Positions 1-64,000 of a DNA stretch of 64,000 bases are shown in pieces. The notes beneath the pieces were generated by a model. The model worked only from the letters and a program-made list of their open reading frames with translations. It was not told where the DNA came from and searched no databases. The DNA is taken from the NCBI RefSeq assembly GCF_026898095.1, contig NZ_CP114015.1, positions 1,240,001 through 1,304,000 of the forward strand. The letters run 5' to 3'. A program made the position numbers and the translations under genes. Source of the stretch: Arthrobacter sp. ATA002 (lineage in GTDB: Bacteria; Actinomycetota; Actinomycetes; Actinomycetales; Micrococcaceae). How positions within the stretch are numbered: position 1 is the first letter of the stretch; each line of letters opens with the position of its first letter.

Positions 1-1901
1 TCGCCGGAGCCCTGGACGCTGCGCGGGTCCTGGGTGCCCTCGAATTCGCGGAAGACCTGGGCGTAGGTCTTGCCGGCGATGTTGGTCAGCACGTTCAGGC
101 GGCCGCGGTGCGCCATGCCGATGCCGACCTCGGCCAGGCCGTCGTCGGCTGCGCCGGAAATAACGGTGTCCAGCAGCGGAATCAGGGATTCGCCGCCCTC
201 CAGCGAGAAGCGCTTCTGGCCGACAAACTTCGTCTGCAGGAAGGTTTCGAAGGCTTCAGCCGCGTTGAGCTTGCTGAGGATGCGCAGCTGCTCTTCGCGG
301 GTGGGCTTGCTGTATTTGGTCTCGAGGCGTTCCTGGAACCATTCGCGCTCTTCGGGGTCCTGGATGTGCATGTACTCGATGCCGGCCGTGCGGCAGTAGG
401 CATCGCGGAGCACGCCGAGGATTTTGCGCAGCTTCAGCATCGGCTTGCCGCCGAAGCCTCCGGTGGGCCATTCCCGGTCCAGGTCCCAGAGGGTCAGGCC
501 GTGGTTCAGGATGTCCAGGTCCGCGTGGCGGCGCTGGACGTACTCCAGTGGATTCGTGTCGGCCATCAGGTGGCCGCGGACGCGGTAGGAGTGGATCAAC
601 TGCTGGATGCGTGCAACCTTGTTGATCTGCTCTTCCGGGTTCACCTGGATGTCAGGGCTCCAGCGGACCGGCTCGTAGGGGATCCGCAGCGACTCGAAGA
701 TATCGTCGTAGAAGTTCTGGTCGCCGAGGAGCAGCTGGTGGATGATGCGCAGGAACTCGCCGCTGCCGGCGCCCTGGATGACCCGGTGGTCGTAGGTGGA
801 GGTCAGCGTGATGATCTTGGAAATGGCGTTGCGGGCGAGGATCTTTTCGTTTGATCCCTGGAACTCCGCCGGGTAGTCCAAAGCGCCGGCGCCGATGATG
901 CAGGCCTGGCCCTTGGACAGGCGGGGCACGGAGTGAACCGTTCCGATGCCGCCCGGGTTGGTCAGGGAGATCGTGGTGCCCTTGTAATCGTCAGCCGTGA
1001 GCTTGCCGTTGCGGGCCTTCTTCACGAGGTCTTCATAGGCGTGCCAGAACTCCGAGAAGTTCAGCGTTTCAGCCTTCTTGATGTTCGGCACCACGAGCAG
1101 GCGGGTGCCGTCAGGCTTGGGCATGTCGATGGCCAGGCCGAAGTTCACGTGCGCGGGCTGAACGGCAACGGGCTTGCCGTCAACGACGTCGTAATAAACG
1201 TTCTGGGACGGGAACATGGCCGCTGCACGGATGATCGCGTAGCCCAGGAGGTGGGTGAAGGACACCTTGCCGCCGCGGGCGCGTTCCAGGTGGCTGTTGA
1301 TGACGATGCGGTTGTCGATCAAGAGCTTTGCCGGGACAGCGCGGACCGTGGTTGCGGTGGGGACGCTCAGGCTGAGGTCCATGTTGGTGGCGATCGCCTT
1401 GGCGGGCCCGCGCAGGACGTTGACCTTGTCTTCCTCGGCGGCGGCGCTGCTCGGCTGGGTCTTGGGCAGCTGCGCCGGGATCGGCGGTGTTTTGCTCTCG
1501 GCAGTCTTGCTGTCGGCTGCCTCAGTCTTGGCCTCGGCCGGCTTGGAGTCCTTGGCGGCGGAATTGGAAGCGGCGGGTTCCTTCGCGACCGGCGGCTTCC
1601 CCGACTGCTGGGACGCAGCGGGGGATTCTCCGGAGGCCTTCGGTTTGGCGGACTCGGCGTGCACTACCGGAAGCTGGCGTGTGGCCGGGTTGGCGCCAAG
1701 TTCACTCGGGGCAGAGCCGTTCCCGTTGGAAGCGGAGGTGCTGGAGCTCTGGGCTTCCTCATCCTTGAAGGAGTCGAAAATGCTCCACCACTTCTTGTCA
1801 ACCGAGTTTTTGTCCTTCAGATACTGCTCGTAGAGTTCATCGACAAGCCACTCGTTGCCGCCGAATTCTTCCGGCAGCCGGTGGTTGGATTGGTCTGGCA
1901 C
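1..1901 (-). CDS. kgd: Multifunctional 2-oxoglutarate decarboxylase/dehydrogenase, N-terminal part (partial)
   Basis: This is the actinobacterial TCA-cycle enzyme that fuses an E2-type acyltransferase domain to the E1 (ThDP) domain of 2-oxoglutarate dehydrogenase. The first ~633 codons are present and the gene runs off the left edge; the family is about 1250 residues. The protein opens with the E1 helper segment ([17 protein letters not shown]), followed by a Ser/Ala/Pro/Lys-rich linker (about residues 45-115). The E2 catalytic domain then ends with [17 protein letters not shown], which carries the catalytic His of acyltransferases. The E1 region begins with an [13 protein letters not shown] motif and reaches [11 protein letters not shown] near the edge. 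I chose the GTG at 1901 because the nearest upstream ATG is followed at once by an in-frame stop, and a purine-rich GGAAGAGG lies upstream. The frame is unbroken, unlike several other long genes here. Confidence 0.95.
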
Positions 1902-2470
1902 TGTTAATACGCCTCTTCCATGAGTTGCCTTTTGCCCTGATTGGCACCATGTCTGAGGGCTCGTAGCCTCAAAGCTCTCTGGTGCGGCCCGGCCGGTGTG
2001 CAGTGACCGAGACTTCATGCCAGTCTAGTGACAAGGCGGGACAACTGGCCAATTCCCGTTTGATATCCGTCACGTCCGGGCAGAGCCGGGCAGAGCCGGG
2101 CAGAGCCGGGCAGAGCCGGCACGGAACAGTCCGGATGGACCCGGAGCGGCTCCCGGTGGGCTCCCGCGCAGTCAGGCGCGTCCCCGGGCCGGAAGAACTG
2201 TCACACTGTAAACTCGATTGTCTATGGACAGTTTCTCCAGGCGCCGGCCTGCAACCCGGTCCGCAGCTGCGGACCGTTCGCACCGAGCCGGCCACGCCCG
2301 AACCCAGACGCCCCGATCTGCTCCTGCCGTATCGGAGCCTTCCAGACCGGCTTCGGCCGATCACCCTCCGCCTGCGCCCTGCAGCGGCTATCCGCCGGGG
2401 CCGGGCTCCTCCCCACATTGTCCCGGCGCGGCCGGTCCTGTCCGCTTCTGCCCCGCGGCGGGAGCCTGAC
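1902..2470. other. Divergent intergenic region, kgd / CNNM protein
   Basis: This 569-bp stretch separates the divergent kgd and the first CNNM gene. Open frames cross it, but I see no protein-like sequence in either direction. It holds a 10-bp tandem repeat (2081-2120). A possible promoter for the rightward gene is TGTAAACT near 2207-2214, an extended -10-like element without a convincing -35. If used, it would give a leader of about 250 nt. Confidence 0.6.
2081..2120. repeat. 10-bp tandem repeat, four copies
   Basis: Three perfect copies of CAGAGCCGGG are followed by a fourth that ends in C instead of G, and a partial related copy precedes them. It lies in the kgd/CNNM intergenic region. 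No known operator matches; slippage-prone copy number is the simplest reading. Confidence 0.85.
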
Positions 2471-3898
2471 ATGGAATGGTTGTATCTTGCTTTTGGCCTG
2501 GTGCTGATTCTCGGCACCGGCTTTTTTGTGGCCGTGGAGTTCTCGCTGGTGGCACTGGACCAGCCCACGGTTCGGCGGGCCGTCGAAAACGGCGACAAAG
2601 CGGCCGAGCCGCTGCTGCGCTGCCTCACCTCCCTCTCGACGCAGCTCTCCAGCTGCCAGCTGGGCATTACCCTGACCACGCTGCTGACGGGTTTCGTCAT
2701 GGAGCCGTCGGTGGGCAGGCTGCTGCAGCCTCCGCTTGCGGCCCTGGGCCTGCCTCCGGTGGCGGTGGGTTCCGTGTCCGTGGTGGCCGCGATGATTCTC
2801 GCGACGTTCCTTTCCATGCTGATCGGGGAGCTCATCCCCAAGAACATGTCCATTTCCCTGCCGTTCCGCATGGGCCGGGCGCTGGCCCGGCCGCAGCTGG
2901 CTTTCACCGTCGTCTTCAAGCCGGCCATCCTCCTGCTGAACGGCTTTTCCAACAAGGTGCTGCATCTCTTTGGGCTCGAGGCCAAGGAAGAGGTTTCCGG
3001 GGCGCGCACCCCCGCGGAGCTGTCCTCCATGGTTCGGCGTTCGGCCGAAATGGGCACCCTGGACCAGGGAACCGCCAACTTCCTGTCCCGCACCTTTTCC
3101 TTCGCGGAGCGCACTGCCGCCGATGTCATGACCCCGCGAATCCGGCTGGAGACCATCGATTCGGAGCAGTCGGTGGCTGATGTCATCGAAGCTGCCCGCC
3201 GCACCGGTTATTCCCGCTTTCCCGTTCTGGGGGATTCCCCGGATGACATTCGCGGAGTGGTGCACGTCAAGAAGGCAGTGGCCGTGCCCCGCGGCCGGCG
3301 GGCCGACCTTCCGGCCGGAGCCATCATGAGCGAGGTCCTGCGCGTTCCCGAGACAGTGCACCTGGACAGCCTGCTCTCGGAACTGCGCGGAGCCAACCTC
3401 CAGCTCGCCGTCGTCCTTGACGAGTGGGGCGGCACCGCCGGCGTCGCCACACTTGAAGACTTGGTCGAGGAGATCGTGGGAGAAGTGTCCGATGAGCACG
3501 ACAAGATCAAGCCCGGAGTGCTGCAGAGCGCAGCGGGGGCCTGGTACTTCCCGGGCATCATGCGTCCCGACGAGGTCTCGCGGCTCGTGCCGCTGCTGAA
3601 CGTCCCCGATGAAGCGGGCTATGAGACGGTCGGCGGGTACATCATGGCTGAGCTCGGCCGGATTGCCCGGGCCGGGGACCGGGTGGACGTGGACGGCGGC
3701 GTGCTGGAAGTCGAGCGCATGGACGGCCGCCGCATCGACCGGGTCAGCTTCATACCCCAGGAGAACGACGACGACCCCGCCGCCGCGGACGAGGAGCCGC
3801 CGGCGTTGGAAAAGGAGTCTGCCGCCGACGCGGCAGTGCGCCGGGCGGCCGAGAAAAAGTCCGCCGCAAAGAGCACCGGCACGGGGGAGCAGCGATGA
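2471..3898 (+). CDS. Hemolysin-family (CNNM/HlyC/CorC-type) membrane protein
   Basis: 475-residue CNNM/DUF21 protein, a family linked to magnesium or cobalt efflux and ion homeostasis. The N-terminal DUF21 domain (about residues 1-190) has several membrane segments, beginning with a signal-anchor-like helix, and the conserved stretch IGELIPKNMSI. A pair of CBS domains follows (about 200-340; ADVMTPR, YSRFPV, VVLDEWGGTAG). A CorC/HlyC C-terminal domain comes next (GYETVGGYIMAELGRI) and then an acidic/basic low-complexity tail. The open frame extends upstream to 1982, but I chose ATG 2471 because GGGAG sits 8 nt upstream and membrane-like sequence starts there. The stop overlaps the next gene by ATGA, so the pair is translationally coupled. 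Confidence 0.93.
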   Translation: MEWLYLAFGLVLILGTGFFVAVEFSLVALDQPTVRRAVENGDKAAEPLLRCLTSLSTQLSSCQLGITLTTLLTGFVMEPSVGRLLQPPLAALGLPPVAVGSVSVVAAMILATFLSMLIGELIPKNMSISLPFRMGRALARPQLAFTVVFKPAILLLNGFSNKVLHLFGLEAKEEVSGARTPAELSSMVRRSAEMGTLDQGTANFLSRTFSFAERTAADVMTPRIRLETIDSEQSVADVIEAARRTGYSRFPVLGDSPDDIRGVVHVKKAVAVPRGRRADLPAGAIMSEVLRVPETVHLDSLLSELRGANLQLAVVLDEWGGTAGVATLEDLVEEIVGEVSDEHDKIKPGVLQSAAGAWYFPGIMRPDEVSRLVPLLNVPDEAGYETVGGYIMAELGRIARAGDRVDVDGGVLEVERMDGRRIDRVSFIPQENDDDPAAADEEPPALEKESAADAAVRRAAEKKSAAKSTGTGEQR

Positions 3899-4964
3899 GT
3901 GACGTCATGGGTATTTTTTGGCTGGTGGTGCTGTTGATCGGCAATGCCTTTTTCGTGGGCAGCGAGTTTGCGGTGATGTCCGCCCGCCGCAGCCAGATTG
4001 AGCCGCTGGCCGACGCCGGTTCCAAGCGGGCCAAGACCACGCTGTGGGCCATGGAGAACGTGTCCCTGATGCTTGCCTGCGCACAGCTGGGCATCACCGT
4101 GTGTTCTCTGCTGATTCTTTCGGTGGCCGAACCCGCGATCCACCACCTTTTGGCTGCCCCGCTTCAGGCTGTTGGGCTGCCCGTGGAAATTGCGGACGGC
4201 GCCGGGTTCCTGGTGGCCCTGCTGATCGTCACGTTCCTGCACGTGACCTTTGGTGAAATGGTGCCGAAGAATATCTCGGTGTCCGTCGCTGACCGGGCTG
4301 CACTGCTGCTCGCACCGCCGCTGGTGCTGATTTCCCGGGTGGTGCGTCCGGTCATCTTCGCGCTGAACTGGCTGGCGAACCATGCCCTGCGGGTCATGGG
4401 GATCACGCCGAAGGATGAGGTGGCCTCGGCGTTTACGCTCGAGGAAATGCAGTCCATCGTGGAGGAATCCACCAAACACGGGACGGTCGCAGACGACTCC
4501 GGAATCATCTCCGGGGCCCTGGAGTTCTCGGGACAGAGCGCGGGTACGGTGATGGTTCCGCTGGCGGGGCTGGTCACGCTGAGGACCGACACCACGCCGG
4601 CCGAGTTCGAAAAGGCCGTGGGCCGCACCGGTTTCTCCCGCTTCGTCCTGGTGGACGAGCAGGGCAACCTGACCGGCTACATGCATTTGAAGGACATCAT
4701 GGCGATTCCGGCCGACGCCTACGACCGGCCGCTGACTGAGAACAAGGTGCGGACCCTCGCCAATCTGCGGCTGGATGACGAGATCGAAGATGCCCTGGCC
4801 ACCATGCAGCGGACAGGTTCCCATCTGGCCCGCGTCCTGGGACCGGACAACCGCACTCGGGGTGTGCTCTTCCTGGAGGACATCATCGAGCAGCTGGTGG
4901 GGAAATCCGGGATGCCACGCAGGCGCAGGGGATCCGGCGCACCGGGGAGAGCTACACCGACTAG
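3895..4964 (+). CDS. Second hemolysin-family (CNNM/DUF21-CBS) membrane protein; 3' end frameshifted
   Basis: Paralogue of the upstream gene with the DUF21 membrane domain (about residues 1-180, including FGEMVPKNISV) and a CBS pair, but without the CorC/HlyC C-terminal domain. The start ATG overlaps the upstream TGA (ATGA). As sequenced, the frame continues to a stop at 5025 with an Arg/Pro-rich tail. Adding one G to the GGGG run at 4899-4902 instead gives the family-like ending VGEIRDATQAQ and a TAG at 4962-4964, so I place the gene end there. The long version would also cover the znuA promoter region. The two CNNM proteins probably act together; paired genes of this kind are common in actinobacteria. 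Confidence 0.88.
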
Positions 4965-4996
4965 GCCAGCCCCGAAACTATCCAGTCGACTTACAT

Positions 4997-5009
4997 GCGA
5001 ACGATTCGC
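4997..5009. promoter_or_regulatory. Candidate Zur operator upstream of znuA
   Basis: The inverted repeat GCGAA-CGA-TTCGC is perfect in its 5-bp arms. It has the AA-N3-TT core seen in actinobacterial Zur boxes (family form roughly TGAAAAT-ATTTTCA). It directly precedes a -10-like TAGGTTAT (5013-5020) in front of the zinc importer, and a zur gene is only 2.8 kb away. The position and core support Zur control; the outer bases differ from the best-known boxes, so this is a prediction. Confidence 0.5.
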
Positions 5010-5043
5010 GTTTAGGTTATGCTGATGGAGTTCCGCCCCGCGG

Positions 5044-5070
5044 AGCGTCATCAGCGTCATCAGCGTCATT
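5044..5070. repeat. 9-bp tandem repeat in the znuA leader
   Basis: Three tandem copies of AGCGTCATC, the last ending in T, lie between the predicted znuA promoter and the start codon, so they would be in the 5' leader of the transcript. No function is evident. Confidence 0.8.
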
Positions 5071-5127
5071 ACCGACGTACCTCTCGCCACCAAACGGCTC
5101 CATGCCGGAACAGGGACACCAATTCTT

Positions 5128-6126
5128 ATGCCACGTTTCTCCGTCCGCCTTGCCGGGGCACTCCTGGCCGGCGGGGCCCTTGCCCTCACCGGCTGTACAG
5201 CGGACCCGGAGTCCCCGGGGCAGGGCTCCGAAACGGGGACCCTGGGCGTCGTTGCCACCACCAACGTGTACGGCAACATCCTGGAAACCGTCGGCGGGGA
5301 CACCGTCACCGTCACCTCCATCATTGACCGGCCAAGCCAGGACCCCCACTCCTATGAAGCGACGGCGCGGGACAAACTTGCGGTCAGCGATGCGGACCTG
5401 GTGGTCCTCAACGGCGGAGGCTACGACACCTTCATGGAACAGCTGGTTGAGGAAGCCGGGATCGAGAGCGCAAACGTCCTCAACGCCGTCGAAATCTCCG
5501 GACTGGAGGATGCATCCGGTGAGCACGGCGACGCCTCCGCATCGGCGGACGGCACAGCAGAGGCCGGCGGGGACGACCACGACCATGACGGCCACTCCCA
5601 CGGCTCCTTCAACGAACACGTGTGGTACAGCCCCGAAGCCATGGGCCTCCTGGCCGAGGCCGCAGCTGAACGCCTGGCCACACTGGACCCGGAGAATGCC
5701 GACCAATTCCGGGCGAACGCAGCATCCTTCAACAGCGGCATCGAAGACCTGACGGCAGACCTGGCCGAGGACAAGGCGGCGGCCGCCGGACGCGACGTCG
5801 CCGTCACGGAACCCGTTCCGGAATATCTCTTTGAAGCCGCAGGCCTGCACAACGTCACTCCCGCCGCCTTCACCGCGGCAGTCGAGGAAGGTTCCGACGT
5901 TCCGCCGGCGGCACTGAACGAAATGCAGGAGCTGCTGAGCTCCCGGTCCGTCGTTTTCCTGGCGTTCAACACGCAGACGGCCTCGGCGCAGACCGAAACC
6001 GTGCGGGCCGCCGCGGAGGACGCCGGCGTGCCGGTCCTGGACTTCTCCGAGACCCTTCCCGAAGGCCAGGACTACCTGACCTGGATGGGCGCCAACGTGG
6101 CAGCCATCGATGACGTGCTGCGGTGA
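5128..6126 (+). CDS. znuA: Zinc ABC transporter substrate-binding lipoprotein
   Basis: 332-residue cluster A-I metal-binding lipoprotein that captures zinc outside the membrane and hands it to the ZnuB/ZnuC importer. The signal peptide ends in the lipobox ALTGC, with Cys23 the predicted lipidated residue. TTNVYGNILETVGGD opens the mature fold, and DPHSYE supplies a metal-ligand His. A His/Asp-rich loop (DDHDHDGHSHG, about residues 151-161) is typical of zinc-specific ZnuA proteins, and ETLPEGQDYLTWM lies near the C-terminus. The ATG at 5128 gives a complete signal peptide. The stop overlaps the GTG start of znuC by 4 nt. A predicted Zur site lies upstream, so expression under zinc limitation is likely. 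Manganese is a less likely substrate given the His loop. Confidence 0.93.
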   Translation: MPRFSVRLAGALLAGGALALTGCTADPESPGQGSETGTLGVVATTNVYGNILETVGGDTVTVTSIIDRPSQDPHSYEATARDKLAVSDADLVVLNGGGYDTFMEQLVEEAGIESANVLNAVEISGLEDASGEHGDASASADGTAEAGGDDHDHDGHSHGSFNEHVWYSPEAMGLLAEAAAERLATLDPENADQFRANAASFNSGIEDLTADLAEDKAAAAGRDVAVTEPVPEYLFEAAGLHNVTPAAFTAAVEEGSDVPPAALNEMQELLSSRSVVFLAFNTQTASAQTETVRAAAEDAGVPVLDFSETLPEGQDYLTWMGANVAAIDDVLR

Positions 6127-6938
6127 CCGGACAGGTAGTGCGGCTCCGCAATGCCGGCCTGTCCTTCGGACAGCGGACCCTGTGGGACGGACTGGACCTG
6201 GATATTAGGTCCGGCGAATTCCTGGCGGTGCTGGGCCCGAACGGTTCCGGCAAGACCAGCTTCCTCAAGGTCCTGCTGGGCCTGCAGGAACTTACCCGCG
6301 GCACCGTGGAAATCAACGGGCATCCCGCCCGGCGCGGCAGCCCTGACATCGGCTACATTCCGCAGCAAAAGGCCTTCGCCCCGGGAACTCCGCTGCGGGC
6401 CCGAGACCTCGTTGGCCTCGGGGTTGACGGCAACAAGTGGGGGCTGCGCCTGAACCGCGCGCCGGTGCGCCGGCGTGTGGACCAGCTGCTGGAACAGGTG
6501 GGAGCGGTCCGCTACGCCGATGAACCGGTGGGCCTGCTGTCAGGCGGCGAGGTGCAGCGCCTGCGCGCCGCCCAGGCGCTGGCCACGGATCCCGACCTGC
6601 TGCTGTGCGACGAACCGCTGCTCTCCCTGGATTTGCACCATCAGCAGGCCATCAGCGCCCTGATCGACCGGCGCTGCCACGAAGAAGGCTCCGCAGTCGT
6701 GTTTGTGACCCACGAGATTAACCCCGTCATCGATTACGTGGACCGTGTGCTCTATCTGGCCGGCGGCACCTTCCGCACCGGCACGCCGTCGGAAGTGCTC
6801 CGGTCCGACGTGCTGTCCGAGATGTACGGAAGCCGGGTTGAAGTGCTCCGCAGCCACGGCCGCATCGTTGTCCTGGGCATCCCCGACGCCACCACCCACG
6901 TACACGGCGAGAGCGGGGACGATCATGGACTGGCCTGA
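6123..6938 (+). CDS. znuC: Zinc ABC transporter ATP-binding protein
   Basis: 271-residue ATPase that powers zinc import with ZnuA and ZnuB. It shows Walker A (GPNGSGKT, about residues 39-46), a Q-loop (YIPQQK), the ABC signature LLSGGEVQR, Walker B (LLLCDEPL) and the switch His in FVTHEINPV. A His-containing tail (TTHVHGESGDDHG) is an extra at the C-terminus. The GTG start overlaps the znuA stop (GTGA), and the 3' end overlaps znuB by 14 nt, so the three genes form one coupled operon. Confidence 0.93.
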   Translation: MTGQVVRLRNAGLSFGQRTLWDGLDLDIRSGEFLAVLGPNGSGKTSFLKVLLGLQELTRGTVEINGHPARRGSPDIGYIPQQKAFAPGTPLRARDLVGLGVDGNKWGLRLNRAPVRRRVDQLLEQVGAVRYADEPVGLLSGGEVQRLRAAQALATDPDLLLCDEPLLSLDLHHQQAISALIDRRCHEEGSAVVFVTHEINPVIDYVDRVLYLAGGTFRTGTPSEVLRSDVLSEMYGSRVEVLRSHGRIVVLGIPDATTHVHGESGDDHGLA

Positions 6939-7800
6939 CTTCCTCTCCGCCGTCTTTGATTTCAGCGACTACGGACAGCTCCTTCCGCTGGTTTCCAATT
7001 CGATTTGGGCCGCCGCGATTCTGGGGCTGGTGGGCGGACTGATCGGTACCTTCGTCCTGATGCGCGACCTGGCGTTCGCCGTGCACGGGATAGCCGAGCT
7101 GTCCTTTGCCGGTGCTGCCTTTGCCCTGCTGATCGGAGCCAACGTGGTGTTTGGGTCCCTCATTGGGTCCGTGGCCGCGGCCGTCCTGCTGGCGGTGATG
7201 GGCCTGAAGGCCCGGGACCGGAACTCGGTCACGGGCGTCATTATGCCGTTCGGGCTCGGCCTTGGCATCCTGTTCCTGGGTCTCTACGAAGGCCGTTCAG
7301 CCAATAAGTTCGGGCTCCTCACCGGGCAGATCGTCGCCGTCGACACTGTGCAGCTGAACCTGCTCGCCGGCACCGCCGTCGTGGTCCTGGCCGGGCTCGT
7401 CCTGATCTGGCGGCCGCTCACCTTCGCCAGCGCCGATCCCGAACTGGCCGAGGCACGGGGAGTCCCCGTGCGGGTGCTGTCCATTGTGTTCATGGTTCTG
7501 CTGGGGCTGTCGGTGGCCCTGTCCATCCAGATTGTCGGCGCCCTGCTGGTGCTCTCGCTGCTGATCACGCCCTCGGCTGCCGCCCTGCTGGTGACGTCCT
7601 CACCGCGGCTCGTGGTGCTGCTCAGCGTGGTGTTCGCCGTGACCTCTGCGGTGGGCGGGATTCTCCTGGCACTGGGCGGACGGATTTCGATCAGCCCGTA
7701 CATCACCACCATCTCGTTCCTGATTTACGTGGTCTGCCGGCTGATCAAGCGGAGCCGGACCAGGGGACGGGTCCGGGCTGGAACCCTCTCAGCCGCGTAA
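6925..7800 (+). CDS. znuB: Zinc ABC transporter permease
   Basis: 291-residue integral membrane permease of the cluster 9 (ZnuB/MntB) family, with about eight hydrophobic segments. Conserved family features include LMRDLAFAVHGIAELSFAGAA near the N-terminus and the IQIVGALLVLSLLITPSA segment, which holds the cytoplasmic loop that contacts the ATPase. The open frame extends further upstream, but ATG 6925 (MDWPDFL) is preferred because it starts the membrane-type sequence and overlaps the znuC end by only 14 nt. It converges with zur, with 29 bp between the stops. Confidence 0.93.
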   Translation: MDWPDFLSAVFDFSDYGQLLPLVSNSIWAAAILGLVGGLIGTFVLMRDLAFAVHGIAELSFAGAAFALLIGANVVFGSLIGSVAAAVLLAVMGLKARDRNSVTGVIMPFGLGLGILFLGLYEGRSANKFGLLTGQIVAVDTVQLNLLAGTAVVVLAGLVLIWRPLTFASADPELAEARGVPVRVLSIVFMVLLGLSVALSIQIVGALLVLSLLITPSAAALLVTSSPRLVVLLSVVFAVTSAVGGILLALGGRISISPYITTISFLIYVVCRLIKRSRTRGRVRAGTLSAA

Positions 7801-7829
7801 CGGAGGGCGGCAGGGCAGCGGGCGGAATC

Positions 7830-8255
7830 CTACGAACGGCTGCACTCCGGGCACAGGCCGAAGATCTCCACGGTGTGCGCAACGTCGGTGAAGCCGTACT
7901 GCGCCCCGAGGCCGGCCGCCCACGCCTCCACGGCCGGAGCTTCGACCTCCACCGCCTTGCCGCAGCTGCGGCACACCAGGTGGTGGTGATGGTGTTCGAC
8001 GGCGCAGCGGCGGTACAGGGCCTCGCCCTCGCCGTTGCGCAGGACATCCACCTGGTTGTCTTCAGCCATGGACTGCAGGATGCGGTACGTCGTGGCAAGG
8101 GAGATACTGTTGCCGCGCTCATGCAGCAGGCGGTGGAGCTCCTGCGTGCTGATGAAGTCATCCAGCTCATCCAGGGTCCGGCCAACCGCCAGGCGCTGGC
8201 GCGTGACCCGCTGCTCCGGGCCCCGCTTCACGGGCTGGGACGTCTCGGCTGACAT
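7830..8255 (-). CDS. zur: Fur-family transcriptional regulator, probable Zur
   Basis: 141-residue Fur-family repressor with an N-terminal winged helix (TRQRLAVGRTLDEL, then SLATTYRILQSM as recognition region). The dimerisation/metal domain carries a His cluster (EHHHHHLVCRSCG) and a second Cys pair (CPEC) near the end; the two CxxC motifs form the structural zinc site. ATG 8255 follows AAGGAG with good spacing. The location, converging on znuACB, argues for a zinc-sensing role rather than iron or peroxide sensing, because Zur genes commonly travel with znu genes. It would repress the transporter through the palindrome at 4997-5009 when zinc is abundant. Confidence 0.9.
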   Translation of the reverse strand: MSAETSQPVKRGPEQRVTRQRLAVGRTLDELDDFISTQELHRLLHERGNSISLATTYRILQSMAEDNQVDVLRNGEGEALYRRCAVEHHHHHLVCRSCGKAVEVEAPAVEAWAAGLGAQYGFTDVAHTVEIFGLCPECSRS

Positions 8256-8427
8256 GTGCACTCCTTGAACGGTGATGCATTCTCCGGCGGGCCTGGAAGG
8301 GCAGCGCCCGGGCTGAACAGCCGGCCGGGGCCGGCGCAGCTTCCAGATTATCGCACCAGGGCGGGAACGGCCCCGGGTGCCCGGCGCCCGCCGCAGGGAT
8401 ACTGGCCCGCCCGGGGGAGCCGCGGGG

Positions 8428-8440
8428 TACTGTGACCGTA
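8428..8440 (+). promoter_or_regulatory. Promoter for a leaderless transcript (metallo-hydrolase gene)
   Basis: TACTGT (8428-8433) matches the actinobacterial -10 form TANNNT and ends 7 nt before the A of the ATG at 8440. There is no ribosome binding site upstream of that ATG. Spacing and missing RBS together suggest a leaderless mRNA that starts at the start codon. Confidence 0.55.
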
Positions 8441-9114
8441 TGAAACTGACCAAGTACACCCATTCCTGTGTGCGCCTGGAGCGCGGGGGAAACGTCCTGG
8501 TGCTGGATCCCGGGTCGTTTTCCGAAGTTGAAGAAGCGCTCGGCGGAGCCGGGGCGGTCCTGATCACGCACGAACACGCCGACCACGTGGACCGCAGCCG
8601 GGTCCTGGCCCAGCTCCGCGCCGACACGTCAATGGTGCTGTATGCGCCGGAGCGGCTGGCCGCGGACCTGCAGGCCGAGGTGAATGCCGACGGCAGCGGC
8701 GCGGAAGCTGCCGGACGGATCCGGGCGGTGGAACCGGACAGCACCTTCACCGCCGCGGGCTTCACCGTGCAGTCCTTCGGCGGCCAGCACGCCCTGATCC
8801 ACCCGCTGGTGCCGCTCGTGGCCAATCTCGGCTACCTGATCGACGGCACGCTGTATCACCCCGGAGACTCCTTCGTGGTGCCCAGCGGACTGACCGTGAA
8901 GACCCTGCTGGTGCCGATCCACGCACCGTGGTCCAAGGTGGGCGAAGTAATTGACTTCGTCATTGCCTGCGGTGCCGAACGCGCCTACCCCATTCACGAT
9001 GCGCTGCTGAACGAGCGCGGGCTGAGCATCTCGGAGGGGCACGTCACGCGGTTCGGCGAACTGTACGGCACCGTGTACCGGCACCTGGACACCGGCGATA
9101 CGGTCCAGGTATGA
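8440..9114 (+). CDS. Metallo-beta-lactamase-fold metal-dependent hydrolase
   Basis: 224-residue single-domain member of the UlaG/YtnP-like MBL-fold group. The metal-binding motif is THEHADHVD (about residues 47-55), a conserved His follows near GGQHALIHP, and YHPGDSF supplies the bridging Asp. The N-terminus MKLTKYTHSCVRLE is typical of the family, which supports the ATG at 8440 over upstream in-frame starts. The substrate cannot be told from sequence. The stop overlaps the sulfurtransferase start (ATGA), so the two are co-translated; a link to sulfur metabolism is possible but not shown. Confidence 0.85.
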   Translation: MKLTKYTHSCVRLERGGNVLVLDPGSFSEVEEALGGAGAVLITHEHADHVDRSRVLAQLRADTSMVLYAPERLAADLQAEVNADGSGAEAAGRIRAVEPDSTFTAAGFTVQSFGGQHALIHPLVPLVANLGYLIDGTLYHPGDSFVVPSGLTVKTLLVPIHAPWSKVGEVIDFVIACGAERAYPIHDALLNERGLSISEGHVTRFGELYGTVYRHLDTGDTVQV

Positions 9115-9983
9115 CCGGGCCCCTGATCGACGTTGCCGGCCTGCAGGAACTGCTGGCATCCGGAACGGGCGCAGTCCTGCTCGACGTGCGCTGGGAGCTG
9201 GGCAGCACCGACGGGAACAAGCAGTACCAGCGCGGGCACATTCCCGGTGCCGTGTACGCGGACCTCGAAACGGATCTGGCCGCACCGGCCGGCAAGGGAA
9301 CTGAGGGCCGGCACCCGCTGCCCGATCCGCAGGACTTTGCACAGACGGCCAGGAACTGGGGGATTTCCCGCGGCGACACGGTGGTGGCCTATGACGCTGT
9401 CGGGGGCACATCGGCAGCACGGGCCTGGTGGCTGCTGCGCCACGCCGGGCTGGATTCGGTGTACCTGCTCGACGGCGGCATCGTGGCATGGCACCGGGCG
9501 GGACTGGCACTGGAAGGAGGGTCGGTGGAGCCCCCGCCCGGCGACGTGGAGCTGTCGTGGGGAAAAATGCCGGTCGTCCAGATGTGGGATGTTCCCGCCG
9601 TGGTGGCCGGCGGAAAACTGCTCGACGCGCGGGCCAAGGAACGGTACCGCGGTGACCGGGAACCCGTGGATCCGCTGGCCGGGCACATTCCGGGGGCTGT
9701 TAATGCACCGTCCGCGTCGAACCTGACGGAAGACGGAACGTTCCGCGCACCGGAAGACCTGCGTGCCTCCTTCGAAGCGCTCGGCGTGCGGCGCAACGCA
9801 CCGGTGGCGGTTTACTGCGGTTCCGGAGTCACCGCAGCCCATGAGGTGGCGGCGCTGGAACTGGCGGGTTACCGGGCGGCCCTGTATCCGGGGTCCTGGT
9901 CGCAATGGTCGGCAACCAAGGGGTCCCCGGTCGCGGTGGGACAGAAGCCCGGCGAATGGCCGGGGACCGGACAAAGGCGATAG
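9111..9983 (+). CDS. sseA: Sulfurtransferase (two-domain rhodanese, SseA type)
   Basis: 290-residue tandem rhodanese protein that transfers sulfane sulfur from thiosulfate or 3-mercaptopyruvate to thiophilic acceptors such as cyanide. The N-terminal rhodanese domain (about 1-140; LLDVRW, RGHIPGAVYADLE) is inactive-type, and the C-terminal domain (about 150-280) carries the catalytic loop CGSGVTA. CGSGVT loops are typical of mercaptopyruvate sulfurtransferases; which donor is used here is uncertain. The start overlaps the upstream MBL gene by 4 nt. Confidence 0.9.
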   Translation: MTGPLIDVAGLQELLASGTGAVLLDVRWELGSTDGNKQYQRGHIPGAVYADLETDLAAPAGKGTEGRHPLPDPQDFAQTARNWGISRGDTVVAYDAVGGTSAARAWWLLRHAGLDSVYLLDGGIVAWHRAGLALEGGSVEPPPGDVELSWGKMPVVQMWDVPAVVAGGKLLDARAKERYRGDREPVDPLAGHIPGAVNAPSASNLTEDGTFRAPEDLRASFEALGVRRNAPVAVYCGSGVTAAHEVAALELAGYRAALYPGSWSQWSATKGSPVAVGQKPGEWPGTGQRR

Positions 9984-10103
9984 CGTCTAACCATGATGAG
10001 AGGCCGTCCCGTACCCCCGCCGCTGCACTTGGTGGTGCCCGGCGCTGAGGCGCCGGCACCCGGCCACGCCGCAGCCCCCGACCAGTCTTTTGAAGGAGCA
10101 ACA

Positions 10104-10532
10104 ATGCCCACCCTCTTCACCAGGATCATCAACGGCGAGATTCCCGGCCGCTTCGTGTGGAAGGACGAGGACGTGGCCGCGTTCCTCAGCATCGGCCCGC
10201 TCACTGACGGCCACACGTTGGTGGTCCCGCGGCAGGAGGTCGACAAGTGGACCGACGCGCCGGCGGACCTGCTGCAGAAACTGACGGCCGTGGCCCAGGC
10301 GATTGGCCGGGCCCAGGTGGAAGCCTTCGGTTCCGAACGTGCCGGGCTCAGCATTGCCGGATTCGAGGTGGACCATCTGCACCTTCATGTCTGGCCCGTG
10401 AACTCCCTGGCGGACTTTGACTTTAGCCGCGCGGAAACCGACCCGGACCCCGAGCGCATGGACGCCAACGCCGGGAAGCTCCGGGATGCGCTGCGGGCCG
10501 CCGGGCACGGCGCCGTCGTCCCCGAGGCGTAA
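10104..10532 (+). CDS. HIT-family protein (histidine triad nucleotide hydrolase)
   Basis: 142-residue HIT protein with the triad motif HLHLHVWP (about residues 94-101). Members hydrolyse nucleoside phosphoramidates or dinucleoside polyphosphates. The N-terminus (TLFTRIINGEIPGRFVWKDE) and TDGHTLVVPR are standard for bacterial HinT-like proteins. The open frame starts at 9993, but ATG 10104 follows AAGGAG by 8 nt and matches the family N-terminus. The final His of the canonical HxHxHxx triad is replaced by Trp-Pro after H-L-H-L-H-V, within family variation. It converges with hrpA. Confidence 0.9.
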   Translation: MPTLFTRIINGEIPGRFVWKDEDVAAFLSIGPLTDGHTLVVPRQEVDKWTDAPADLLQKLTAVAQAIGRAQVEAFGSERAGLSIAGFEVDHLHLHVWPVNSLADFDFSRAETDPDPERMDANAGKLRDALRAAGHGAVVPEA

Positions 10533-10540
10533 AGCGGGCT

Positions 10541-10564
10541 GCCCCGGCCGCGCTACGCCGGGGC
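10541..10564. terminator. Candidate bidirectional stem-loop between HIT gene and hrpA
   Basis: GCCCCGGC and GCCGGGGC form an 8-bp GC stem around an 8-nt loop, 9 nt after the HIT stop and close to the hrpA stop. There is no U-tract, so it may only block exonucleases. A second CTACGCCGGGGC lies just beyond it. Confidence 0.4.
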
Positions 10565-10568
10565 CGCA

Positions 10569-13500
10569 CTACGCCGGGGCGAGCGCGGCGTTCAGGGCGG
10601 TGCGGATGCGCTTCTCCGACACGGAGCGCACGGTCCCCAGTTCCTGTGCGAAGAAGCTGATGCGCAGCTCCTCGATCATCCAGCGCACTTCGGTCAGCGC
10701 GGGGGGCGTCCCGGCGCCGGGCAGCAGCGCCGCAACGGCGTCGTCGTAGTCGTCCTCCAGCGCCTGGACCACGGCCATCTGCTGGGCGTCGCGCTGGACA
10801 TTGGTGGGCAGCTTTTCCAGCCGCCGCTCGATACCGGCCAGGTACCGCGGCAGGTGGGTCAGCTGCGCATAGCCGGTGCGGGCCACGAACCCGGGGTACA
10901 CCAGCGAGTCCAGTTGGGCACGGATGTCATTGAGGGCGCTGATGAGGGCCAGGGACTGGGTTCCCTTGAGAGCCTTGGTGATCCGGCGGGTGCTGGAAAG
11001 GATTTTCTCCACTGTGGCGGTCACGGTGAAGACGGTGTCGATCAGTTCGGCCCGGACTTTCTCGTACAGCTCGTCGAATTCGGCCCGCGTCCAGGGCAGC
11101 CGTTCCGGCGTCAGCTTGTCCACCGCGGCCAGGGTGCAGTCGTCAATCAGGGCCGCCACCGAGCCGTGCGGGTTCTGGCTGAAGGTGAGCTTTTCGGCAT
11201 TGCTCAGGTGTTCCAGGACGTATTTGGCCGGGCTGGGCACCCGGAGCACCAGCAGCCGGATGACGCCGGCGCGCATGGCGGCCGCCTGCTCGCCGGCATT
11301 TTGGAACATCCGCAGTCCCGCCGTCGTGCCTTCGTCCACCAGCGCGGGGTAACCGGTGACCGTGTGCCCGGCCACCAGCCGCTGCACCTGCTTGTCGATG
11401 GTGCCCACGGTCCACTCGGTCAGACCGGTCTGTTCCGCGAGTGACGGCCCGGACCCGGTTGGCAGCGCGGTATCCACGCCGGCCTTGGCGGCATTTCCGG
11501 GGAGCCCTTGCCCTTCCGCCCGGCCTTGGGCGTCACGGTCTTGGGCGTGGCCCCGAGCGAGTCGGCGATGGCACGGCGGGTGGCCGGAGCCAGCGACTCC
11601 TGCAGCGCGGCGAGGTCCTTGCCTTCGTCCAGGACCTTGCCGGATCCGTCCACCACGGTAAAGCTCATCCGCAGGTGTTCGGGCACGGCCTCCCAGTTCC
11701 AGGATCCGGGCGGGATGATGTGCCCCTTGAGCCGGCGCAGGGCCAGTTCCAGCGACGGTTCCAGGGCATCCTCCGCCGGGTCGAAGTCCGCCGCCAGCGC
11801 TGCCGCAGCGGCGCGGGCCACGTCCGGCGCGGGAATGAAATTCTTGCGGACGGCCTTGGGCAGCGACTTGATCAGCGCGGTGATCAGCTCGGCGCGCAGG
11901 CCCGGGATCTGCCACCGGAACGGCTCCGGGTCCAGCTGGTTCAGGAACAGCACGGGAACCTCGACGCTGACGCCGTCGCCGGCTCCGGCCACGCCGGGCG
12001 AGAACTCGTAGGTGAGCGGCAGGTCAAAGTCGCCGTAGCGGAAACTCTTCGGGAAGTCGTCTTCATCCAGCCCGGAGGCATCGTCGGTGCGCAGGGCCTC
12101 GGGGTCGAAGTCCAGCAGCGTCGGATTCTCGTGACGTGCACTCTTCCACCACTTGTCGAAGTGCCGTTCCGACACCACGTCCCTGCCCACGCGCTCGTCA
12201 TAGAACTCGAAGAGCGTCTCGTCGTCCACCCGCAGGCCGCGGCGGCGAACCCGGTTCTCCAGCTCCTCGACCTCGGCCAGCAGCGCCTGGTTGCGGTGGA
12301 AGAACTTGTGGTGGGTGCGCCAGTCGCCCTCCACCAGGGCATGCCGGATGAACATTTCCCGGGAGAGCTCCGGGTCCACCCTGCCGTAGTTGATGCTGCG
12401 CTGGGGGATGACCGGCACTCCGTAGAGCGTGACCTTTTCATACGCCATCACCGACCCGCGGCTCTTGGACCAGTGCGGTTCGCTGTAACTGCGCTTGATC
12501 AGGTGCGGTGCCACGTCCTCCACCCACAGCGGATCGAATTTCGCGGCCACGCGCGCCCACAGCCGGGACGTTTCCACCAGTTCGGCGGCCATCACCCAAT
12601 CCGGTGTCTTCTTGAACAGAGCGGATCCCGGGAAGACCGCAAACCGGGTGCCCCGGGCGCCGGCGTACTCCCGCTTGCGCTGGTCATACAGGCCGATGTG
12701 GCTGAGCAGGCCGGTGAGGAGGCTCATGTGGATCTCTTTGTCATGCGCCACCGGGTCCACCGGGCCGGGGCAAGCGTGATGCCCAGCGGCTTGGCGATCT
12801 GGCGCAGCTGGGTAAACAGGTCCTGCCACTCACGGATGCGCAGATAGTTCAGGAACTCGTTTTTGCACAGCCTGCGGAAGGCCGACGACGAGAGTTCCTT
12901 TTGCTTCTCCTGCACATAACGCCACAGGTTCAGATAGCCAGTGAAGTCCGAGTTCTCGTCCACGAAGCGCTTGTGCAGTTCCGCGGCCTTCTGGGCGCGT
13001 GCCGCATCATCCTTCGAGGGGCGCTCGCGCGGGTCCTGGATAGTCAGGGCAGCGGTGAGCACCATGACTTCCTTCGCGCAGCCGCGGGCCCCGGCTTCCA
13101 CGATCATCCGGCCCAGCCGCGGGTCAACCGGCAGCTGGGAAAGCTTGCGGCCCACCGGGGTGATGCCGCCGGCCGGCTGCAGGGCGCCGAGCTCCTTGAG
13201 CAGAGTGGCGCCGTCGTTGATGGCCTTGGAATCCGGCGGCTGGACAAACGGGAAGTCCGCCACGTCCTTGGGCCCCTTGGCCACGCCCATGGCGGCCATC
13301 TGCAGGATGACCGCGGCAAGGTTGGTGCGCAGGATTTCGGGGTCCGTGAACTCCGGGCGGGACTCAAAGTCCTCCTGCGAATACAGGCGGATGGCAATGC
13401 CGTCCGAAACACGGCCGCAGCGGCCCGAACGCTGGTTGGCTGAGGCCTGGGAGATGCGTTCGATGGGCAGCCGCTGGACCTTGGTGCGGTGCGAGTACCG

Positions 13501-14481
13501 GGAAATACGCGCGGTGCCGGTATCTATCACATACTTGATGCCCGGGACGGTCAGCGACGTCTCGGCCACGTTGGTGGCCAGGATGATGCGCCGGTGCTTG
13601 CCGGGATTAAAGACCTTGTGCTGGTCCGCGAGGGAGAGCCGGGCGTAAAGCGGCAGGATCTCGGTGTTGGCGAGGCGGGGCACGCGCTGCACCGAGGAAC
13701 GCAGGGCATCGGCGGCGTCACGGATTTCGCGCTCGCCGGAGAAGAAGATCAGGATGTCCCCGGGGGCTTCACGGGAGAGCTCTTCGACGGCGTCACAGAC
13801 GGCGTCCACCGGGTCGCGGTCTTCCTCCAGCTCATCGTCGGTCTCATCGTCGCCGGATCCGCCGCCGGCCGGCTGGTTCAGCGGACGGTAACGGATTTCC
13901 ACCGGGAACGTGCGCCCGGAAACCTCGATAATGGGGGCCGGTTTGCCGTCGGCGGCAAAATGCTCGGCGAAGCGCTCCGGGTCGATGGTGGCCGAGGTAA
14001 TGATGACCTTCAGGTCCGGCCGCTCCGGCAGGAGCCGCCGGAGGTACCCCAGGATGAAATCGATGTTCAGGCTGCGCTCGTGCGCTTCATCAATGATGAT
14101 GGTGCTGTATTTCTTCAGCTTGCGGTCGTGCTGGATCTCGGCCAGCAGGATGCCGTCGGTCATTAGCTTGACCTTGGTGCTGCGGCTGGTTGCGCCCGTA
14201 AAGCGCACCTGGTAACCCACTTCGGCGCCGAGTTCGACGTCGAGCTCCTCGGCAATGCGCTCGGCCACCGTCCTGGCCGCAAGCCGGCGCGGCTGGGTGT
14301 GGCCGATCAGCCCGGTCTCCGCGAGCCCGAGTTCCAGGCACATCTTGGGGATCTGGGTGGTCTTGCCGGAGCCGGTTTCGCCGGCGATGATCGTCACCTG
14401 GTTGGCGGCAATGGCCGCCATGATGTCTTCGCGGCGCTCCGAAACGGGCAAAAGCGCGGGGTAGGAAATAGTCAGTGCCAT
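10569..14481 (-). CDS. hrpA: ATP-dependent RNA helicase HrpA (frame broken twice)
   Basis: DEAH-box helicase of about 1300 residues, the normal HrpA length. The first part has Walker A GETGSGKT, DEAH in IIDEAHERS, SATI, and motif VI region QRSGRCGRV, followed by the HA2/OB region and the large C-terminal DUF3418-type region. It acts on structured RNA and has been linked to mRNA processing and ribosome rescue. The frame is interrupted at two GGGG runs (plus strand 12767-12770 and 11499-11502). One extra base at each restores a continuous protein: LGITLAP...DKEIHMSLLTG at the first and KGKGSP-GNAAKAG at the second. I start at ATG 14481 (MALTISYPALLP), which follows a GGGAG motif; the in-frame extension to 14583 looks non-coding. 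Likely functional with sequence errors. Confidence 0.9.
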
Positions 14482-14494
14482 GATTGCTCCCAGT

Positions 14495-15493
14495 CTAATC
14501 GCTGGAATCCACGGCTTTCCCGATTTCAGCCGAGGGCTGGGCCTCCGCGGCCCGCTGGAGCAGCGCCGCCGCCGAGCGGGCACGCTCGCGCATCTCCGCC
14601 GGTGCCAGGATCTCGAATTCGAGTCCCAAACCGGCCAGATGCATCAGCGGCAGGTCCAAAGAATCCCAGCCGCCCCGCAGGATCGTAAACCCCGGCCCGT
14701 CGTCCTGGAGCTCGGCCGCTTCGGGCGGGATCCGGTCCACCAGCTCGGCCAGCGGCGCCGCCAACCGCAGCACGACGTCGTACCGGTACGGAAAGCGCGT
14801 AATGGAGTCCTGGACGTACGCTGCCATGTCCTTTGCCGGAAGGGGGCGGGGAAAATAGCGCCCGCGGCTGGATGGAATACTTTGGCAGCGGTCCATGCGG
14901 AAGGTCCGCCAGTCCCGGCGTTCCAGGTCCCAGGCCGCCAGGTACCAGCGGCGGCCGGTGCTGACGAGCTTGTACGGTTCCACGAGCCGCCGGCCGGGCG
15001 CGGCGCCGGCGGGGGTGTACCGGAAGGACACCACCCGCTGCTCGGCAATCGCACTGGAAAGGGCGGTCAGGGTCTGCGGATCCACGGTTGCGGCATTGCC
15101 GGCCAGGACACTGACCGATTGGCGCAGGGCGGAGAACTTGGGCCGCAGGCGGCCGGGCAGCACCTGTTCGAGCTTGGCCAGGGCGCGCACCGACGCCTCT
15201 CCGATGCCCGCAACGGGACCGGTGGCGACGGCGGCCAGTCCGAGGGCGACGGCGAGCGCTTCGTCGTCGTCCAGCAGCAGGGGCGGAAGCTGCGCGCCGG
15301 ATCCGAGCTGGTAGCCGCCGGCAAGGCCCGGTGATGCGGAAATCGGATAGCCGAGGCTGCGCAGCTTGCTGATGTCCCGCCGCACCGTGCGCTCCGTGAC
15401 GGTCATGCGGTCCGCCAGTGCCGCCCCGGTCCACTCGCGGCGCATCTGCAGCAGTGACAGCAGGTGCAGCAGGCGCGCTGAGGTTTCCAACAT
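14495..15493 (-). CDS. WYL-domain transcriptional regulator (HTH_11 + WYL)
   Basis: 332-residue regulator. The N-terminal HTH (about 1-65; ALADRMTVTERTVRRDISKL) is of the DeoR/HTH_11 type, and the WYL domain (about 135-215) contains the region GRRWYLAAWDLERRDWRTF that gives the family its name. A C-terminal WCX-like domain completes the architecture. WYL proteins act as ligand-sensing regulators, often in DNA-damage or defence settings; the target here is not visible. Start ATG 15493 gives the typical N-terminus. The gene is divergent from the DinB-fold gene, which it may control, and the 14-bp repeats at 15592-15647 lie between them. It ends 14 nt before the hrpA start. Confidence 0.88.
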   Translation of the reverse strand: MLETSARLLHLLSLLQMRREWTGAALADRMTVTERTVRRDISKLRSLGYPISASPGLAGGYQLGSGAQLPPLLLDDDEALAVALGLAAVATGPVAGIGEASVRALAKLEQVLPGRLRPKFSALRQSVSVLAGNAATVDPQTLTALSSAIAEQRVVSFRYTPAGAAPGRRLVEPYKLVSTGRRWYLAAWDLERRDWRTFRMDRCQSIPSSRGRYFPRPLPAKDMAAYVQDSITRFPYRYDVVLRLAAPLAELVDRIPPEAAELQDDGPGFTILRGGWDSLDLPLMHLAGLGLEFEILAPAEMRERARSAAALLQRAAEAQPSAEIGKAVDSSD

Positions 15494-15591
15494 GGAGATC
15501 AACGTACTCCTAAATGCGGACAAAAGCTGTCCTGAGACGCTCCTAGGGTGGGTGGAGCAGAGGTTCGGGAACTGCAGCCGCGGGGAGCATC

Positions 15592-15647
15592 GAATCGTAG
15601 GACAAGAATCGCAGGACAGGAATCGCAGGACAAGAATCTCGGGACAA
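15592..15647. repeat. Four tandem 14-bp repeats in the WYL/DinB divergent promoter region
   Basis: Four consecutive 14-bp units have consensus GAATCGCAGGACAA: GAATCGTAGGACAA, GAATCGCAGGACAG, GAATCGCAGGACAA and GAATCTCGGGACAA. They end 14 nt before the DinB-fold start codon. They could be slippage-derived or an iterated binding site for the divergently encoded WYL regulator. Confidence 0.9.
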
Positions 15648-15661
15648 GGAAGAAGACGTTC

Positions 15662-16318
15662 ATGGAACCGGAGCAGGAAATGACTGATGCACCGAACGCG
15701 GGCGGAAGGACGTACGACGACGGGCCGTCCGGCGGAACAGGCGGCGGCCGGGGTGGTGCCCTGAACATCACCCGGCTGCTGACGGACCAGCTGCAGTGGC
15801 ACTGGGAGAACCAGGCACGTCCGCGGCTCAACGGACTGACGGATGACGAGTACTTCTGGGAACCGGTCCCGGACGCCTGGAACGTGCGGCCGCGGGGCAC
15901 CGGGACGGCGGGGATGCAGGGCGGATCGGGGAGCTTCACGATCGACTTTGAGTATCCGGAACCTGTGCCGGCACCGGTGACCACCATTGCCTGGCGGCTG
16001 GGCCACCTTCTGGTGGGTGTGCTGGGCACACGCAATGCGGCCCATTTCGGCGGTCCGGCAGTCAGCTACGAGGACTTTGACTATCCGGGCACTGCCGCCG
16101 ATGCCCTGGAACTGCTCGACCGGTACTACGGATCTTGGATCCGTTCGGTGGCGGCGCTGGACGAAGCGGCGCTCGCTGCTCCCGTGGGGGAGGCGGAGGG
16201 AGGATGGGCACAGGCGCCGATGGCGGAATTGGTCCTGCACATCCACCGCGAGATGATCCATCACCTTGCCGAGGTGGCACTGCTGCGGGACCTCTATGCC
16301 CACCGTGCCGCTGCCTGA
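15662..16318 (+). CDS. DinB-fold (DUF664/mycothiol-dependent type) protein
   Basis: 218-residue protein of the DinB/mycothiol-dependent isomerase-like four-helix superfamily. Family-like segments are LLTDQLQWHWENQARPRL near the N-terminus, DDEYFWEPVPDAWNV, WRLGHLLVGVLGTRN and the metal-ligand stretch LVLHIHREMIHHLAEVALLRDLY at the end. The conserved His residues in helices 2 and 4 fit a divalent-metal site. Actinobacterial members use mycothiol in detoxification or isomerisation; the substrate is unknown. I start at ATG 15662; an in-frame ATG at 15680 with GGAG in front is equally possible. Confidence 0.82.
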   Translation: MEPEQEMTDAPNAGGRTYDDGPSGGTGGGRGGALNITRLLTDQLQWHWENQARPRLNGLTDDEYFWEPVPDAWNVRPRGTGTAGMQGGSGSFTIDFEYPEPVPAPVTTIAWRLGHLLVGVLGTRNAAHFGGPAVSYEDFDYPGTAADALELLDRYYGSWIRSVAALDEAALAAPVGEAEGGWAQAPMAELVLHIHREMIHHLAEVALLRDLYAHRAAA

Positions 16319-16374
16319 GTCATTCCCCAGGGGGCCGCCCAGCGCTGACGCGGCTCCGCCGCCCATTGCATACG

Positions 16375-16390
16375 TACCGTCCGGTCGGTA
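16375..16390. promoter_or_regulatory. TetR-type operator, copy A (upstream of SDR/MaoC)
   Basis: TACCGTCCGGTCGGTA is a 16-bp imperfect palindrome within a longer CGTACCG-N6-CGGTACG inverted repeat, about 60 nt before the SDR start. The same 16-bp pattern recurs at 22525-22540 and 24245-24260, next to the livG start and the tetR gene. The best candidate binder is the TetR protein at 23582-24181. Confidence 0.65.
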
Positions 16391-16408
16391 CGCTCAGCGG
16401 AGAATGTG

Positions 16409-16442
16409 GTTCAGCTCATATCCAAGTTCAGCTCATATCCAA
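16409..16442. repeat. Perfect 17-bp tandem duplication in the SDR gene leader
   Basis: GTTCAGCTCATATCCAA occurs twice back to back, ending at the ribosome binding site of the SDR gene. A recent duplication or slippage event is likely; it changes the distance from operator copy A to the start codon. Confidence 0.95.
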
Positions 16443-16450
16443 GGAGAGAC

Positions 16451-17224
16451 ATGACCGAGGTTCCGGCACCATCCGCACAGCGCACCGCCGTCGTGACCGG
16501 GGCGGCACGGGGCATCGGCGCCGCCGTGGCCGTCCGGCTGGCGGCGGACGGCCACCGCGTGGCCGTCCTGGACCTCCATGAAGAAGACACCGCGGGCACG
16601 GTCGAAGCGATCAACACTTCCGGCGGCACAGCAGTGGGGGTGGGCGCCGATGTCTCCGATGCCGCCGCGGTGGATGCTGCCGTGTCCCGCATCGCCGGTG
16701 AGCTCGGAGCCCCCACCATCCTGGTCAACAATGCCGGCATCCTGCGCGACAACCTGCTGTTCAAAATGACGGAAACCGACTGGGACGCAGTCCTGGGAGT
16801 GCACCTGCGCGGCGCATTCCTGATGAGCCGTGCCGTGCAGGTCCACCAGGTGCGGGAAAAATGGGGGCGCATCGTCAACCTCTCCAGCACCTCCGCGCTG
16901 GGCAACCGGGGCCAGGCCAACTACGCCGCGGCGAAGGCGGGGCTGCAGGGATTTACCAAAACCCTGGCCATTGAGCTGGGACGCTATAACGTGACGGTCA
17001 ACGCCGTCGCGCCGGGATTTATTGAAACCGATATGACGCGCGCGACGGCGGAACGGATCGGTGTGCCGTTCGAAGACTTCGTCAGGCACACAGCGGCGGA
17101 GATTCCGGTGGGCCGCGCCGGGACGCCGGCGGACATCGCGGCGGCTGCATCCTTCTTCATCCGGGAGGAAGCATCCTTTGTCTCCGGACAGGTGCTCTAC
17201 GCCGCCGGCGGACCGAAAGGCTAG
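16451..17224 (+). CDS. SDR-family oxidoreductase, 3-oxoacyl-(ACP/CoA) reductase-like
   Basis: 257-residue classical short-chain dehydrogenase related to FabG. It has the NAD(P)-binding TGAARGIG motif (about residues 16-23), the NNAG motif (LVNNAGILRD), the catalytic Ser in NLSSTSALG, and the YxxxK pair in NYAAAKAG. PGFIETDMTRA and GRAGTPADIA are typical of 3-oxoacyl reductases. ATG 16451 follows AAGGAGAGAC. The next gene is a MaoC hydratase starting 2 nt after the stop, so reduction and hydration of acyl-CoA/ACP intermediates are probably coupled. This is not likely to be the housekeeping FabG, because it sits apart from fatty-acid synthesis genes and has a TetR-type operator upstream. Confidence 0.9.
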   Translation: MTEVPAPSAQRTAVVTGAARGIGAAVAVRLAADGHRVAVLDLHEEDTAGTVEAINTSGGTAVGVGADVSDAAAVDAAVSRIAGELGAPTILVNNAGILRDNLLFKMTETDWDAVLGVHLRGAFLMSRAVQVHQVREKWGRIVNLSSTSALGNRGQANYAAAKAGLQGFTKTLAIELGRYNVTVNAVAPGFIETDMTRATAERIGVPFEDFVRHTAAEIPVGRAGTPADIAAAASFFIREEASFVSGQVLYAAGGPKG

Positions 17225-17226
17225 GA

Positions 17227-17679
17227 ATGGCACATTTTCGCTCAGTGCAGGAGCTGGAGGCGGCCGTCGGACAGGCGGAAACCAGCGAATGGATCACCAT
17301 TGACCAGGACCGCATCAACCGGTTCTCCGGTGCCACCGATGACCATCAGTGGATCCACACCGACCCGGAGCGCGCAGCGGCCGGCCCCTTCGGCAGCACC
17401 ATCGCCCACGGATTTCTCGTGCTTTCGCTGCTGCCGGCGCTGACAGCGGGGCGGATTAGCCTGGACGGTGCGGTGATGGGCATTAATTACGGACTGGACC
17501 GTGTGCGGTTCCCCCATCCGGTGCCGGTGAACAGCCGGGTGCGCGCCGTGTCCAGGCTGGCAAAGGCGGAAACCACGGGGCAGGGCATCCGGGTCGTCAC
17601 CGGCATCACGATTGAGCTGGAGGGGGCGGACAAGCCGGCGGCGGTCGCCGAGTGGATCACCCTCTACGTGCTGGCCTGA
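17227..17679 (+). CDS. MaoC-family dehydratase (R-specific enoyl-CoA hydratase-like)
   Basis: 150-residue hot-dog-fold hydratase. The hydratase-2 signature is clear: FSGATDDHQWIHTDPERA holds the catalytic Asp and His, and PFGSTIAHGFLVLSLLP completes the motif. It would hydrate trans-2-enoyl-CoA or a branched equivalent to the 3-hydroxyacyl-CoA, the substrate of the adjoining SDR enzyme. It is separated from that gene by 2 nt and followed by a strong terminator. It faces the LIV-type operon and probably belongs to the same acyl-CoA catabolic function. Confidence 0.9.
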   Translation: MAHFRSVQELEAAVGQAETSEWITIDQDRINRFSGATDDHQWIHTDPERAAAGPFGSTIAHGFLVLSLLPALTAGRISLDGAVMGINYGLDRVRFPHPVPVNSRVRAVSRLAKAETTGQGIRVVTGITIELEGADKPAAVAEWITLYVLA

Positions 17680-17711
17680 GCAGGAAGCGGGCACCTGAAA
17701 AGACACCAAAT

Positions 17712-17748
17712 GAAGGGGAAGGGCCCAGCCGGCGGGCCCTTCCCCTTC
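17712..17748. terminator. Strong bidirectional terminator between MaoC and LIV operon
   Basis: A perfect 15-bp stem (GAAGGGGAAGGGCCC against GGGCCCTTCCCCTTC) with a 7-nt loop lies between the converging MaoC gene and the substrate-binding protein gene. Its symmetry suits termination in both directions, although there is no long U-tract. Confidence 0.85.
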
Positions 17749-17764
17749 GCACGTGATCGGTGCC

Positions 17765-19039
17765 CTACTGCGGAATACCGTTTTCCGGCATGGCGGGGCG
17801 TTCTTCGGTATAGGGGCTGACCGAGTCGCCGTCGACCGCATACGGGGTTCCGGTGTAGGCCTGCACGCCCCCGGAGACGAGCGTAATCATTCCTCCCGTG
17901 TAGCCGGCATGGCTGTCAGCGCTGAAGCCCAGGGGAACGTGCCCGTTGCCCTTGATTTCGCCTGACTCCAGGGCTTCCAGCAGGGACTCCCTCGTCGGGT
18001 TCTCGCCGGCTTCCTGCAGTGCCTCGACAAAGAGATACCCGAGGGACATTCCGAAGATCGTATTGCCGTCGAACTCCGCCCCCGGGTTGTACTCGTCGTT
18101 GATCTCCCGGAACTTCACCGTCCATTCGTCCTCGGCATCCGAATAGGCGGGAAGGTAGTTGGCACTGATAAAGCCCTCCAGGAGCTTGTCGGTGTTTTCG
18201 CCGAGATAACTTGCCAGGGTGTTGTAGTCACCGCCGGCCGAGGAGGCCGCCCACTTCGGGAAGTAGCCGAGCTGGGCAGCCGTGCCGATGGCCTGGGCGC
18301 TGAAGCCGTTGATCGAGGCCAGGAAGTTCACCTCGCAGCCGGCGGCCTGCAGGGCGCTGATCTGGGCCGCAACGTCCGTGTTGGCCGTGGAGTACACCTG
18401 CGAACTCGCCAGCCCGTCACTTCCCAGTGCGGCTTCCAGCCCGGTCTTGAAGTCCGCGCCGAAATCGTCGTCCTGGCCGAAGAGGCAGTATGTTGCGTCC
18501 GGGAATTCCTCCTGCACGTAGGTGGCCAGGACCTTGGACTCGGTGTCGTAGTCCTGCATGAAGCCGTACGTGTACGGGTACTCCTCCGGCTGGTTCCAGG
18601 TGGGACTGCCGGACGCGACAAAGAGGTCCGGAACCTCGTTGTCATTCAAAAAATCCAGCACCGAGCTGTGCGGCGGGGTGCCCAGCCCACCCATAACCGC
18701 AAACACTTCGTCCTGGAGCACCAGTTCGCGCACCACGCTCTGCGTATTAGCGGGGTTGTAGCCGTCGTCCTTGACGGTGTACTCAATGGTTCGGCCGTGC
18801 ACGCCGCCGTTGGCATTGACGTAGTCGAAGTAGGCCTTGGTGGCCGGCGAGATGGAGGCATAGCCGGAGGCTGCCGGCCCTGTCAGCGGCTGGTGGGTTC
18901 CCACCGAGACAGTGGTGTCGGTGACCCCTGGAACATCTTCGGCAGCGGCGGATTCACCGTCCCCGGAGGAACCGCAGGCTCCCAGGAAGAGGGCAGCCGC
19001 CGTGGCGGCGGCGAGGACCGGGTACTTGGTTCTGGTCAT
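17765..19039 (-). CDS. LIV-type ABC transporter substrate-binding lipoprotein
   Basis: 424-residue type I periplasmic-binding-protein-fold lipoprotein. The signal peptide ends with the lipobox FLGAC (Cys22). Mature features include TVSVGTHQPLTGPAA, the loop PATKAYFDYVNANGGVHGR and VVRELVLQDEVFAVMGGLG, all typical of the Leu/Ile/Val-binding family. Many family members bind carboxylates, amides or aromatic acids rather than amino acids, so the ligand is open. It is the last gene of the minus-strand operon. Its ATG at 19039 overlaps the upstream permease stop by 4 nt. The regulatory company (TetR, acyl-CoA-type enzymes) suggests an organic acid ligand. Confidence 0.9.
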   Translation of the reverse strand: MTRTKYPVLAAATAAALFLGACGSSGDGESAAAEDVPGVTDTTVSVGTHQPLTGPAASGYASISPATKAYFDYVNANGGVHGRTIEYTVKDDGYNPANTQSVVRELVLQDEVFAVMGGLGTPPHSSVLDFLNDNEVPDLFVASGSPTWNQPEEYPYTYGFMQDYDTESKVLATYVQEEFPDATYCLFGQDDDFGADFKTGLEAALGSDGLASSQVYSTANTDVAAQISALQAAGCEVNFLASINGFSAQAIGTAAQLGYFPKWAASSAGGDYNTLASYLGENTDKLLEGFISANYLPAYSDAEDEWTVKFREINDEYNPGAEFDGNTIFGMSLGYLFVEALQEAGENPTRESLLEALESGEIKGNGHVPLGFSADSHAGYTGGMITLVSGGVQAYTGTPYAVDGDSVSPYTEERPAMPENGIPQ

Positions 19040-20175
19040 GGCTGGCCTTTCGTGGTGGATAGTTTCGTTGGCAGGGACGCAGTGCCGGGCACCGGACCGG
19101 CAGGACCGGCGGAGCCGGTAGAACCGGCGGTACCGGCGGTGGTTTCGGGAAGCGGCTCGGTTCCGCTGTTTCGGAACCGGCGTACGGCAGCAGTAATCAG
19201 GCCTTGGATGCCGCGGGGCGCGAGCAGGATCACCAGCACCAGGACGGTGCCGAACACCGCAATGGCCAGGTTTCCGTCCAGCCGCTGGGCCAGGTCCGGG
19301 GAAACCGGCAGATCGGCAGTAAAGGAATTGATCGAGTGGGGCAGGAACACCATGATCAGGGCACCCCATACGGCGCCGGTGAGGGAACCGATGCCGCCGA
19401 TCACGGCAGCCATCAGCAGGTAGAGGGACAGCACCAGCGAATATGCCCCGGGGCTGGCACTTTGCGTGACGTAGGCGAGCAGACCGCCGCCCAGTCCGGC
19501 CGCGGCGGCACTGACGGTGAAGGACACGATCTTGGTGCGGGCGACGTTCACCCCGGCCAGAGCTGCGGCGGCGCTGTTGTCGCGTACGGCCCGCAGCTGG
19601 CGGCCGAAGCGGCCGCGCAGCAGGTTGTGCAGCACCGCCATGACGGCCACGGCGCAGAGGATGGCCAGCCAGGACTGCCACTGCTCGTTGCTGACCGTCC
19701 CACGCAGGGCATCCGGGCGCTTCTCCACCGTGATCCACAGCCCCTGGTCGCCGCCGAGCATTTCGGAGAAAGTGCTGGTCACCGCCGGAATGGCAACGAC
19801 CAGCGCCAGCGTGAAGCCGGCCAGATAGGGGCCGTGCAGCCGTCCCGCCGCACAGCCGATGACAAGCCCCATCGCAGCCGCTCCGAGGACGGCCGCAGCC
19901 AGCGGGGCCAGCAGCAGGACCGGCCCTTCGATGCCGGCTTCGGCCATGGCATTGGCGCAGAGGGCATAGCTGTACGCGCCGCCGGCCATCAGCGCGGCCT
20001 GCCCGAGCGAAAGTTGTCCGCCGCTGCCGGTCAGCACGGTGAGCCCGGCAATGGCGCACAGATAGGCACACACGGTTGCCAGCTGGTAGGACACGAACGG
20101 CTCGAGTACAAAGGTCAGGCCGATAAGGGCAGCCGCAGCACCGGCGGCTGCCGGCAGGGATTTCGACGGGGTCAT
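19036..20175 (-). CDS. LIV-type ABC transporter permease (LivM-like)
   Basis: 379-residue inner permease with about ten hydrophobic segments. LivM hallmarks are GGQLSLGQAALMAGGAYSYA, LRAVRDNSAAAALAGVNV (coupling loop) and IGGIGSLTGAVWGA. The C-terminal 50 residues are an unusual Gly/Ser/Thr/Pro-rich soluble tail (ETTAGTAGSTGSAG). The open frame runs further upstream, but ATG 20175 overlaps the LivH-like stop as ATGA and starts at the family N-terminus. Together with the LivH-like protein it forms the membrane channel. Confidence 0.9.
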   Translation of the reverse strand: MTPSKSLPAAAGAAAALIGLTFVLEPFVSYQLATVCAYLCAIAGLTVLTGSGGQLSLGQAALMAGGAYSYALCANAMAEAGIEGPVLLLAPLAAAVLGAAAMGLVIGCAAGRLHGPYLAGFTLALVVAIPAVTSTFSEMLGGDQGLWITVEKRPDALRGTVSNEQWQSWLAILCAVAVMAVLHNLLRGRFGRQLRAVRDNSAAAALAGVNVARTKIVSFTVSAAAAGLGGGLLAYVTQSASPGAYSLVLSLYLLMAAVIGGIGSLTGAVWGALIMVFLPHSINSFTADLPVSPDLAQRLDGNLAIAVFGTVLVLVILLAPRGIQGLITAAVRRFRNSGTEPLPETTAGTAGSTGSAGPAGPVPGTASLPTKLSTTKGQP

Positions 20176-21050
20176 ACCGTACGCTCCTTCGTCATGGCGA
20201 ACAGTCCCGCGGGCCGCAGGAGCAGCACCGCCAGGAGGAGGACCAGCACCGCAATGGGGGCCAGGGTGGCCCCGAGGTAGCCGCTGACCCAGCTGAGCAC
20301 CACGCCCACCGCCAGGCCGCCGGCAACGGCACCGCCGGCGGAATCCAGGCCGCCCACCACCGCCACCGTGAAGGCATAGACAAATACCGTGTCCAAGGCG
20401 TGCGGATTGAGGCCAAGCTCGGTGGGAATGATCAGCAGGGCGGCCAGGGCGCCGACGGCGGATGACAGGGCCCAGCCCAGGGTCAGCATTCGGGAGGTCC
20501 GCACTCCGAGCAGCTGTGCCAGGTCCGGGGCGAAGGCGGCAGCGCGCAGCCGCAGCCCCAGCGGCGTCTTGGTGAAGAGCAGCCCCAAACCGGCAACGAT
20601 GACGGCGATGCACACAAAGATGAACAGGTCGTAGGGGGAGACAGCACTGATGCCTCCAATGGAGATCGGGGATGAGCTGAACGGGATCTCCATGGCCCGG
20701 TAGCCGTTGCCGAAGATCATGCCCAGGACCGCCTGGAGAACCAGCAGCAGGCCCAGCCCGGCAATCACGGAGTTCAGCGGCGACGTGTTGCCGACGAAGC
20801 GCATCACGGTCCGTTCAACCAGCGTCCCAAGGACCAGGCCCGCGGCGACGGCGGACGCCAGCCCCAACCAGTAGCTGCCGGTGGCGCTGGTTACGGTGAA
20901 GGCGATGTAGGTGGTGGCCACGGCCATGGCGCCCTGGGCAAAGTTCACGATGCGGGCCGCACGCCAGATGATGACCAGCGACAGGGCAAAAGCTGCCAGG
21001 ACGGCGCCGCGGGCCAGGCCGTCAACGGTGAGGAAAAGAAATCTGTCCAT
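20172..21050 (-). CDS. LIV-type ABC transporter permease (LivH-like)
   Basis: 292-residue permease with about eight membrane segments. ARIVNFAQGAMAVATTYIA and GLRLRAAAFAPDLAQLLGV (coupling loop) are LivH-type signatures, as is AVVGGLDSAGGAVAGGL. It shares a TGATG overlap with the upstream ATPase gene and an ATGA overlap with the downstream permease, so the operon is tightly coupled. Substrate is as for the whole system, unknown. Confidence 0.9.
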   Translation of the reverse strand: MDRFLFLTVDGLARGAVLAAFALSLVIIWRAARIVNFAQGAMAVATTYIAFTVTSATGSYWLGLASAVAAGLVLGTLVERTVMRFVGNTSPLNSVIAGLGLLLVLQAVLGMIFGNGYRAMEIPFSSSPISIGGISAVSPYDLFIFVCIAVIVAGLGLLFTKTPLGLRLRAAAFAPDLAQLLGVRTSRMLTLGWALSSAVGALAALLIIPTELGLNPHALDTVFVYAFTVAVVGGLDSAGGAVAGGLAVGVVLSWVSGYLGATLAPIAVLVLLLAVLLLRPAGLFAMTKERTV

Positions 21051-21766
21051 CAGAACCCCAAGTAGGTGTGGCGAAGATCGGTATCCGCCGCCAGGTCGGC
21101 GGCGGGGCGGGCGGCGACGACGCTGCCCAGGCTGAGTACGACGCCGTCGTCGGCCACGGCAAGGGCACTGCGGACGTTCTGCTCGATGAGCAGGACCGTC
21201 AGGCCCGTGTCGTCGCGCAGGCCGCGCAGCAGTCCCAGGATCTGGGCGGTGATGCGCGGGGCAAGGCCCAGGGAGGGCTCATCCAGGAGGAGCAGCCGGG
21301 GCCCGGCCATCAGCGCCCGGCCCAGGGCCAGCATTTGGCGCTCGCCGCCCGACAGCTGATGCCCGGCGGCCCGGCGCCGGCGGGCGAGAGGCTCGAAGAG
21401 CTCATACATGCGGACGAGCAGCGTGGCCGCGGCCGCCCGGTCCCGCCGCCAAAGCCCGCCCAGCCGCAGGTTCTCATCCACCGTGAGTTCGGTGATGACT
21501 CCGCGGCCTTCGGGCACCAGGGCGATTCCCCGCCGCACCATATCTTCGACCCTGGTGCCGGCCAGGTCCGTCCCGTCGAAGCGGATGCTGCCGCCGGTGG
21601 TCCGCAGCTGGCCGGTCACGGTGCGCAGGAGCGTGGTTTTGCCCGCCCCGTTCGCTCCGACAACGGCGGTAATGCTGCCGGCGGCCACGGTGATGCTGAC
21701 GCCGTGCAGGACCGGGACGGGGCCGTAGCCCGCGCTCACCGAGTCCAGGACCAGTAAACCGCTCAT
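21050..21766 (-). CDS. LIV-type ABC transporter ATP-binding protein (LivF-like)
   Basis: 238-residue ATPase with Walker A GANGAGKT (about 36-43), signature LSGGERQMLALGRAL, Walker B LLLLDEPSLGL and ALVPEGRGVITELTVDENL, characteristic of LivF. It pairs with the LivG-like ATPase directly upstream (4-nt ATGA overlap) to form the heterodimeric motor of the importer. Confidence 0.92.
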   Translation of the reverse strand: MSGLLVLDSVSAGYGPVPVLHGVSITVAAGSITAVVGANGAGKTTLLRTVTGQLRTTGGSIRFDGTDLAGTRVEDMVRRGIALVPEGRGVITELTVDENLRLGGLWRRDRAAAATLLVRMYELFEPLARRRRAAGHQLSGGERQMLALGRALMAGPRLLLLDEPSLGLAPRITAQILGLLRGLRDDTGLTVLLIEQNVRSALAVADDGVVLSLGSVVAARPAADLAADTDLRHTYLGF

Positions 21767-22554
21767 ACCGGCTCCACCCCCAGATAGGCGTCGGTCACCG
21801 CGGGATTGGCGCCGATTTCCGCCGGGGTCCCCTCTGCGATGAGCTTGCCGAAGTCCAGCACCGCGATGCGCCCGCAGACGCTCATGACCAGGTCCACATG
21901 GTGTTCCACGAGTACCACCGAGCAGCCGGTGGCGGGAATGGCACGGATAATTCCCGCCAATTCGTCGATGTCCTCGTGGGTCAGTCCGCCGGCCGGTTCA
22001 TCCAGCAGCAGCAGGCGGGGCGATCCCGCCAGGGCCCGTGCCAGTGCAGTTTTCTTGCGGACCCCGTAGGGCAGCGTGTCCGGCAGCGAGGCGGCGTGGG
22101 ATGCGATGCCCAGTTCGTCCAGGGCCTGGAGCGACCGCTCCCGCAGCCGGGCCTCCCCGCGGCGGGAGCGGGGCAGGGCCAGCGCGTCCTGCAGCGCGCC
22201 GTGGCGGGCGGAGCCTTCCAGACCGAGCATGACGTTCTCCAGTACGGTGAGCCCGGAGAACAGGCCCAGCCCCTGCATCGTGCGGGCAACGCCGCGGCGG
22301 GTGAGGTGATGGGGCCGGGGCCGGAAAGTGTCCCCGTCCAGTTCCAGGGAGCCCGCTGCCGGAGCATTGAAGCCGCACACGACGTTGAAGAGCGTCGTTT
22401 TGCCGGCCCCGTTGGGCCCAATGATGCCCACGACGGCGCCGGCGGGAACGGCGAAGGACACACCGTCCAGGGCGGTAAGGCCGCCGAAACGCACGCTGAT
22501 GTCGGAAAATCGCAGCCGGGGTGGAACCGACTGGTCGGTATGTTGCACTGCCAT
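21763..22554 (-). CDS. LIV-type ABC transporter ATP-binding protein (LivG-like)
   Basis: 263-residue ATPase with Walker A GPNGAGKT, LivG-type degenerate signature LPYGVRKKTALARAL, Walker B LLLLDEPAGGL and the switch His in VEHHVDLVM. The start ATG 22554 follows GGAG by 6 nt. A TetR-type palindrome (22525-22540) falls inside codons 5-10, so the first gene of the transporter may have its own regulated promoter in the 56-bp gap after the quinone oxidoreductase gene. Alternatively the true start could lie further downstream. Confidence 0.92.
   Translation of the reverse strand: MAVQHTDQSVPPRLRFSDISVRFGGLTALDGVSFAVPAGAVVGIIGPNGAGKTTLFNVVCGFNAPAAGSLELDGDTFRPRPHHLTRRGVARTMQGLGLFSGLTVLENVMLGLEGSARHGALQDALALPRSRRGEARLRERSLQALDELGIASHAASLPDTLPYGVRKKTALARALAGSPRLLLLDEPAGGLTHEDIDELAGIIRAIPATGCSVVLVEHHVDLVMSVCGRIAVLDFGKLIAEGTPAEIGANPAVTDAYLGVEPV
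22525..22540. promoter_or_regulatory. TetR-type operator, copy B (at the livG start)
   Basis: AACCGACTGGTCGGTA contains the inverted half-sites ACCGAC and GTCGGT and matches copies A and C at most positions. It covers codons 5-10 of the LivG-like gene. An operator just inside a coding start can still repress by blocking polymerase. Assignment to the local TetR protein is inferred. Confidence 0.55.
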
Positions 22555-22610
22555 TGGGACTCCGTTGTCTCGGTAATGGTGAACTTGTGTGCGGGATGCA
22601 GCCTCAGCAG

Positions 22611-23585
22611 CTAAAGGGTGAGCACCACCCGGCCTGCGGTTCGTCCGTCGCCGAGGCGCTGGACGGCGTCGGGTGCGGAAGCGAAGGGGACCGTTTCGGT
22701 AACCAGGGGACGGATCAGCCCCTTGTCCGCGAGGAGGGTGAGCTGCTCGTGCGCCTCCGTCACCAGCCCGGGCTTTTTCCTGGCATAGAGGGCCCAGTGC
22801 AGACCCAGCAGGGAGTAGTTCTTGACCAGGGCATGGTTCATGCGTGCGGTCTGCAGGGTTCCGCCGGCAAAACCAACCACCACGATCCGGCCCTCAAAGG
22901 CAATACAGCGCGTGGAGCGGTCAAAGGTGCTGCCGCCGACCGGATCGTAAATGACATCGGCGCCGCGTCCGCCGGTGGCTGTGTTGACCGCCTCGACGAA
23001 GTCCTCGGTGGCGCGGTTAATGACGATGTCGGCGCCTGCCTCCGCGGCCACCCGGCGTTTGGCTTCATTGCCGACAACGCCGATCACTGTCGCGCCGGCG
23101 GCCTTGCCCAGCTGAGCGGCCGCCGTGCCGACCCCGCCGGCGGCGGCATGGACCAGCAGCGTCTCGCCGGGGGCAATCCCGGCCCGCCGGTGCAGCCCGA
23201 AGTAGCCGGTCTGGTAGCCGATGCACAGGGCTGCGGCTTCGGCGTCGGAAAGGGAATCCGGTGCGGGAAAAGCGGTGGCGCCAGGAACCTGCACCTCCTC
23301 CGCCATAACGCCCAGATGTGTGGCAATGACGCGCTCGCCCAACCGGAAGCCGGTGACGCCGTCGCCAATTCCGGTGACGATGCCGCACAGCTCGATGCCG
23401 GGAACGAAGGGCAGCTCCGGTTTTTCCTGGTACTCGCCGCGGCACAACAGCACATCCGGGAAATTCAGCGCCACGGCAAGGGTCTTCAACACCAGCGACC
23501 CCGGTGCCGCGGCGGGGGAAGGTTGATCGGTCAGGCGCAGGGCATCGCGCGGCTCAGCGTTTGTGACAACGGTCCATGCTTTCAT
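22611..23585 (-). CDS. NADPH:quinone oxidoreductase family (zinc-free MDR) protein
   Basis: 324-residue medium-chain reductase/dehydrogenase of the quinone-oxidoreductase group. It shows the N-terminal GroES-like domain (PELPFVPGIELCGIVTGIG), the nucleotide-binding motif VHAAAGGVGTAAAQLGKAAG, and FEGRIVVVGFAGG. No zinc-binding Cys cluster is present, as expected for the quinone oxidoreductase/enoyl reductase type. The stop side is 56 bp before livG, and the start overlaps the tetR stop (ATGA). In acyl-CoA catabolic clusters such proteins often act as enoyl reductases or crotonyl-CoA reductase-like enzymes, which would fit the SDR/MaoC pair nearby. Confidence 0.88.
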   Translation of the reverse strand: MKAWTVVTNAEPRDALRLTDQPSPAAAPGSLVLKTLAVALNFPDVLLCRGEYQEKPELPFVPGIELCGIVTGIGDGVTGFRLGERVIATHLGVMAEEVQVPGATAFPAPDSLSDAEAAALCIGYQTGYFGLHRRAGIAPGETLLVHAAAGGVGTAAAQLGKAAGATVIGVVGNEAKRRVAAEAGADIVINRATEDFVEAVNTATGGRGADVIYDPVGGSTFDRSTRCIAFEGRIVVVGFAGGTLQTARMNHALVKNYSLLGLHWALYARKKPGLVTEAHEQLTLLADKGLIRPLVTETVPFASAPDAVQRLGDGRTAGRVVLTL

Positions 23586-24181
23586 GTGGCTGGTCCTTCG
23601 GGTGGAGCGGGCCGCAGCCCGGCGAGGTACAGATCGGTCAGCTGGGTGGCGACCTGTTGTTTGGTCAACGGCCCGGAGGGCTGGTACCAGTACGACAGGT
23701 AGTGCGGGTTGGCAAAAAAATTGGCGACAAGGACGGCCGTGGGGATGTCGCTGCGGAAGCAGCCCTCTGCACGGCCGCGGTTGATCAGGGCGCCGAAGAC
23801 CTCGTTGTACCGGCGCCGCCGAACCTTGACGGCTTCCATCCGGTCGGGGCTGAGCATGTGCTGGGACCGGAAGAACACGGTGCCCTCGCGGATCCAGTCG
23901 ATCGAGGTGACAATGACGTCCTCGCAGACCAGGCGGACTGTCTCCTCCACCGGAAGGCCGCGGGCAGTGATCTCGTCAAGGTTGCGGTGCTGCAGGGTGA
24001 GGATCCGGTCATATATGTCGAACAGCAGGTCGTCCTTTGAATTGAAGTAGTGGTACAGGGCACCCTTGGTGACACCGGCGGCATCGACGATCTGCTGCAC
24101 GCTGGTCCGGGCGTAACCTTGGCTGGAAAAGAGCTCCACGGAAACGCGGGCCAGTTCTTCCTTGATGTTCATCGTCTTCAT
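23582..24181 (-). CDS. TetR-family transcriptional regulator
   Basis: 199-residue TetR-type repressor. The N-terminal HTH (about residues 10-55) contains FSSQGYARTSVQQIVDAAG and TKGALYHYFNSKDDLL, very close to KstR2/FadR-like acyl-CoA-responsive regulators. The C-terminal domain would bind the inducer, plausibly a CoA thioester. It is the first gene of the minus-strand operon and overlaps the quinone oxidoreductase gene by 4 nt. A 16-bp palindrome 64 nt upstream (24245-24260), plus a partial one near 24211-24220, suggests autorepression. Translation could also begin at the in-frame ATG 9 nt downstream. Confidence 0.9.
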   Translation of the reverse strand: MKTMNIKEELARVSVELFSSQGYARTSVQQIVDAAGVTKGALYHYFNSKDDLLFDIYDRILTLQHRNLDEITARGLPVEETVRLVCEDVIVTSIDWIREGTVFFRSQHMLSPDRMEAVKVRRRRYNEVFGALINRGRAEGCFRSDIPTAVLVANFFANPHYLSYWYQPSGPLTKQQVATQLTDLYLAGLRPAPPEGPAT

Positions 24182-24244
24182 GCGGTGTTCCGTGTTTCTC
24201 GTGTGGCTTGTACCGGTCGGGCCGCCGGGCCAGAGGCCACGGCG

Positions 24245-24260
24245 AGAACCGACCGGTTGG
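24245..24260. promoter_or_regulatory. TetR-type operator, copy C (upstream of tetR)
   Basis: AACCGACCGGTTGGTA is a near-perfect palindrome centred 71 nt upstream of the tetR start. A further half-like TACCGGTCGG lies at 24211-24220. With copies A and B it defines the consensus WACCGACCGGTCGGTA. Confidence 0.65.
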
Positions 24261-24468
24261 TATGTGGATCACCATACCGCCGGGGCACCCGTTATCCGCA
24301 AGGGTTTCGGCGAAAGATTTCCCGCGGCTTCCGGGAGTTCGGCGCCAGCCGCGGTCTCGCGGCCGCGCCGCCGTGTCACGGCGCCTTTCCGGCGGAGCGG
24401 GCTGGTAGCGTCCGTGGCAATCGGTGCCGAAGGCTGCCCCGGGGAAGATTTCTTTGACGGGGGAACCA

Positions 24469-25633
24469 ATGGCCGTGCGCCGATATGTCTTTCCAGTGCT
24501 GTGGCTGGCAATTTTCGCCGTGATTGCTTCGGCTCTCTTCAAACTCGCGTTCATCGACGGCATGAAAGCAGACGCCGCCGGGGGCGAACAGGCGGCCGCG
24601 CAGCTGTCCACTCCACTCGTTCCAGCTGTGCTGGGTACGGTAACCAACCTCGTGCAGGTTCAGGGTTCGGTGGTGGGTGATCCGGCGGTCATGGTCAAGA
24701 GCACCAGTGACGGAACCGTGGACTTCATCTATGTGCAGGCCGGCGACCAAGTTATCGCGGGTGCACCCCTGTTCCAGGTGAAGACTCCCGTGGAACCGGA
24801 AGCTCCGGCGGCGCCGGAGGAATCCTCAGGTGACGGCGGTTCCCCGGAACAGCCGCCCGCGGCCCCCGGGTTCCGGTATATGCCTACACGAACGTGCTCG
24901 CCACGGCCGACGGCACCGTGGCGCAGCTGTCGGTGCTTCCCAAACAGCAGGTCTCGGTCGGTGCCGACGTCGCGTCCCTGGATCCGGCACTTTTTCCGTT
25001 TCGGGAACCCTCACCGCGGACCAGCAGTTCCGCATCCTGGGCCGGGCGAACACCGCGGTGGTCACCGTCAACGGAGGTCCCGCTCCTTTCCCGTGCAGTG
25101 ATGTCACCATGGGCCGGACCCCGGCCGCGGACACGGGAATCAGCCCCCAGGCGCAGCAGGCCGGGCCCGGACAGCCGGCGCCGGAAGCTCCGGCGGCCGG
25201 CAGCGTCAGCTGCAGCATTCCCGCGGATGTCCCGGTCTTCGCCGGCCTCGGCGCGGCAATCGACATCACGGCGGGGCAGGCCGAGGGCGTCGTCACGGTG
25301 CCCACGACGGCGGTGCGCGGTGCGGTGCAGACCGGCATTGTCTGGGTCATGCCCGGCGGGGCGGCAGCACCGGAAGCCGCCGGTACGGACGGGCCGGCTG
25401 GCGGCGGTGCCGGTGGCGGTGGCGGTGCCGGTGACGGGGCCGCGGCGGGCCCGGGACTTGACGGCGGCGCGGGAGCGGCAGTGGAGCGCGAAGTGTCGCT
25501 GGGGCTGAACGACGGGCAGACCGTGGAGATTACCGCCGGACTGGCCGAAGGCGAAATGGTCCTGCAGTTTGTTCCCGGTGCCCCCTCGGTGGACGAACAG
25601 ATGGCCGGCATGCCCGGGGTGATGGGCGGATGA
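24469..25633 (+). CDS. MacA/HlyD-like efflux adaptor (frame broken twice)
   Basis: Membrane-fusion/adaptor-type protein preceding a MacB-like ATPase and permease. It has an N-terminal membrane anchor (residues about 5-25), a lipoyl-like half ([19 protein letters not shown], then [19 protein letters not shown]) and a beta-barrel part ([12 protein letters not shown]). The [18 protein letters not shown] segment is typical of periplasmic adaptors. A long Gly-rich linker near [14 protein letters not shown] is unusual. Two one-base breaks occur: at the C5/G3 run 24863-24870, and near CCGG 24984-24987. Restoring one base at each gives a continuous protein of about 388 residues. I start at ATG 24469 (MAVRRYVFP). 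The stop overlaps the ATPase start by ATGA. Confidence 0.78.
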
Positions 25634-26352
25634 GTTCCCGGACCCGGCTGCCCGGCAGCAGCCGCTGGCGGTGCTCTCGCAGGTCACCCGGGCAGTCAGC
25701 CTGCCGGACCGGGACACCCTGCACATCCTGTCCGGAGTGGACCTCACCGTGTACCCCGGAGACCACCTTTCCATCGTGGGCCGGTCCGGTTCGGGCAAGT
25801 CGACGCTGTTGAACATCCTGGGACTGCTGGATGTGCCCACCTCGGGAACCATGACCTTTGACGGATCCCCGGTGGAACGGATGAACGAGAAACGCCGCGC
25901 CGGGGCCCGGGCGCCGCTGTCGGTTTCATCTTCCAGCAGTTCAACCTGCTGGCGGAGCGCACGGCCCTGGAGAACGTCATGACCCCGCTGCTCTATGCGC
26001 GCGGAAAACAGTTCTGGCAGCGCGAGCGGCTCGCTGCCCGGATGCTGGAGCGGGTGGGGCTGGGCAGCCGGCTGCGGGACCGGCCCCAAAACTCTCCGGC
26101 GGGGAACAGCAGCGTGTGGCGATTGCACGTGCCCTGGTCCGCTCGCCGCGGCTCATCCTGGCGGACGAGCCGACCGGTGCCCTGGACATCGCCACCGGCC
26201 GGCACGTGATGGCTCTCCTGGCCGAGGTCGCCGCGGAGTCCGGCGCCGCACTGGTCACCATCACGCACGACCCCCAAGTGGCGGCCCTGGCACAGGAGCA
26301 CTTCCTGCTGCAGGACGGCCGGCTCGTGCCCGGAGCGGCGGTGGCGGCATGA
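25630..26352 (+). CDS. MacB/LolD-type ABC ATPase (frame broken three times)
   Basis: ATPase of about 241 residues that energises the following permease. Visible motifs, in three reading frames, are Walker [10 protein letters not shown]-loop FIFQQFNLL, signature [15 protein letters not shown], Walker [12 protein letters not shown] and TITHDPQVA. The breaks lie at CCC 25637-25639 (just after the start), near 25901-25913 (G/C runs), and at AAAA 26088-26091. In each case one added base joins the frames, for example [12 protein letters not shown] at the last. Three errors in one short gene between intact-looking motifs argue for sequencing faults. It overlaps both neighbours by ATGA. Confidence 0.85.
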
Positions 26353-27545
26353 GCCTCTCCGGGATCGCCGGCTCCCTGGTGGAGGCCTGGGCCGAGCTGC
26401 GCATCCACAAGACCCGGGTGCTGCTGGCCCTGATCGGAGTGGCCCTGTCAGTGGCCGCCCTGACCTCCGTGGTGGGGCTGGGCAACATGGTCCGCGAATC
26501 CATTGCCCAGGGCAGCGAGGTGCAGTCCGGCCGGCCGGCAACGCTGTCCGTCATGATGTACAGCAACGACGGAAGCGTCCCGGATCCGGCCGCCGCGGCC
26601 GCCGCCTACCGGGGCGTGGCCGAACGGTACTCCGTCACGTATTCGTCCCTGACCTCGCAGTCGAACGTTCCTTTCCAGCTTCCCGACGGCGTCGCGCAGG
26701 TGAACACCGTAGTGGTCGATCCGGACTACAAGGTCATGCGCCGGGTGCCCATGGTGGAGGGCGCCTGGTTTTCCGAGGCGGACGCCGGCCGCCTGGCTCC
26801 CGCCGTCGTCGTCAATGAAGCGCTGTATGACCGGATGGGAAACCCCAGCCTGGCCCTGGACCCGGTGCTGCCTATTTCCGGTGAACGGACGGTCAACGCC
26901 GTGGTGGTGGGGGTGAGCAGGGCACAGTACGAAGGGGAGTACCCCCAGGCGATGATGCTGTCCGAGTCGTACGACCGGCTGGGGCTGGGGGCGGCGGCAA
27001 ATTCGTACTTGGAACTGTGGGTTCCGGAGGAACTCAGCGACCCGCTGCAGGCTGCCGTTACCGCCGATTTGCAGGCACAGTTTCCCGGCATGCAGATTGA
27101 TGCCCACCGCACCGACTACGCCGCCTGGGGCGATCCGTTCGGCGGACTGCAGTGGGCGGTGGGCGGCATAGCGGCGCTGGTGATGCTGCTCGGTGCGGTG
27201 GGGCTGCTGAACATTTCCATGGTCACGGTCAAATACCGGGTGCGGGAAATCGGCATCCGCCGCAGCTTCGGAGCGACGTCGGGGCGCATCTTCTTCGGTG
27301 TGATGCTGGAATCGGTGGTGGCGACTTTCGCCGCCGGGGTGCTGGGGGTCATGGCCGCCGTCGCCGTCGTCAAACTTCCGGTCATCCAGCGTGCCGTGGC
27401 CGGCGGGGTTAGCGAGCTGCCGCCGTTTCCCGTCGAGGCCGCGCTGATCGGCCTGGCCGCCGCCACGGCGGTGGGGGCGCTGGCCGGGCTGATCCCGGCG
27501 CTGGTGGCGGTGCGGGTGAAGGTTATCGATGCGATCCGCTATTGA
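26349..27545 (+). CDS. MacB-like ABC transporter permease (FtsX domain)
   Basis: 398-residue permease. An N-terminal membrane helix (about 24-45; [20 protein letters not shown]) is followed by a large extracytoplasmic MacB-type periplasmic core (about 50-255). Three C-terminal helices form the FtsX domain with [15 protein letters not shown], the motif that contacts the ATPase. The preferred start ATG 26349 overlaps the ATPase stop. The set (adaptor, ATPase, permease) resembles MacAB-type mechanotransmission exporters; in Gram-positive bacteria these often handle antimicrobial peptides or lipids. No response regulator sits beside it. Confidence 0.9.
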
Positions 27546-27569
27546 GGCGGTAATCCGCTGTTGAACGCA

Positions 27570-27600
27570 GAAGAACCCCGCACCCGGTGCGGGGTTCTTC
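27570..27600. terminator. Terminator between MacB-like permease and tRNA-Arg
   Basis: A perfect 15-bp inverted repeat (GAAGAACCCCGCACC and GGTGCGGGGTTCTTC, one base between; the usable loop is a few bases wider) ends in TTCTTCTCTGTCTC. It can serve the plus-strand permease operon and, in reverse, the minus-strand tRNA. Confidence 0.85.
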
Positions 27601-27612
27601 TCTGTCTCAAAG

Positions 27613-27685
27613 TGCCCTCGATAGGATTCGAACCTACGGCCTGTTGCTCCGGAGGCAACCGCTCTATCCCCTGAGCTACGAGGGC
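27613..27685 (-). tRNA. tRNA-Arg (anticodon CCG)
   Basis: 73-nt tRNA on the minus strand. The acceptor stem is GCCCTCG/CGAGGGC with discriminator A, the D stem is GCTC/GAGC, and the anticodon stem is GTTGC/GCAAC around loop CTCCGGA, giving anticodon CCG. The T arm carries TTCGAAT. The 3' CCA is not encoded. It reads CGG codons, which are common in this GC-rich genome. Confidence 0.97.
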
Positions 27686-27784
27686 AAGGACACCGGTAAA
27701 CCGGCAGGTCCTGTGGGACTCAAGAAGCTTAGCAGGTCCGGCGCGCGGTGTGAAAACGTCCCCGGGAACCGGCCCCGCAAAACC

Positions 27785-29319
27785 TCAGTAGCCCAGGAAA
27801 GCGTCAGTCCGCACGGAGCGTCCGCCGGCACCGCGGACCGCCGTCCGTGCCGCGGCCACCGCGGCCGGCGATCCGGACACATAGGCGGCACGCTGCGCGG
27901 CGTCCGGCACTGCTGCGGCCAGGGCGTCAGCATCCGGCAGGCCGGGGCCCAGGTGTGTCCAGCCGCTGATCTGCGGATCGTCGGGGGTGCAGACCAGGAC
28001 GCGGATGCCCAGGCCGTGCAGCTCCGCGGCGTAGGCGAGCTCATCCACGGACGCGGCGGCGTAGATGAGCACGACGTCGCGGGTCACGGTGCCGCCGCTG
28101 CCCGCGGCGAGCGCGCGCAGCTGGCTCATGAACGGAGTGATGCCGACTCCGGATGCGATGAGGAGCAGCGGAACGGAGCGGTTGCGGGGGAGCAGGAAGT
28201 CGCCGGCCACGGACGTCGCGGACACCACGGCGCCGGGCTTCAGTTTCAGCAGGGCGGTCTTGAAGGAACTGGTTGGTTCAGCCGCGCGCAGGCCCACGGC
28301 CACGGTGCCGGAGTCTCCCGGGGCCGTGGTGAGGCTGAAGATCCGCCGCGTTCCGCGCGCGTCGGCGGTGGCGTGCGGCAGGCTCAGTTCCAGGTACTGG
28401 CCCGGCCGGAAGCGCAGCGGGCGCGCCGGCTCGAACACCAGCTCGCGCGCCGTGGGTGTCAGCGCCCGGTTCTCGCGCAGCCGCAGCCGGATCCGCTGCG
28501 CGGAGCCAGGGCGAAGGCCAGCAAATTGCCGGCCAGCAGGGCCAGCTCGGGCGACATGAACACCGGCCCGGCATTCAGCGGGACTGCGAACAGAACGCCG
28601 ACGACGGCGGCCTCCAGCAGCCGCTGCCAGTTCCGCGGGGGCAGGGTCAGCGGCTCGGACAGCATGAAGCCGGCGAAGAACAGCACCGGATAGGAAGCGA
28701 AGAAGGTGCCCAGCGCGGCCGGAAGGGGTTCACCGGCCAGGACCATCCGAACGGTGATAATGACGCCGGCCGCCAGCAGGAAGACCCCGGCCATCGGCAG
28801 CAGCCGGTTCCGGTACAGGATGATGGCCGCCGCCGGGAGCACTGCCACCAGCATCAGCGGTGCCGCCACCCACCACACGGCGGCCCCGAGGCCGGTCAGG
28901 GCCAGTACGGCTGCTCCCAGGGCTGCGGGATTAAAGATGTGCCGGCCGCGCCAGACCAGGACGTACTTTGACGCTGTTGCGGCACCGGCAGCCAGCGCCA
29001 CGGTCAGCAGGGACGAGCCCTCGGTGCTGGGCCACAGCAGGAAGTAGAGCAGCAGCCCGGTAATCAGCGAGGAATCCGTCTGCGGCCGGGTACGGAAAAG
29101 CAGCCCCATGACGCGGCTGGCCACCAGGGCGGAGACGACGGCGGTGGCCGCGGTCGCGGCCAGCTCGGCCGGGGTGTAGGCCAGCGCTCCGGCGAAGGAG
29201 AGCAAAAAGGACCAGGCCGTCACGGCCAGCAGCAGGAACACCGTCAGCCGGTACATCGTCCAGCGGCCGGTGAAGGCATCGAGCCGGCCGGCAACCGGCG
29301 CGGGCAGGGAAAGGCTCAT
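27785..29319 (-). CDS. RnfD/NqrB-like membrane protein fused to ferredoxin-reductase domain (frame broken once)
   Basis: Predicted single polypeptide of about 512 residues. The N-terminal half has eight or more membrane helices. RGRHIFNPAALGA matches the NIFNPA-type motif of RnfD/NqrB, and DSSLITGLLLYFLLWP is a related segment. The C-terminal half is an FNR-type flavoenzyme: FRPGQYLELSLPH, the FAD motif RRIFSLTTAP, and the nucleotide motif ASGVGITPFMSQLRAL. The two halves are in different frames. One added base near plus-strand 28499-28504 joins LAFALAP to QRIRLRLRENRAL without a gap. It would carry electrons from cytosolic NAD(P)H across the membrane to the flavinylated lipoprotein encoded upstream. 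Its start overlaps the apbE stop by 4 nt. Confidence 0.82.
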
Positions 29320-30181
29320 GAAAACAGAACTCCAGCCATGGCATCTGAGAAGGTCGCCCGGCCGTCCGAGAACATCCGCACATAGTCAAAGGCGAACTCC
29401 TCGGCGAGCCGGGCAGGATCGGTAAAGAATAAAGCAGTGGCCAGTCCGTCGGCGGTCATGGCATCGGCGGCCAGCGCCCAGGTGGCGGCGACCTTGCTCA
29501 CAGGTTTTCCGGTGGCAGCATCAAGAATGTGGTGCAGCCCCTCGCCCCAGGCCCTCCGGTTCCCGGCCGAAGCACACAGGGCGCGGTCCCGCAGGGACAC
29601 GATGCCAATGGCGCGGGCCGTATCGTAGGGATGCTCCAGGCCCACCCGCAGCCCGGTGCCGCCCGCGTGCCGCAGGTCGGAACCGGCGTCGACGGTGAGG
29701 TTCCGGTGCCCTGCGGACTGCAGCAGCCCAAAGACCAGGTCCACGAGCTGGCCCTTCCGGCGGCGCCGATGTCCAGGGTGACCGGCACCGTGGTGCTCAG
29801 CTGCACGCTTTCCCCGGCGGTCCGCCAGGAAACGGCGGCCGCCCAGTCGGGGGCGGGCGCCGGACCGGAACCGGCAAAGGAATATGCGGCGTCGTAGCCC
29901 AGCTTTTCCAGGGAGGATCCCACCAGCGGATTGACCGTCCCGCCGGAAAGGCGGTGCAGGCGGTCGAACAGCGTGAGCAGGGGCGCGGCCGAGGACGGCA
30001 GTTCCACGGTTCCGGGCGACCGGGTCAGTGTGGCGATGACGGAATCGGAACGGAACCGCGAATAGATGCGGTCATAGTCCGCCACCAGGTCCGCCACGGC
30101 GGCCCGGAGCGGTGCCGTGAGCGGAACAGCTGTGGTGATGGTCCACGCAGTGCCGATGGCATCGAATTCCAGGTCCGGCAT
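29316..30181 (-). CDS. apbE: FAD:protein FMN transferase (ApbE family; frame broken once)
   Basis: Flavin transferase that attaches FMN covalently to Thr of target proteins, using FAD. About 289 residues once repaired. The N-terminal part has the family opening IGTAWTITTAVPL and YSRFRSDSVIATL. The C-terminal part has HHILDAATGKPVSKVAAT and AADAMTADGLATALFF, the conserved FAD/Mg-binding region. The break is at CCGG 29757-29760; adding one base produces DIGAAGKGQLVDLVFG, the normal ApbE sequence. It lies 10 nt after the gene for its probable substrate, the FMN-binding lipoprotein, and overlaps the RnfD-like fusion gene. It is shorter than exported ApbE proteins and has no clear signal peptide, so it may act in the cytoplasm or use a non-standard export route. 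Confidence 0.87.
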
Positions 30182-30191
30182 GGCGGCAGGG

Positions 30192-30659
30192 TCAGCTGGC
30201 GGCTTCGGCCCGGATGGTGTCCAGGGCCTTGTTGAAGCCGGCGCTGGTAAGGGAAGAACCGCCCACCTTGTCCACGTCGAGCTCGTCGAGGTTCCTGCCG
30301 ACCACCTGGTCCTGCACCTTGGACGTGAAATCGCGCTGGTGCATCTTCGATGTGGGGTGGTTGCCGGAGGTGGTGACCTCCAGCTCCGTCACCACGCTGC
30401 CCTCGAGGGTCAGGGTGACATCGACGTCCTCGGTCTGGTTCGACGGCGGCGTGTAGCTGCCGGAGGCGGAGTACTCGCCGTCGGCGTAACTGCCGGCCGG
30501 TGCGGCGTTTTGGGGTGCTGCGCTCTGCGGTGCGGCAGGGGAAGCGGGCGCGGGATCCTGGGCGGCGGGCGCCTCATCGGCTGCCGGCCCGGCGCATGCG
30601 GTGGAAGCCAGGATCAGGGACGCAGCGGTGAACAGAAGTGTCTTGCGGGTGTGGTTCAT
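30192..30659 (-). CDS. FMN-binding domain lipoprotein (NqrC/RnfG-like)
   Basis: 155-residue protein with a lipoprotein-type signal (SLILASTAC, Cys22) and a Pro/Ala/Gln-rich linker to about residue 56. An FMN-binding domain follows. The C-terminal VGGSSLTSAGF (132-142) corresponds to the [S/T]GAxxT[S/T] flavinylation motif of NqrC/RnfG, with Thr138 the predicted FMN attachment residue. GNHPTSKMHQRDF is also typical of the small FMN-binding family. ApbE, encoded directly downstream, would flavinylate it. It is predicted to sit on the outer face of the membrane and take electrons from the RnfD-like fusion. Confidence 0.88.
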   Translation of the reverse strand: MNHTRKTLLFTAASLILASTACAGPAADEAPAAQDPAPASPAAPQSAAPQNAAPAGSYADGEYSASGSYTPPSNQTEDVDVTLTLEGSVVTELEVTTSGNHPTSKMHQRDFTSKVQDQVVGRNLDELDVDKVGGSSLTSAGFNKALDTIRAEAAS

Positions 30660-30899
30660 TTTTCTCCTGAAGGTGGGGCAGCAGGCAGGCGGGCAGCAGG
30701 CAAGCGGGCCGGGTGCCCATATCCATTAGAACGTATCCGGATGAACCGTGCCTGTGCACGCCCTGTTGGCTTGGTCTCTCCGGGGAAGTGCCGGGAGATA
30801 CGGGGAGGCGCCGGGGAAGCGCGGGGCAGGGTCCGGAGCTGCTGCGGCGAACCGCCCGGGGCAGCGTCACAGTTCGCGGACCGGTGCCTGAGTCGAGGC

Positions 30900-30912
30900 T
30901 ATGCTTAACCGG
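30900..30912 (+). promoter_or_regulatory. Promoter for leaderless argS mRNA
   Basis: TATGCT (30900-30905) is a good -10 element and ends 6 nt before the G of the GTG start. No ribosome binding site lies upstream of that GTG. This spacing is typical of leaderless actinobacterial transcripts. Confidence 0.6.
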
Positions 30913-32561
30913 TGACTCCCGAAGAACTTTCCTCCGCCGTAACTGCCTGCCTCCAAGACGCCATCGATGCCGGTGACTTCAGCATCGACGTCCCCCGGGA
31001 GGTGCGCGTGGAGCGGCCGAAGAACCGCGACCACGGCGACTGGGCCACCAACATTGCCCTGCAGCTCTCCAAGCAGGCCGGAATGAACCCCCGCCAGTTC
31101 GCGGAAATCCTCAAGGGACGCCTCGAAAAGATCGACGGCGTGGCCAAGGTGGACATTGCCGGACCCGGTTTCCTGAACATCACCCTCGACGCCGGTGCCG
31201 CCGGTGAGCTGGTCAAGACCATCGTGGATGCCGGCGGGTCCTACGGCACCTCGGAAATCCTCAAAGGCACCCGGATCAACCTCGAGTTCGTCTCGGCCAA
31301 CCCCACCGGTCCCATCCACCTGGGCGGAACCCGCTGGGCCGCCGTCGGCGACGCCCTGGCCCGGATCTTCTCGTCGCAGGGCGCTGAAGTCACCCGCGAG
31401 TACTACTTCAATGACCACGGTGCGCAGATTGACCGCTTCGCCCGGTCGCTGCTGGCCTCGGCCAAGGGCGAACCGGCTCCCGAAGACGGCTACGCCGGCG
31501 GCTACATCGAGGACATCGCGAACCGCATCCTGGCCGCCGAACCGAACATCATGGAACTGCCCGACGCCGAAGCGCAGGAGCACTTCCGGGCGGCCGGCGT
31601 CGACTTTATGTTTGCCGACATCAAGGAGTCCCTGCACAACTTCGGCGTGGACTTCGACGTCTTCTTCCATGAGGATTCCCTGCACGAAAACGGGCAGGTG
31701 GACAAGCTCCTGGAACAGCTCAAGGGCTCCGGGAACCTGTACGAGAAGGACGGCGCGTGGTGGCTGAACTCCTCCGAGTTCGGCGATGACAAGGACCGCG
31801 TGGTCATCAAGTCCGATGGGAACGCCGCCTACATTGCCGGCGACATCGCCTACATCCAGAACAAGCGCGACCGCGGCTTCGACTTGAACTTCTACATGCT
31901 CGGCGCCGACCACCACGGCTACGTGGCCCGGCTCAAGGCCGCTGCCGCCGCCCTGGGCCACGACCCGGAGTGCGTGGAGGTGCTGATCGGCCAGATGGTG
32001 AACCTGGTCAAGGACGGCAAGCCCGTGCGCATGTCCAAGCGCAACGGCACCGTGGTCACCCTCGAGGACCTGGTGGAAGCCGTGGGCGTGGATGCCGCCC
32101 GCTACACGCTGGCCCGCTTCTCCGCCGACTCCAACATCGACATCGACCTGGACCTGCTGACCAAGCGCAGCAACGAGAACCCGGTGTTCTATGTCCAGTA
32201 CGCGCACGCCCGCACCTACGCTCTGGCCCGCAACGCCGAAGCGGCCGGCGTGGACGATTCAGCCTTTGACGCCTCGCTGCTGACGCACCCCACCGAAGGT
32301 GAACTGCTGGCCGCGCTGGGACAGTATCCCGGCGTCGTCGCGCAGGCCAGCGCCTTCCGCGAACCGCACCGCGTGGCCCGCCACCTGGAAGTTATCGCCG
32401 GAACGTACCACCGCTGGTACGACGCCTGCCGGATCGCGCCCCAGGGCGACGAGGAAATCACCGATGTGAACCGCACCCGCCTGTGGCTGAACCTTGCCAC
32501 CCGCCAGGTCCTGGCCAACGGCCTGGGCCTGCTGGGAGTTTCCGCTCCGGAACGGATGTAA
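30912..32561 (+). CDS. argS: Arginyl-tRNA synthetase
   Basis: 549-residue class I synthetase that charges tRNA-Arg. The HIGH-type motif is [13 protein letters not shown] (about residues 131-143) and the KMSKS-type motif is RMSKRNGT. An N-terminal Add1 domain (residues about 1-110) and a C-terminal DALR anticodon-binding domain ([13 protein letters not shown]) complete it. The frame is intact. The GTG start is probably leaderless. It begins the argS-lysA-hom-thrC-thrB array; argS next to lysA is a known actinobacterial arrangement. Confidence 0.96.
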
Positions 32562-32564
32562 CCG

Positions 32565-34023
32565 ATGACTGTTTCCCCCCTCGCACCCGGCTGGCTGAGC
32601 CATCCGGGGGACGTGAATGCCCTGCGGCCGCAAATGTGGGCGCGCGACGTCAGCCGCAGCGTGAACGGCGAACTGGAAGTGGCCGGTGTGCCCGTCTCGT
32701 CCCTTGCCGCGGAATTCGGCACGCCGCTGTTCGTGGTGTCCGAAGCGGATTTCCGCGCCCGTGCCCGGGACTTCAAGGACTCCTTCGATGCGGCTTTTGC
32801 CGACCTGTGCGGGGAGTGGATGTCTACTATGCCGGCAAGGCGTTCCTCTGCACCGCGGTGGCCCGCTGGGTGCGTGAAGAGGGGCTGCGCCTGGACACCT
32901 GCTCCGGCGGGGAACTGGCCGTGGCCCGCCGCGCCGGGATCCCCGGTGCCTACCTCGGCCTGCACGGCAACAACAAGTCCGACGCCGAGCTGACCCGCGC
33001 ACTGGACATGGGCCTGGGCCGGATCGTGGTGGACAGCATGGCCGAGCTGCACCGCCTGGACGCCCTTGCGGTCTCCCGCGGCGAGCAGGCGAACGTGATG
33101 CTCCGGCTGACCCCGGGCGTGCACGCGTCCACCCATGAGTTCATTGCCACCGCGCATGAGGATCAGAAGTTCGGCCTCTCCATGGCTCCGGATCCGGCGG
33201 CCGGCGGCGAATCTCCGGCAGCTGCGGCTGTGGCCGCAGCACTGGCAGCCAGGGTATCCGGCTGCTCGGCCTGCACTGCCATATCGGCTCGCAGATCTTT
33301 GAGCCGGAGGGCTTTGAACTGGCGGCCAAACGGCTGCTGGGCTTCCTGGCGGACATCAAGGCGGAGCATGGTGTCGAACTGCCGGAGCTGGACCTCGGCG
33401 GCGGTTACGGCATTGCCTACACCGAAGCCGACACTCCGCGTCCGCCGGCGGAAATCGCGCAGGCGATGGCCGCCGTCGTCGGCTCCACCTGCACGGAGCT
33501 GGGACTGGCCGTGCCGAGGATCTCGATCGAGCCCGGCCGTGCCATTGTTGGCCCCACCACGTTCACCCTGTACCGCGCGGGCACCGTCAAGACGGTGCGC
33601 GTGGACACGGCTGACGGCGGCACGGCCGAACGCCGGTACGTATCAGTGGACGGCGGCATGAGTGACAACGCCCGTCCGGTGCTCTACGACGCCGACTACT
33701 CCGCCGTGCTTGCCTCCCGCAAGTCCGAAGATGACGCCGTTTTGTCACGCGTAGTTGGCAAACACTGCGAGAGCGGGGACATAGTGGTGCGGGACGTCTA
33801 TCTTCCGGCCGACACCGGCGACGGTGACCTGCTGGCGGTTCCCGGGACGGGCGCGTACTGCTGGGCGTTGTCCAGTAACTACAACTACATTGCCCGTCCG
33901 CCCGTGGTGGCCGTGCTGGACGGCACCGCCCGGCTGATTATCCGCGGTGAAACCGAAGAAGACCTGTTGGCCCGGGACGTTGACGCGGCAAGCGCACGTC
34001 CGCCCGAACCGCTGAAGGAGTAG
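32565..34023 (+). CDS. lysA: Diaminopimelate decarboxylase (frame broken twice)
   Basis: PLP enzyme that converts meso-diaminopimelate to lysine; about 486 residues when repaired. Motifs appear in order but in three frames: VDVYYAGKAFLC (PLP Lys), GLHCHIGSQIFE, LDLGGGYGIAYTE, SIEPGRAIVG and SVDGGMSDNARPVLYDADY. Breaks are at GGGG 32811-32814 (CGG-VDVYYAG restored by one G) and CC 33249-33250 (LAA-QGIRLLGLH restored by one C). It starts 3 nt after the argS stop. The enzyme is essential for lysine synthesis, so true loss is unlikely. Confidence 0.92.
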
Positions 34024-34032
34024 GCACGCACG

Positions 34033-35331
34033 ATGAAGACCCTCAAAGTTGCCCTGTTGGGCTGCGGAAACGTTGGCTCCCAGGTGGCCCGGATACTCCT
34101 GGACGACGCGGAGGACCTCGCCGCACGCACTGGTGCCCGGCTGGAACTGACGGGCATTGCGGTCCGGAACCCGGAGGCACCCCGCGACGTGGACCTGCCG
34201 CGGGACCTGTTCACCACCGACGCCGAAAAGCTGGTGGAGGACGCCGACATCGTCATTGAACTGATGGGCGGCATGGAGCCTGCCCGCACGCTGATGCTGC
34301 ACGCGATCGGCCACGGGGCCTCCGTGGTCACCGGAAACAAGGCGCTGCTTGCCGCGGACGGCGCCGCAATGTTTGAAAAGGCCGACGCCGCGGGGGTCCG
34401 GCTGGCCTATGAAGCCGCCGTGGCCGGCGCCATTCCGATCCTGCGTCCCATCCGCGACAGCCTCTCCGGAGACCGCATCACCCGCGTGCTGGGCATCGTC
34501 AACGGCACCACCAACTACATCCTGGACGCCATGGACAGCACCGGCGCGCAGTTCGCCGACGCCTTGGCCGACGCCCAGCGCCTCGGATACGCCGAAGCCG
34601 ACCCCACCGCCGACGTCGAAGGCCACGACGCGGCAGCCAAGGGCGCCATCCTCGCCTCGCTCGCCTTCCACACCAACTTTGACCTCGCGAACGTGTCCTG
34701 CGAGGGCATCTCCTCCGTCACTGCCGATGACATTGCGGCGGCAAAGGACGCCGGCTTTGTGATCAAGCTGCTGGCGATCGCGGAGAAGCTGGAGAACGAC
34801 GGCGAACCCGGCGTCAGCGTCCGCGTGCATCCCACGCTGCTGCCCCGCACCCACCCGCTGGCCGCCGTGCACGGTGCCTTCAACGCGGTGTTCGTGGAAG
34901 CTGAAAACGCCGGCGAGCTCATGTTCTACGGCCAGGGCGCCGGCGGCGCTCCCACCGCGTCGGCCGTGATGGGCGACGTCGTGTCCACCGCCCGGCGGCT
35001 GGTCCTGGGCGGTCCGCTCGGGGCTGAGACACCCACCGGGTCGGTGCCGGCGCTGCCGTTCGAGAAGGTCACCACCAGCTACAGCATCGGCCTGCAGGTC
35101 ACCGACCAGCCCGGTGTCCTGGCCGCAGTGGCCCGGGTCTTCGCCGAACACGGCGTCTCCATCGAAACCATGCGCCAGACCATCCACGCCGGCGGCACAT
35201 CTTCGTCGGCCGAACTGCGCTTCGTGACACACCGTGCCTCCGAAGCTGCGCTGGCCGCCACCGTCGAGGCCATCAAGGGCCTGGACATCATCAATTCAGT
35301 CACATCCGTCCTGCGGGTAGAAGGGGTCCAA
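34033..35331 (+). CDS. hom: Homoserine dehydrogenase (stop codon apparently lost to one-base error)
   Basis: Converts aspartate semialdehyde to homoserine. About 433 residues: the NAD(P)-binding [10 protein letters not shown], the catalytic region [29 protein letters not shown], and a C-terminal ACT domain ([20 protein letters not shown]), the site of threonine feedback control. As sequenced, the frame reads through into the thrC gene in another phase to 35847, with an Arg/His-rich tail that is plainly non-coding. One A added at 35332-35334 would turn TAC into TAA directly after the VLRVEGVQ ending, which is where the family ends. I therefore give 35331 as the natural end. Confidence 0.9.
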
Positions 35332-35335
35332 TACC

Positions 35336-36468
35336 GTGGCTCACCAATGGCGCGGCGTCATCGCCGAATACGCCGATCGTCTTCCCGTTACCGGTTCCAC
35401 CGAGATCATCACCCTCGGCGAGGGCGGCACCCCGCTGGTGAAGGCCAAGGCCCTCTCCGAGCTGACCGGCAACGAGGTCTACCTCAAGGTCGAAGGCATG
35501 AACCCCACCGGTTCCTTCAAGGACCGCGGCATGACAATGGCCATCACGGCCGCCGTCGAGTCCGGCGCCAAGGCTGTGGTGTGCGCATCCACCGGCAACA
35601 CCTCCGCCTCCGCCGCGGCCTATGCCACGCAGGCCGGGATCACCTGCGCCGTGCTGGTTCCGGACGGCAAGATTTCCATGGGCAAGCTCAGTCAGGCCAT
35701 TGCCCACGGCGCCGAGCTGCTGCAGGTCAACGGCAACTTCGACAACTGCCTGGATGTGGCCCGCAAGCTGGCCGAGGCCTACCCGGTGTTCCTGGTGAAC
35801 TCCGTGAACCCGGCCCGCATCGAGGGCCAGAAGACTGCCGCCTTTGAGGTGGTGGACGCCCTGGGCGATGCTCCGGATTACCACCTGCTCCCGGTGGGCA
35901 ACGCCGGCAACATCACCGCATATTGGAAGGGCTACACCGAGTACGCCGCTCCGTACACGAACCTGGCCGGCGAGGAACTGGCGCCGGTGTCCACCAGGAC
36001 TCCGGTCATGTGGGGCTTCCAGGCCGAAGGCGCCGCGCCGCTGGTGAAGGGCCACCCGGTAACCGATCCCGATACGATCGCCACCGCCATCCGCATTGGC
36101 AATCCCGCCTCCTGGGAGCAGGCCACCGCGGCCCGCGATGAATCCGGCGGCCTGATCGAAGCCGTTACCGACACCGAAATCCTCGAAGCGCACCGCTGGC
36201 TCTCCTCCCGGGAAGGCGTCTTCGTGGAGCCGGCCTCCGCCGCAGGCGTGGCCGGGCTGCTCAAGAAGCACGCTGCCGGGGAAGCCCCCACCGGAAAGAA
36301 GATCGTCATTACCGTCACCGGCCACGGCCTGAAGGATCCGCAGTGGGCCCTGCGCACCGCCGACGGTTCCGATGTCGAGCCCACCAAGGTGGAGTTCGAC
36401 GTCGTATCCGTTGCCGCCGCGCTGGGCCTGGAAGCACGAGGCTGCGGGCTAAGCGAACATGCACGTGA
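35336..36468 (+). CDS. thrC: Threonine synthase (3' end uncertain)
   Basis: PLP enzyme forming threonine from O-phosphohomoserine. The PLP Lys lies in [15 protein letters not shown] (about residues 56-70), [15 protein letters not shown] is the substrate loop, and [16 protein letters not shown] binds the cofactor phosphate. The GTG start (MAHQWRGVI) follows AAGGGG. The frame as sequenced continues to 36595, overlapping thrB by 137 nt with an Arg-rich tail that looks like shadow translation. One base added around 36430-36440 gives a TGA at 36466-36468; one base removed gives LEAEAAG and a TAA at 36451-36453. Either is more natural than the long version. The boundary near residue 372 (VAAALGLE) is well supported. 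Confidence 0.9.
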
Positions 36469-37466
36469 GCGATTCCGCGGCAGCCTCCCGCACCGCAGCC
36501 GCCGTGGCCGGGCCTGCGGCCGGAACCGTGGCCGCCGGGCAGGACATTACCGTCCGGGTTCCGGCCACCAGCGCCAACCTGGGCCCGGGCTTTGACAGCC
36601 TGGGCCTGGCGGTCGGCCTGTATGACACCGTGCGGGTGCGCACGTCCGGAGGGCCCGGCACTGCGGTCCGCATCACCGGCGAGGGCGCCGGAACGCTGCC
36701 CACCGATGACACCCACCTGGTGGTCCGGACCATCCGGAACACGGTGGAGTCGGCGGGCTTTTCCGCGCCCGGACTGCGGCTGGACGCGGAGAACGTCATT
36801 CCCCACGGCCGCGGCCTGGGATCCTCGGCCTCCGCCATCGTCTCCGGGGTGCTGGCGGGCAACGCCCTGCTGCCTCCGGAGCACCGGCTGGATGCAGCAG
36901 CCCTGCTGGACCTGTGCTCCCGGCTGGAGGGCCACCCGGACAACGTCGCCCCGGCGCTGGCCGGCGGACTGGCGGTCTCCTGGGAAGAAGGGGGAACTTT
37001 CCGGTCCGTCACCTCGCCGGTGCATGCCGACATCATTCCGGTAGCCGCAGTGCCTGCCTCCGAACTGTCCACGGAAAGCGCCCGCGGACTGCTTCCGGCC
37101 CAGGTTCCGCATCCGGCTGCCGCGGCCAACGCAGGCCGGGCAGCGCTGCTGATCCATGCCCTGGCATCCGATCCTGCGCTGCTGCTGCCGGGAACGGTGG
37201 ATTTCCTGCACCAGGGGTACCGGGCCGGGGCCATGCGGCCAAGTGCCGAACTGATGGGCCATCTGCGGAGCAGAGGGCTGGCGGCGGTCATCTCCGGAGC
37301 CGGGCCCACCGTGATGGCTCTGGCCAACGGACCCGAGCAGGCCCGGCAGGCCGAACAACTGATCGCTGAGTACCTCTCAGCCGCGGGAACTGCACAACTT
37401 TGGCGTGTTTTGCGGCTCAGCGTGGACCGAGATGGTGCTAGAGTGGAAGAGCACCAGCGGTACTAA
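36459..37466 (+). CDS. thrB: Homoserine kinase
   Basis: GHMP-family kinase, 335 residues, which phosphorylates homoserine for ThrC. The substrate/ATP region [20 protein letters not shown], the phosphate loop [17 protein letters not shown] (about 117-133) and [10 protein letters not shown] near the C-terminus are diagnostic. The first ~30 residues are Ala-rich and variable, so the GTG at 36465 is an alternative start; it would give a GTGA-type overlap with one possible thrC end. Last gene of the threonine/lysine array. Confidence 0.93.
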
Positions 37467-37862
37467 CCGTCAGGTGTTCCCGCACCCGTATTGTGCTCCC
37501 GCATCCAGACCGTCCGTTTCCGGACCGCCCTGAAGAACTGTTGAAAACTCGTTGCCAAGGGCATATTGTCCAAACTCCGTGTCGGAAACTCTTGTTCAGT
37601 TGTGGACGTGCAATTCTCGGTGCAGCCTTCCGGGTACTGCCAAGAAACGGTCAGTCCCCTTGAATGCCGCATAGTTCGGCAGCAAAGCTGACCAAACTTC
37701 TGTGGATTTCTTCCAAAGGCACCTTAAGTAGATTCGCCGATTCCCGGCCCTTGCCGGCAACCGGCGAACCCTGACCCCCATGTCTGACCATAGGGGGACC
37801 AGGGCCAAATCATCCGCGGCCGGCACTGCGCCGGACCGCCCGACGAGGGGGAAGGATCCTTC
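37467..37862. other. Gene-free leader region before rho
   Basis: This 396-bp stretch has no plausible protein. It contains a good sigma-70-type promoter (37541-37569), which implies a rho leader of about 290 nt. Several short GC-rich palindromes lie in the second half. A long leader before rho fits known autogenous control of rho through premature termination, but no specific element can be named from sequence alone. Confidence 0.6.
37541..37569 (+). promoter_or_regulatory. Promoter upstream of rho
   Basis: TTGAAA (37541-37546) and TATTGT (37564-37569) are separated by 17 bp, the ideal spacing. The predicted start lies near 37576. Confidence 0.6.
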
Positions 37863-40089
37863 GTGACAGATACCACTGACCTGACTTCAGGTGTGGACTC
37901 AGCTACCGCCGGAACTAACGGCGAAGCAACTTCAAAAGCTCCGGTCTTGCCGGCCTCAAGCTTGCACAGCTGCAGGCTCTTGCCGGACAGCTGGGCATCA
38001 CCGGCGGCTCCCGCATGCGCAAGGGGGATCTGGTAACAGCGATCTCCAACCACCAGCGGGGCGGCGCAGTAGCCGACCGCCCGGTTCGCGGCGCCAAGAC
38101 TGAAGCAGCCAAGGCCGACGGGGCGAAGGCCGGCAGCGACCGCACAGCCGCTCCCGCGGCAGCGGCTCCGCGGCGGAGGCCCCGGCCGCCGAGCAGCCGG
38201 CCGCCGAGCGTCCGGCCCGCACCCGGAACCGCAACCGCCGTGCTGCCAGCGACGGAGTCGTCACTGCACCCGCCGCGGAAGCGCCGGCGCAGAGCGCCCC
38301 GGAACAGGCCCAGGCACCGCGCGAGGAGACCCAGCGCGAAGAGCCCCAGCGTGATGAGCCCCAGCGCGAGCGCAGCAACCGCCGTTCACGCAGCCGCCGG
38401 GCGGACAGCGACGGCACCTCGGACAACGGCCGGAGCGAGAACAGGCAGGATGCGCAGGGCGAAACCGCGCCGTCGAACGCCTCCGATAACGGAACGGGCG
38501 CTTCGGCGAACGGCTCAGCATCCGAGGACCGCGGACGCGAGAGCAACCGCAGCGACAGCCGCGAAAACTCCCGTGAGAACAAGCGCGGCGACCGCGAGAA
38601 CAACCGCGGCGACCGGGAGAACAACCGCGGCGACCGGGACAACAACCGTAGCGACCGCGAGAGCAACCGCGGCGACCGGGACAACAACCGCGGCGACCGG
38701 GACAACAACCGCGGCGACCGGGACAACAACCGCAGCGACCGGGACAACAACCGCAGCGACAGCCGGGATGACAGCGACGAGAACGGGCGCGGACGCAACC
38801 GCCGCAACCGCAACCGCAACGACCGGAACGACCGCAACGACCGCGGCGACCGGAATGACCGCTTCCGTGACCGCAACGAGCGCCGCCGCAACCGGAACCA
38901 GAACCCCGACGTCGACGATGTCGAGGTCACCGAAGATGACGTCCTGCTGCCCGTAGCCGGAATCCTGGACGTCCTCGAGAATTACGCGTTTGTCCGCACC
39001 TCCGGCTACCTGCCGGGCCCGAACGACGTGTACGTTTCCCTGGCCCAGGTAAAGAAGTACAACCTGCGCAAGGGCGACGCCGTCGTCGGCGCCATCCGCG
39101 CCCCCCGCGAAGGCGAAAGCCAGGGCGGAAACCAGCGCCAGAAGTTCAACGCGCTGGTTCGTCTGACCTCCGTCAACGGCAAGCCCGCGGAGGATAACAA
39201 GGACCGCGTGGAGTTCTCCAAGCTGGTTCCGCTGTACCCCTCCGAGCGCCTGCGCCTGGAGACTTCCGCCAAGGTGATCGGCCCCCGCGTCATCGACCTG
39301 GTGGCTCCGATCGGCAAGGGCCAGCGCGGCCTGATCGTGTCCCCGCCCAAGGCCGGTAAGACGCTGATCCTCCAGGCCATCGCCAACGCCATCACGATCA
39401 ACAATCCTGAGGTCCACCTCATGATGGTCCTGGTGGACGAGCGCCCCGAAGAAGTTACGGACATGCAGCGCACGGTGAAGGGCGAGGTCATTGCCTCCAC
39501 CTTCGACCGTCCCGCCGATGACCACACCACCGTGGCTGAGCTGGCCATCGAGCGGGCCAAGCGCCTCGTGGAGATGGGGAACGACGTCGTCGTCCTCCTG
39601 GACTCCATGACCCGCCTGGGCCGTGCCTATAACCTGGCCGCCCCGGCGTCGGGCCGTATCCTCTCCGGCGGCGTGGACTCATCCGCGCTGTACCCGCCCA
39701 AGCGTTTCTTCGGTGCTGCCCGCAACATCGAAAACGGCGGCTCACTGACCATCCTGGCCACGGCCCTGGTGGAAACCGGATCCAAGATGGACGAGGTCAT
39801 CTTCGAGGAATTCAAGGGCACCGGCAACATGGAACTGCGCCTGTCCCGCAACCTTGCGGACAAGCGCATCTTCCCGGCCGTGGACGTCAACGCGTCCGGT
39901 ACCCGCCGCGAAGAGAACCTGCTGTCCCCGGACGAGGTCAAGATCATGTGGAAGCTGCGCCGGGTCCTGTCCGGCCTGGACACCCAGCAGGCGCTGGAAC
40001 TGCTCACCGGAAAGATCCGGGAGACACAGTCCAACGTCGAGTTCCTGATGCAGATCCAGCAGACCACCCTGGGCACCAAGGACAACTAG
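37863..40089 (+). CDS. rho: Transcription termination factor Rho (frame broken twice)
   Basis: Hexameric RNA-dependent ATPase that terminates transcription; about 742 residues when repaired. The N-terminal SAP-like helix region is GLAGLKLAQLQALAGQLG. A long disordered insert rich in Arg, Asn and Asp follows (about residues 75-350) and includes heptapeptide repeats. The RNA-binding domain (GILDVLENYAFVRTSGYLPG) and RecA core follow: Walker A PPKAGKT, Walker B region MMVLVDERPEEV, the Q-loop region GGVDSSALYPPKR and GTRREENLL. Breaks lie at CCGG 37941-37944 and near 38168-38171; one base at each restores the protein. GTG 37863 follows GGAAGG. An insert of this kind is known in high-GC actinobacterial Rho and changes RNA preference. 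Confidence 0.93.
38584..38751 (+). repeat. Eight 21-bp repeats inside rho
   Basis: Eight in-frame 21-bp units with consensus CGCGGCGACCGGGACAACAAC encode the heptapeptide RGDRDNN and variants (RGDRENN, RSDRESN, RSDRDNN). They form the core of the disordered insert, so copy number can vary without a frameshift. Confidence 0.95.
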
Positions 40090-40334
40090 CTGCCGTACCG
40101 AGCCGCTCATGCTCCGGCTTCCGCACCTGCGGGGGATCCGGAGCCTGGGCGGTTTGGCAGTTAATGTGCGCATCCCGGCCGGGGCACGCGGATAAACTGC
40201 TGGTGGGCAGTGATGAAGTCCGTAACCGGTGACCTCCGCAGCAGCAGGACTGCAGCTGTGGACGGCGCCGGACAAGTATTTGAGATCCGCCCGAGTCCGG
40301 GCCCGGGTCCACCGTCGAAAGAGGAACGTAGAAC

Positions 40335-41414
40335 ATGTTTGAGTCCATACAGGGTCTGTTGGATGAGCACGAAGAGCTGCAGCTGCGGCTCTCGGATCCG
40401 GCAGTGCACGCGGACCAGGGGCTCGCCCGCCGGCTGGGCCGGCGCTACGCGGAACTCAGCCGCATCGTGGACGCCTACAACAAGTGGAACGCCCTCGAAG
40501 ACGACCTCGCCGCGGCATCGGAAATGGCTGCCGAGGACCCCGAATTCGCGGCGGAGGTTCCGGTGCTGAAGGAAGCCCTCGACGACGCCCAGGAGAAACT
40601 GCGCCGCCTGCTGATTCCGCGTGACCCCAACGACGGCCGTGACGTCATCATCGAGGTCAAGGGCGGCGAAGGGGGCGACGAGGCGGCCCTGTTCGCCGGT
40701 GACCTGCTGCGCATGTACACCCGCTACGCCGAGGGACGTGGCTGGCGGACCGAAATCATCACCGCGACCGAGTCGGACCTGGGCGGCTACAAAGACGTCT
40801 CCATGGCGATCAAGGGCAGCTCCAACGACCCCGCCGAGGGCGTTTACGCCCGGCTGAAATACGAAGGCGGCGTACACCGCGTGCAGCGGGTTCCCGTCAC
40901 GGAATCCCAGGGCCGGATCCACACCTCGGCCGCCGGCGTGCTGGTGCTGCCCGAAGTGGATGAGCCCGAAGAAGTCGAGATCAGCCAGAACGACCTCAAA
41001 ATCGACGTCTACCGGTCCTCCGGTCCGGGCGGCCAGTCCGTGAACACCACGGACTCCGCGGTGCGCATCACCCACCTGCCCACCGGCATTGTGGTGGCCA
41101 TGCAGAATGAGAAATCCCAGCTGCAGAACCGCGAAGCGGCCATGCGTGTGCTGCGTTCGCGCATCCTCGCACACCAGCAGGCGGAAATCGACGCTGCGAA
41201 CTCCGACATCCGCAAGTCCCAGATCCGCACCATGGACCGCTCCGAGCGCATCCGCACCTACAACTATCCGGAGAACCGGATCGTGGACCACCGCACCGGC
41301 TACAAGGCCTACAACCTGGACACCGTGATGAACGGCGACCTGGAAGCGGTGGTTCAGGCTGCCATCGAAATGGATGAGCAGGCCCGCCTGGACGCCATTG
41401 GGGACGAGAACTAA
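40335..41414 (+). CDS. prfA: Peptide chain release factor 1
   Basis: 359-residue RF1, which ends translation at UAA and UAG. It contains the GGQ motif in [16 protein letters not shown] (Gln is the methylation target of PrmC) and the codon-recognition region around [18 protein letters not shown] 40335 is preceded by AAAGAGGAACG. The frame is intact. The 245-bp gap after rho shows no gene, and prmC follows by 8 nt, the usual arrangement of the factor and its methylase. Confidence 0.96.
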
Positions 41415-41422
41415 CGTCGACG

Positions 41423-42292
41423 ATGGAATCCACCACACTGGCGGCGGCCCTGCGCGAGGCTGCCGCCACCCTGGCCGGGGCGGGAGTGCCCACGCCGGCC
41501 GTTGACGCGGAGCTGCTGGCGGCGCACCTGCTGGGAGTTTCCCGCGGGCGGGTCAAGGCGCTGGCCTTTACCGATACACCGGTCCCGCCGGGGTACGGAG
41601 AACTCGTGGCCGAACGCGCGGAGCGCATTCCCCTGCAGCACCTGACGGGCACGGCCTCGTTCCGCTACCTGGAACTTCGCGTCGGCCCCGGAGTCTTCGT
41701 GCCGCGGCCGGAAACCGAATCCGTGGCCCAGCTGGCCATCGACTCTGCCCGCGCCTTCCTGGGCGCCGGTAAGCCGTCGGTCCGCGCCGTGGATCTGGGG
41801 ACCGGATCGGGTGCCATTGCCGCGTCCCTGGCCACCGAGGTTCCGGAAGCCGAGGTCCACGCCGTCGAACTGAGCCCGCTGGCGCTGGCATGGGCGCGGC
41901 GGAACCTGGAGCCGCTGGGGGTGCGCCTGGTCCATGATGACCTGCGCACCGCGCTGCCGGACCTGAACGGTACGTTCGACGTCGTGGCGTCCAACCCGCC
42001 GTACATTCCCGCCGAGGCCGTGCCCAACGAGCCCGAGGCTGCGGAGCACGACCCGGCCATGGCGCTTTACGGCGGCGGGCGGGACGGACTCGAACTGCCG
42101 CTGGCAGCGGCGGATACCGCCGCACGCCTGCTGCGGACCGGCGGCTACTTTGTCATGGAGCACGCTGAAGTGCAGGCCGAACGGATCAAGCACCTCCTGA
42201 ACGCGCAGCCCTGCTGGCAGGAAGTCGAAACACACACCGACCTCAACGGCCGTCCGCGGGCAACCTCCGCGGTGCGGACGGCACGCCACTAA
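41423..42292 (+). CDS. prmC: Release factor glutamine methyltransferase
   Basis: 289-residue SAM-dependent N5-glutamine methyltransferase (HemK/PrmC) that modifies the GGQ motif of release factors. It shows the SAM motif DLGTGSGAIAASLA (about 122-135), the catalytic NPPY motif in ASNPPYIPAEAV, and the N-terminal helical substrate-binding domain. Directly downstream of prfA. Intact frame. Confidence 0.95.
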   Translation: MESTTLAAALREAAATLAGAGVPTPAVDAELLAAHLLGVSRGRVKALAFTDTPVPPGYGELVAERAERIPLQHLTGTASFRYLELRVGPGVFVPRPETESVAQLAIDSARAFLGAGKPSVRAVDLGTGSGAIAASLATEVPEAEVHAVELSPLALAWARRNLEPLGVRLVHDDLRTALPDLNGTFDVVASNPPYIPAEAVPNEPEAAEHDPAMALYGGGRDGLELPLAAADTAARLLRTGGYFVMEHAEVQAERIKHLLNAQPCWQEVETHTDLNGRPRATSAVRTARH

Positions 42293-42313
42293 GACGAAGG
42301 AAAGAACCAGCCC

Positions 42314-42988
42314 GTGACTACCACCTTTGACTGCACTGACCCGGACGGACGAAGCGAAGGCCTGGCAAAAGCCCACCAGGCCATCAGCGCGAAGCAGTGC
42401 GTGGTCCTGCCCACCGACACCGTGTACGGTATCGGGGCGGACGCTTTCTCGCCGCAGGCCGTTGCCACACTGCTCGCCGCGAAGGGCCGCGGCCGGTCCA
42501 TGCCGCCGCCCGTGCTGATTCCCCGGATGCAGACCATGGAAGGGCTGGCCGTGGATGTATCCGACGACGCGCGTGCCCTCGCCAAGGCCTTCTGGCCCGG
42601 CGGGCTGACCCTGATTTTCCATGCCCAGCCGTCCCTGACCTGGGACCTGGGGGACACGCTGGGCACGGTGGCGCTGCGGATGCCCGATGACCCCGTTGCG
42701 CTGGAGCTGCTCGCGCTGACGGGACCGATGGCGGTTTCCTCCGCCAACCGCACCGGAAACCCGGCGGCCCGGACCGCCGCCGAAGCACGCGAACAGCTGG
42801 CCGAATCCGTGGAGGTCTACCTTGAAGCCGGCCCCCGGCCGGAGCACGGAGCCGCCGGCGTGCCCTCGACGATTGTTGATGCGACCTCGGACATCCTGCG
42901 GGTTGTCCGGCTGGGCGCCGTGGACCTCGAGCAGCTCCGGGGCGTCGTTCCCGGAGTGCAGGGGCCGGACGAGGACGCGGCCTTCTAG
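42314..42988 (+). CDS. tsaC: L-threonylcarbamoyladenylate synthase (Sua5/YwlC/TsaC)
   Basis: 224-residue YrdC-domain enzyme that makes threonylcarbamoyl-AMP from threonine, bicarbonate and ATP, the first step of t6A37 tRNA modification. Family motifs are CVVLPTDTVYGIGADAF, KGRGRSMPPPVLI and GPMAVSSANRTGNPA. GTG 42314 is the first start of the open frame. It lacks the C-terminal Sua5 domain, so it is the short form. The 241 bp after it hold no gene, only three short CGGCCAAAC repeats around 43164-43205. Confidence 0.93.
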   Translation: MTTTFDCTDPDGRSEGLAKAHQAISAKQCVVLPTDTVYGIGADAFSPQAVATLLAAKGRGRSMPPPVLIPRMQTMEGLAVDVSDDARALAKAFWPGGLTLIFHAQPSLTWDLGDTLGTVALRMPDDPVALELLALTGPMAVSSANRTGNPAARTAAEAREQLAESVEVYLEAGPRPEHGAAGVPSTIVDATSDILRVVRLGAVDLEQLRGVVPGVQGPDEDAAF

Positions 42989-43229
42989 GACGAAGACGTG
43001 TCCGCCCCGCTGCCAGGGGCCGGTGCCGTGTCCCGGTTCGAGTGTCGGGGTGGTGCTTTCTCCGGGCCGGTTTTTCGGCATCGTCGCGTCACTCGACGGG
43101 GGATGGCCGCATTATCCCTACACTCGGCGGGCGGCGGGATAAAGCTCTGCCGGACACGCCGGTCGGCCAAACCGGAGACGCCGGCGGCCAAACCGGCGGC
43201 CAAACAGGCCCCGAGGCAGCCCCTGAACG

Positions 43230-44228
43230 TCAGCGTCCGGCGGGCTCGCGCTCCTGCAGGGAGCGCAGGACTTCCTGCACCCGGGGTTCGGGCACGTTGC
43301 CGGTGGCCTCGGCCCATCCGGAGACCTGCCGCTGGCCGAACCACATCATTTCCAGTCGCCGCAGCGGTCCGTGCAGCCGCTCGCCCGCGAGGGCGGAAAG
43401 CCGGTAACCGCACCACAGGGCGCTCCGGCACAGCCACACGGGCAGCCGCAGCGGCGTCCGTCCGCCGGCGGCTTCCAGCACGCCCGCCACCGTGGCACGT
43501 TCCCATGGCTGGAGGACGACGGCGGGAACCGGGCCGGTGTGCTGCCCGACCGTCATGATGAACTGCACCAGCGAGTCCACGGAACTGACCGGCGACGGCG
43601 CCGTGCCCTGTCCGGCGACCGAAGCCAGCGGGGATGCCGCCAGCCGGGCCAGCTTTGCGGTAGTGGGACGCTGCGGGCCCTGGACGGACGTAGCCCGAAT
43701 TGTCACGGCGCTGCAGCCGCGGGCCGGACGGGAGGCCAGGGCGCGCTCACCCAGCGCCTTTGAACGCGAATAGGCGGAAAACGGCTGCACGTAGTCTGTT
43801 TCGTCCAGGAACGGGCGGTGGCCCTGAACCGCGGCGCTGCTCAGGTGAACGAAACGACGCACCCCGGCCGCGTCGGCGGAGTCGGCAATGAGCACGGGCA
43901 GCAGCGAGTTGGCGCCGCGCAGGCCGGGGGAGTCCGCTCCGCCCGGCGTGGCCAGCCCCGCGGCGTTGACGACCACCCGGGCACCGGCAAAGGCGGCCGC
44001 AAGGTCGGACCGCACCGCCGTCAGCGGGGCGGCTTCGGCCAGAAGCCCCGCGGCATCCCGGGCCGATGACTCCAGCCGCGGCGCCGGAACGGTGCGGACC
44101 GTGATGCCGGCCGCACGCAGGCCGGCACAGACTGCCCGGCCGATGAAACCCGAGGAACCGAGCACCACCCAGACTTCGGGAGCGGACGGTTCCGGAGACT
44201 CCTGCGTGGACGGGAGGTGCTGCGTCAA
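43230..44228 (-). CDS. NAD-dependent epimerase/dehydratase family protein
   Basis: Extended SDR protein of about 332 residues. It has the Rossmann motif VVLGSSGFIGRAV, a Ser in VHLSSAAVQG and YxxxK in SAYSRSKALGE, the catalytic triad of sugar-nucleotide epimerases. The C-terminal third is less typical. I place the start at TTG 44228, where TTGA overlaps the glycosyltransferase stop and GAACCAGG precedes it. An ATG at 44282 would overlap that gene by 58 nt and has no ribosome binding site. It is co-transcribed with two glycosyltransferases, so a role in envelope glycan synthesis is likely; the substrate is unknown. Confidence 0.82.
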   Translation of the reverse strand: MTQHLPSTQESPEPSAPEVWVVLGSSGFIGRAVCAGLRAAGITVRTVPAPRLESSARDAAGLLAEAAPLTAVRSDLAAAFAGARVVVNAAGLATPGGADSPGLRGANSLLPVLIADSADAAGVRRFVHLSSAAVQGHRPFLDETDYVQPFSAYSRSKALGERALASRPARGCSAVTIRATSVQGPQRPTTAKLARLAASPLASVAGQGTAPSPVSSVDSLVQFIMTVGQHTGPVPAVVLQPWERATVAGVLEAAGGRTPLRLPVWLCRSALWCGYRLSALAGERLHGPLRRLEMMWFGQRQVSGWAEATGNVPEPRVQEVLRSLQEREPAGR

Positions 44229-45201
44229 ACCTGGTTCCGATCGTGGTGGGGATGTTCTTCCAGCGGCTGCATGGGCTGCCATGACTTATCGTGCATGATG
44301 CGGCGGCTTTCGCGCCAACCGCGCCAGAGGCTGCCCGCACCGGAAATGCGGTGTTCGACGGCGAGGAGCCGCAGAGCCTCTTTGGCGGCGGTCAGCAGGG
44401 TGCCCAGGGCAAACCCGAACCGGTGATACCTGCCGTGTGCCAGCAGGTATTGGGCGGTGTGGCCGCGGTTGCGCATGGAGTAGAAGCGGCTGAGGTCGCT
44501 TGAGTCGTTCAGGTGGCGGATGCCGAGATCGATCTGTTTCTGCGGGCGGACCTTCTGGAGCACGAAGTCATTGACGTAGACCACCTCCGTCAGCTGCGAC
44601 GCCAGCCAGCCGTAGATTTCGTCGTCGCCGTTGATGAAGTAGCGGGCATCGGGCAGGCCAATCCGGCGGACCAGGTCCGCGGAGATGAGCATGCCTTCGA
44701 AGCAGCCCACGTTGGTGGCAAAAACGGGGGAATCTCGGAAGACGTTGCCCTGGATGGGAATGTGGATTCCGAGGAAAGACAGGAAGCGGTGCTGCCAGAA
44801 GAACGGACTGCCGGCGTCGTCGAGCCGGCGCCCGTGAATGCACTCATAGGTGCCGGTGTATTTGCGCAGGGCCGCTACGGCGCCGGGAGGACGACGACGT
44901 CGTCATCCATCACCCACAGCCAGGAGGCTCCTTCGGTAAGGGCGCGCTCCACGCCGGCGGCGAATCCGCCGGCACCGCCGGCGTTCACCGGCAGGCGAAG
45001 GTTGACCACGGGCATGGGAAGCCGGGCGGCAGCGCCGGCGATGGTTTCCTGGGTGTCGTCGGTGCTGGCGTTGTCCACCACGATGATCCGCTCCGGAGCC
45101 GGGTCCAGCGCGGCCACGGATTCCAGCAGTCCCTGCAGGTACCGGGAACGGTTGAAGGTGGTGATGACGAGTGTCAGGGCTGCGGCGCCGGAATCATGCA
45201 T
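44225..45201 (-). CDS. Glycosyltransferase family 2 (frame broken once)
   Basis: About 326 residues when repaired. The GT-A start LVITTFNRSRYLQGLLESV, IIVVDNASTDDT, the sequence NAGGAGGFAAGVERAL and the DXD motif in WVMDDDVVVLP lie in one frame. GCFEGMLISADLVRRIGLPD, INGDDEIYGW and the C-terminal basic region lie in another. One added base at GGG 44885-44887 joins them (VVVLPG-AVAALRKYTG). It resembles rhamnosyl- or galactofuranosyl-type enzymes acting on lipid-linked chains. Overlaps the previous gene by TGATG. Confidence 0.85.
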
Positions 45202-46100
45202 CAGAACCCGAAATCCGACGGCGGACCAAACCGGCGTCCGCGCATGCCGGAGGCATAGGCGCGCAGCCAGGAGGCAAAGCCGCGCAGGTCGCGGGTCCTG
45301 GCGAAGTGGACCGGATAACCCACGGCATCGGCGGCGAAGGACCGCAGGCGCTTGTATTTCCAGGTCAGGTGCCCGCGGTTGCGGTAGAAGTAGAACTGTT
45401 TAAAGGCGTTCTCCGGAACCAGCACGTGCAGCCGGTCTCCGGCTACCTGCTGCACCTCGGCCCAGGCCGCAGGATGGGTCAGGGCCACCGAGGTGACGGT
45501 GCCAAAACGCACGCCGGCCCGGCGCAGCCGGATCATGAAGTCGGTTTCATCACCGCGGATGAACAGGCGAAGGTCCGGCAGGCCGACACGGAAGAATACA
45601 TCGGCGCGGATCAGTGCGCCGTTGAAAAAGTGTCCGACGTCGGGCAGGAACCCCAGCTTCTCCACCTCGGCGCGGTTGTGGGTGAGCTTGCCGTTCAGGC
45701 GAAAGTGGAAGGACAGCGTGTCGGGGTGTCCCGGGGCAACCACCAGGGGGAGCACCACATCCACCTCGTGTTCCCGGGCCGCCGCCAGCAGCGTTTCCAG
45801 GCACTTGGGATCCTCCGGATGGGCGTCGTCGTCCATGATCCAGATCCAGTCCGCGCCGGAGGCCATCGCCGAGAGGATGGCCAGCGAGAACCCGCCGGCA
45901 CCGCCCAGATTGGTGTTGGAGCGGATGTAGGTGACGGGCGCAGCGGAGGATTCGGCGATATCCTGAACCGGAGTGTTCCCTGAATCAACCAAGGAAACTG
46001 ACGTAATGTTGCCGGTCTGGGCAGCCAGGGAGTCCAGGAGCACGGCAACGTCACCGGGACGGTCGAAGGTTACTGCTGCTACGGCCACTGAGTCCGGCAA
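45201..46100 (-). CDS. Glycosyltransferase family 2 (GlfT-like)
   Basis: 299-residue GT2 enzyme. VAVAAVTFDRPGDVAVLLDSL opens the fold, and NLGGAGGFSLAILSAMAS and WIWIMDDDAHPED hold the nucleotide-sugar and metal (DDD) sites. GHFFNGALIRADVFF, IRGDETDFMIR and FYFYRNRGHLTWKY resemble galactofuranosyl-transferase-type proteins. First gene of the minus-strand group; divergent from the CapD-like gene. The sugar donor is a guess (UDP-galactofuranose or dTDP-rhamnose). Confidence 0.87.
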   Translation of the reverse strand: MPDSVAVAAVTFDRPGDVAVLLDSLAAQTGNITSVSLVDSGNTPVQDIAESSAAPVTYIRSNTNLGGAGGFSLAILSAMASGADWIWIMDDDAHPEDPKCLETLLAAAREHEVDVVLPLVVAPGHPDTLSFHFRLNGKLTHNRAEVEKLGFLPDVGHFFNGALIRADVFFRVGLPDLRLFIRGDETDFMIRLRRAGVRFGTVTSVALTHPAAWAEVQQVAGDRLHVLVPENAFKQFYFYRNRGHLTWKYKRLRSFAADAVGYPVHFARTRDLRGFASWLRAYASGMRGRRFGPPSDFGF

Positions 46101-46257
46101 AATGATCCTTTCGAGGCAACCCGGATGAGCGGCACAAGCCGAACGGAGAAGGGGGTGCAGTTAGAATGCTGATGAGTTTCCATTCTATTACACCGGATTC
46201 CTCCGAACCGTGTTGCAACCACCGAGAAGAGAACCGGGGAATTACCCGTTGAGGATT

Positions 46258-48159
46258 ATGAGGCAGACAAGCACGGACGAGCGCGGTCTTTCCCGCGACG
46301 AAAAACCTGCGCTGTGGATTTGGTCCCAGTACATCCTGGACTCACTGGCCTGGGTGGTGGCCATCGTCCTGGCGCTGGTGCTCCGCTACGAGCTCACAGT
46401 GGACCAGATCAACCCCGGCGGCCTTGCCGTCTTCTGCGCAGCCGCGGTGCTGGTGCAGCTGGTCGTGGGGTACTCCTTCGCGCTGTACCGGGGTAGGTAC
46501 AGCTTCGGGAGCTTCCACGAAATGCGCCTGCTGGCCATCGTCACGCTGGTTGTCTCCGCCATCCTCGTCATGGTCAGTGCGCTCTTCGGCCTGACCATCG
46601 ACATTCCCCGCAGCACCGGCATGATTGCCTTCCCGTTTGCCTGCCTCATCATGGCGGCTGTCCGCTACCTCAAGCGGATGTATGTCGAGGGCAAGGCACG
46701 CCCGGGCGACGAGGCCCAGCGCACCCTGGTGTACGGTGCCGGTTTCCTGGGCAGCTCCCTGGTGACCCGCATGATGAAGGACCCCGACTCGCCGTACTAC
46801 CCGGTGGGACTGATCGACGACGATCCGGCAAAGAAGCATCTGCGGCTGGCCTCGGTGCCGGTGCTGGGCACGCTCGATGACCTGCGCGACGTCGTGCAGC
46901 GCACCCGCGCCACCGTCCTGGTGATCGCCATCGGCGACGTCGAAGCCCGCCAGGTGCGCGATGTCACCGACCATGCCAACGGGCTGAACCTGAGGGTGCT
47001 GGTCCTGCCTCCGCTGAAGGACATGCTGAGCAAGGGTGCCGGAGCCGGTCTGACCGACTTCCGCGAGGTGGCGGTGGAGGACCTCATCGGCCGCCGGCCC
47101 GTGGATATCCATGTGGAGGAAGTTGCCGGCTACCTGACCGGCCGCAAGGTGCTCGTAACCGGAGCCGGCGGCTCCATCGGGTCCGAACTGTGCCGGCAGA
47201 TCACCGCCTTCGATCCGGCGGAGCTGATCATGGTGGACCGCGACGAAACCGGCCTGCAGCTGACCCAGCTCTCGATTACCGGCCACGGGCTGCTCAACGG
47301 CAAGGACACCGTCCTGGCGGACATCCGCGACTCCGCCGCCCTGGAGGAAATCTTCTCCGCGCGGCGCCTCGATGTCGTGTTCCATGCGGCTGCGCTCAAG
47401 CATGTCTCCCTGTTGGAGCAGTACCCGCAGGAGGCCTGGAAGACCAATGTGCTCGGAACGGCCAACGTCCTGCGGGCGGCCAAGAAGGCCAACGTCAAGT
47501 ACTTCGTGAACATCTCCACGGACAAGGCCGCGAACCCCACCACCGTGCTGGGGCACTCCAAGCGCGTGGCGGAGAAACTTACCGCCTGGATGGCCGGAAA
47601 CACCGGAGACCGCTACGTGTCAGTGCGCTTCGGCAACGTCATCGGCAGCCGGGGTTCCATGCTGCCGCTGTTTACCGAGCAGATCCGCCAGGGCGGACCG
47701 CTGACCGTGACGGACCCGGATGTCACCCGGTTCTTCATGACCATTCCCGAGGCCTGCCAGCTGGTGATCCAGGCCGGCGCGATCGGCCGGGGCGGTGAGG
47801 TGCTGATCCTCGACATGGGGGAACCGGTGAAGATCCTGGACGTGGCACGGCGGATGATCGACATGTCCGGCAAGGACATCGAAATTGTGTTTACCGGGCT
47901 GCGGCAGGGCGAGAAACTGCACGAAATCCTCGTCGGCACGGGCGAGGACGATTCCCGTCCGCTGCACCCGAAGATCTCCCACACGGCAGTGGACGAGCTC
48001 AACCCCTCGGACCTGCGCTTCGAGGACTGGCTGCACAAATGCGGCGTGGACTCGCACGGGGAGGCCCTGCCGCCGGTGACCGGCATTGGGGGACCGGCAG
48101 CCGCTGAGCGCACCACTCTGCATCCCTACAACGGCTCAGCGGAACGGCGGACGGGCTGA
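46258..48159 (+). CDS. Nucleoside-diphosphate sugar epimerase/dehydratase, membrane-bound (CapD/FlaA1 type)
   Basis: Protein of about 633 residues. Four N-terminal membrane helices (to about residue 135) are followed by a CoA-binding-like Rossmann unit (LVYGAGFLGSSLV). The catalytic SDR domain has TGAGGSIGSELCRQI and VNISTDKAANPTTVLGHSKR. The family includes UDP-GlcNAc C6 dehydratases/C5 epimerases that begin envelope glycan or N-acetyl sugar synthesis. The frame is open back to a GTG at 46210; ATG 46258 with GAGG is preferred. TGATG overlap with the next gene. Confidence 0.9.
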   Translation: MRQTSTDERGLSRDEKPALWIWSQYILDSLAWVVAIVLALVLRYELTVDQINPGGLAVFCAAAVLVQLVVGYSFALYRGRYSFGSFHEMRLLAIVTLVVSAILVMVSALFGLTIDIPRSTGMIAFPFACLIMAAVRYLKRMYVEGKARPGDEAQRTLVYGAGFLGSSLVTRMMKDPDSPYYPVGLIDDDPAKKHLRLASVPVLGTLDDLRDVVQRTRATVLVIAIGDVEARQVRDVTDHANGLNLRVLVLPPLKDMLSKGAGAGLTDFREVAVEDLIGRRPVDIHVEEVAGYLTGRKVLVTGAGGSIGSELCRQITAFDPAELIMVDRDETGLQLTQLSITGHGLLNGKDTVLADIRDSAALEEIFSARRLDVVFHAAALKHVSLLEQYPQEAWKTNVLGTANVLRAAKKANVKYFVNISTDKAANPTTVLGHSKRVAEKLTAWMAGNTGDRYVSVRFGNVIGSRGSMLPLFTEQIRQGGPLTVTDPDVTRFFMTIPEACQLVIQAGAIGRGGEVLILDMGEPVKILDVARRMIDMSGKDIEIVFTGLRQGEKLHEILVGTGEDDSRPLHPKISHTAVDELNPSDLRFEDWLHKCGVDSHGEALPPVTGIGGPAAAERTTLHPYNGSAERRTG

Positions 48160-49157
48160 TGCTGCTGGCTCTGTGCGCCGGTGCCGCCTTTCTGGCCAGC
48201 CTGCTGCTGCCCTTCGGCTTTATTCCCCTGCTGCGCCGCCTCGGAGTCCTGGACATCCCGAATGAGCGCTCGTCGCACACAAAGGTGGTCATCCGCGGCG
48301 TCGGAGTCACCATCGCTGCCGGCGTGCTGCTCGGACTGGCGCTGTCCCTGCTGACCGGGCTGGTGGCAGTGGACCGCTCCATCGTGCTTATCCTCGGGCT
48401 GCTCACCGCGGCGGCCTCCCTGCTCGGCTGGATCGAGGACTTCCGCGGGCTGTCCGTCCGGGTGCGCGCCGGGCTTCAACTGGTGCTGGGCATCGCCGGA
48501 ACCGCGGCGCTGGTGTGGACCATGGAACAGAGCTACTGGTGGATTCCCGTGGGGGCCCTGGCCATCGCCGCCTACATCAACGTGGCCAACTTCATGGACG
48601 GCGTCAACGGCATCTCGGGGCTGCACGGCATCACTGTTGGGGTCCTGTTCTCCGTCGGCGGAGTCCTCGGCGACCAGGTCTGGATGACGGTGGCCGGCGC
48701 GGTGACCGCCGCCGCCTTTGCCGCTTTCCTGCCCTGGAACCTTGGCCGGGGATCAGTGTTCATGGGCGACGTCGGCAGCTACCTCCTGGGTGCATCCGTT
48801 GCCGGGATTGCCGTGGCAGGCTTCCTGGCCGGAGTCAACGTGGAGTATCTGCTCTTTCCGGTCCTCATCTACCTGGCTGATACCTTCTCCACGCTCCTGA
48901 TGCGCGTGAGCCGCGGTGAGCGCTGGTATGCCGCGCACCGCCAGCATGTGTACCAGCGGCTGACCGACGCCGGGCTCAGCCACCTGCAGTCAGCTTCCGT
49001 GGTGACCGCCTGCACAGCCCTCACCGGTGCGGCCGGCCTGGTCGTGGCTGAAGCCGGTGATGTGCTGAAGGTCGCCGTTACGCTCTTCGCGCTGGCGGTC
49101 GTGGTGTTTTACCTGCTGTCACCGCGTATTTTCCGGCGGCAGCCCAGCCGCGTATGA
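48159..49157 (+). CDS. Undecaprenyl-phosphate glycosyl-1-phosphate transferase (WecA/MraY family, GT4)
   Basis: 332-residue polytopic enzyme with about ten membrane helices. It shows DIPNERSSHTKVVIRGVG, WIEDFRGLSVRVRAGLQL (the Asp pair region), ANFMDGVNGISGLHG and FMGDVGSYLLG, signatures of the WecA/WbpL branch. It would transfer a sugar phosphate (GlcNAc or QuiNAc type) from a UDP-sugar to undecaprenyl phosphate, starting a lipid-linked glycan. The CapD-like enzyme upstream may supply that sugar. A gene at this spot next to the ATP synthase operon is common in related actinobacteria. Confidence 0.92.
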   Translation: MLLALCAGAAFLASLLLPFGFIPLLRRLGVLDIPNERSSHTKVVIRGVGVTIAAGVLLGLALSLLTGLVAVDRSIVLILGLLTAAASLLGWIEDFRGLSVRVRAGLQLVLGIAGTAALVWTMEQSYWWIPVGALAIAAYINVANFMDGVNGISGLHGITVGVLFSVGGVLGDQVWMTVAGAVTAAAFAAFLPWNLGRGSVFMGDVGSYLLGASVAGIAVAGFLAGVNVEYLLFPVLIYLADTFSTLLMRVSRGERWYAAHRQHVYQRLTDAGLSHLQSASVVTACTALTGAAGLVVAEAGDVLKVAVTLFALAVVVFYLLSPRIFRRQPSRV

Positions 49158-49272
49158 GCGTTCATGACGCCGGGGTGCGGGGTCATCTTCTATGTGTTGT
49201 AGAATTTCTTCAGTCGCGCAGAGTATGCGCCGCACCTTCCATCCACCCACGGCCCTAAGGATGTCTTAAGCG

Positions 49273-49761
49273 ATGAGCCCCGCCACCGGTGCCCAGGCTG
49301 GACGTCCCGTCGGCGCCTCCGGGCCCACATCGAATCCCTGGCTCAAAGTGTTCCGTTCCGGAATGCAGTGGACCGGCATACTCGCCGTTGGCCTTGTTGT
49401 CGCCTCCCTGGCAGTTGCCGGGATGCCGGGCGCGGGCAGCGTGCTGTTTGGGTGGGGCCTCGTCATTGCGTTCAGCGGCGTCAGCCTCCTGATCGTCCAT
49501 GTGGTGGGCCGCGACAATCCGCACGGCGCCATGGCCATGTTCGCGCTGATCTACATCGTCAAAGTGGTTGTTTTCGCTGCGGTGCTGTTTCTGATCGGCC
49601 GGCCTGAATGGCTGGAGACAACGTGGTTCTTCACCGCTGCGCTCCTCACTGTGGTGGTGTGGCAGGTTGCGGAAATCCGTGCCTTCTCCCGGATCCGTTT
49701 CCAGCTGTATGACGACATGCCCGGGGAAGAAACATCAGTCAAAGGGAAATTGGATGCCTGA
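49273..49761 (+). CDS. AtpI-like small membrane protein of the ATP synthase operon
   Basis: 162-residue protein with four predicted membrane helices (about 34-52, 57-75, 86-110 and 118-136) and a short cytoplasmic tail. Position directly before the ATP synthase genes suggests the AtpI/UncI-like role in c-ring assembly. No strong motif is present, so this rests on topology and context. A -10-like TAGAAT preceded by TG lies at 49198-49205, a plausible operon promoter without a clear -35. The end overlaps the next gene by 8 nt. Confidence 0.75.
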   Translation: MSPATGAQAGRPVGASGPTSNPWLKVFRSGMQWTGILAVGLVVASLAVAGMPGAGSVLFGWGLVIAFSGVSLLIVHVVGRDNPHGAMAMFALIYIVKVVVFAAVLFLIGRPEWLETTWFFTAALLTVVVWQVAEIRAFSRIRFQLYDDMPGEETSVKGKLDA

Positions 49762-50023
49762 AAAGCCTGACTACGATGCTGAGAACACTTACGACTCCGG
49801 CATGCGCGTCTTCAGTTACATCATTGGCGGGATCGTCGCCTGGGGTTTGATAGGCTGGTTTCTGGACAATCTGTTCGAAACTCAGTGGCTGGTGCTCGTC
49901 GGACTCCTTTTCGGAGCAGCCGCCGGATTCTACCTGACCAAAGTCCACGGCCTGACCGGAAACAAACCTGCGAAAGCCAACGTTGGCCATCCAGCCCACA
50001 ACCGTGAAGAAGCCGAACAGTAA
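49754..50023 (+). CDS. AtpZ/AtpI-family protein
   Basis: 89-residue protein with two membrane helices (SYIIGGIVAWGLIGWFLDNL and LVLVGLLFGAAAGFYLT) and a short basic/His-containing tail. This two-helix pattern with GWFLDNLF is characteristic of AtpZ-like proteins, linked to magnesium or c-ring assembly. ATG 49754 (MPEKPDYD) follows GGGAAATTGG. Confidence 0.8.
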   Translation: MPEKPDYDAENTYDSGMRVFSYIIGGIVAWGLIGWFLDNLFETQWLVLVGLLFGAAAGFYLTKVHGLTGNKPAKANVGHPAHNREEAEQ

Positions 50024-50102
50024 TGCCAAAGTTTTTTGAGCGGGCAACGAGCTTTGCCCCGATACACACGCCCGATGAAGGACACAGCAGAGAGGAAACG
50101 CG

Positions 50103-50909
50103 TTGATCGCGCTTGCACTCCCGGCCACTAATGAAGGTGGATTCGTTCCGCCGGCCATTGACGAAATGCACCTCCCTGAGATTTTCCCGTGGGGCGCGGA
50201 CTACGGCACCGGTGTCGGCAAGCAGATGTTGCTGGTCGTCATCTCGGTCATCATCATTGCCGTGTTCTTTATCCTCGCTTCCCGCAAGGGCAAGCTGGTT
50301 CCGGGGCGGCTGCAGTTCCTCGGCGAATTCGGCTACGGATTTGTTCGCAACGGCATCGCCAAGGACGTGATCGGCGAACGGGACTTCCTGAAATTCGTTC
50401 CCTTCCTCTTCGCACTGTTCTTCTTCATCATCGTCAACAACATTTACGGAGCAATTCCGTTTATCCAGTTGCCGAGCTTCTCCCATCCGGGCGGTGCTTA
50501 CCTGCTGGCCGCGATTGTCTACTTCACGTGGATCGGCGTAGGCATCAAGAAGCACGGAATGAAGTACTTCGTGAAGGCCACAGTGCCCTCCGGTGTGCCG
50601 TGGTACATCCTCCCCGTTCTGGTCCCGATTGAGATCATCTCCAACTTCATGGTCCGGCCGATCACGCACAGCCTGCGTCTGTTCGCCACCATGATGTCCG
50701 GACACCTCATCATCATGCTCGCCGGTGCCGGCATCGAGTACCTCCTGGTTCTCCAGGACAACATCCTGCTTCAGGCCACCTCTGTCCTGGTGCTGGGCGG
50801 CGGTATCGCCATGTACATGCTTGAAGCGCTGATCATGGTGCTCCAGGCCTACGTTTTCACCCTGCTGACCGCCATTTACATCCAGGGCGCACTGGCAGAC
50901 GACCACTAA
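50103..50909 (+). CDS. atpB: F0F1 ATP synthase subunit a
   Basis: 268-residue membrane subunit a, which forms the proton half-channels against the c-ring. Membrane segments begin at [16 protein letters not shown]. The essential Arg lies in the [17 protein letters not shown] helix, and a second conserved stretch is [16 protein letters not shown]. Start is TTG 50103 after GAGAGGAAACG. Intact frame. Confidence 0.95.
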
Positions 50910-50911
50910 GC

Positions 50912-50948
50912 TTTCCCTCCGGGAAAACTCAAGCTTCCCTTCGGGGAA
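50912..50948 (+). promoter_or_regulatory. Two small intercistronic hairpins, atpB-atpE
   Basis: Hairpin one is TTTCCC-TCC-GGGAAA (50912-50926). Hairpin two is TTCCC-TTCG-GGGAA (50935-50948), a stable C(UUCG)G tetraloop. They are near copies, each preceded by AAGC. They sit between atpB and the highly expressed atpE and may stabilise mRNA ends or tune expression of the c subunit. Confidence 0.7.
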
Positions 50949-50994
50949 ACCCCAAGCAACCTGCCCACCAGGGCATCTTGAAAGGAAAATCAAC

Positions 50995-51207
50995 ATGGAA
51001 ATCTCGGGTAGCCTCAACGCAATCGGCTATGGCCTCTCCGCTATCGGCGGCGCCATCGGCGTGGGTCTCGTCTTCTTCGCTTACATCAGCGGTGTTGCAC
51101 GCCAGCCGGAGGCACAGCGTGTCCTCCAGCCCATCGCCTTCCTGGGTCTGGCACTGACTGAAGCACTCGCTATCCTTGGTCTGGTTCTCGCGTTCATTGT
51201 TGGCTAA
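50995..51207 (+). CDS. atpE: F0F1 ATP synthase subunit c
   Basis: 70-residue hairpin of two membrane helices. The polar loop is ARQPEAQ (about 35-41), and the proton-binding Glu56 lies in [14 protein letters not shown] 50995 follows GAAAGGAAAATCAAC, a good ribosome binding site fitting the high copy number of c subunits. Confidence 0.97.
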
Positions 51208-51249
51208 GCCCATCCAACCGACCAACCAAGCAGATAGGACGGGTGACTT

Positions 51250-51798
51250 ATGGATCAGGTAGTTCTGTTGGCAGCCGCTGAAGGCGCCAACCCCCTGATG
51301 CCCAACGTCTGGGAAATCCTGGTGACGGGAATCAGTTTCGCCATACTGATGTTCATCGTCGTCAAGTTTGTGGTTCCGGCCTTCGAGAAGACGTACGCCG
51401 AGCGCACTGAAGCCATTGAAGGCAACATTGCCAAGGCTGAGAAGGCCCAGGCGGAGGCCAGCGCCGCGCTGGACGAATACAAGGCGCAGCTCTCCGATGC
51501 CCGCGCAGAAGCCAACACCATCCGTGAGGAAGCACGCGCCGAAGGCGCCCAGATCCTTGCAGACCTGAAGGCCAAGGCTGCTGCGGAGTCCGCTCGGATT
51601 ACCGAGCAGGCTCAGGTGCAGATCGCCGCAGAACGGCAGGCAGCAGTAACGTCGCTCCGCGCTGAGGTCGGCACGCTTGCCACCGAGCTGGCCGGACGCA
51701 TCATCGGCGAAACGCTCGAGGATGACGTCCGGGCTGCACGCGTGGTTGACCGCTTCCTTGGGGAACTGGAAAACGAGAACGCAGGTGCAGCTAGGTAA
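51250..51798 (+). CDS. atpF: F0F1 ATP synthase subunit b
   Basis: 182-residue stator subunit. One membrane helix (about 22-40; VTGISFAILMFIVVKFVV) is followed by a long Ala/Glu/Lys-rich coiled coil (about 50-150). The stop overlaps the atpH start (TAATG). Confidence 0.95.
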   Translation: MDQVVLLAAAEGANPLMPNVWEILVTGISFAILMFIVVKFVVPAFEKTYAERTEAIEGNIAKAEKAQAEASAALDEYKAQLSDARAEANTIREEARAEGAQILADLKAKAAAESARITEQAQVQIAAERQAAVTSLRAEVGTLATELAGRIIGETLEDDVRAARVVDRFLGELENENAGAAR

Positions 51799-52612
51799 TG
51801 GCAGGAGTATCGAGCGAATCACTGGTCATGGCGCAGGAGCACCTGGAAGCCAAGCTTCCGTTTGCTTCGCTGTCATTGGCAGAGGAACTCTTTGGAATCC
51901 TGGGCGTTCTCGACAGCAGTGCCGGTATCCGGCGTGCGCTGACCGATCCCGCCCGTCAAAGCGATGCCAAGACGGCGCTGGTTTCACAGCTGGTACGCGG
52001 GAAGGTTTCGGCTGACGCCGAGGCCATTGCTGCTGACCTGGTCTCCTCGCGTTGGCGGTCTCCGCGTGACTTGGGTGATGCGCTCGAGGAACTGGCTGCC
52101 ACCGTGGTTTCAGCAACGGCAGAAAACAGGGAGCGGGCCTTGCCGGGCTCGACGCCCTGGAAGACGACCTGATCCGGTTCAACCGGGCGGTAGCTTCCAG
52201 CCACGAGCTGCAGCGGGCGCTGTCGGAGCCGCAGGCATCGCCTGAGGCAAAGATCCGCCTGGCAGAGACGCTGGTGCCCGGGGCTAGCCCCGAAGCGCTG
52301 GTACTGATCCGCCAGGCAGTCGCGCATCCGCGCGGCCTGAAGCCCACCGCCCTCGTTGCGCGTTTCCTGGAGCTCGTCGCCGGGCGCCAGAAGCGCTGGA
52401 TTGCCGAGGTTCGGGCCGCCCGTCCGTTGACCCAAGAGCAGCTTTCGCGTCTGCAGTCCTCTCTTAATGGACTCTATGGCCGTGAGTTGAAGATCAACGC
52501 CGACGTTGACCCGTCACTGATCGGTGGCGTGCGGATCGCAGTGGGAGACGAGATACTGGATTCATCAGTAGTTTCCCGTCTGTCCGACCTCCGTCGGAAG
52601 CTCGCGGTCTAG
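51798..52612 (+). CDS. atpH: F0F1 ATP synthase subunit delta (frame broken once)
   Basis: Stator subunit delta, 271 residues when repaired, the normal actinobacterial length. The N-terminal half (SSESLVMAQEHLEAKLP to ATVVSATAENRERALPG) and the C-terminal half (LDALEDDLIRFNRAV to VSRLSDLRRKLAV) are in different frames. One G added to GGG 52145-52147 joins them. LIGGVRIAVGDEILDSSV is the conserved delta C-terminal signature. An F-type synthase needs this subunit, so the break is almost certainly an error. Confidence 0.92.
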
Positions 52613-52715
52613 CCGTCCCGCGGGACGGCAAGAGACCAGATCACGAACATTTGAGAATTAATCACGGTCATCGGCAACAAGCGATGATCACAACACAGGA
52701 GAGCAGGGACTGCAG

Positions 52716-54353
52716 ATGGCCGAATTGACCATCAACGCCGACGACGTCCGTAATGCGTTGAACGAATTTGCGGCGTCCTACGAACCCGGAAACGCAGAGC
52801 GCGTTGAAGTTGGCCGCGTAACAACCGCCAGCGACGGCATTGCCCGTGTGGAGGGCCTGCCCTCCGTCATGGCGAACGAGCTGCTTCGGTTCGAGGACGG
52901 CACACTGGGCCTCGCCCAGAACCTTGACACCCGTGAAATCGGTGTCGTGGTACTCGGCGATTTCGCCGGGATCGAAGAAGGCCAGGAAGTTCACCGCACC
53001 GGTGAGGTCCTGTCCGTACCCGTGGGCGACGCCTTCCTGGGCCGCGTTGTCGACCCGCTGGGCGAGCCGATGGATGACATGGGCCCGATCCAGGCCGAGG
53101 CACGCCGTGCACTGGAACTCCAGGCGCCGGGTGTAACCCAGCGCAAGTCGGTCCACGAACCGCTTCAGACCGGCCTCAAGGCCATCGACGCCATGATCCC
53201 GATCGGCCGCGGCCAGCGCCAGCTGATCATTGGTGACCGCAAGACGGGTAAGACCGCCATTGCCGTTGACGCCATCCTTAACCAGAAGGCCAACTGGGAA
53301 TCCGGAGATGTGACGAAGCAGGTGCGCTGTATCTATGTAGCCATCGGCCAGAAGGCATCCACGGTTGCTGAAATCAAGCGCACCCTCGAAGATGCCGGCG
53401 CCATGGAGTACACCACGATCGTGGCCTCCCCGGCATCCGACCCCGCAGGCTTCAAGTACCTGGCACCGTACGCCGGTTCGGCCATCGGCCAGCACTGGAT
53501 GTACGGCGGCAAGCACGTTCTGATCATCTTTGATGACCTGTCGAAGCAGGCTGAAGCCTACCGCGCCGTGTCGCTGCTGCTGCGCCGCCCGCCGGGACGC
53601 GAAGCTTACCCCGGCGACGTGTTCTACTTGCACTCCCGCCTGCTGGAGCGTTGCGCCAAGCTCTCCGACGAGCTCGGTGCAGGCTCGATGACCGGCCTGC
53701 CGATCATCGAAACCAAGGCAAACGACGTGTCGGCCTACATCCCGACCAACGTCATCTCCATTACCGACGGCCAGATCTTCCTGCAGTCGGACCTCTTCAA
53801 CGCTAACCAGCGCCCCGCCGTCGACGTCGGTATCTCCGTATCCCGCGTCGGTGGTGCTGCACAGCAGAAGGCCATGAAGAAGGTCTCCGGTACGTTGAAG
53901 CTGGAACTGGCCCAGTACCGCGACATGCAGGCGTTCTCCATGTTTGCTTCGGACCTGGACGCAGCCACCCGTCAGCAGCTCACCCGCGGTGCGCGCCTGA
54001 TGGAACTTCTCAAGCAGGGCCAGTACGCTCCGTACCCCGTTGAGGAACAGGTTGTTTCGATCTGGGCCGGCACCAACGGCTACCTGGACGATGTTCCGGT
54101 TGAAGACGTACTGCGCTTCGAGGGCGAGTTCATCGACCACCTGAAGCACAGCACGTCCGTCCTGACCACCCTGGCACAGACGGGCAAGCTTGAGGACTCC
54201 ACTGTGGATGAACTCAAGAAGCGCGTTGTCGCGTTCAAGGAAGGATTCTTCGGGGAAGGGGACAACCACATGGTTGCCGCCGGAAACGAAGAGTCTGCCG
54301 CCTTGGCCGAAGACGCTGTTGACCAGGAAAAGATCGTCAAGCAGAAGCGCTAG
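52716..54353 (+). CDS. atpA: F0F1 ATP synthase subunit alpha
   Basis: 545-residue non-catalytic alpha subunit. It shows Walker A GDRKTGKT (about 170-177), [29 protein letters not shown] and the catalytic-site Arg region [14 protein letters not shown] 52716 follows GGAGAGCAGGGACTGCAG. The frame is intact across the whole length. Confidence 0.97.
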
Positions 54354-54450
54354 CAGCTGGATGTTCCGCGCCCGGGTCAGCAGATCCGGGCGCGGAACCC
54401 CCGCCAAAGCCTTAGCCCCTAGTTCAAACGCTAGGAACTGAAAGGAAAGT

Positions 54451-55344
54451 ATGGGAGCCCAAATTCGGGTCTACCGTCAGAAGATCGCTTCGACGACGTC
54501 GATGCAGAAGATCTTTAAGGCGATGGAGCTGATTGCTGCCTCTCGCATTGGAAAGGCGCGCACCCGTGTGGCTGCGTCATTGCCGTACTCCAATGCGATC
54601 ACCCGTGCCGTTTCTGCTGTGGCGTCCCAGTCGGAAATCGACCACCCGCTGACTACCGAGCCGGAGCAGATCCGCCGGGCAGCCATGGTGGTCATGACCT
54701 CCGACCGCGGTCTTGCTGGATCGTACTCCGCCAGTGTGCTCAAGCAGAGCGAATCCTTGGCTGAACTGCTCCGTGAAGAGGGCAAAGAGGTCAAGACCTA
54801 CCTGGTGGGCCGCAAGGCACAGGCGTACTACGACTTCCGTGACCGGGAATCCGCGCGTGTCTGGACTGGAAACACCGACGCACCTGACTTCGAAACGGCC
54901 CGCGAAATTGGCAGGGCCCTTCTTGATGACTTCAACACTGACTACGAAGACGGCGGCGTGGATGAAATCCACATTGTCTACACGCGCTTCAAGTCGATGG
55001 TTGTTCAGGAACCCACGGTGATCCGCCTGCTGCCGCTGGAGGTAGTCGAGGAAGCTGCTCCGTCCGAGACTGAGCTGCTGCCTCTCTACGAGTACGAGCC
55101 GGAACCCGAAAAGGTTCTGGACGCACTGCTGCCGCGCTACATCGAGTCGCGCATTTTCGCAGCCATGCTGCAGGCAGCCGCTTCCGAGCTCGCCGCCCGC
55201 CAGCGTGCAATGAAGTCCGCCGGGGACAACGCCTCCGACCTTATTAAGAAGTACACGCGACTTCGCAATAACGCCCGCCAGGCCGAGATCACCCAGGAAC
55301 TGTCCGAGATTGTGGCCGGTGCCGATGCGCTCAGCGCGTCCTAG
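54451..55344 (+). CDS. atpG: F0F1 ATP synthase subunit gamma
   Basis: 297-residue central stalk subunit. The N-terminal coiled coil ([20 protein letters not shown]) and the C-terminal helix ([20 protein letters not shown]) surround a Rossmann-like middle domain with [20 protein letters not shown] 54451 follows GAAAGGAAAGT. Confidence 0.97.
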
Positions 55345-55421
55345 CACCAGCTCTCAACAGGAACAGATCCACCAGAAGCAAACTTAGTCCACACGCCATC
55401 TAACTGAGTGAAGTGAGAGAG

Positions 55422-56884
<1,463 letters not shown>

Positions 56885-56889
56885 GCCCT

Positions 56890-57183
56890 ATGGCGAACAC
56901 TGCTGAACTCGAAGTTGAGATTGTTGCTGCGGACCACTTCGTGTGGTCCGGTGCGGCAAAGATGGTCAAGGCACGCACCAGCGAGGGCGACGTCGGGGTC
57001 CTTCCCGGACACACCCCGCTGCTGGCCATCCTGGCTGAAGGCGAAATGGCCATCGAGCCTGTCTCCGGTGCGCGCTTCACGGTGAACGTCGACGGGGGAT
57101 TCTTCTCCGTCGACGGCAACCGCGTGGTGATTGTCGCTGACAATGCTCAGATGAACGACGCAGCCAACGCTGGGACTCGCTGA
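56890..57183 (+). CDS. atpC: F0F1 ATP synthase subunit epsilon
   Basis: 97-residue epsilon subunit. LEVEIVAADHFVWSGAAKMV and TSEGDVGVLPGHTPLLAIL are the conserved N-terminal barrel. It ends before the C-terminal helical hairpin is complete, as in short actinobacterial forms. It follows atpD by 5 nt. Confidence 0.94.
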   Translation: MANTAELEVEIVAADHFVWSGAAKMVKARTSEGDVGVLPGHTPLLAILAEGEMAIEPVSGARFTVNVDGGFFSVDGNRVVIVADNAQMNDAANAGTR

Positions 57184-57192
57184 CCCTTCCCA

Positions 57193-57621
57193 ATGAGCAG
57201 CTCTTATGTGTTCATTGCGCTGGCAGGGCTGCTCTGCCTGCTGCTATTGGCAGTAGTTTTGTTCGGGGTGCGCCGCAGCCAGCTGCGGCGCGCTCTCGGA
57301 ACCTTTGATGCCTCCATTTGCCTCCCGCCCGGCGGGTGGCAGATGGGGGTTTGCCGTTATACGGACACCCATCTGGAGTGGCTGCGCCTGATCTCGCTGA
57401 GCCCCCGTCCGCCGCACCGCTTCCTGCGCAGCTCGCTGGAGATCGGCAGCTGGCGGCAGGCCACGGAAGCTGAACGCGCCCGCATCCAGCCCGGCGCCAT
57501 CATCGTCACCCTGCAGTACGAGGACCGTGAAGTCCTCGTCGCCATGAACTACGAGGTGTACACCGGCCTGTCCTCCTGGCTCGAAGCCGGACCCGTCATC
57601 GGCATCGGCACCTGGCGCTGA
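57193..57621 (+). CDS. DUF2550 domain-containing membrane protein
   Basis: 142-residue protein with one N-terminal membrane helix (about 6-26) and a soluble DUF2550 domain (CRYTDTHLEWLRLISLSPRP, IVTLQYEDREVLVAMN). In actinobacteria this family is usually encoded directly after atpC and before murA, exactly as here. Function unknown; the constant position suggests a housekeeping envelope or ATP-synthase-linked role. Confidence 0.9.
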   Translation: MSSSYVFIALAGLLCLLLLAVVLFGVRRSQLRRALGTFDASICLPPGGWQMGVCRYTDTHLEWLRLISLSPRPPHRFLRSSLEIGSWRQATEAERARIQPGAIIVTLQYEDREVLVAMNYEVYTGLSSWLEAGPVIGIGTWR

Positions 57622-57658
57622 CGCAGGACCTGTTCCTCCTCCGCCGTAGTATTGAGGG

Positions 57659-58924
57659 ATGGAAGACGTCATAGTTGTTACCGGCCCGTCCACGCTCAAC
57701 GGATCGGTCAGCGTTCCCGGAGCCAAGAACAGTGTCCTCAAATTGATGGCTGCCACGCTGCTGGCCCGGGGGCGCTCCACCATTACCAACGTTCCCAATA
57801 TCCAGGATGTCTGGATCATGGCAGAGCTGCTGCGCCGGCTCGGCTGTGAAGTGGACTACGACGTCGATGCCGCCGCCGTTTCCGTCGACGTTCCCGAACT
57901 TCCCGGGCACCAGGCCGACTATGATCTCGTCCGGGCCATGCGGGCCTCCATCTCCGTGCTTGGCCCTCTTGTGGCCCGCTGCCGGCAGGCGGAAGTGGCG
58001 CTGCCCGGCGGAGACGCCATCGGGTCCCGCGGGCTCGACATGCACCGCGCAGGACTCGAGCTGATGGGGACCACCATCACCATCGACCACGGTTACCTCA
58101 TCGCATCCGTGCCCGGCGGGCTGGTCGGTGCCCGCCACCTGCTGGACTTCCCCTCGGTCGGGGCCACCGAAAACCTCATGATGGCGGCGACGCTGGCCGC
58201 CGGCACCACCGTCATCGACAATGCCGCCCGTGAACCGGAGATCACCGACATTGCTGAGATGCTCAACGAGATGGGGGCACGGATCTCGGGAATCGGCACC
58301 AACACGCTGGTCATCGAGGGAGTGGAACGGCTGAATCCCGTCGTTCACCGGGTGGTGCCGGACCGCATCGTGGCCGGAACCTGGGCTTTCGCCGCCGCCG
58401 TCACCGGCGGCAGCATTGAAATCCGCAACGCCGACGCCTCAGCCCTGGCGGTCGTCCTGGACAAGCTTGCGCAGGCAGGCTGCACGGTCACCGTGGGGGA
58501 GGACAGCTTTACGGTCAAGGGAACGGACCGCCCGGAACCGATTAACGTATCCACCCTTCCCTATCCCGGGTTCCCCACCGATCTGCAGCCGTTTGTCGTG
58601 GCACTGAACGCTGTTTCGACCGGCTCCGGGATGGTGACCGAGAATGTCTTTGAAGCTCGCTGGGGATTTACCTCGGAGCTGGCCCGGCTGGGCGCCGTCA
58701 TCCGCCTTGACGGCCACCACGCCCTGATTCAGGGGGTTCCCCGGCTCTCCGGTGCTCCGGTGGAAGCCCATGACATCCGTGCCGGAGCTGCTCTGGTGAT
58801 CGCCGGACTTGCCGCCGAGGGCACCACCGAGGTGCGCGGCGTGGACCATATTGACCGGGGCTATGAGCGGTTCATGGAAAACCTCCGCGGACTGGGAGCG
58901 CGGGTGGTCCGCCGGCGCAGCTGA
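57659..58924 (+). CDS. murA: UDP-N-acetylglucosamine 1-carboxyvinyltransferase (MurA, Cys-to-Asp active site)
   Basis: 421-residue enolpyruvyl transferase, first committed step of peptidoglycan synthesis. [16 protein letters not shown] is the conserved N-terminal Lys/Asn segment, and [19 protein letters not shown] and RGGAAL-type segments follow. The active-site loop normally reads GCxIGxR; here it is GGDAIGSR with Asp119 in place of Cys. This is the same replacement that makes Mycobacterium tuberculosis MurA insensitive to fosfomycin. It starts 37 nt after the DUF2550 gene. Confidence 0.93.
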
Positions 58925-58994
58925 GGATGCCCGCTGAGGATGCCGGTTACGGATCCGGGCTGGTCCTGTTGCTGCCGCGCGTTCCGCTCCGGTC

Positions 58995-59060
58995 TGGGAA
59001 ATCCCTCCGCTTTGGGAAAGCCCTCCGGGCGCTCCATAAACACTCGGGCGCCCCATAAAC
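58995..59060. repeat. Two pairs of 16-bp direct repeats downstream of murA
   Basis: Pair one: TGGGAAATCCCTCCGC (58995-59010) and TGGGAAAGCCCTCCGG (59013-59028). Pair two: CGGGCGCTCCATAAAC (59026-59041) and CGGGCGCCCCATAAAC (59045-59060). Each pair is a near-perfect short-spaced duplication. No coding role is visible. Confidence 0.8.
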
Positions 59061-59092
59061 AGGAAGTCCCCGGCGGATACCGGGGACTTCCT
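59061..59092. terminator. Terminator between murA and cold-shock gene
   Basis: A 13-bp perfect stem (AGGAAGTCCCCGG and CCGGGGACTTCCT) with a 6-nt loop lies between the converging murA and cold-shock genes. It ends in TT and likely works in both directions. Confidence 0.85.
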
Positions 59093-59139
59093 TGAACCGG
59101 GTGAATCCCGGACGGGTGCTGTTGAGCTTGTGGTGAAGC

Positions 59140-59343
59140 TTAGAGCGCAGTGACGCCCGTTGCCTGGGGGCCCTTGGCACCCTGGCCGATTTCGAACTCA
59201 ACACGCTGGTTCTCGTCGAGGGTCTTGAATCCACCGGTCTGAATTTCCGAGTAGTGAACAAAGACGTCGCCGTCTGAATCATCGGGAGTGATGAAGCCGA
59301 AGCCCTTTTCGGCGTTAAACCATTTGACGGTACCCTGTGCCAT
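59140..59343 (-). CDS. cspA: Cold-shock protein (CspA family)
   Basis: 67-residue nucleic-acid chaperone. It has both RNA-binding motifs: [10 protein letters not shown] (RNP1-like) and VFVHYSEIQ (RNP2-like). ATG 59343 follows AGGAGAAACAAA. The frame stays open upstream to 59520 (126 codons), but the extra sequence lacks family similarity and is most likely the leader. A leader of about 160 nt is typical of cold-regulated csp genes. Confidence 0.96.
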
Positions 59344-59722
59344 TTTGTTTCTCCTCATAAGTGGAACTTCCGGCCACCACACCCGCGGCGGCCTATTGTT
59401 ACTGAAACGGGAAGGCTCAAGTTCCTTGCCATTCAGCAGTTCCTTGAGGAGCTCCACGCTCGCAACGGTCTTGCGAGCATGAATAACACCTACACAAAGA
59501 CTGGTTATAGGATTACACACGCCCCATGGCTGGTCAACGAATTCAGTGAAAAAGTTTTCACGTCATTCCAGGACCTGCCGGGGCCAGGTTAGAAACATGC
59601 CTTGAGTGCTTTTTGGCCCTGCTGCAGCTGTGCCTTACTGACAGCGCCGGCCCAGCCCAACCCGGCTAAAACAGCCGCGCTGAGAACAGCCTGGTTAGAA
59701 CAGTCCGCCCAGCCCAGGCAAC
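59344..59722. other. Gene-free region between csp and nucS: csp leader and repeats
   Basis: The right-to-left part to about 59503 is the csp 5' leader. A promoter (59510-59537) follows, then about 115 bp without features, then a repeat block (59650-59736) that runs into the 3' end of nucS. I see no other gene. Confidence 0.7.
59510..59537 (-). promoter_or_regulatory. Promoter of the cold-shock gene
   Basis: On the minus strand TTGACC (59537-59532) and TAATCC (59515-59510) are 16 bp apart. TATAAC immediately downstream is an alternative -10. Transcription would start near 59503, giving a leader of roughly 160 nt. Confidence 0.55.
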
Positions 59723-59736
59723 TTAGAACAGCCGCG
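59650..59736. repeat. Repeat block overlapping the nucS stop codon
   Basis: Three adjacent 14-bp units (59665-59678, 59679-59692, 59693-59706) resemble GCTTAGAACAGCCG on the plus strand, and a fourth copy (59722-59735) covers the end of nucS. A longer 30-bp pair starting with GCCCAGCCCA (59650-59679 and 59707-59736) includes two of them. On the minus strand each unit reads like the nucS tail, CGGCTGTTCTAA. Confidence 0.8.
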
Positions 59737-60418
59737 AGGCGGAATCGTCCACGCCGCGCATGGCGTCGTAGTCCAGGGTGAGGCAGTCGATGCCGCGGTC
59801 CGCGGCCAGCACCCGGGCCTGCGGCTTGATCTGCTGCGCTGCGAAGACGCCGCGGACGGGAGCCAGCAGGGGGTCCCGGTTCAGCAGCTCAAGATAACGG
59901 GTTAGCTGTTCCACACCGTCGATGTCGCCGCGCCGCTTAAGTTCCACCGCCACTGTCGCTCCGGACGCATCGCGGGCCAGGATGTCCACCGGGCCGATCG
60001 CGGTCATGTACTCACGGCGGATCAGCGTGAAGCCCTCACCGAGCTTGGTGATCTGCTCGGCCAGGAGGCGCTGCAGATCAGCCTCCACGCCGTCCTTGAT
60101 CAGTCCCGGATCCACGCCCAGGTCATGGCAGGTTTCGGAGAACCGTTCGTAGATGCTGATCACGAGCTTGTCGTCGGTTTTGGCGCTCTGCACGTTCCAG
60201 GTTTCGATCACGCCGGTTTCGGCGTCGTCCTCCTCCGGGGCAGTGATGCGCAGGGTGGCCGGAGGGCTCATCCAGTTCAGGGGCTTGTAGGAGCCGCCGT
60301 CCGAGTGGATCAGGACGGAACCGTCAGCTTTGACCATCAGCAGACGGACGGCTAGCGGAAGATGGGCACGGAGGCGGCCGATGTAGTCAACAGAGCAGCG
60401 GGCAATTACTAAACGCAC
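59723..60418 (-). CDS. nucS: Endonuclease NucS (EndoMS)
   Basis: 231-residue mismatch-specific endonuclease that replaces MutS/MutL in most actinobacteria. The N-terminal dimerisation/DNA-binding domain (to about 115) opens with [16 protein letters not shown]. The C-terminal RecB-like nuclease domain has [10 protein letters not shown] and [23 protein letters not shown], the D-ExK catalytic core. The last residues SASRLF fit the sliding-clamp (beta) binding tail. Start ATG 60418. The 3' end is part of a repeat block. Confidence 0.95.
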
Positions 60419-60450
60419 AGTTGCACTTTACCGGCTCCGCGTGAGGCAAA

Positions 60451-60828
60451 ATGACTTATATGCCCCGTTCCAACCGTCCCCGCCGCCCGCCGGGCGCAGC
60501 CAACGCCAACCTGGGCCGCAGCGCCCGGAGCAAGTGGGCAGCACCCGCCGCCGAGCTGGACCTGGAGCGGACCCGCGCCGGTATCCCGCACCGGGAAAGC
60601 GGGCCCGACGGCGAATGGTCAGTGCGGCAAATCACGGCACGTAACGCCGCGAAGGATTACAAATGCCCCGGGTGCGGCATGATCATCCCTCCCGGGCTTC
60701 CGCATTTGGTGGTCTGGCAGGAGGATTCACTGCTGGGCCGGGACACCGCCGTCGCCGACCGCAGGCACTGGCACGAGCGGTGCTGGCGCACCCGCAGATC
60801 GGGCGGCGGGCGGCTGGGGCGGCGCTGA
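60451..60828 (+). CDS. Small basic zinc-ribbon-like protein (often annotated ATP/GTP-binding protein)
   Basis: 125-residue basic protein. The N-terminal ~45 residues are Arg/Pro/Ala-rich and disordered. The conserved core has KCPGCGMIIPPGLPHLVVW and HWHERCW, a plausible zinc site (CxxC ... HxxxC). The C-terminus is basic. Homologues are usually found beside nucS. ATG 60451 (with GAGG in front) and ATG 60460 are both possible starts. I cannot assign a function; the zinc site and divergence from nucS suggest a DNA- or RNA-linked protein. No nucleotide-binding motif is visible despite the common name. Confidence 0.8.
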   Translation: MTYMPRSNRPRRPPGAANANLGRSARSKWAAPAAELDLERTRAGIPHRESGPDGEWSVRQITARNAAKDYKCPGCGMIIPPGLPHLVVWQEDSLLGRDTAVADRRHWHERCWRTRRSGGGRLGRR

Positions 60829-60889
60829 TTTCCCGGCGCTGATTCCCGCATCCAACTCGCGCCGGTGACTGTCCGCGGTGGCCGGCCGC

Positions 60890-62238
60890 CTACCGGCTGT
60901 CCTGCCGGGAGATGAACACATCCTTGAGCAGCAGCAGCACGGCCGCGGCGGTGGGAATGGCGATCAGGGCGCCCAGCACGCCCAGCAGGGTGCCGCCGGC
61001 TATAACGGCAATCACGGCAACGGCACCGGGGACGGCAACGGCGCGGCGCATGATGCGGGGCGACACGAAGTAGGCCTCAAACTGCAGGTAGGCCATGTAG
61101 AACAGGGCAAAGACCACAGCTGTCTGCCAGCTGTTCGTGAGCGCGACCAGGGAAACCAGAATCAGCGCGATGGGCGGTCCCACCAGGGGTATGAAGGCCA
61201 GCAGGGCCACCACAAACGCCAGCAGCACGGAGAACGGCACCCCCGTGATGGTCATGACGACAAACGCGTACAGGGCATCCAGCAGGGCGACGATTCCCTG
61301 GCCGATCACATAATTGCCGACGCTGCCGGTGATTTCCTCGGACAGCGCGGCGACCCGGCTGCGGCGGCTTCGGGCGCCAGCCGGTAACCCCATTTCTTCA
61401 TGGACGGCAGCGAGGCAAGGAAATACAGGGTCAGCACCAGAATGATCAGCGCACCGAAAAGACCGTTGGCAATAACGGTGCCGACCGACAAGACGCCGCC
61501 GAAAACACCGCCGAGGGCGTCGGCGTTGGTGAAAAACTTGTTGACCTCTTCTTCGATCCGCTCCCGCACATGAAACTGCTCTTCGACGTTGACGAACAGG
61601 TCCGATTCGAGGAACGTGTCCACGTACCCCGGGGCATTGTTGATGATATCCGTGGTTTGCTGGACGATCGTGGGAATCAGCATCGAGAAAAAGCCGATGA
61701 CGACGCCGGCCAGTCCCAGTATGGTGATGGCTATTCCCGCCGGACGCGGCACACGCCGGGCCGCCAGCCAGCTCACGACCGGATCCAGGCCGATGGCGAT
61801 GAACAGCGCCGCTCCGATCCACACCAGCAGTTCGCCCACATTGGTGAGGATGAAATAGCCCAGCAGGGCGAAACCCACGCCCACGGTAAACATGAAACCG
61901 AAATGGATGGGATGGGCATTCATTCCGACGGACGGAAGCTCAGCAGGCCCCGCCGGTGCGCCGTCGTCCTGGCCGCCGCCTGCGCCGTTGACGGCAGTGC
62001 CCGGCGACGGTCCGGCGCCAGCTGCGGTTGCCCCTGCCGGAGCGCCGGCATCCGGCGGGAACTCGAACCTGCGCCGCGGGCGCGCTCCGGGAACATGGCG
62101 CGGAACGGACCGGCGGACCCGGTCCGAGGCCGCCGCAAGGAATCCCCGCCGTGCCGTACCGCCGGGCGGCACCGGGGTCCCGTCCTGCGGCGGAGTGTCG
62201 CGGGGTTCTCCGGCCGGCTGGTCCTGGTTCTCGCCCAT
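60890..62238 (-). CDS. AI-2E family transporter (frame broken once)
   Basis: Membrane protein of about 449 residues. The N-terminal ~105 residues are a long Pro/Gly/Ala-rich cytoplasmic part. Eight membrane helices follow in the typical AI-2E (UPF0118) order, with AIGLDPVVSWLAARRVPRPA, FIPLVGPPIALI and LLGVLGALIAIPTAAA as landmarks. The break is at GGG 61372-61374; one added base restores LAPRSRRSRVAALSEEITG. Family members export small molecules or act as Na+/H+ antiporters; the substrate is unknown. Confidence 0.87.
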
Positions 62239-62371
62239 TTTGCTTGTCTCCTGTTGGTAAGCGAACGCCCGGGGTCGGAAGCGCCAGATTATCAGCCATC
62301 CCGCGCGCGGGAGCCGGTCCGGCTTCCGCGCCGGCGCCGGAATGTGACCGGTCGGGGGATTTCGTTACCAT

Positions 62372-62386
62372 TGGGTTATAAACCCA
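62372..62386. promoter_or_regulatory. Palindrome in the divergent region of AI-2E gene and large membrane protein
   Basis: TGGGTT-ATA-AACCCA is a perfect 6-bp-arm inverted repeat with a TATAAA core, midway between the divergent starts. It could be an operator overlapping a -10 element. No regulator gene is nearby. Confidence 0.45.
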
Positions 62387-62474
62387 TTGACCGGCCCCCT
62401 GCCAGGAGGCTCCACGTCCCGTTTCATCCTGCCTACAGGTGAGGCGATGCACCGAGACCGAAGATAGGTAGCTT

Positions 62475-64000
62475 GTGCGAAACAAAATTGCAGTTCCGCT
62501 GATCGTGATCGGAGTGCTGCTGATGCTCGTCGGCATCGGACAGCGCACCTTCTGGGCTCCGCCCGGCACCGTCACCGCCGAAGCACCGTCCACCGATCAG
62601 CAGGCACCGCTGACTGTCATCGGCACCGATGTCCTCACCGCCCACCCCGACGGCGTTGAGCTCACGTTGGCTTCCGAAGGCGCCTTCCTGATGGCAGTGG
62701 GCCGGACCGGCGACGTCGAAGCCTGGGTGGGGGACGCGGCCGTCCTGCGGGTAACCGCTGACGGCGACAACCTGGCATCCGAAGTCACTGAAGGAACGCC
62801 GACGGTCCCCAATCCTGCCGGATCGGATCTTTGGGTCTCCGAGCAGGAGGTTGACGGCGAAACAACCTTCACGTGGGACGCCCCGGCTTCCGGTGACTGG
62901 GAGATCCTGCTCGCTGCTGACGGCACCGCTCCCGCGCCAGCGAATGTGTCGGTCACTTACGCCAACGATGCGTCCACGCCGTTTGCCGTGCCGTTGATCG
63001 TCGGGGGCGCGCTTCTTGCCGTTCTCGGCCTCGCGCTGGCCTTCGCCGCCGGCCGCGGCAACAGCGGACGCCGTTCCGGCGGCGGCGGGCCGTCCGCCGA
63101 GTCTCCCGCACGCCGGGCCGACACGGTTGCCGGTCCCGCGACGGGCAGCACCACGACGGGCAGCACCACGCCTCCCGCCGCGGAACCGGCGCCGGCGGCC
63201 GGTTCCAAGCCGGGCACCTCCGGCACCTCTGCCTACAGTGCCATGCCGGTCCGGCGCCGGCGGGGGCCTGCCGCTGCACTTGGCACCGCCCTGGCCACGG
63301 TCCTGGCCTTCGGTGCCGGCCCCGCGCCTGCCCTGGCGGCACTGCCGCTGACGGCCGCCCCCACAGCGGAAGCAACCGGCGAAGCCACACCGCCCGTCGT
63401 CCTGAAGACACAGCTGGAACGGATCCTGGCCGACGTCGCCGCCACCGTGCAGGCAGCGGACGCCGCCAAGGATCCTGCGCTGTTGGCCGAACGGGCCGGC
63501 GGTTCCGCGGCCACCCTGCGGGAGGCCGGGTACGCCACCTCCGCCAAGGTGCCCACCCACCCCGCTCCGGAACCAATTGCCGCCGAGCCGCTGAAGACCG
63601 ACCTGATCATGGGCGGAACGGAGTTCCCGCGCAGCGTGGTTGCCGTCACGCAGGGGCCCGACAATGAGGTTCCGCAGGCACTGCTGCTGGAACAGGCCTC
63701 AGCCCGCGAGAATTACAAACTGGTGTCGTCCATCCGGATGCTCCCCGGCACCACCTTCCCGCCGCGCCCGGCCGGCGGCGCCGGCGTCGAGCCTGCACCT
63801 GCCGACTCCGCCGAAGGCCTGACCACTTCTCCGCAGATTGCCGTGCAGGCATTGGCTGACGCGCTCACCAACCCGGACGGCATGAACAAGGGAACCTTCT
63901 CGCCGAACACCTTCGCCGACGCGGTCACCAAGTTCCAGTCGGACGTCACGACGAGCCCGGACAATGAGTTCGCGGACATCACCTTCGACCACGCGGCCGT
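62475..64000 (+). CDS. Large membrane-anchored protein of unknown function (partial)
   Basis: Open frame of 508 codons to the right edge, starting at GTG 62475 (NKIAVPLIVIGVLLMLVGIG). It has an N-terminal membrane helix (about 5-22) and an extracytoplasmic domain (about 30-170; SEGAFLMAVGRTGDVEAWVG). A second membrane helix follows (about 177-197), then a Ser/Thr/Pro/Gly-rich linker to about 260 with short repeats (TGSTTTGSTT). A third hydrophobic stretch after RRRRG (about 262-285) ends in ALAALPL, like an internal signal sequence. The last part (SRENYKLVSS-type region, SSIRMLPGTTFP) looks folded and exported. I do not recognise a family. The weak AGG upstream and the divergent palindrome support the start. 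Confidence 0.75.
   Translation, partial: MRNKIAVPLIVIGVLLMLVGIGQRTFWAPPGTVTAEAPSTDQQAPLTVIGTDVLTAHPDGVELTLASEGAFLMAVGRTGDVEAWVGDAAVLRVTADGDNLASEVTEGTPTVPNPAGSDLWVSEQEVDGETTFTWDAPASGDWEILLAADGTAPAPANVSVTYANDASTPFAVPLIVGGALLAVLGLALAFAAGRGNSGRRSGGGGPSAESPARRADTVAGPATGSTTTGSTTPPAAEPAPAAGSKPGTSGTSAYSAMPVRRRRGPAAALGTALATVLAFGAGPAPALAALPLTAAPTAEATGEATPPVVLKTQLERILADVAATVQAADAAKDPALLAERAGGSAATLREAGYATSAKVPTHPAPEPIAAEPLKTDLIMGGTEFPRSVVAVTQGPDNEVPQALLLEQASARENYKLVSSIRMLPGTTFPPRPAGGAGVEPAPADSAEGLTTSPQIAVQALADALTNPDGMNKGTFSPNTFADAVTKFQSDVTTSPDNEFADITFDHAA

Follow-up and report, generated by a model that had tools for sequence, protein, structure and literature searches.

An NQR/RNF-like flavinylation operon of an Arthrobacter-type genome and its ApbE, which looks cytosolic

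Operon layout and relation to known systems

The window, the whole stretch of 64,000 nucleotides analyzed here, carries a three-gene flavinylation operon on its minus strand, in the order lipoprotein gene, apbE and a gene fusing a membrane domain to an FNR-type reductase. The locus raises the question of whether this compact set is a new kind of electron transfer system, on which side of the membrane its flavin is attached and by what route its electrons would travel. The first gene (30192..30659) encodes an FMN_bind (NqrC/RnfG-like) lipoprotein of 155 aa with Cys22 behind a hydrophobic signal, and the second (29316..30181) encodes the FAD:protein FMN transferase ApbE. The fusion gene as a whole spans 29319-27785 and encodes an N-terminal RnfD/NqrB-like membrane domain (28459..29319) and a C-terminal FNR-type FAD/NAD(P)H reductase domain (27785..28490), for which the annotated ORF covers 27785-28438 and coding extends to a break near 28,490. 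With a gap of 10 bases between the lipoprotein stop and the apbE start, and a 4-base overlap of the fusion ATG with the apbE stop, the genes are coupled. A promoter scan found no promoter, and three terminator-like sites, against 1.7 expected, carry no weight in this reading.

Pfam searches of the window pieces detected ApbE (PF02424) above its cut-off on either side of a frame break near 29,750 (1.1e-21 and 9.8e-09) and PF00175 in the FNR part (3.8e-06; 28 bits versus a cut-off of 22). FMN_bind reached 6.6e-04 and 20.7 bits in the window lipoprotein, below the cut-off of 22, and 22.2 bits in a genome search in which frame neighbors were included; the AlphaFold model of this protein matches a covalent-FMN domain. 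Neither the window protein nor the genome gave a Pfam RnfD/NqrB match (PF03116) for the membrane part. Its relationship to RnfD is drawn from the relatives, of which 25 of 59 reach PF03116 at E 0.01 and 34 fail, from a profile comparison in which RnfD was matched weakly (E 0.009) and from the fold, as the AlphaFold model of the fusion matches RnfD and an NqrF-type reductase. The positions and protein identities of the original prediction were borne out by these analyses.

The genome is an Arthrobacter-type contig of 3.90 Mb with a single apbE (PF02424 search) and a single FMN_bind gene (profile search). The predicted lack of an Rnf or Nqr partner holds genome-wide, with no match to PF02508 (RnfA/E-NqrD/E) at E 0.01 in the 3.90 Mb, which are 94.24% complete. 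No ferric-reductase-like protein of this genome was over the cut-off (best, 20.1 of 28 bits). The flanking genes tested (argS, a C-terminal piece of lysA, tRNA-Arg, a MacB/FtsX permease, an ABC ATPase piece and a TetR regulator) are housekeeping or unrelated and gave no clue to the acceptor. Clustering of neighborhood ORFs in 79 external loci, obtained by a genome scan and drawn from the best 80 of 201 confirmed places, was likewise uninformative as to the acceptor; argS, lysA and other flanking genes were common to close relatives only. The gene order and domain make-up of the operon were repeated in these loci from the best 80 of 201. Among 120 genomes of the family searched, ApbE was present in 54, including all 28 that have the membrane domain. 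A search for the annotated starts in plasmids gave one weak record, without annotation.

The operon is a member of the known NQR/RNF-like flavinylation systems, not a new kind. As far as the available parts of the two papers describe it, the compact form was defined in 2021 (Meheust 2021; PMC8238504) with the same fusion, and one such system was modeled in 2024 (Huang 2024; PMC10979944), with a non-covalent flavin proposed. The 2021 text available gives 127 clusters in 127 genomes, mainly of Actinobacteria and CPR, six of them with a VIT1 iron transporter. In common with the systems as described there, the window operon has an NqrB/RnfD-like membrane domain that is probably fused to PF00175, an FMN_bind partner and apbE, comes from Actinobacteria and has a membrane subunit without the covalent-flavin Thr. 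An FMN-binding or ApbE gene nearby, at least one of them with a signal peptide or lipidation site, also belongs to that description and is found here as the Cys22 lipoprotein and apbE. Unlike in the definition given in that text, the membrane domain of the window lies below PF03116 detection. Because 34 of 59 relatives fail PF03116 and the scan confirmed 201 places, 127 clusters is probably an undercount. We found no experiment on any member in the open-access literature searched.

Several related systems differ from this one. In comparison with the Rnf and Nqr complexes (RnfD/RnfG and NqrB/NqrC/NqrF), the window genome lacks RnfA/E-NqrD/E and the reductase is probably fused, in a chain without a ferredoxin domain. 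SaFMN3 of Streptomyces azureus (8p2a; PMC10339131) has three FMN domains, whereas the window lipoprotein has one. The MsrQ-like systems of Actinobacteria, in the published part available, likewise combine apbE with a membrane protein that often carries PF00175, but that membrane domain is ferric-reductase-like, not RnfD-like, and no such protein was over the cut-off in the window genome.

An identical three-gene layout was observed in L078, a Candidatus Saccharibacteria MAG (CPR). A membrane anchor replaces the lipobox Cys of its FMN_bind protein, and its ApbE is without a hydrophobic N terminus.

Flavin acceptor and topology of ApbE

The original prediction placed the flavin on Thr138 of the lipoprotein. 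The candidate acceptor segment reads D130-K-V-G-G-S-S136-L-T-S, and alignment to a solved FMN domain together with the D-x-x-[S/T]-G-A-[S/T] rule points instead to Ser136 as the probable acceptor. The motif is GGSS here, compared with SGAT in SaFMN3 (PMC10339131).

Export of the lipoprotein was examined in the partners from the best 80 of 201 places. A parse requiring a start, a hydrophobic signal with a hydropathy of at least 1.5 and a lipobox Cys succeeded for 75 of 78; it failed for L033, which lacks the core motif, for L056, which has no start, and for L078, which has a membrane anchor and no Cys. A loose lipobox pattern alone was matched by 74 of 76 family lipoproteins from the same best 80 of 201. 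Among the 75 parsed signals of this set, the n-region had Arg-Arg in 6 and Arg-Lys in 48, and a looser scan flagged 8 of 76 lipoproteins (best 80 of 201). The rarity of Arg-Arg (6/75) in this sample counts against Tat export, and the signals suggest export via Sec, or via Tat with a relaxed motif. The Saccharibacteria locus L078 was considered as a proof of Sec export, in the hope of a genome without TatC, and was rejected: TatC is present in the L078 genome, as it is in the window genome and in that of L003.

The window ApbE has neither a signal peptide nor an N-terminal membrane helix, and its stop-to-stop reading contains no hydrophobic stretch upstream of MPDLEFDAIGTAW. Family ApbEs begin 0 to 37 residues ahead of the conserved core F-x-x-I-G-T-x-W. 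With a 12-residue hydropathy window, a mean of at least 1.7 and up to 110 codons scanned upstream, a membrane-targeting stretch was found in none of the 78 readable family ApbEs from the best 80 of 201 places (maximum, 0.84; the ApbE of L038 was unreadable and is outside the 78). A hydrophobic N terminus was also missing from all 79 readable ApbEs of the window's family and class (80 loci sampled, 14 with an RnfD-like gene; L112-L171 and L189-L208). The same measure detected a hydrophobic stretch in 20 of 23 readable ApbEs from other classes of the phylum (30 loci, L082-L111); a looser rule gave 26 of 30, and the stricter count is used here. The sample is not random, as it consists of the top-scoring loci and a further 20 picked from the list.

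The ApbE of this family thus looks as if it is cytosolic and works before export of the lipoprotein, and a role of ApbE outside the cytosol finds no support in the window protein or its relatives. If so, the lipoprotein would be flavinylated before export and from the cytosolic FAD pool. The textbook alternative is that ApbE is exported without a recognizable signal and flavinylates the lipoprotein after export. Well-studied ApbEs do function in the periplasm or outside, and in Salmonella, according to the part of the source available, a cytosolic form of ApbE could not substitute for the periplasmic one. We nevertheless regard action outside as unlikely in view of a hydrophobic N terminus in 0/78 family ApbEs (best 80 of 201) and 0/79 class ApbEs, set against 20/23 from other classes.

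The mismatch between a signal-less ApbE and an exported lipoprotein looks unreported: no statement of it was found in the open-access literature searched, within main text as far as available, figures and supplements aside. A 2025 ApbE review, in the portion available, pairs ApbEs of the cytosol only with targets that are themselves cytosolic. Exported FAD is described as a requirement of extracytosolic ApbEs (PMC9973259), and the source of extracytosolic FAD for ApbE is treated as an open issue (PMC5655446). As the available text of Meheust 2021 (PMC8238504) has it, clusters were kept if any target gene had a signal, and signal-less ApbEs would therefore not stand out in that survey.

Other actinomycete apbE loci were also considered. 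In 33 of 66 apbE loci of the class that lack the RnfD fusion (L112-L126, L128, L142-L171 and L189-L208), a small exported-looking ORF with a flavinylation-like C-terminal tag lies directly upstream of apbE (for example, L114:1194-1469, L154:2400-2918 and L189:3315-3593). The tag was defined as a chain ending in [S/T]G[A/G]S or [S/T]SGS (TGAS, TGGS, SGGS or SSGS), a pattern written after examples had been seen, so that the counts are descriptive: 33 of 54 exported-like ORFs directly upstream of apbE carried it, versus 1 of 150 elsewhere on the same strand, 0 of 128 on the opposite strand and 1 of 616 at RnfD-family loci. None of eight tag proteins tested had a Pfam family over the cut-off. Flavin tags perform best at chain ends. 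The profile of the family lipoprotein had no match in 46 non-RnfD loci (L112-L126, L128 and L142-L171), which indicates that their substrates differ, and these tag proteins without an FMN_bind domain may possibly be a new class of ApbE substrate. At L183 the gene that follows is ferric-reductase-like (40.8 bits); the corresponding score at L186, 26.6, is under the cut-off.

For the Actinomycetes, which we take to be the class of the window organism, we tentatively suggest, at somewhat short of even confidence, that a cytosolic ApbE flavinylates lipoproteins or C-terminal tags, which would then be exported with the flavin attached and mostly without a twin-arginine signal.

Frame breaks in the window copy

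The window copy contains a break near 28,500, which splits the RnfD-like/FNR fusion, and a second one near 29,750, absent from the original prediction, which splits apbE. The proposal that the RnfD-like and FNR parts form one chain stood in the external loci from the best 80 of 201, where they are one ORF in 77 of 79 (split in L036 and L065; a single but short ORF in L033); the window copy itself is frame-broken. In the same set from the best 80 of 201, apbE is whole in 78 of 79, L055 being the exception. The operon is intact in the nearest relative, L003 (A. gandavensis JCM 13316), and by comparison with it both breaks are one-base shortfalls inside short single-base runs.

Both breaks are most simply explained as errors of sequencing or assembly. 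If they were true mutations, the window strain would carry a pseudo-operon, and the locus, broken twice in its own copy, may be dead; that two of the three genes are hit and that the nearest relative is intact speak for this. We consider it improbable, given that each break is a single missing base in a short homopolymer, and given the same type of break in other window genes (24000-34500: lysA and ABC ATPase) and an assembly completeness of 94.24%, compared with 99-100% in most relatives. The split pieces of the fusion also remain 93% (residues 1-276) and 85% (residues 295-515) identical to the L003 protein.

Frame breaks in genes as ordinary as lysA and the ABC ATPase, a piece of which spans only profile positions 1-54 of 137, suggest a problem with base runs in the assembly.

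Electron path and biological meaning

The gene content, order and coupling, the homology and folds, the conserved acceptor serine and the lack of an ApbE export signal were the observed basis for a reading of function, from which we infer the direction of flow, the cofactor path and the acceptor. Very probably, this NQR/RNF-like operon moves electrons from NAD(P)H to the outside, as originally predicted and as remains the natural reading. The FAD of the C-terminal FNR domain, in the cytosol, would be reduced by NAD(P)H, and electrons would then cross the membrane via the RnfD-like domain, probably by a non-covalent flavin, and arrive at the FMN bound to Ser136 of the lipoprotein on the outer face, which would hand them to a small external oxidant. 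The FMN would be loaded by the ApbE encoded between the lipoprotein and the fusion.

The membrane domain was compared among 59 fusion proteins (set A1). The loop of RnfD between residues 143 and 220 (8ahx_D) is reduced to about 6 residues in the window family, so that, by comparison with the Rnf and Nqr complexes, the flavin-bearing RnfD loop is missing. The covalent-flavin Thr of NqrB/RnfD is not conserved; the residue that comes closest, position 153, varies among the 59 (47 Thr, 9 Ala and 3 Ser), and the window protein has Ala there. H127 is the sole invariant His of the domain (59/59), H80 being present in 46/59, and no Cys is invariant (best, 39/59). Neither a bis-His heme nor an Fe-S cluster is therefore indicated. 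As there is no conserved heme-ligand pair, set of Fe-S cysteines or covalent-flavin Thr, our best guess for the carrier is a non-covalent flavin, as suggested in the available part of Huang 2024.

At the other end of the chain, 58 of the 59 fusion proteins terminate in Gly-Tyr. This ending is similar to that of plant-type FNR, where a C-terminal Tyr tunes nicotinamide binding.

Inward flow, from an external donor oxidized by the lipoprotein to NAD(P)+ reduced at the FNR domain, is very improbable. A reversal is conceivable in principle (Meheust 2021, in the part available; PMC8238504), but the reductase domain belongs to the NAD(P)H-oxidizing flavohemoprotein/NqrF type and has no ion-pumping subunit partner (PF02508) to power uphill NAD+ reduction. 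For the outward path from NAD(P)H, ferric iron, free or as a chelate, is our best but doubtful guess at the external oxidant.

The operon is otherwise an ordinary, well-conserved member of its family, and what this analysis adds is the corrected flavin site and the unusual topology of ApbE. It extends a predicted redox system by a well-conserved branch of Arthrobacter type and shows that many members escape the published Pfam rule. Cytosolic flavinylation would answer how ApbE obtains its FAD; an FAD exporter would be superfluous, and if actinomycete ApbEs are cytosolic, the whole class would sidestep the need for exported FAD. The flavinylated chain would then leave through Sec or a relaxed form of Tat, and the export machinery would have to accept a chain bearing a bulky flavin.
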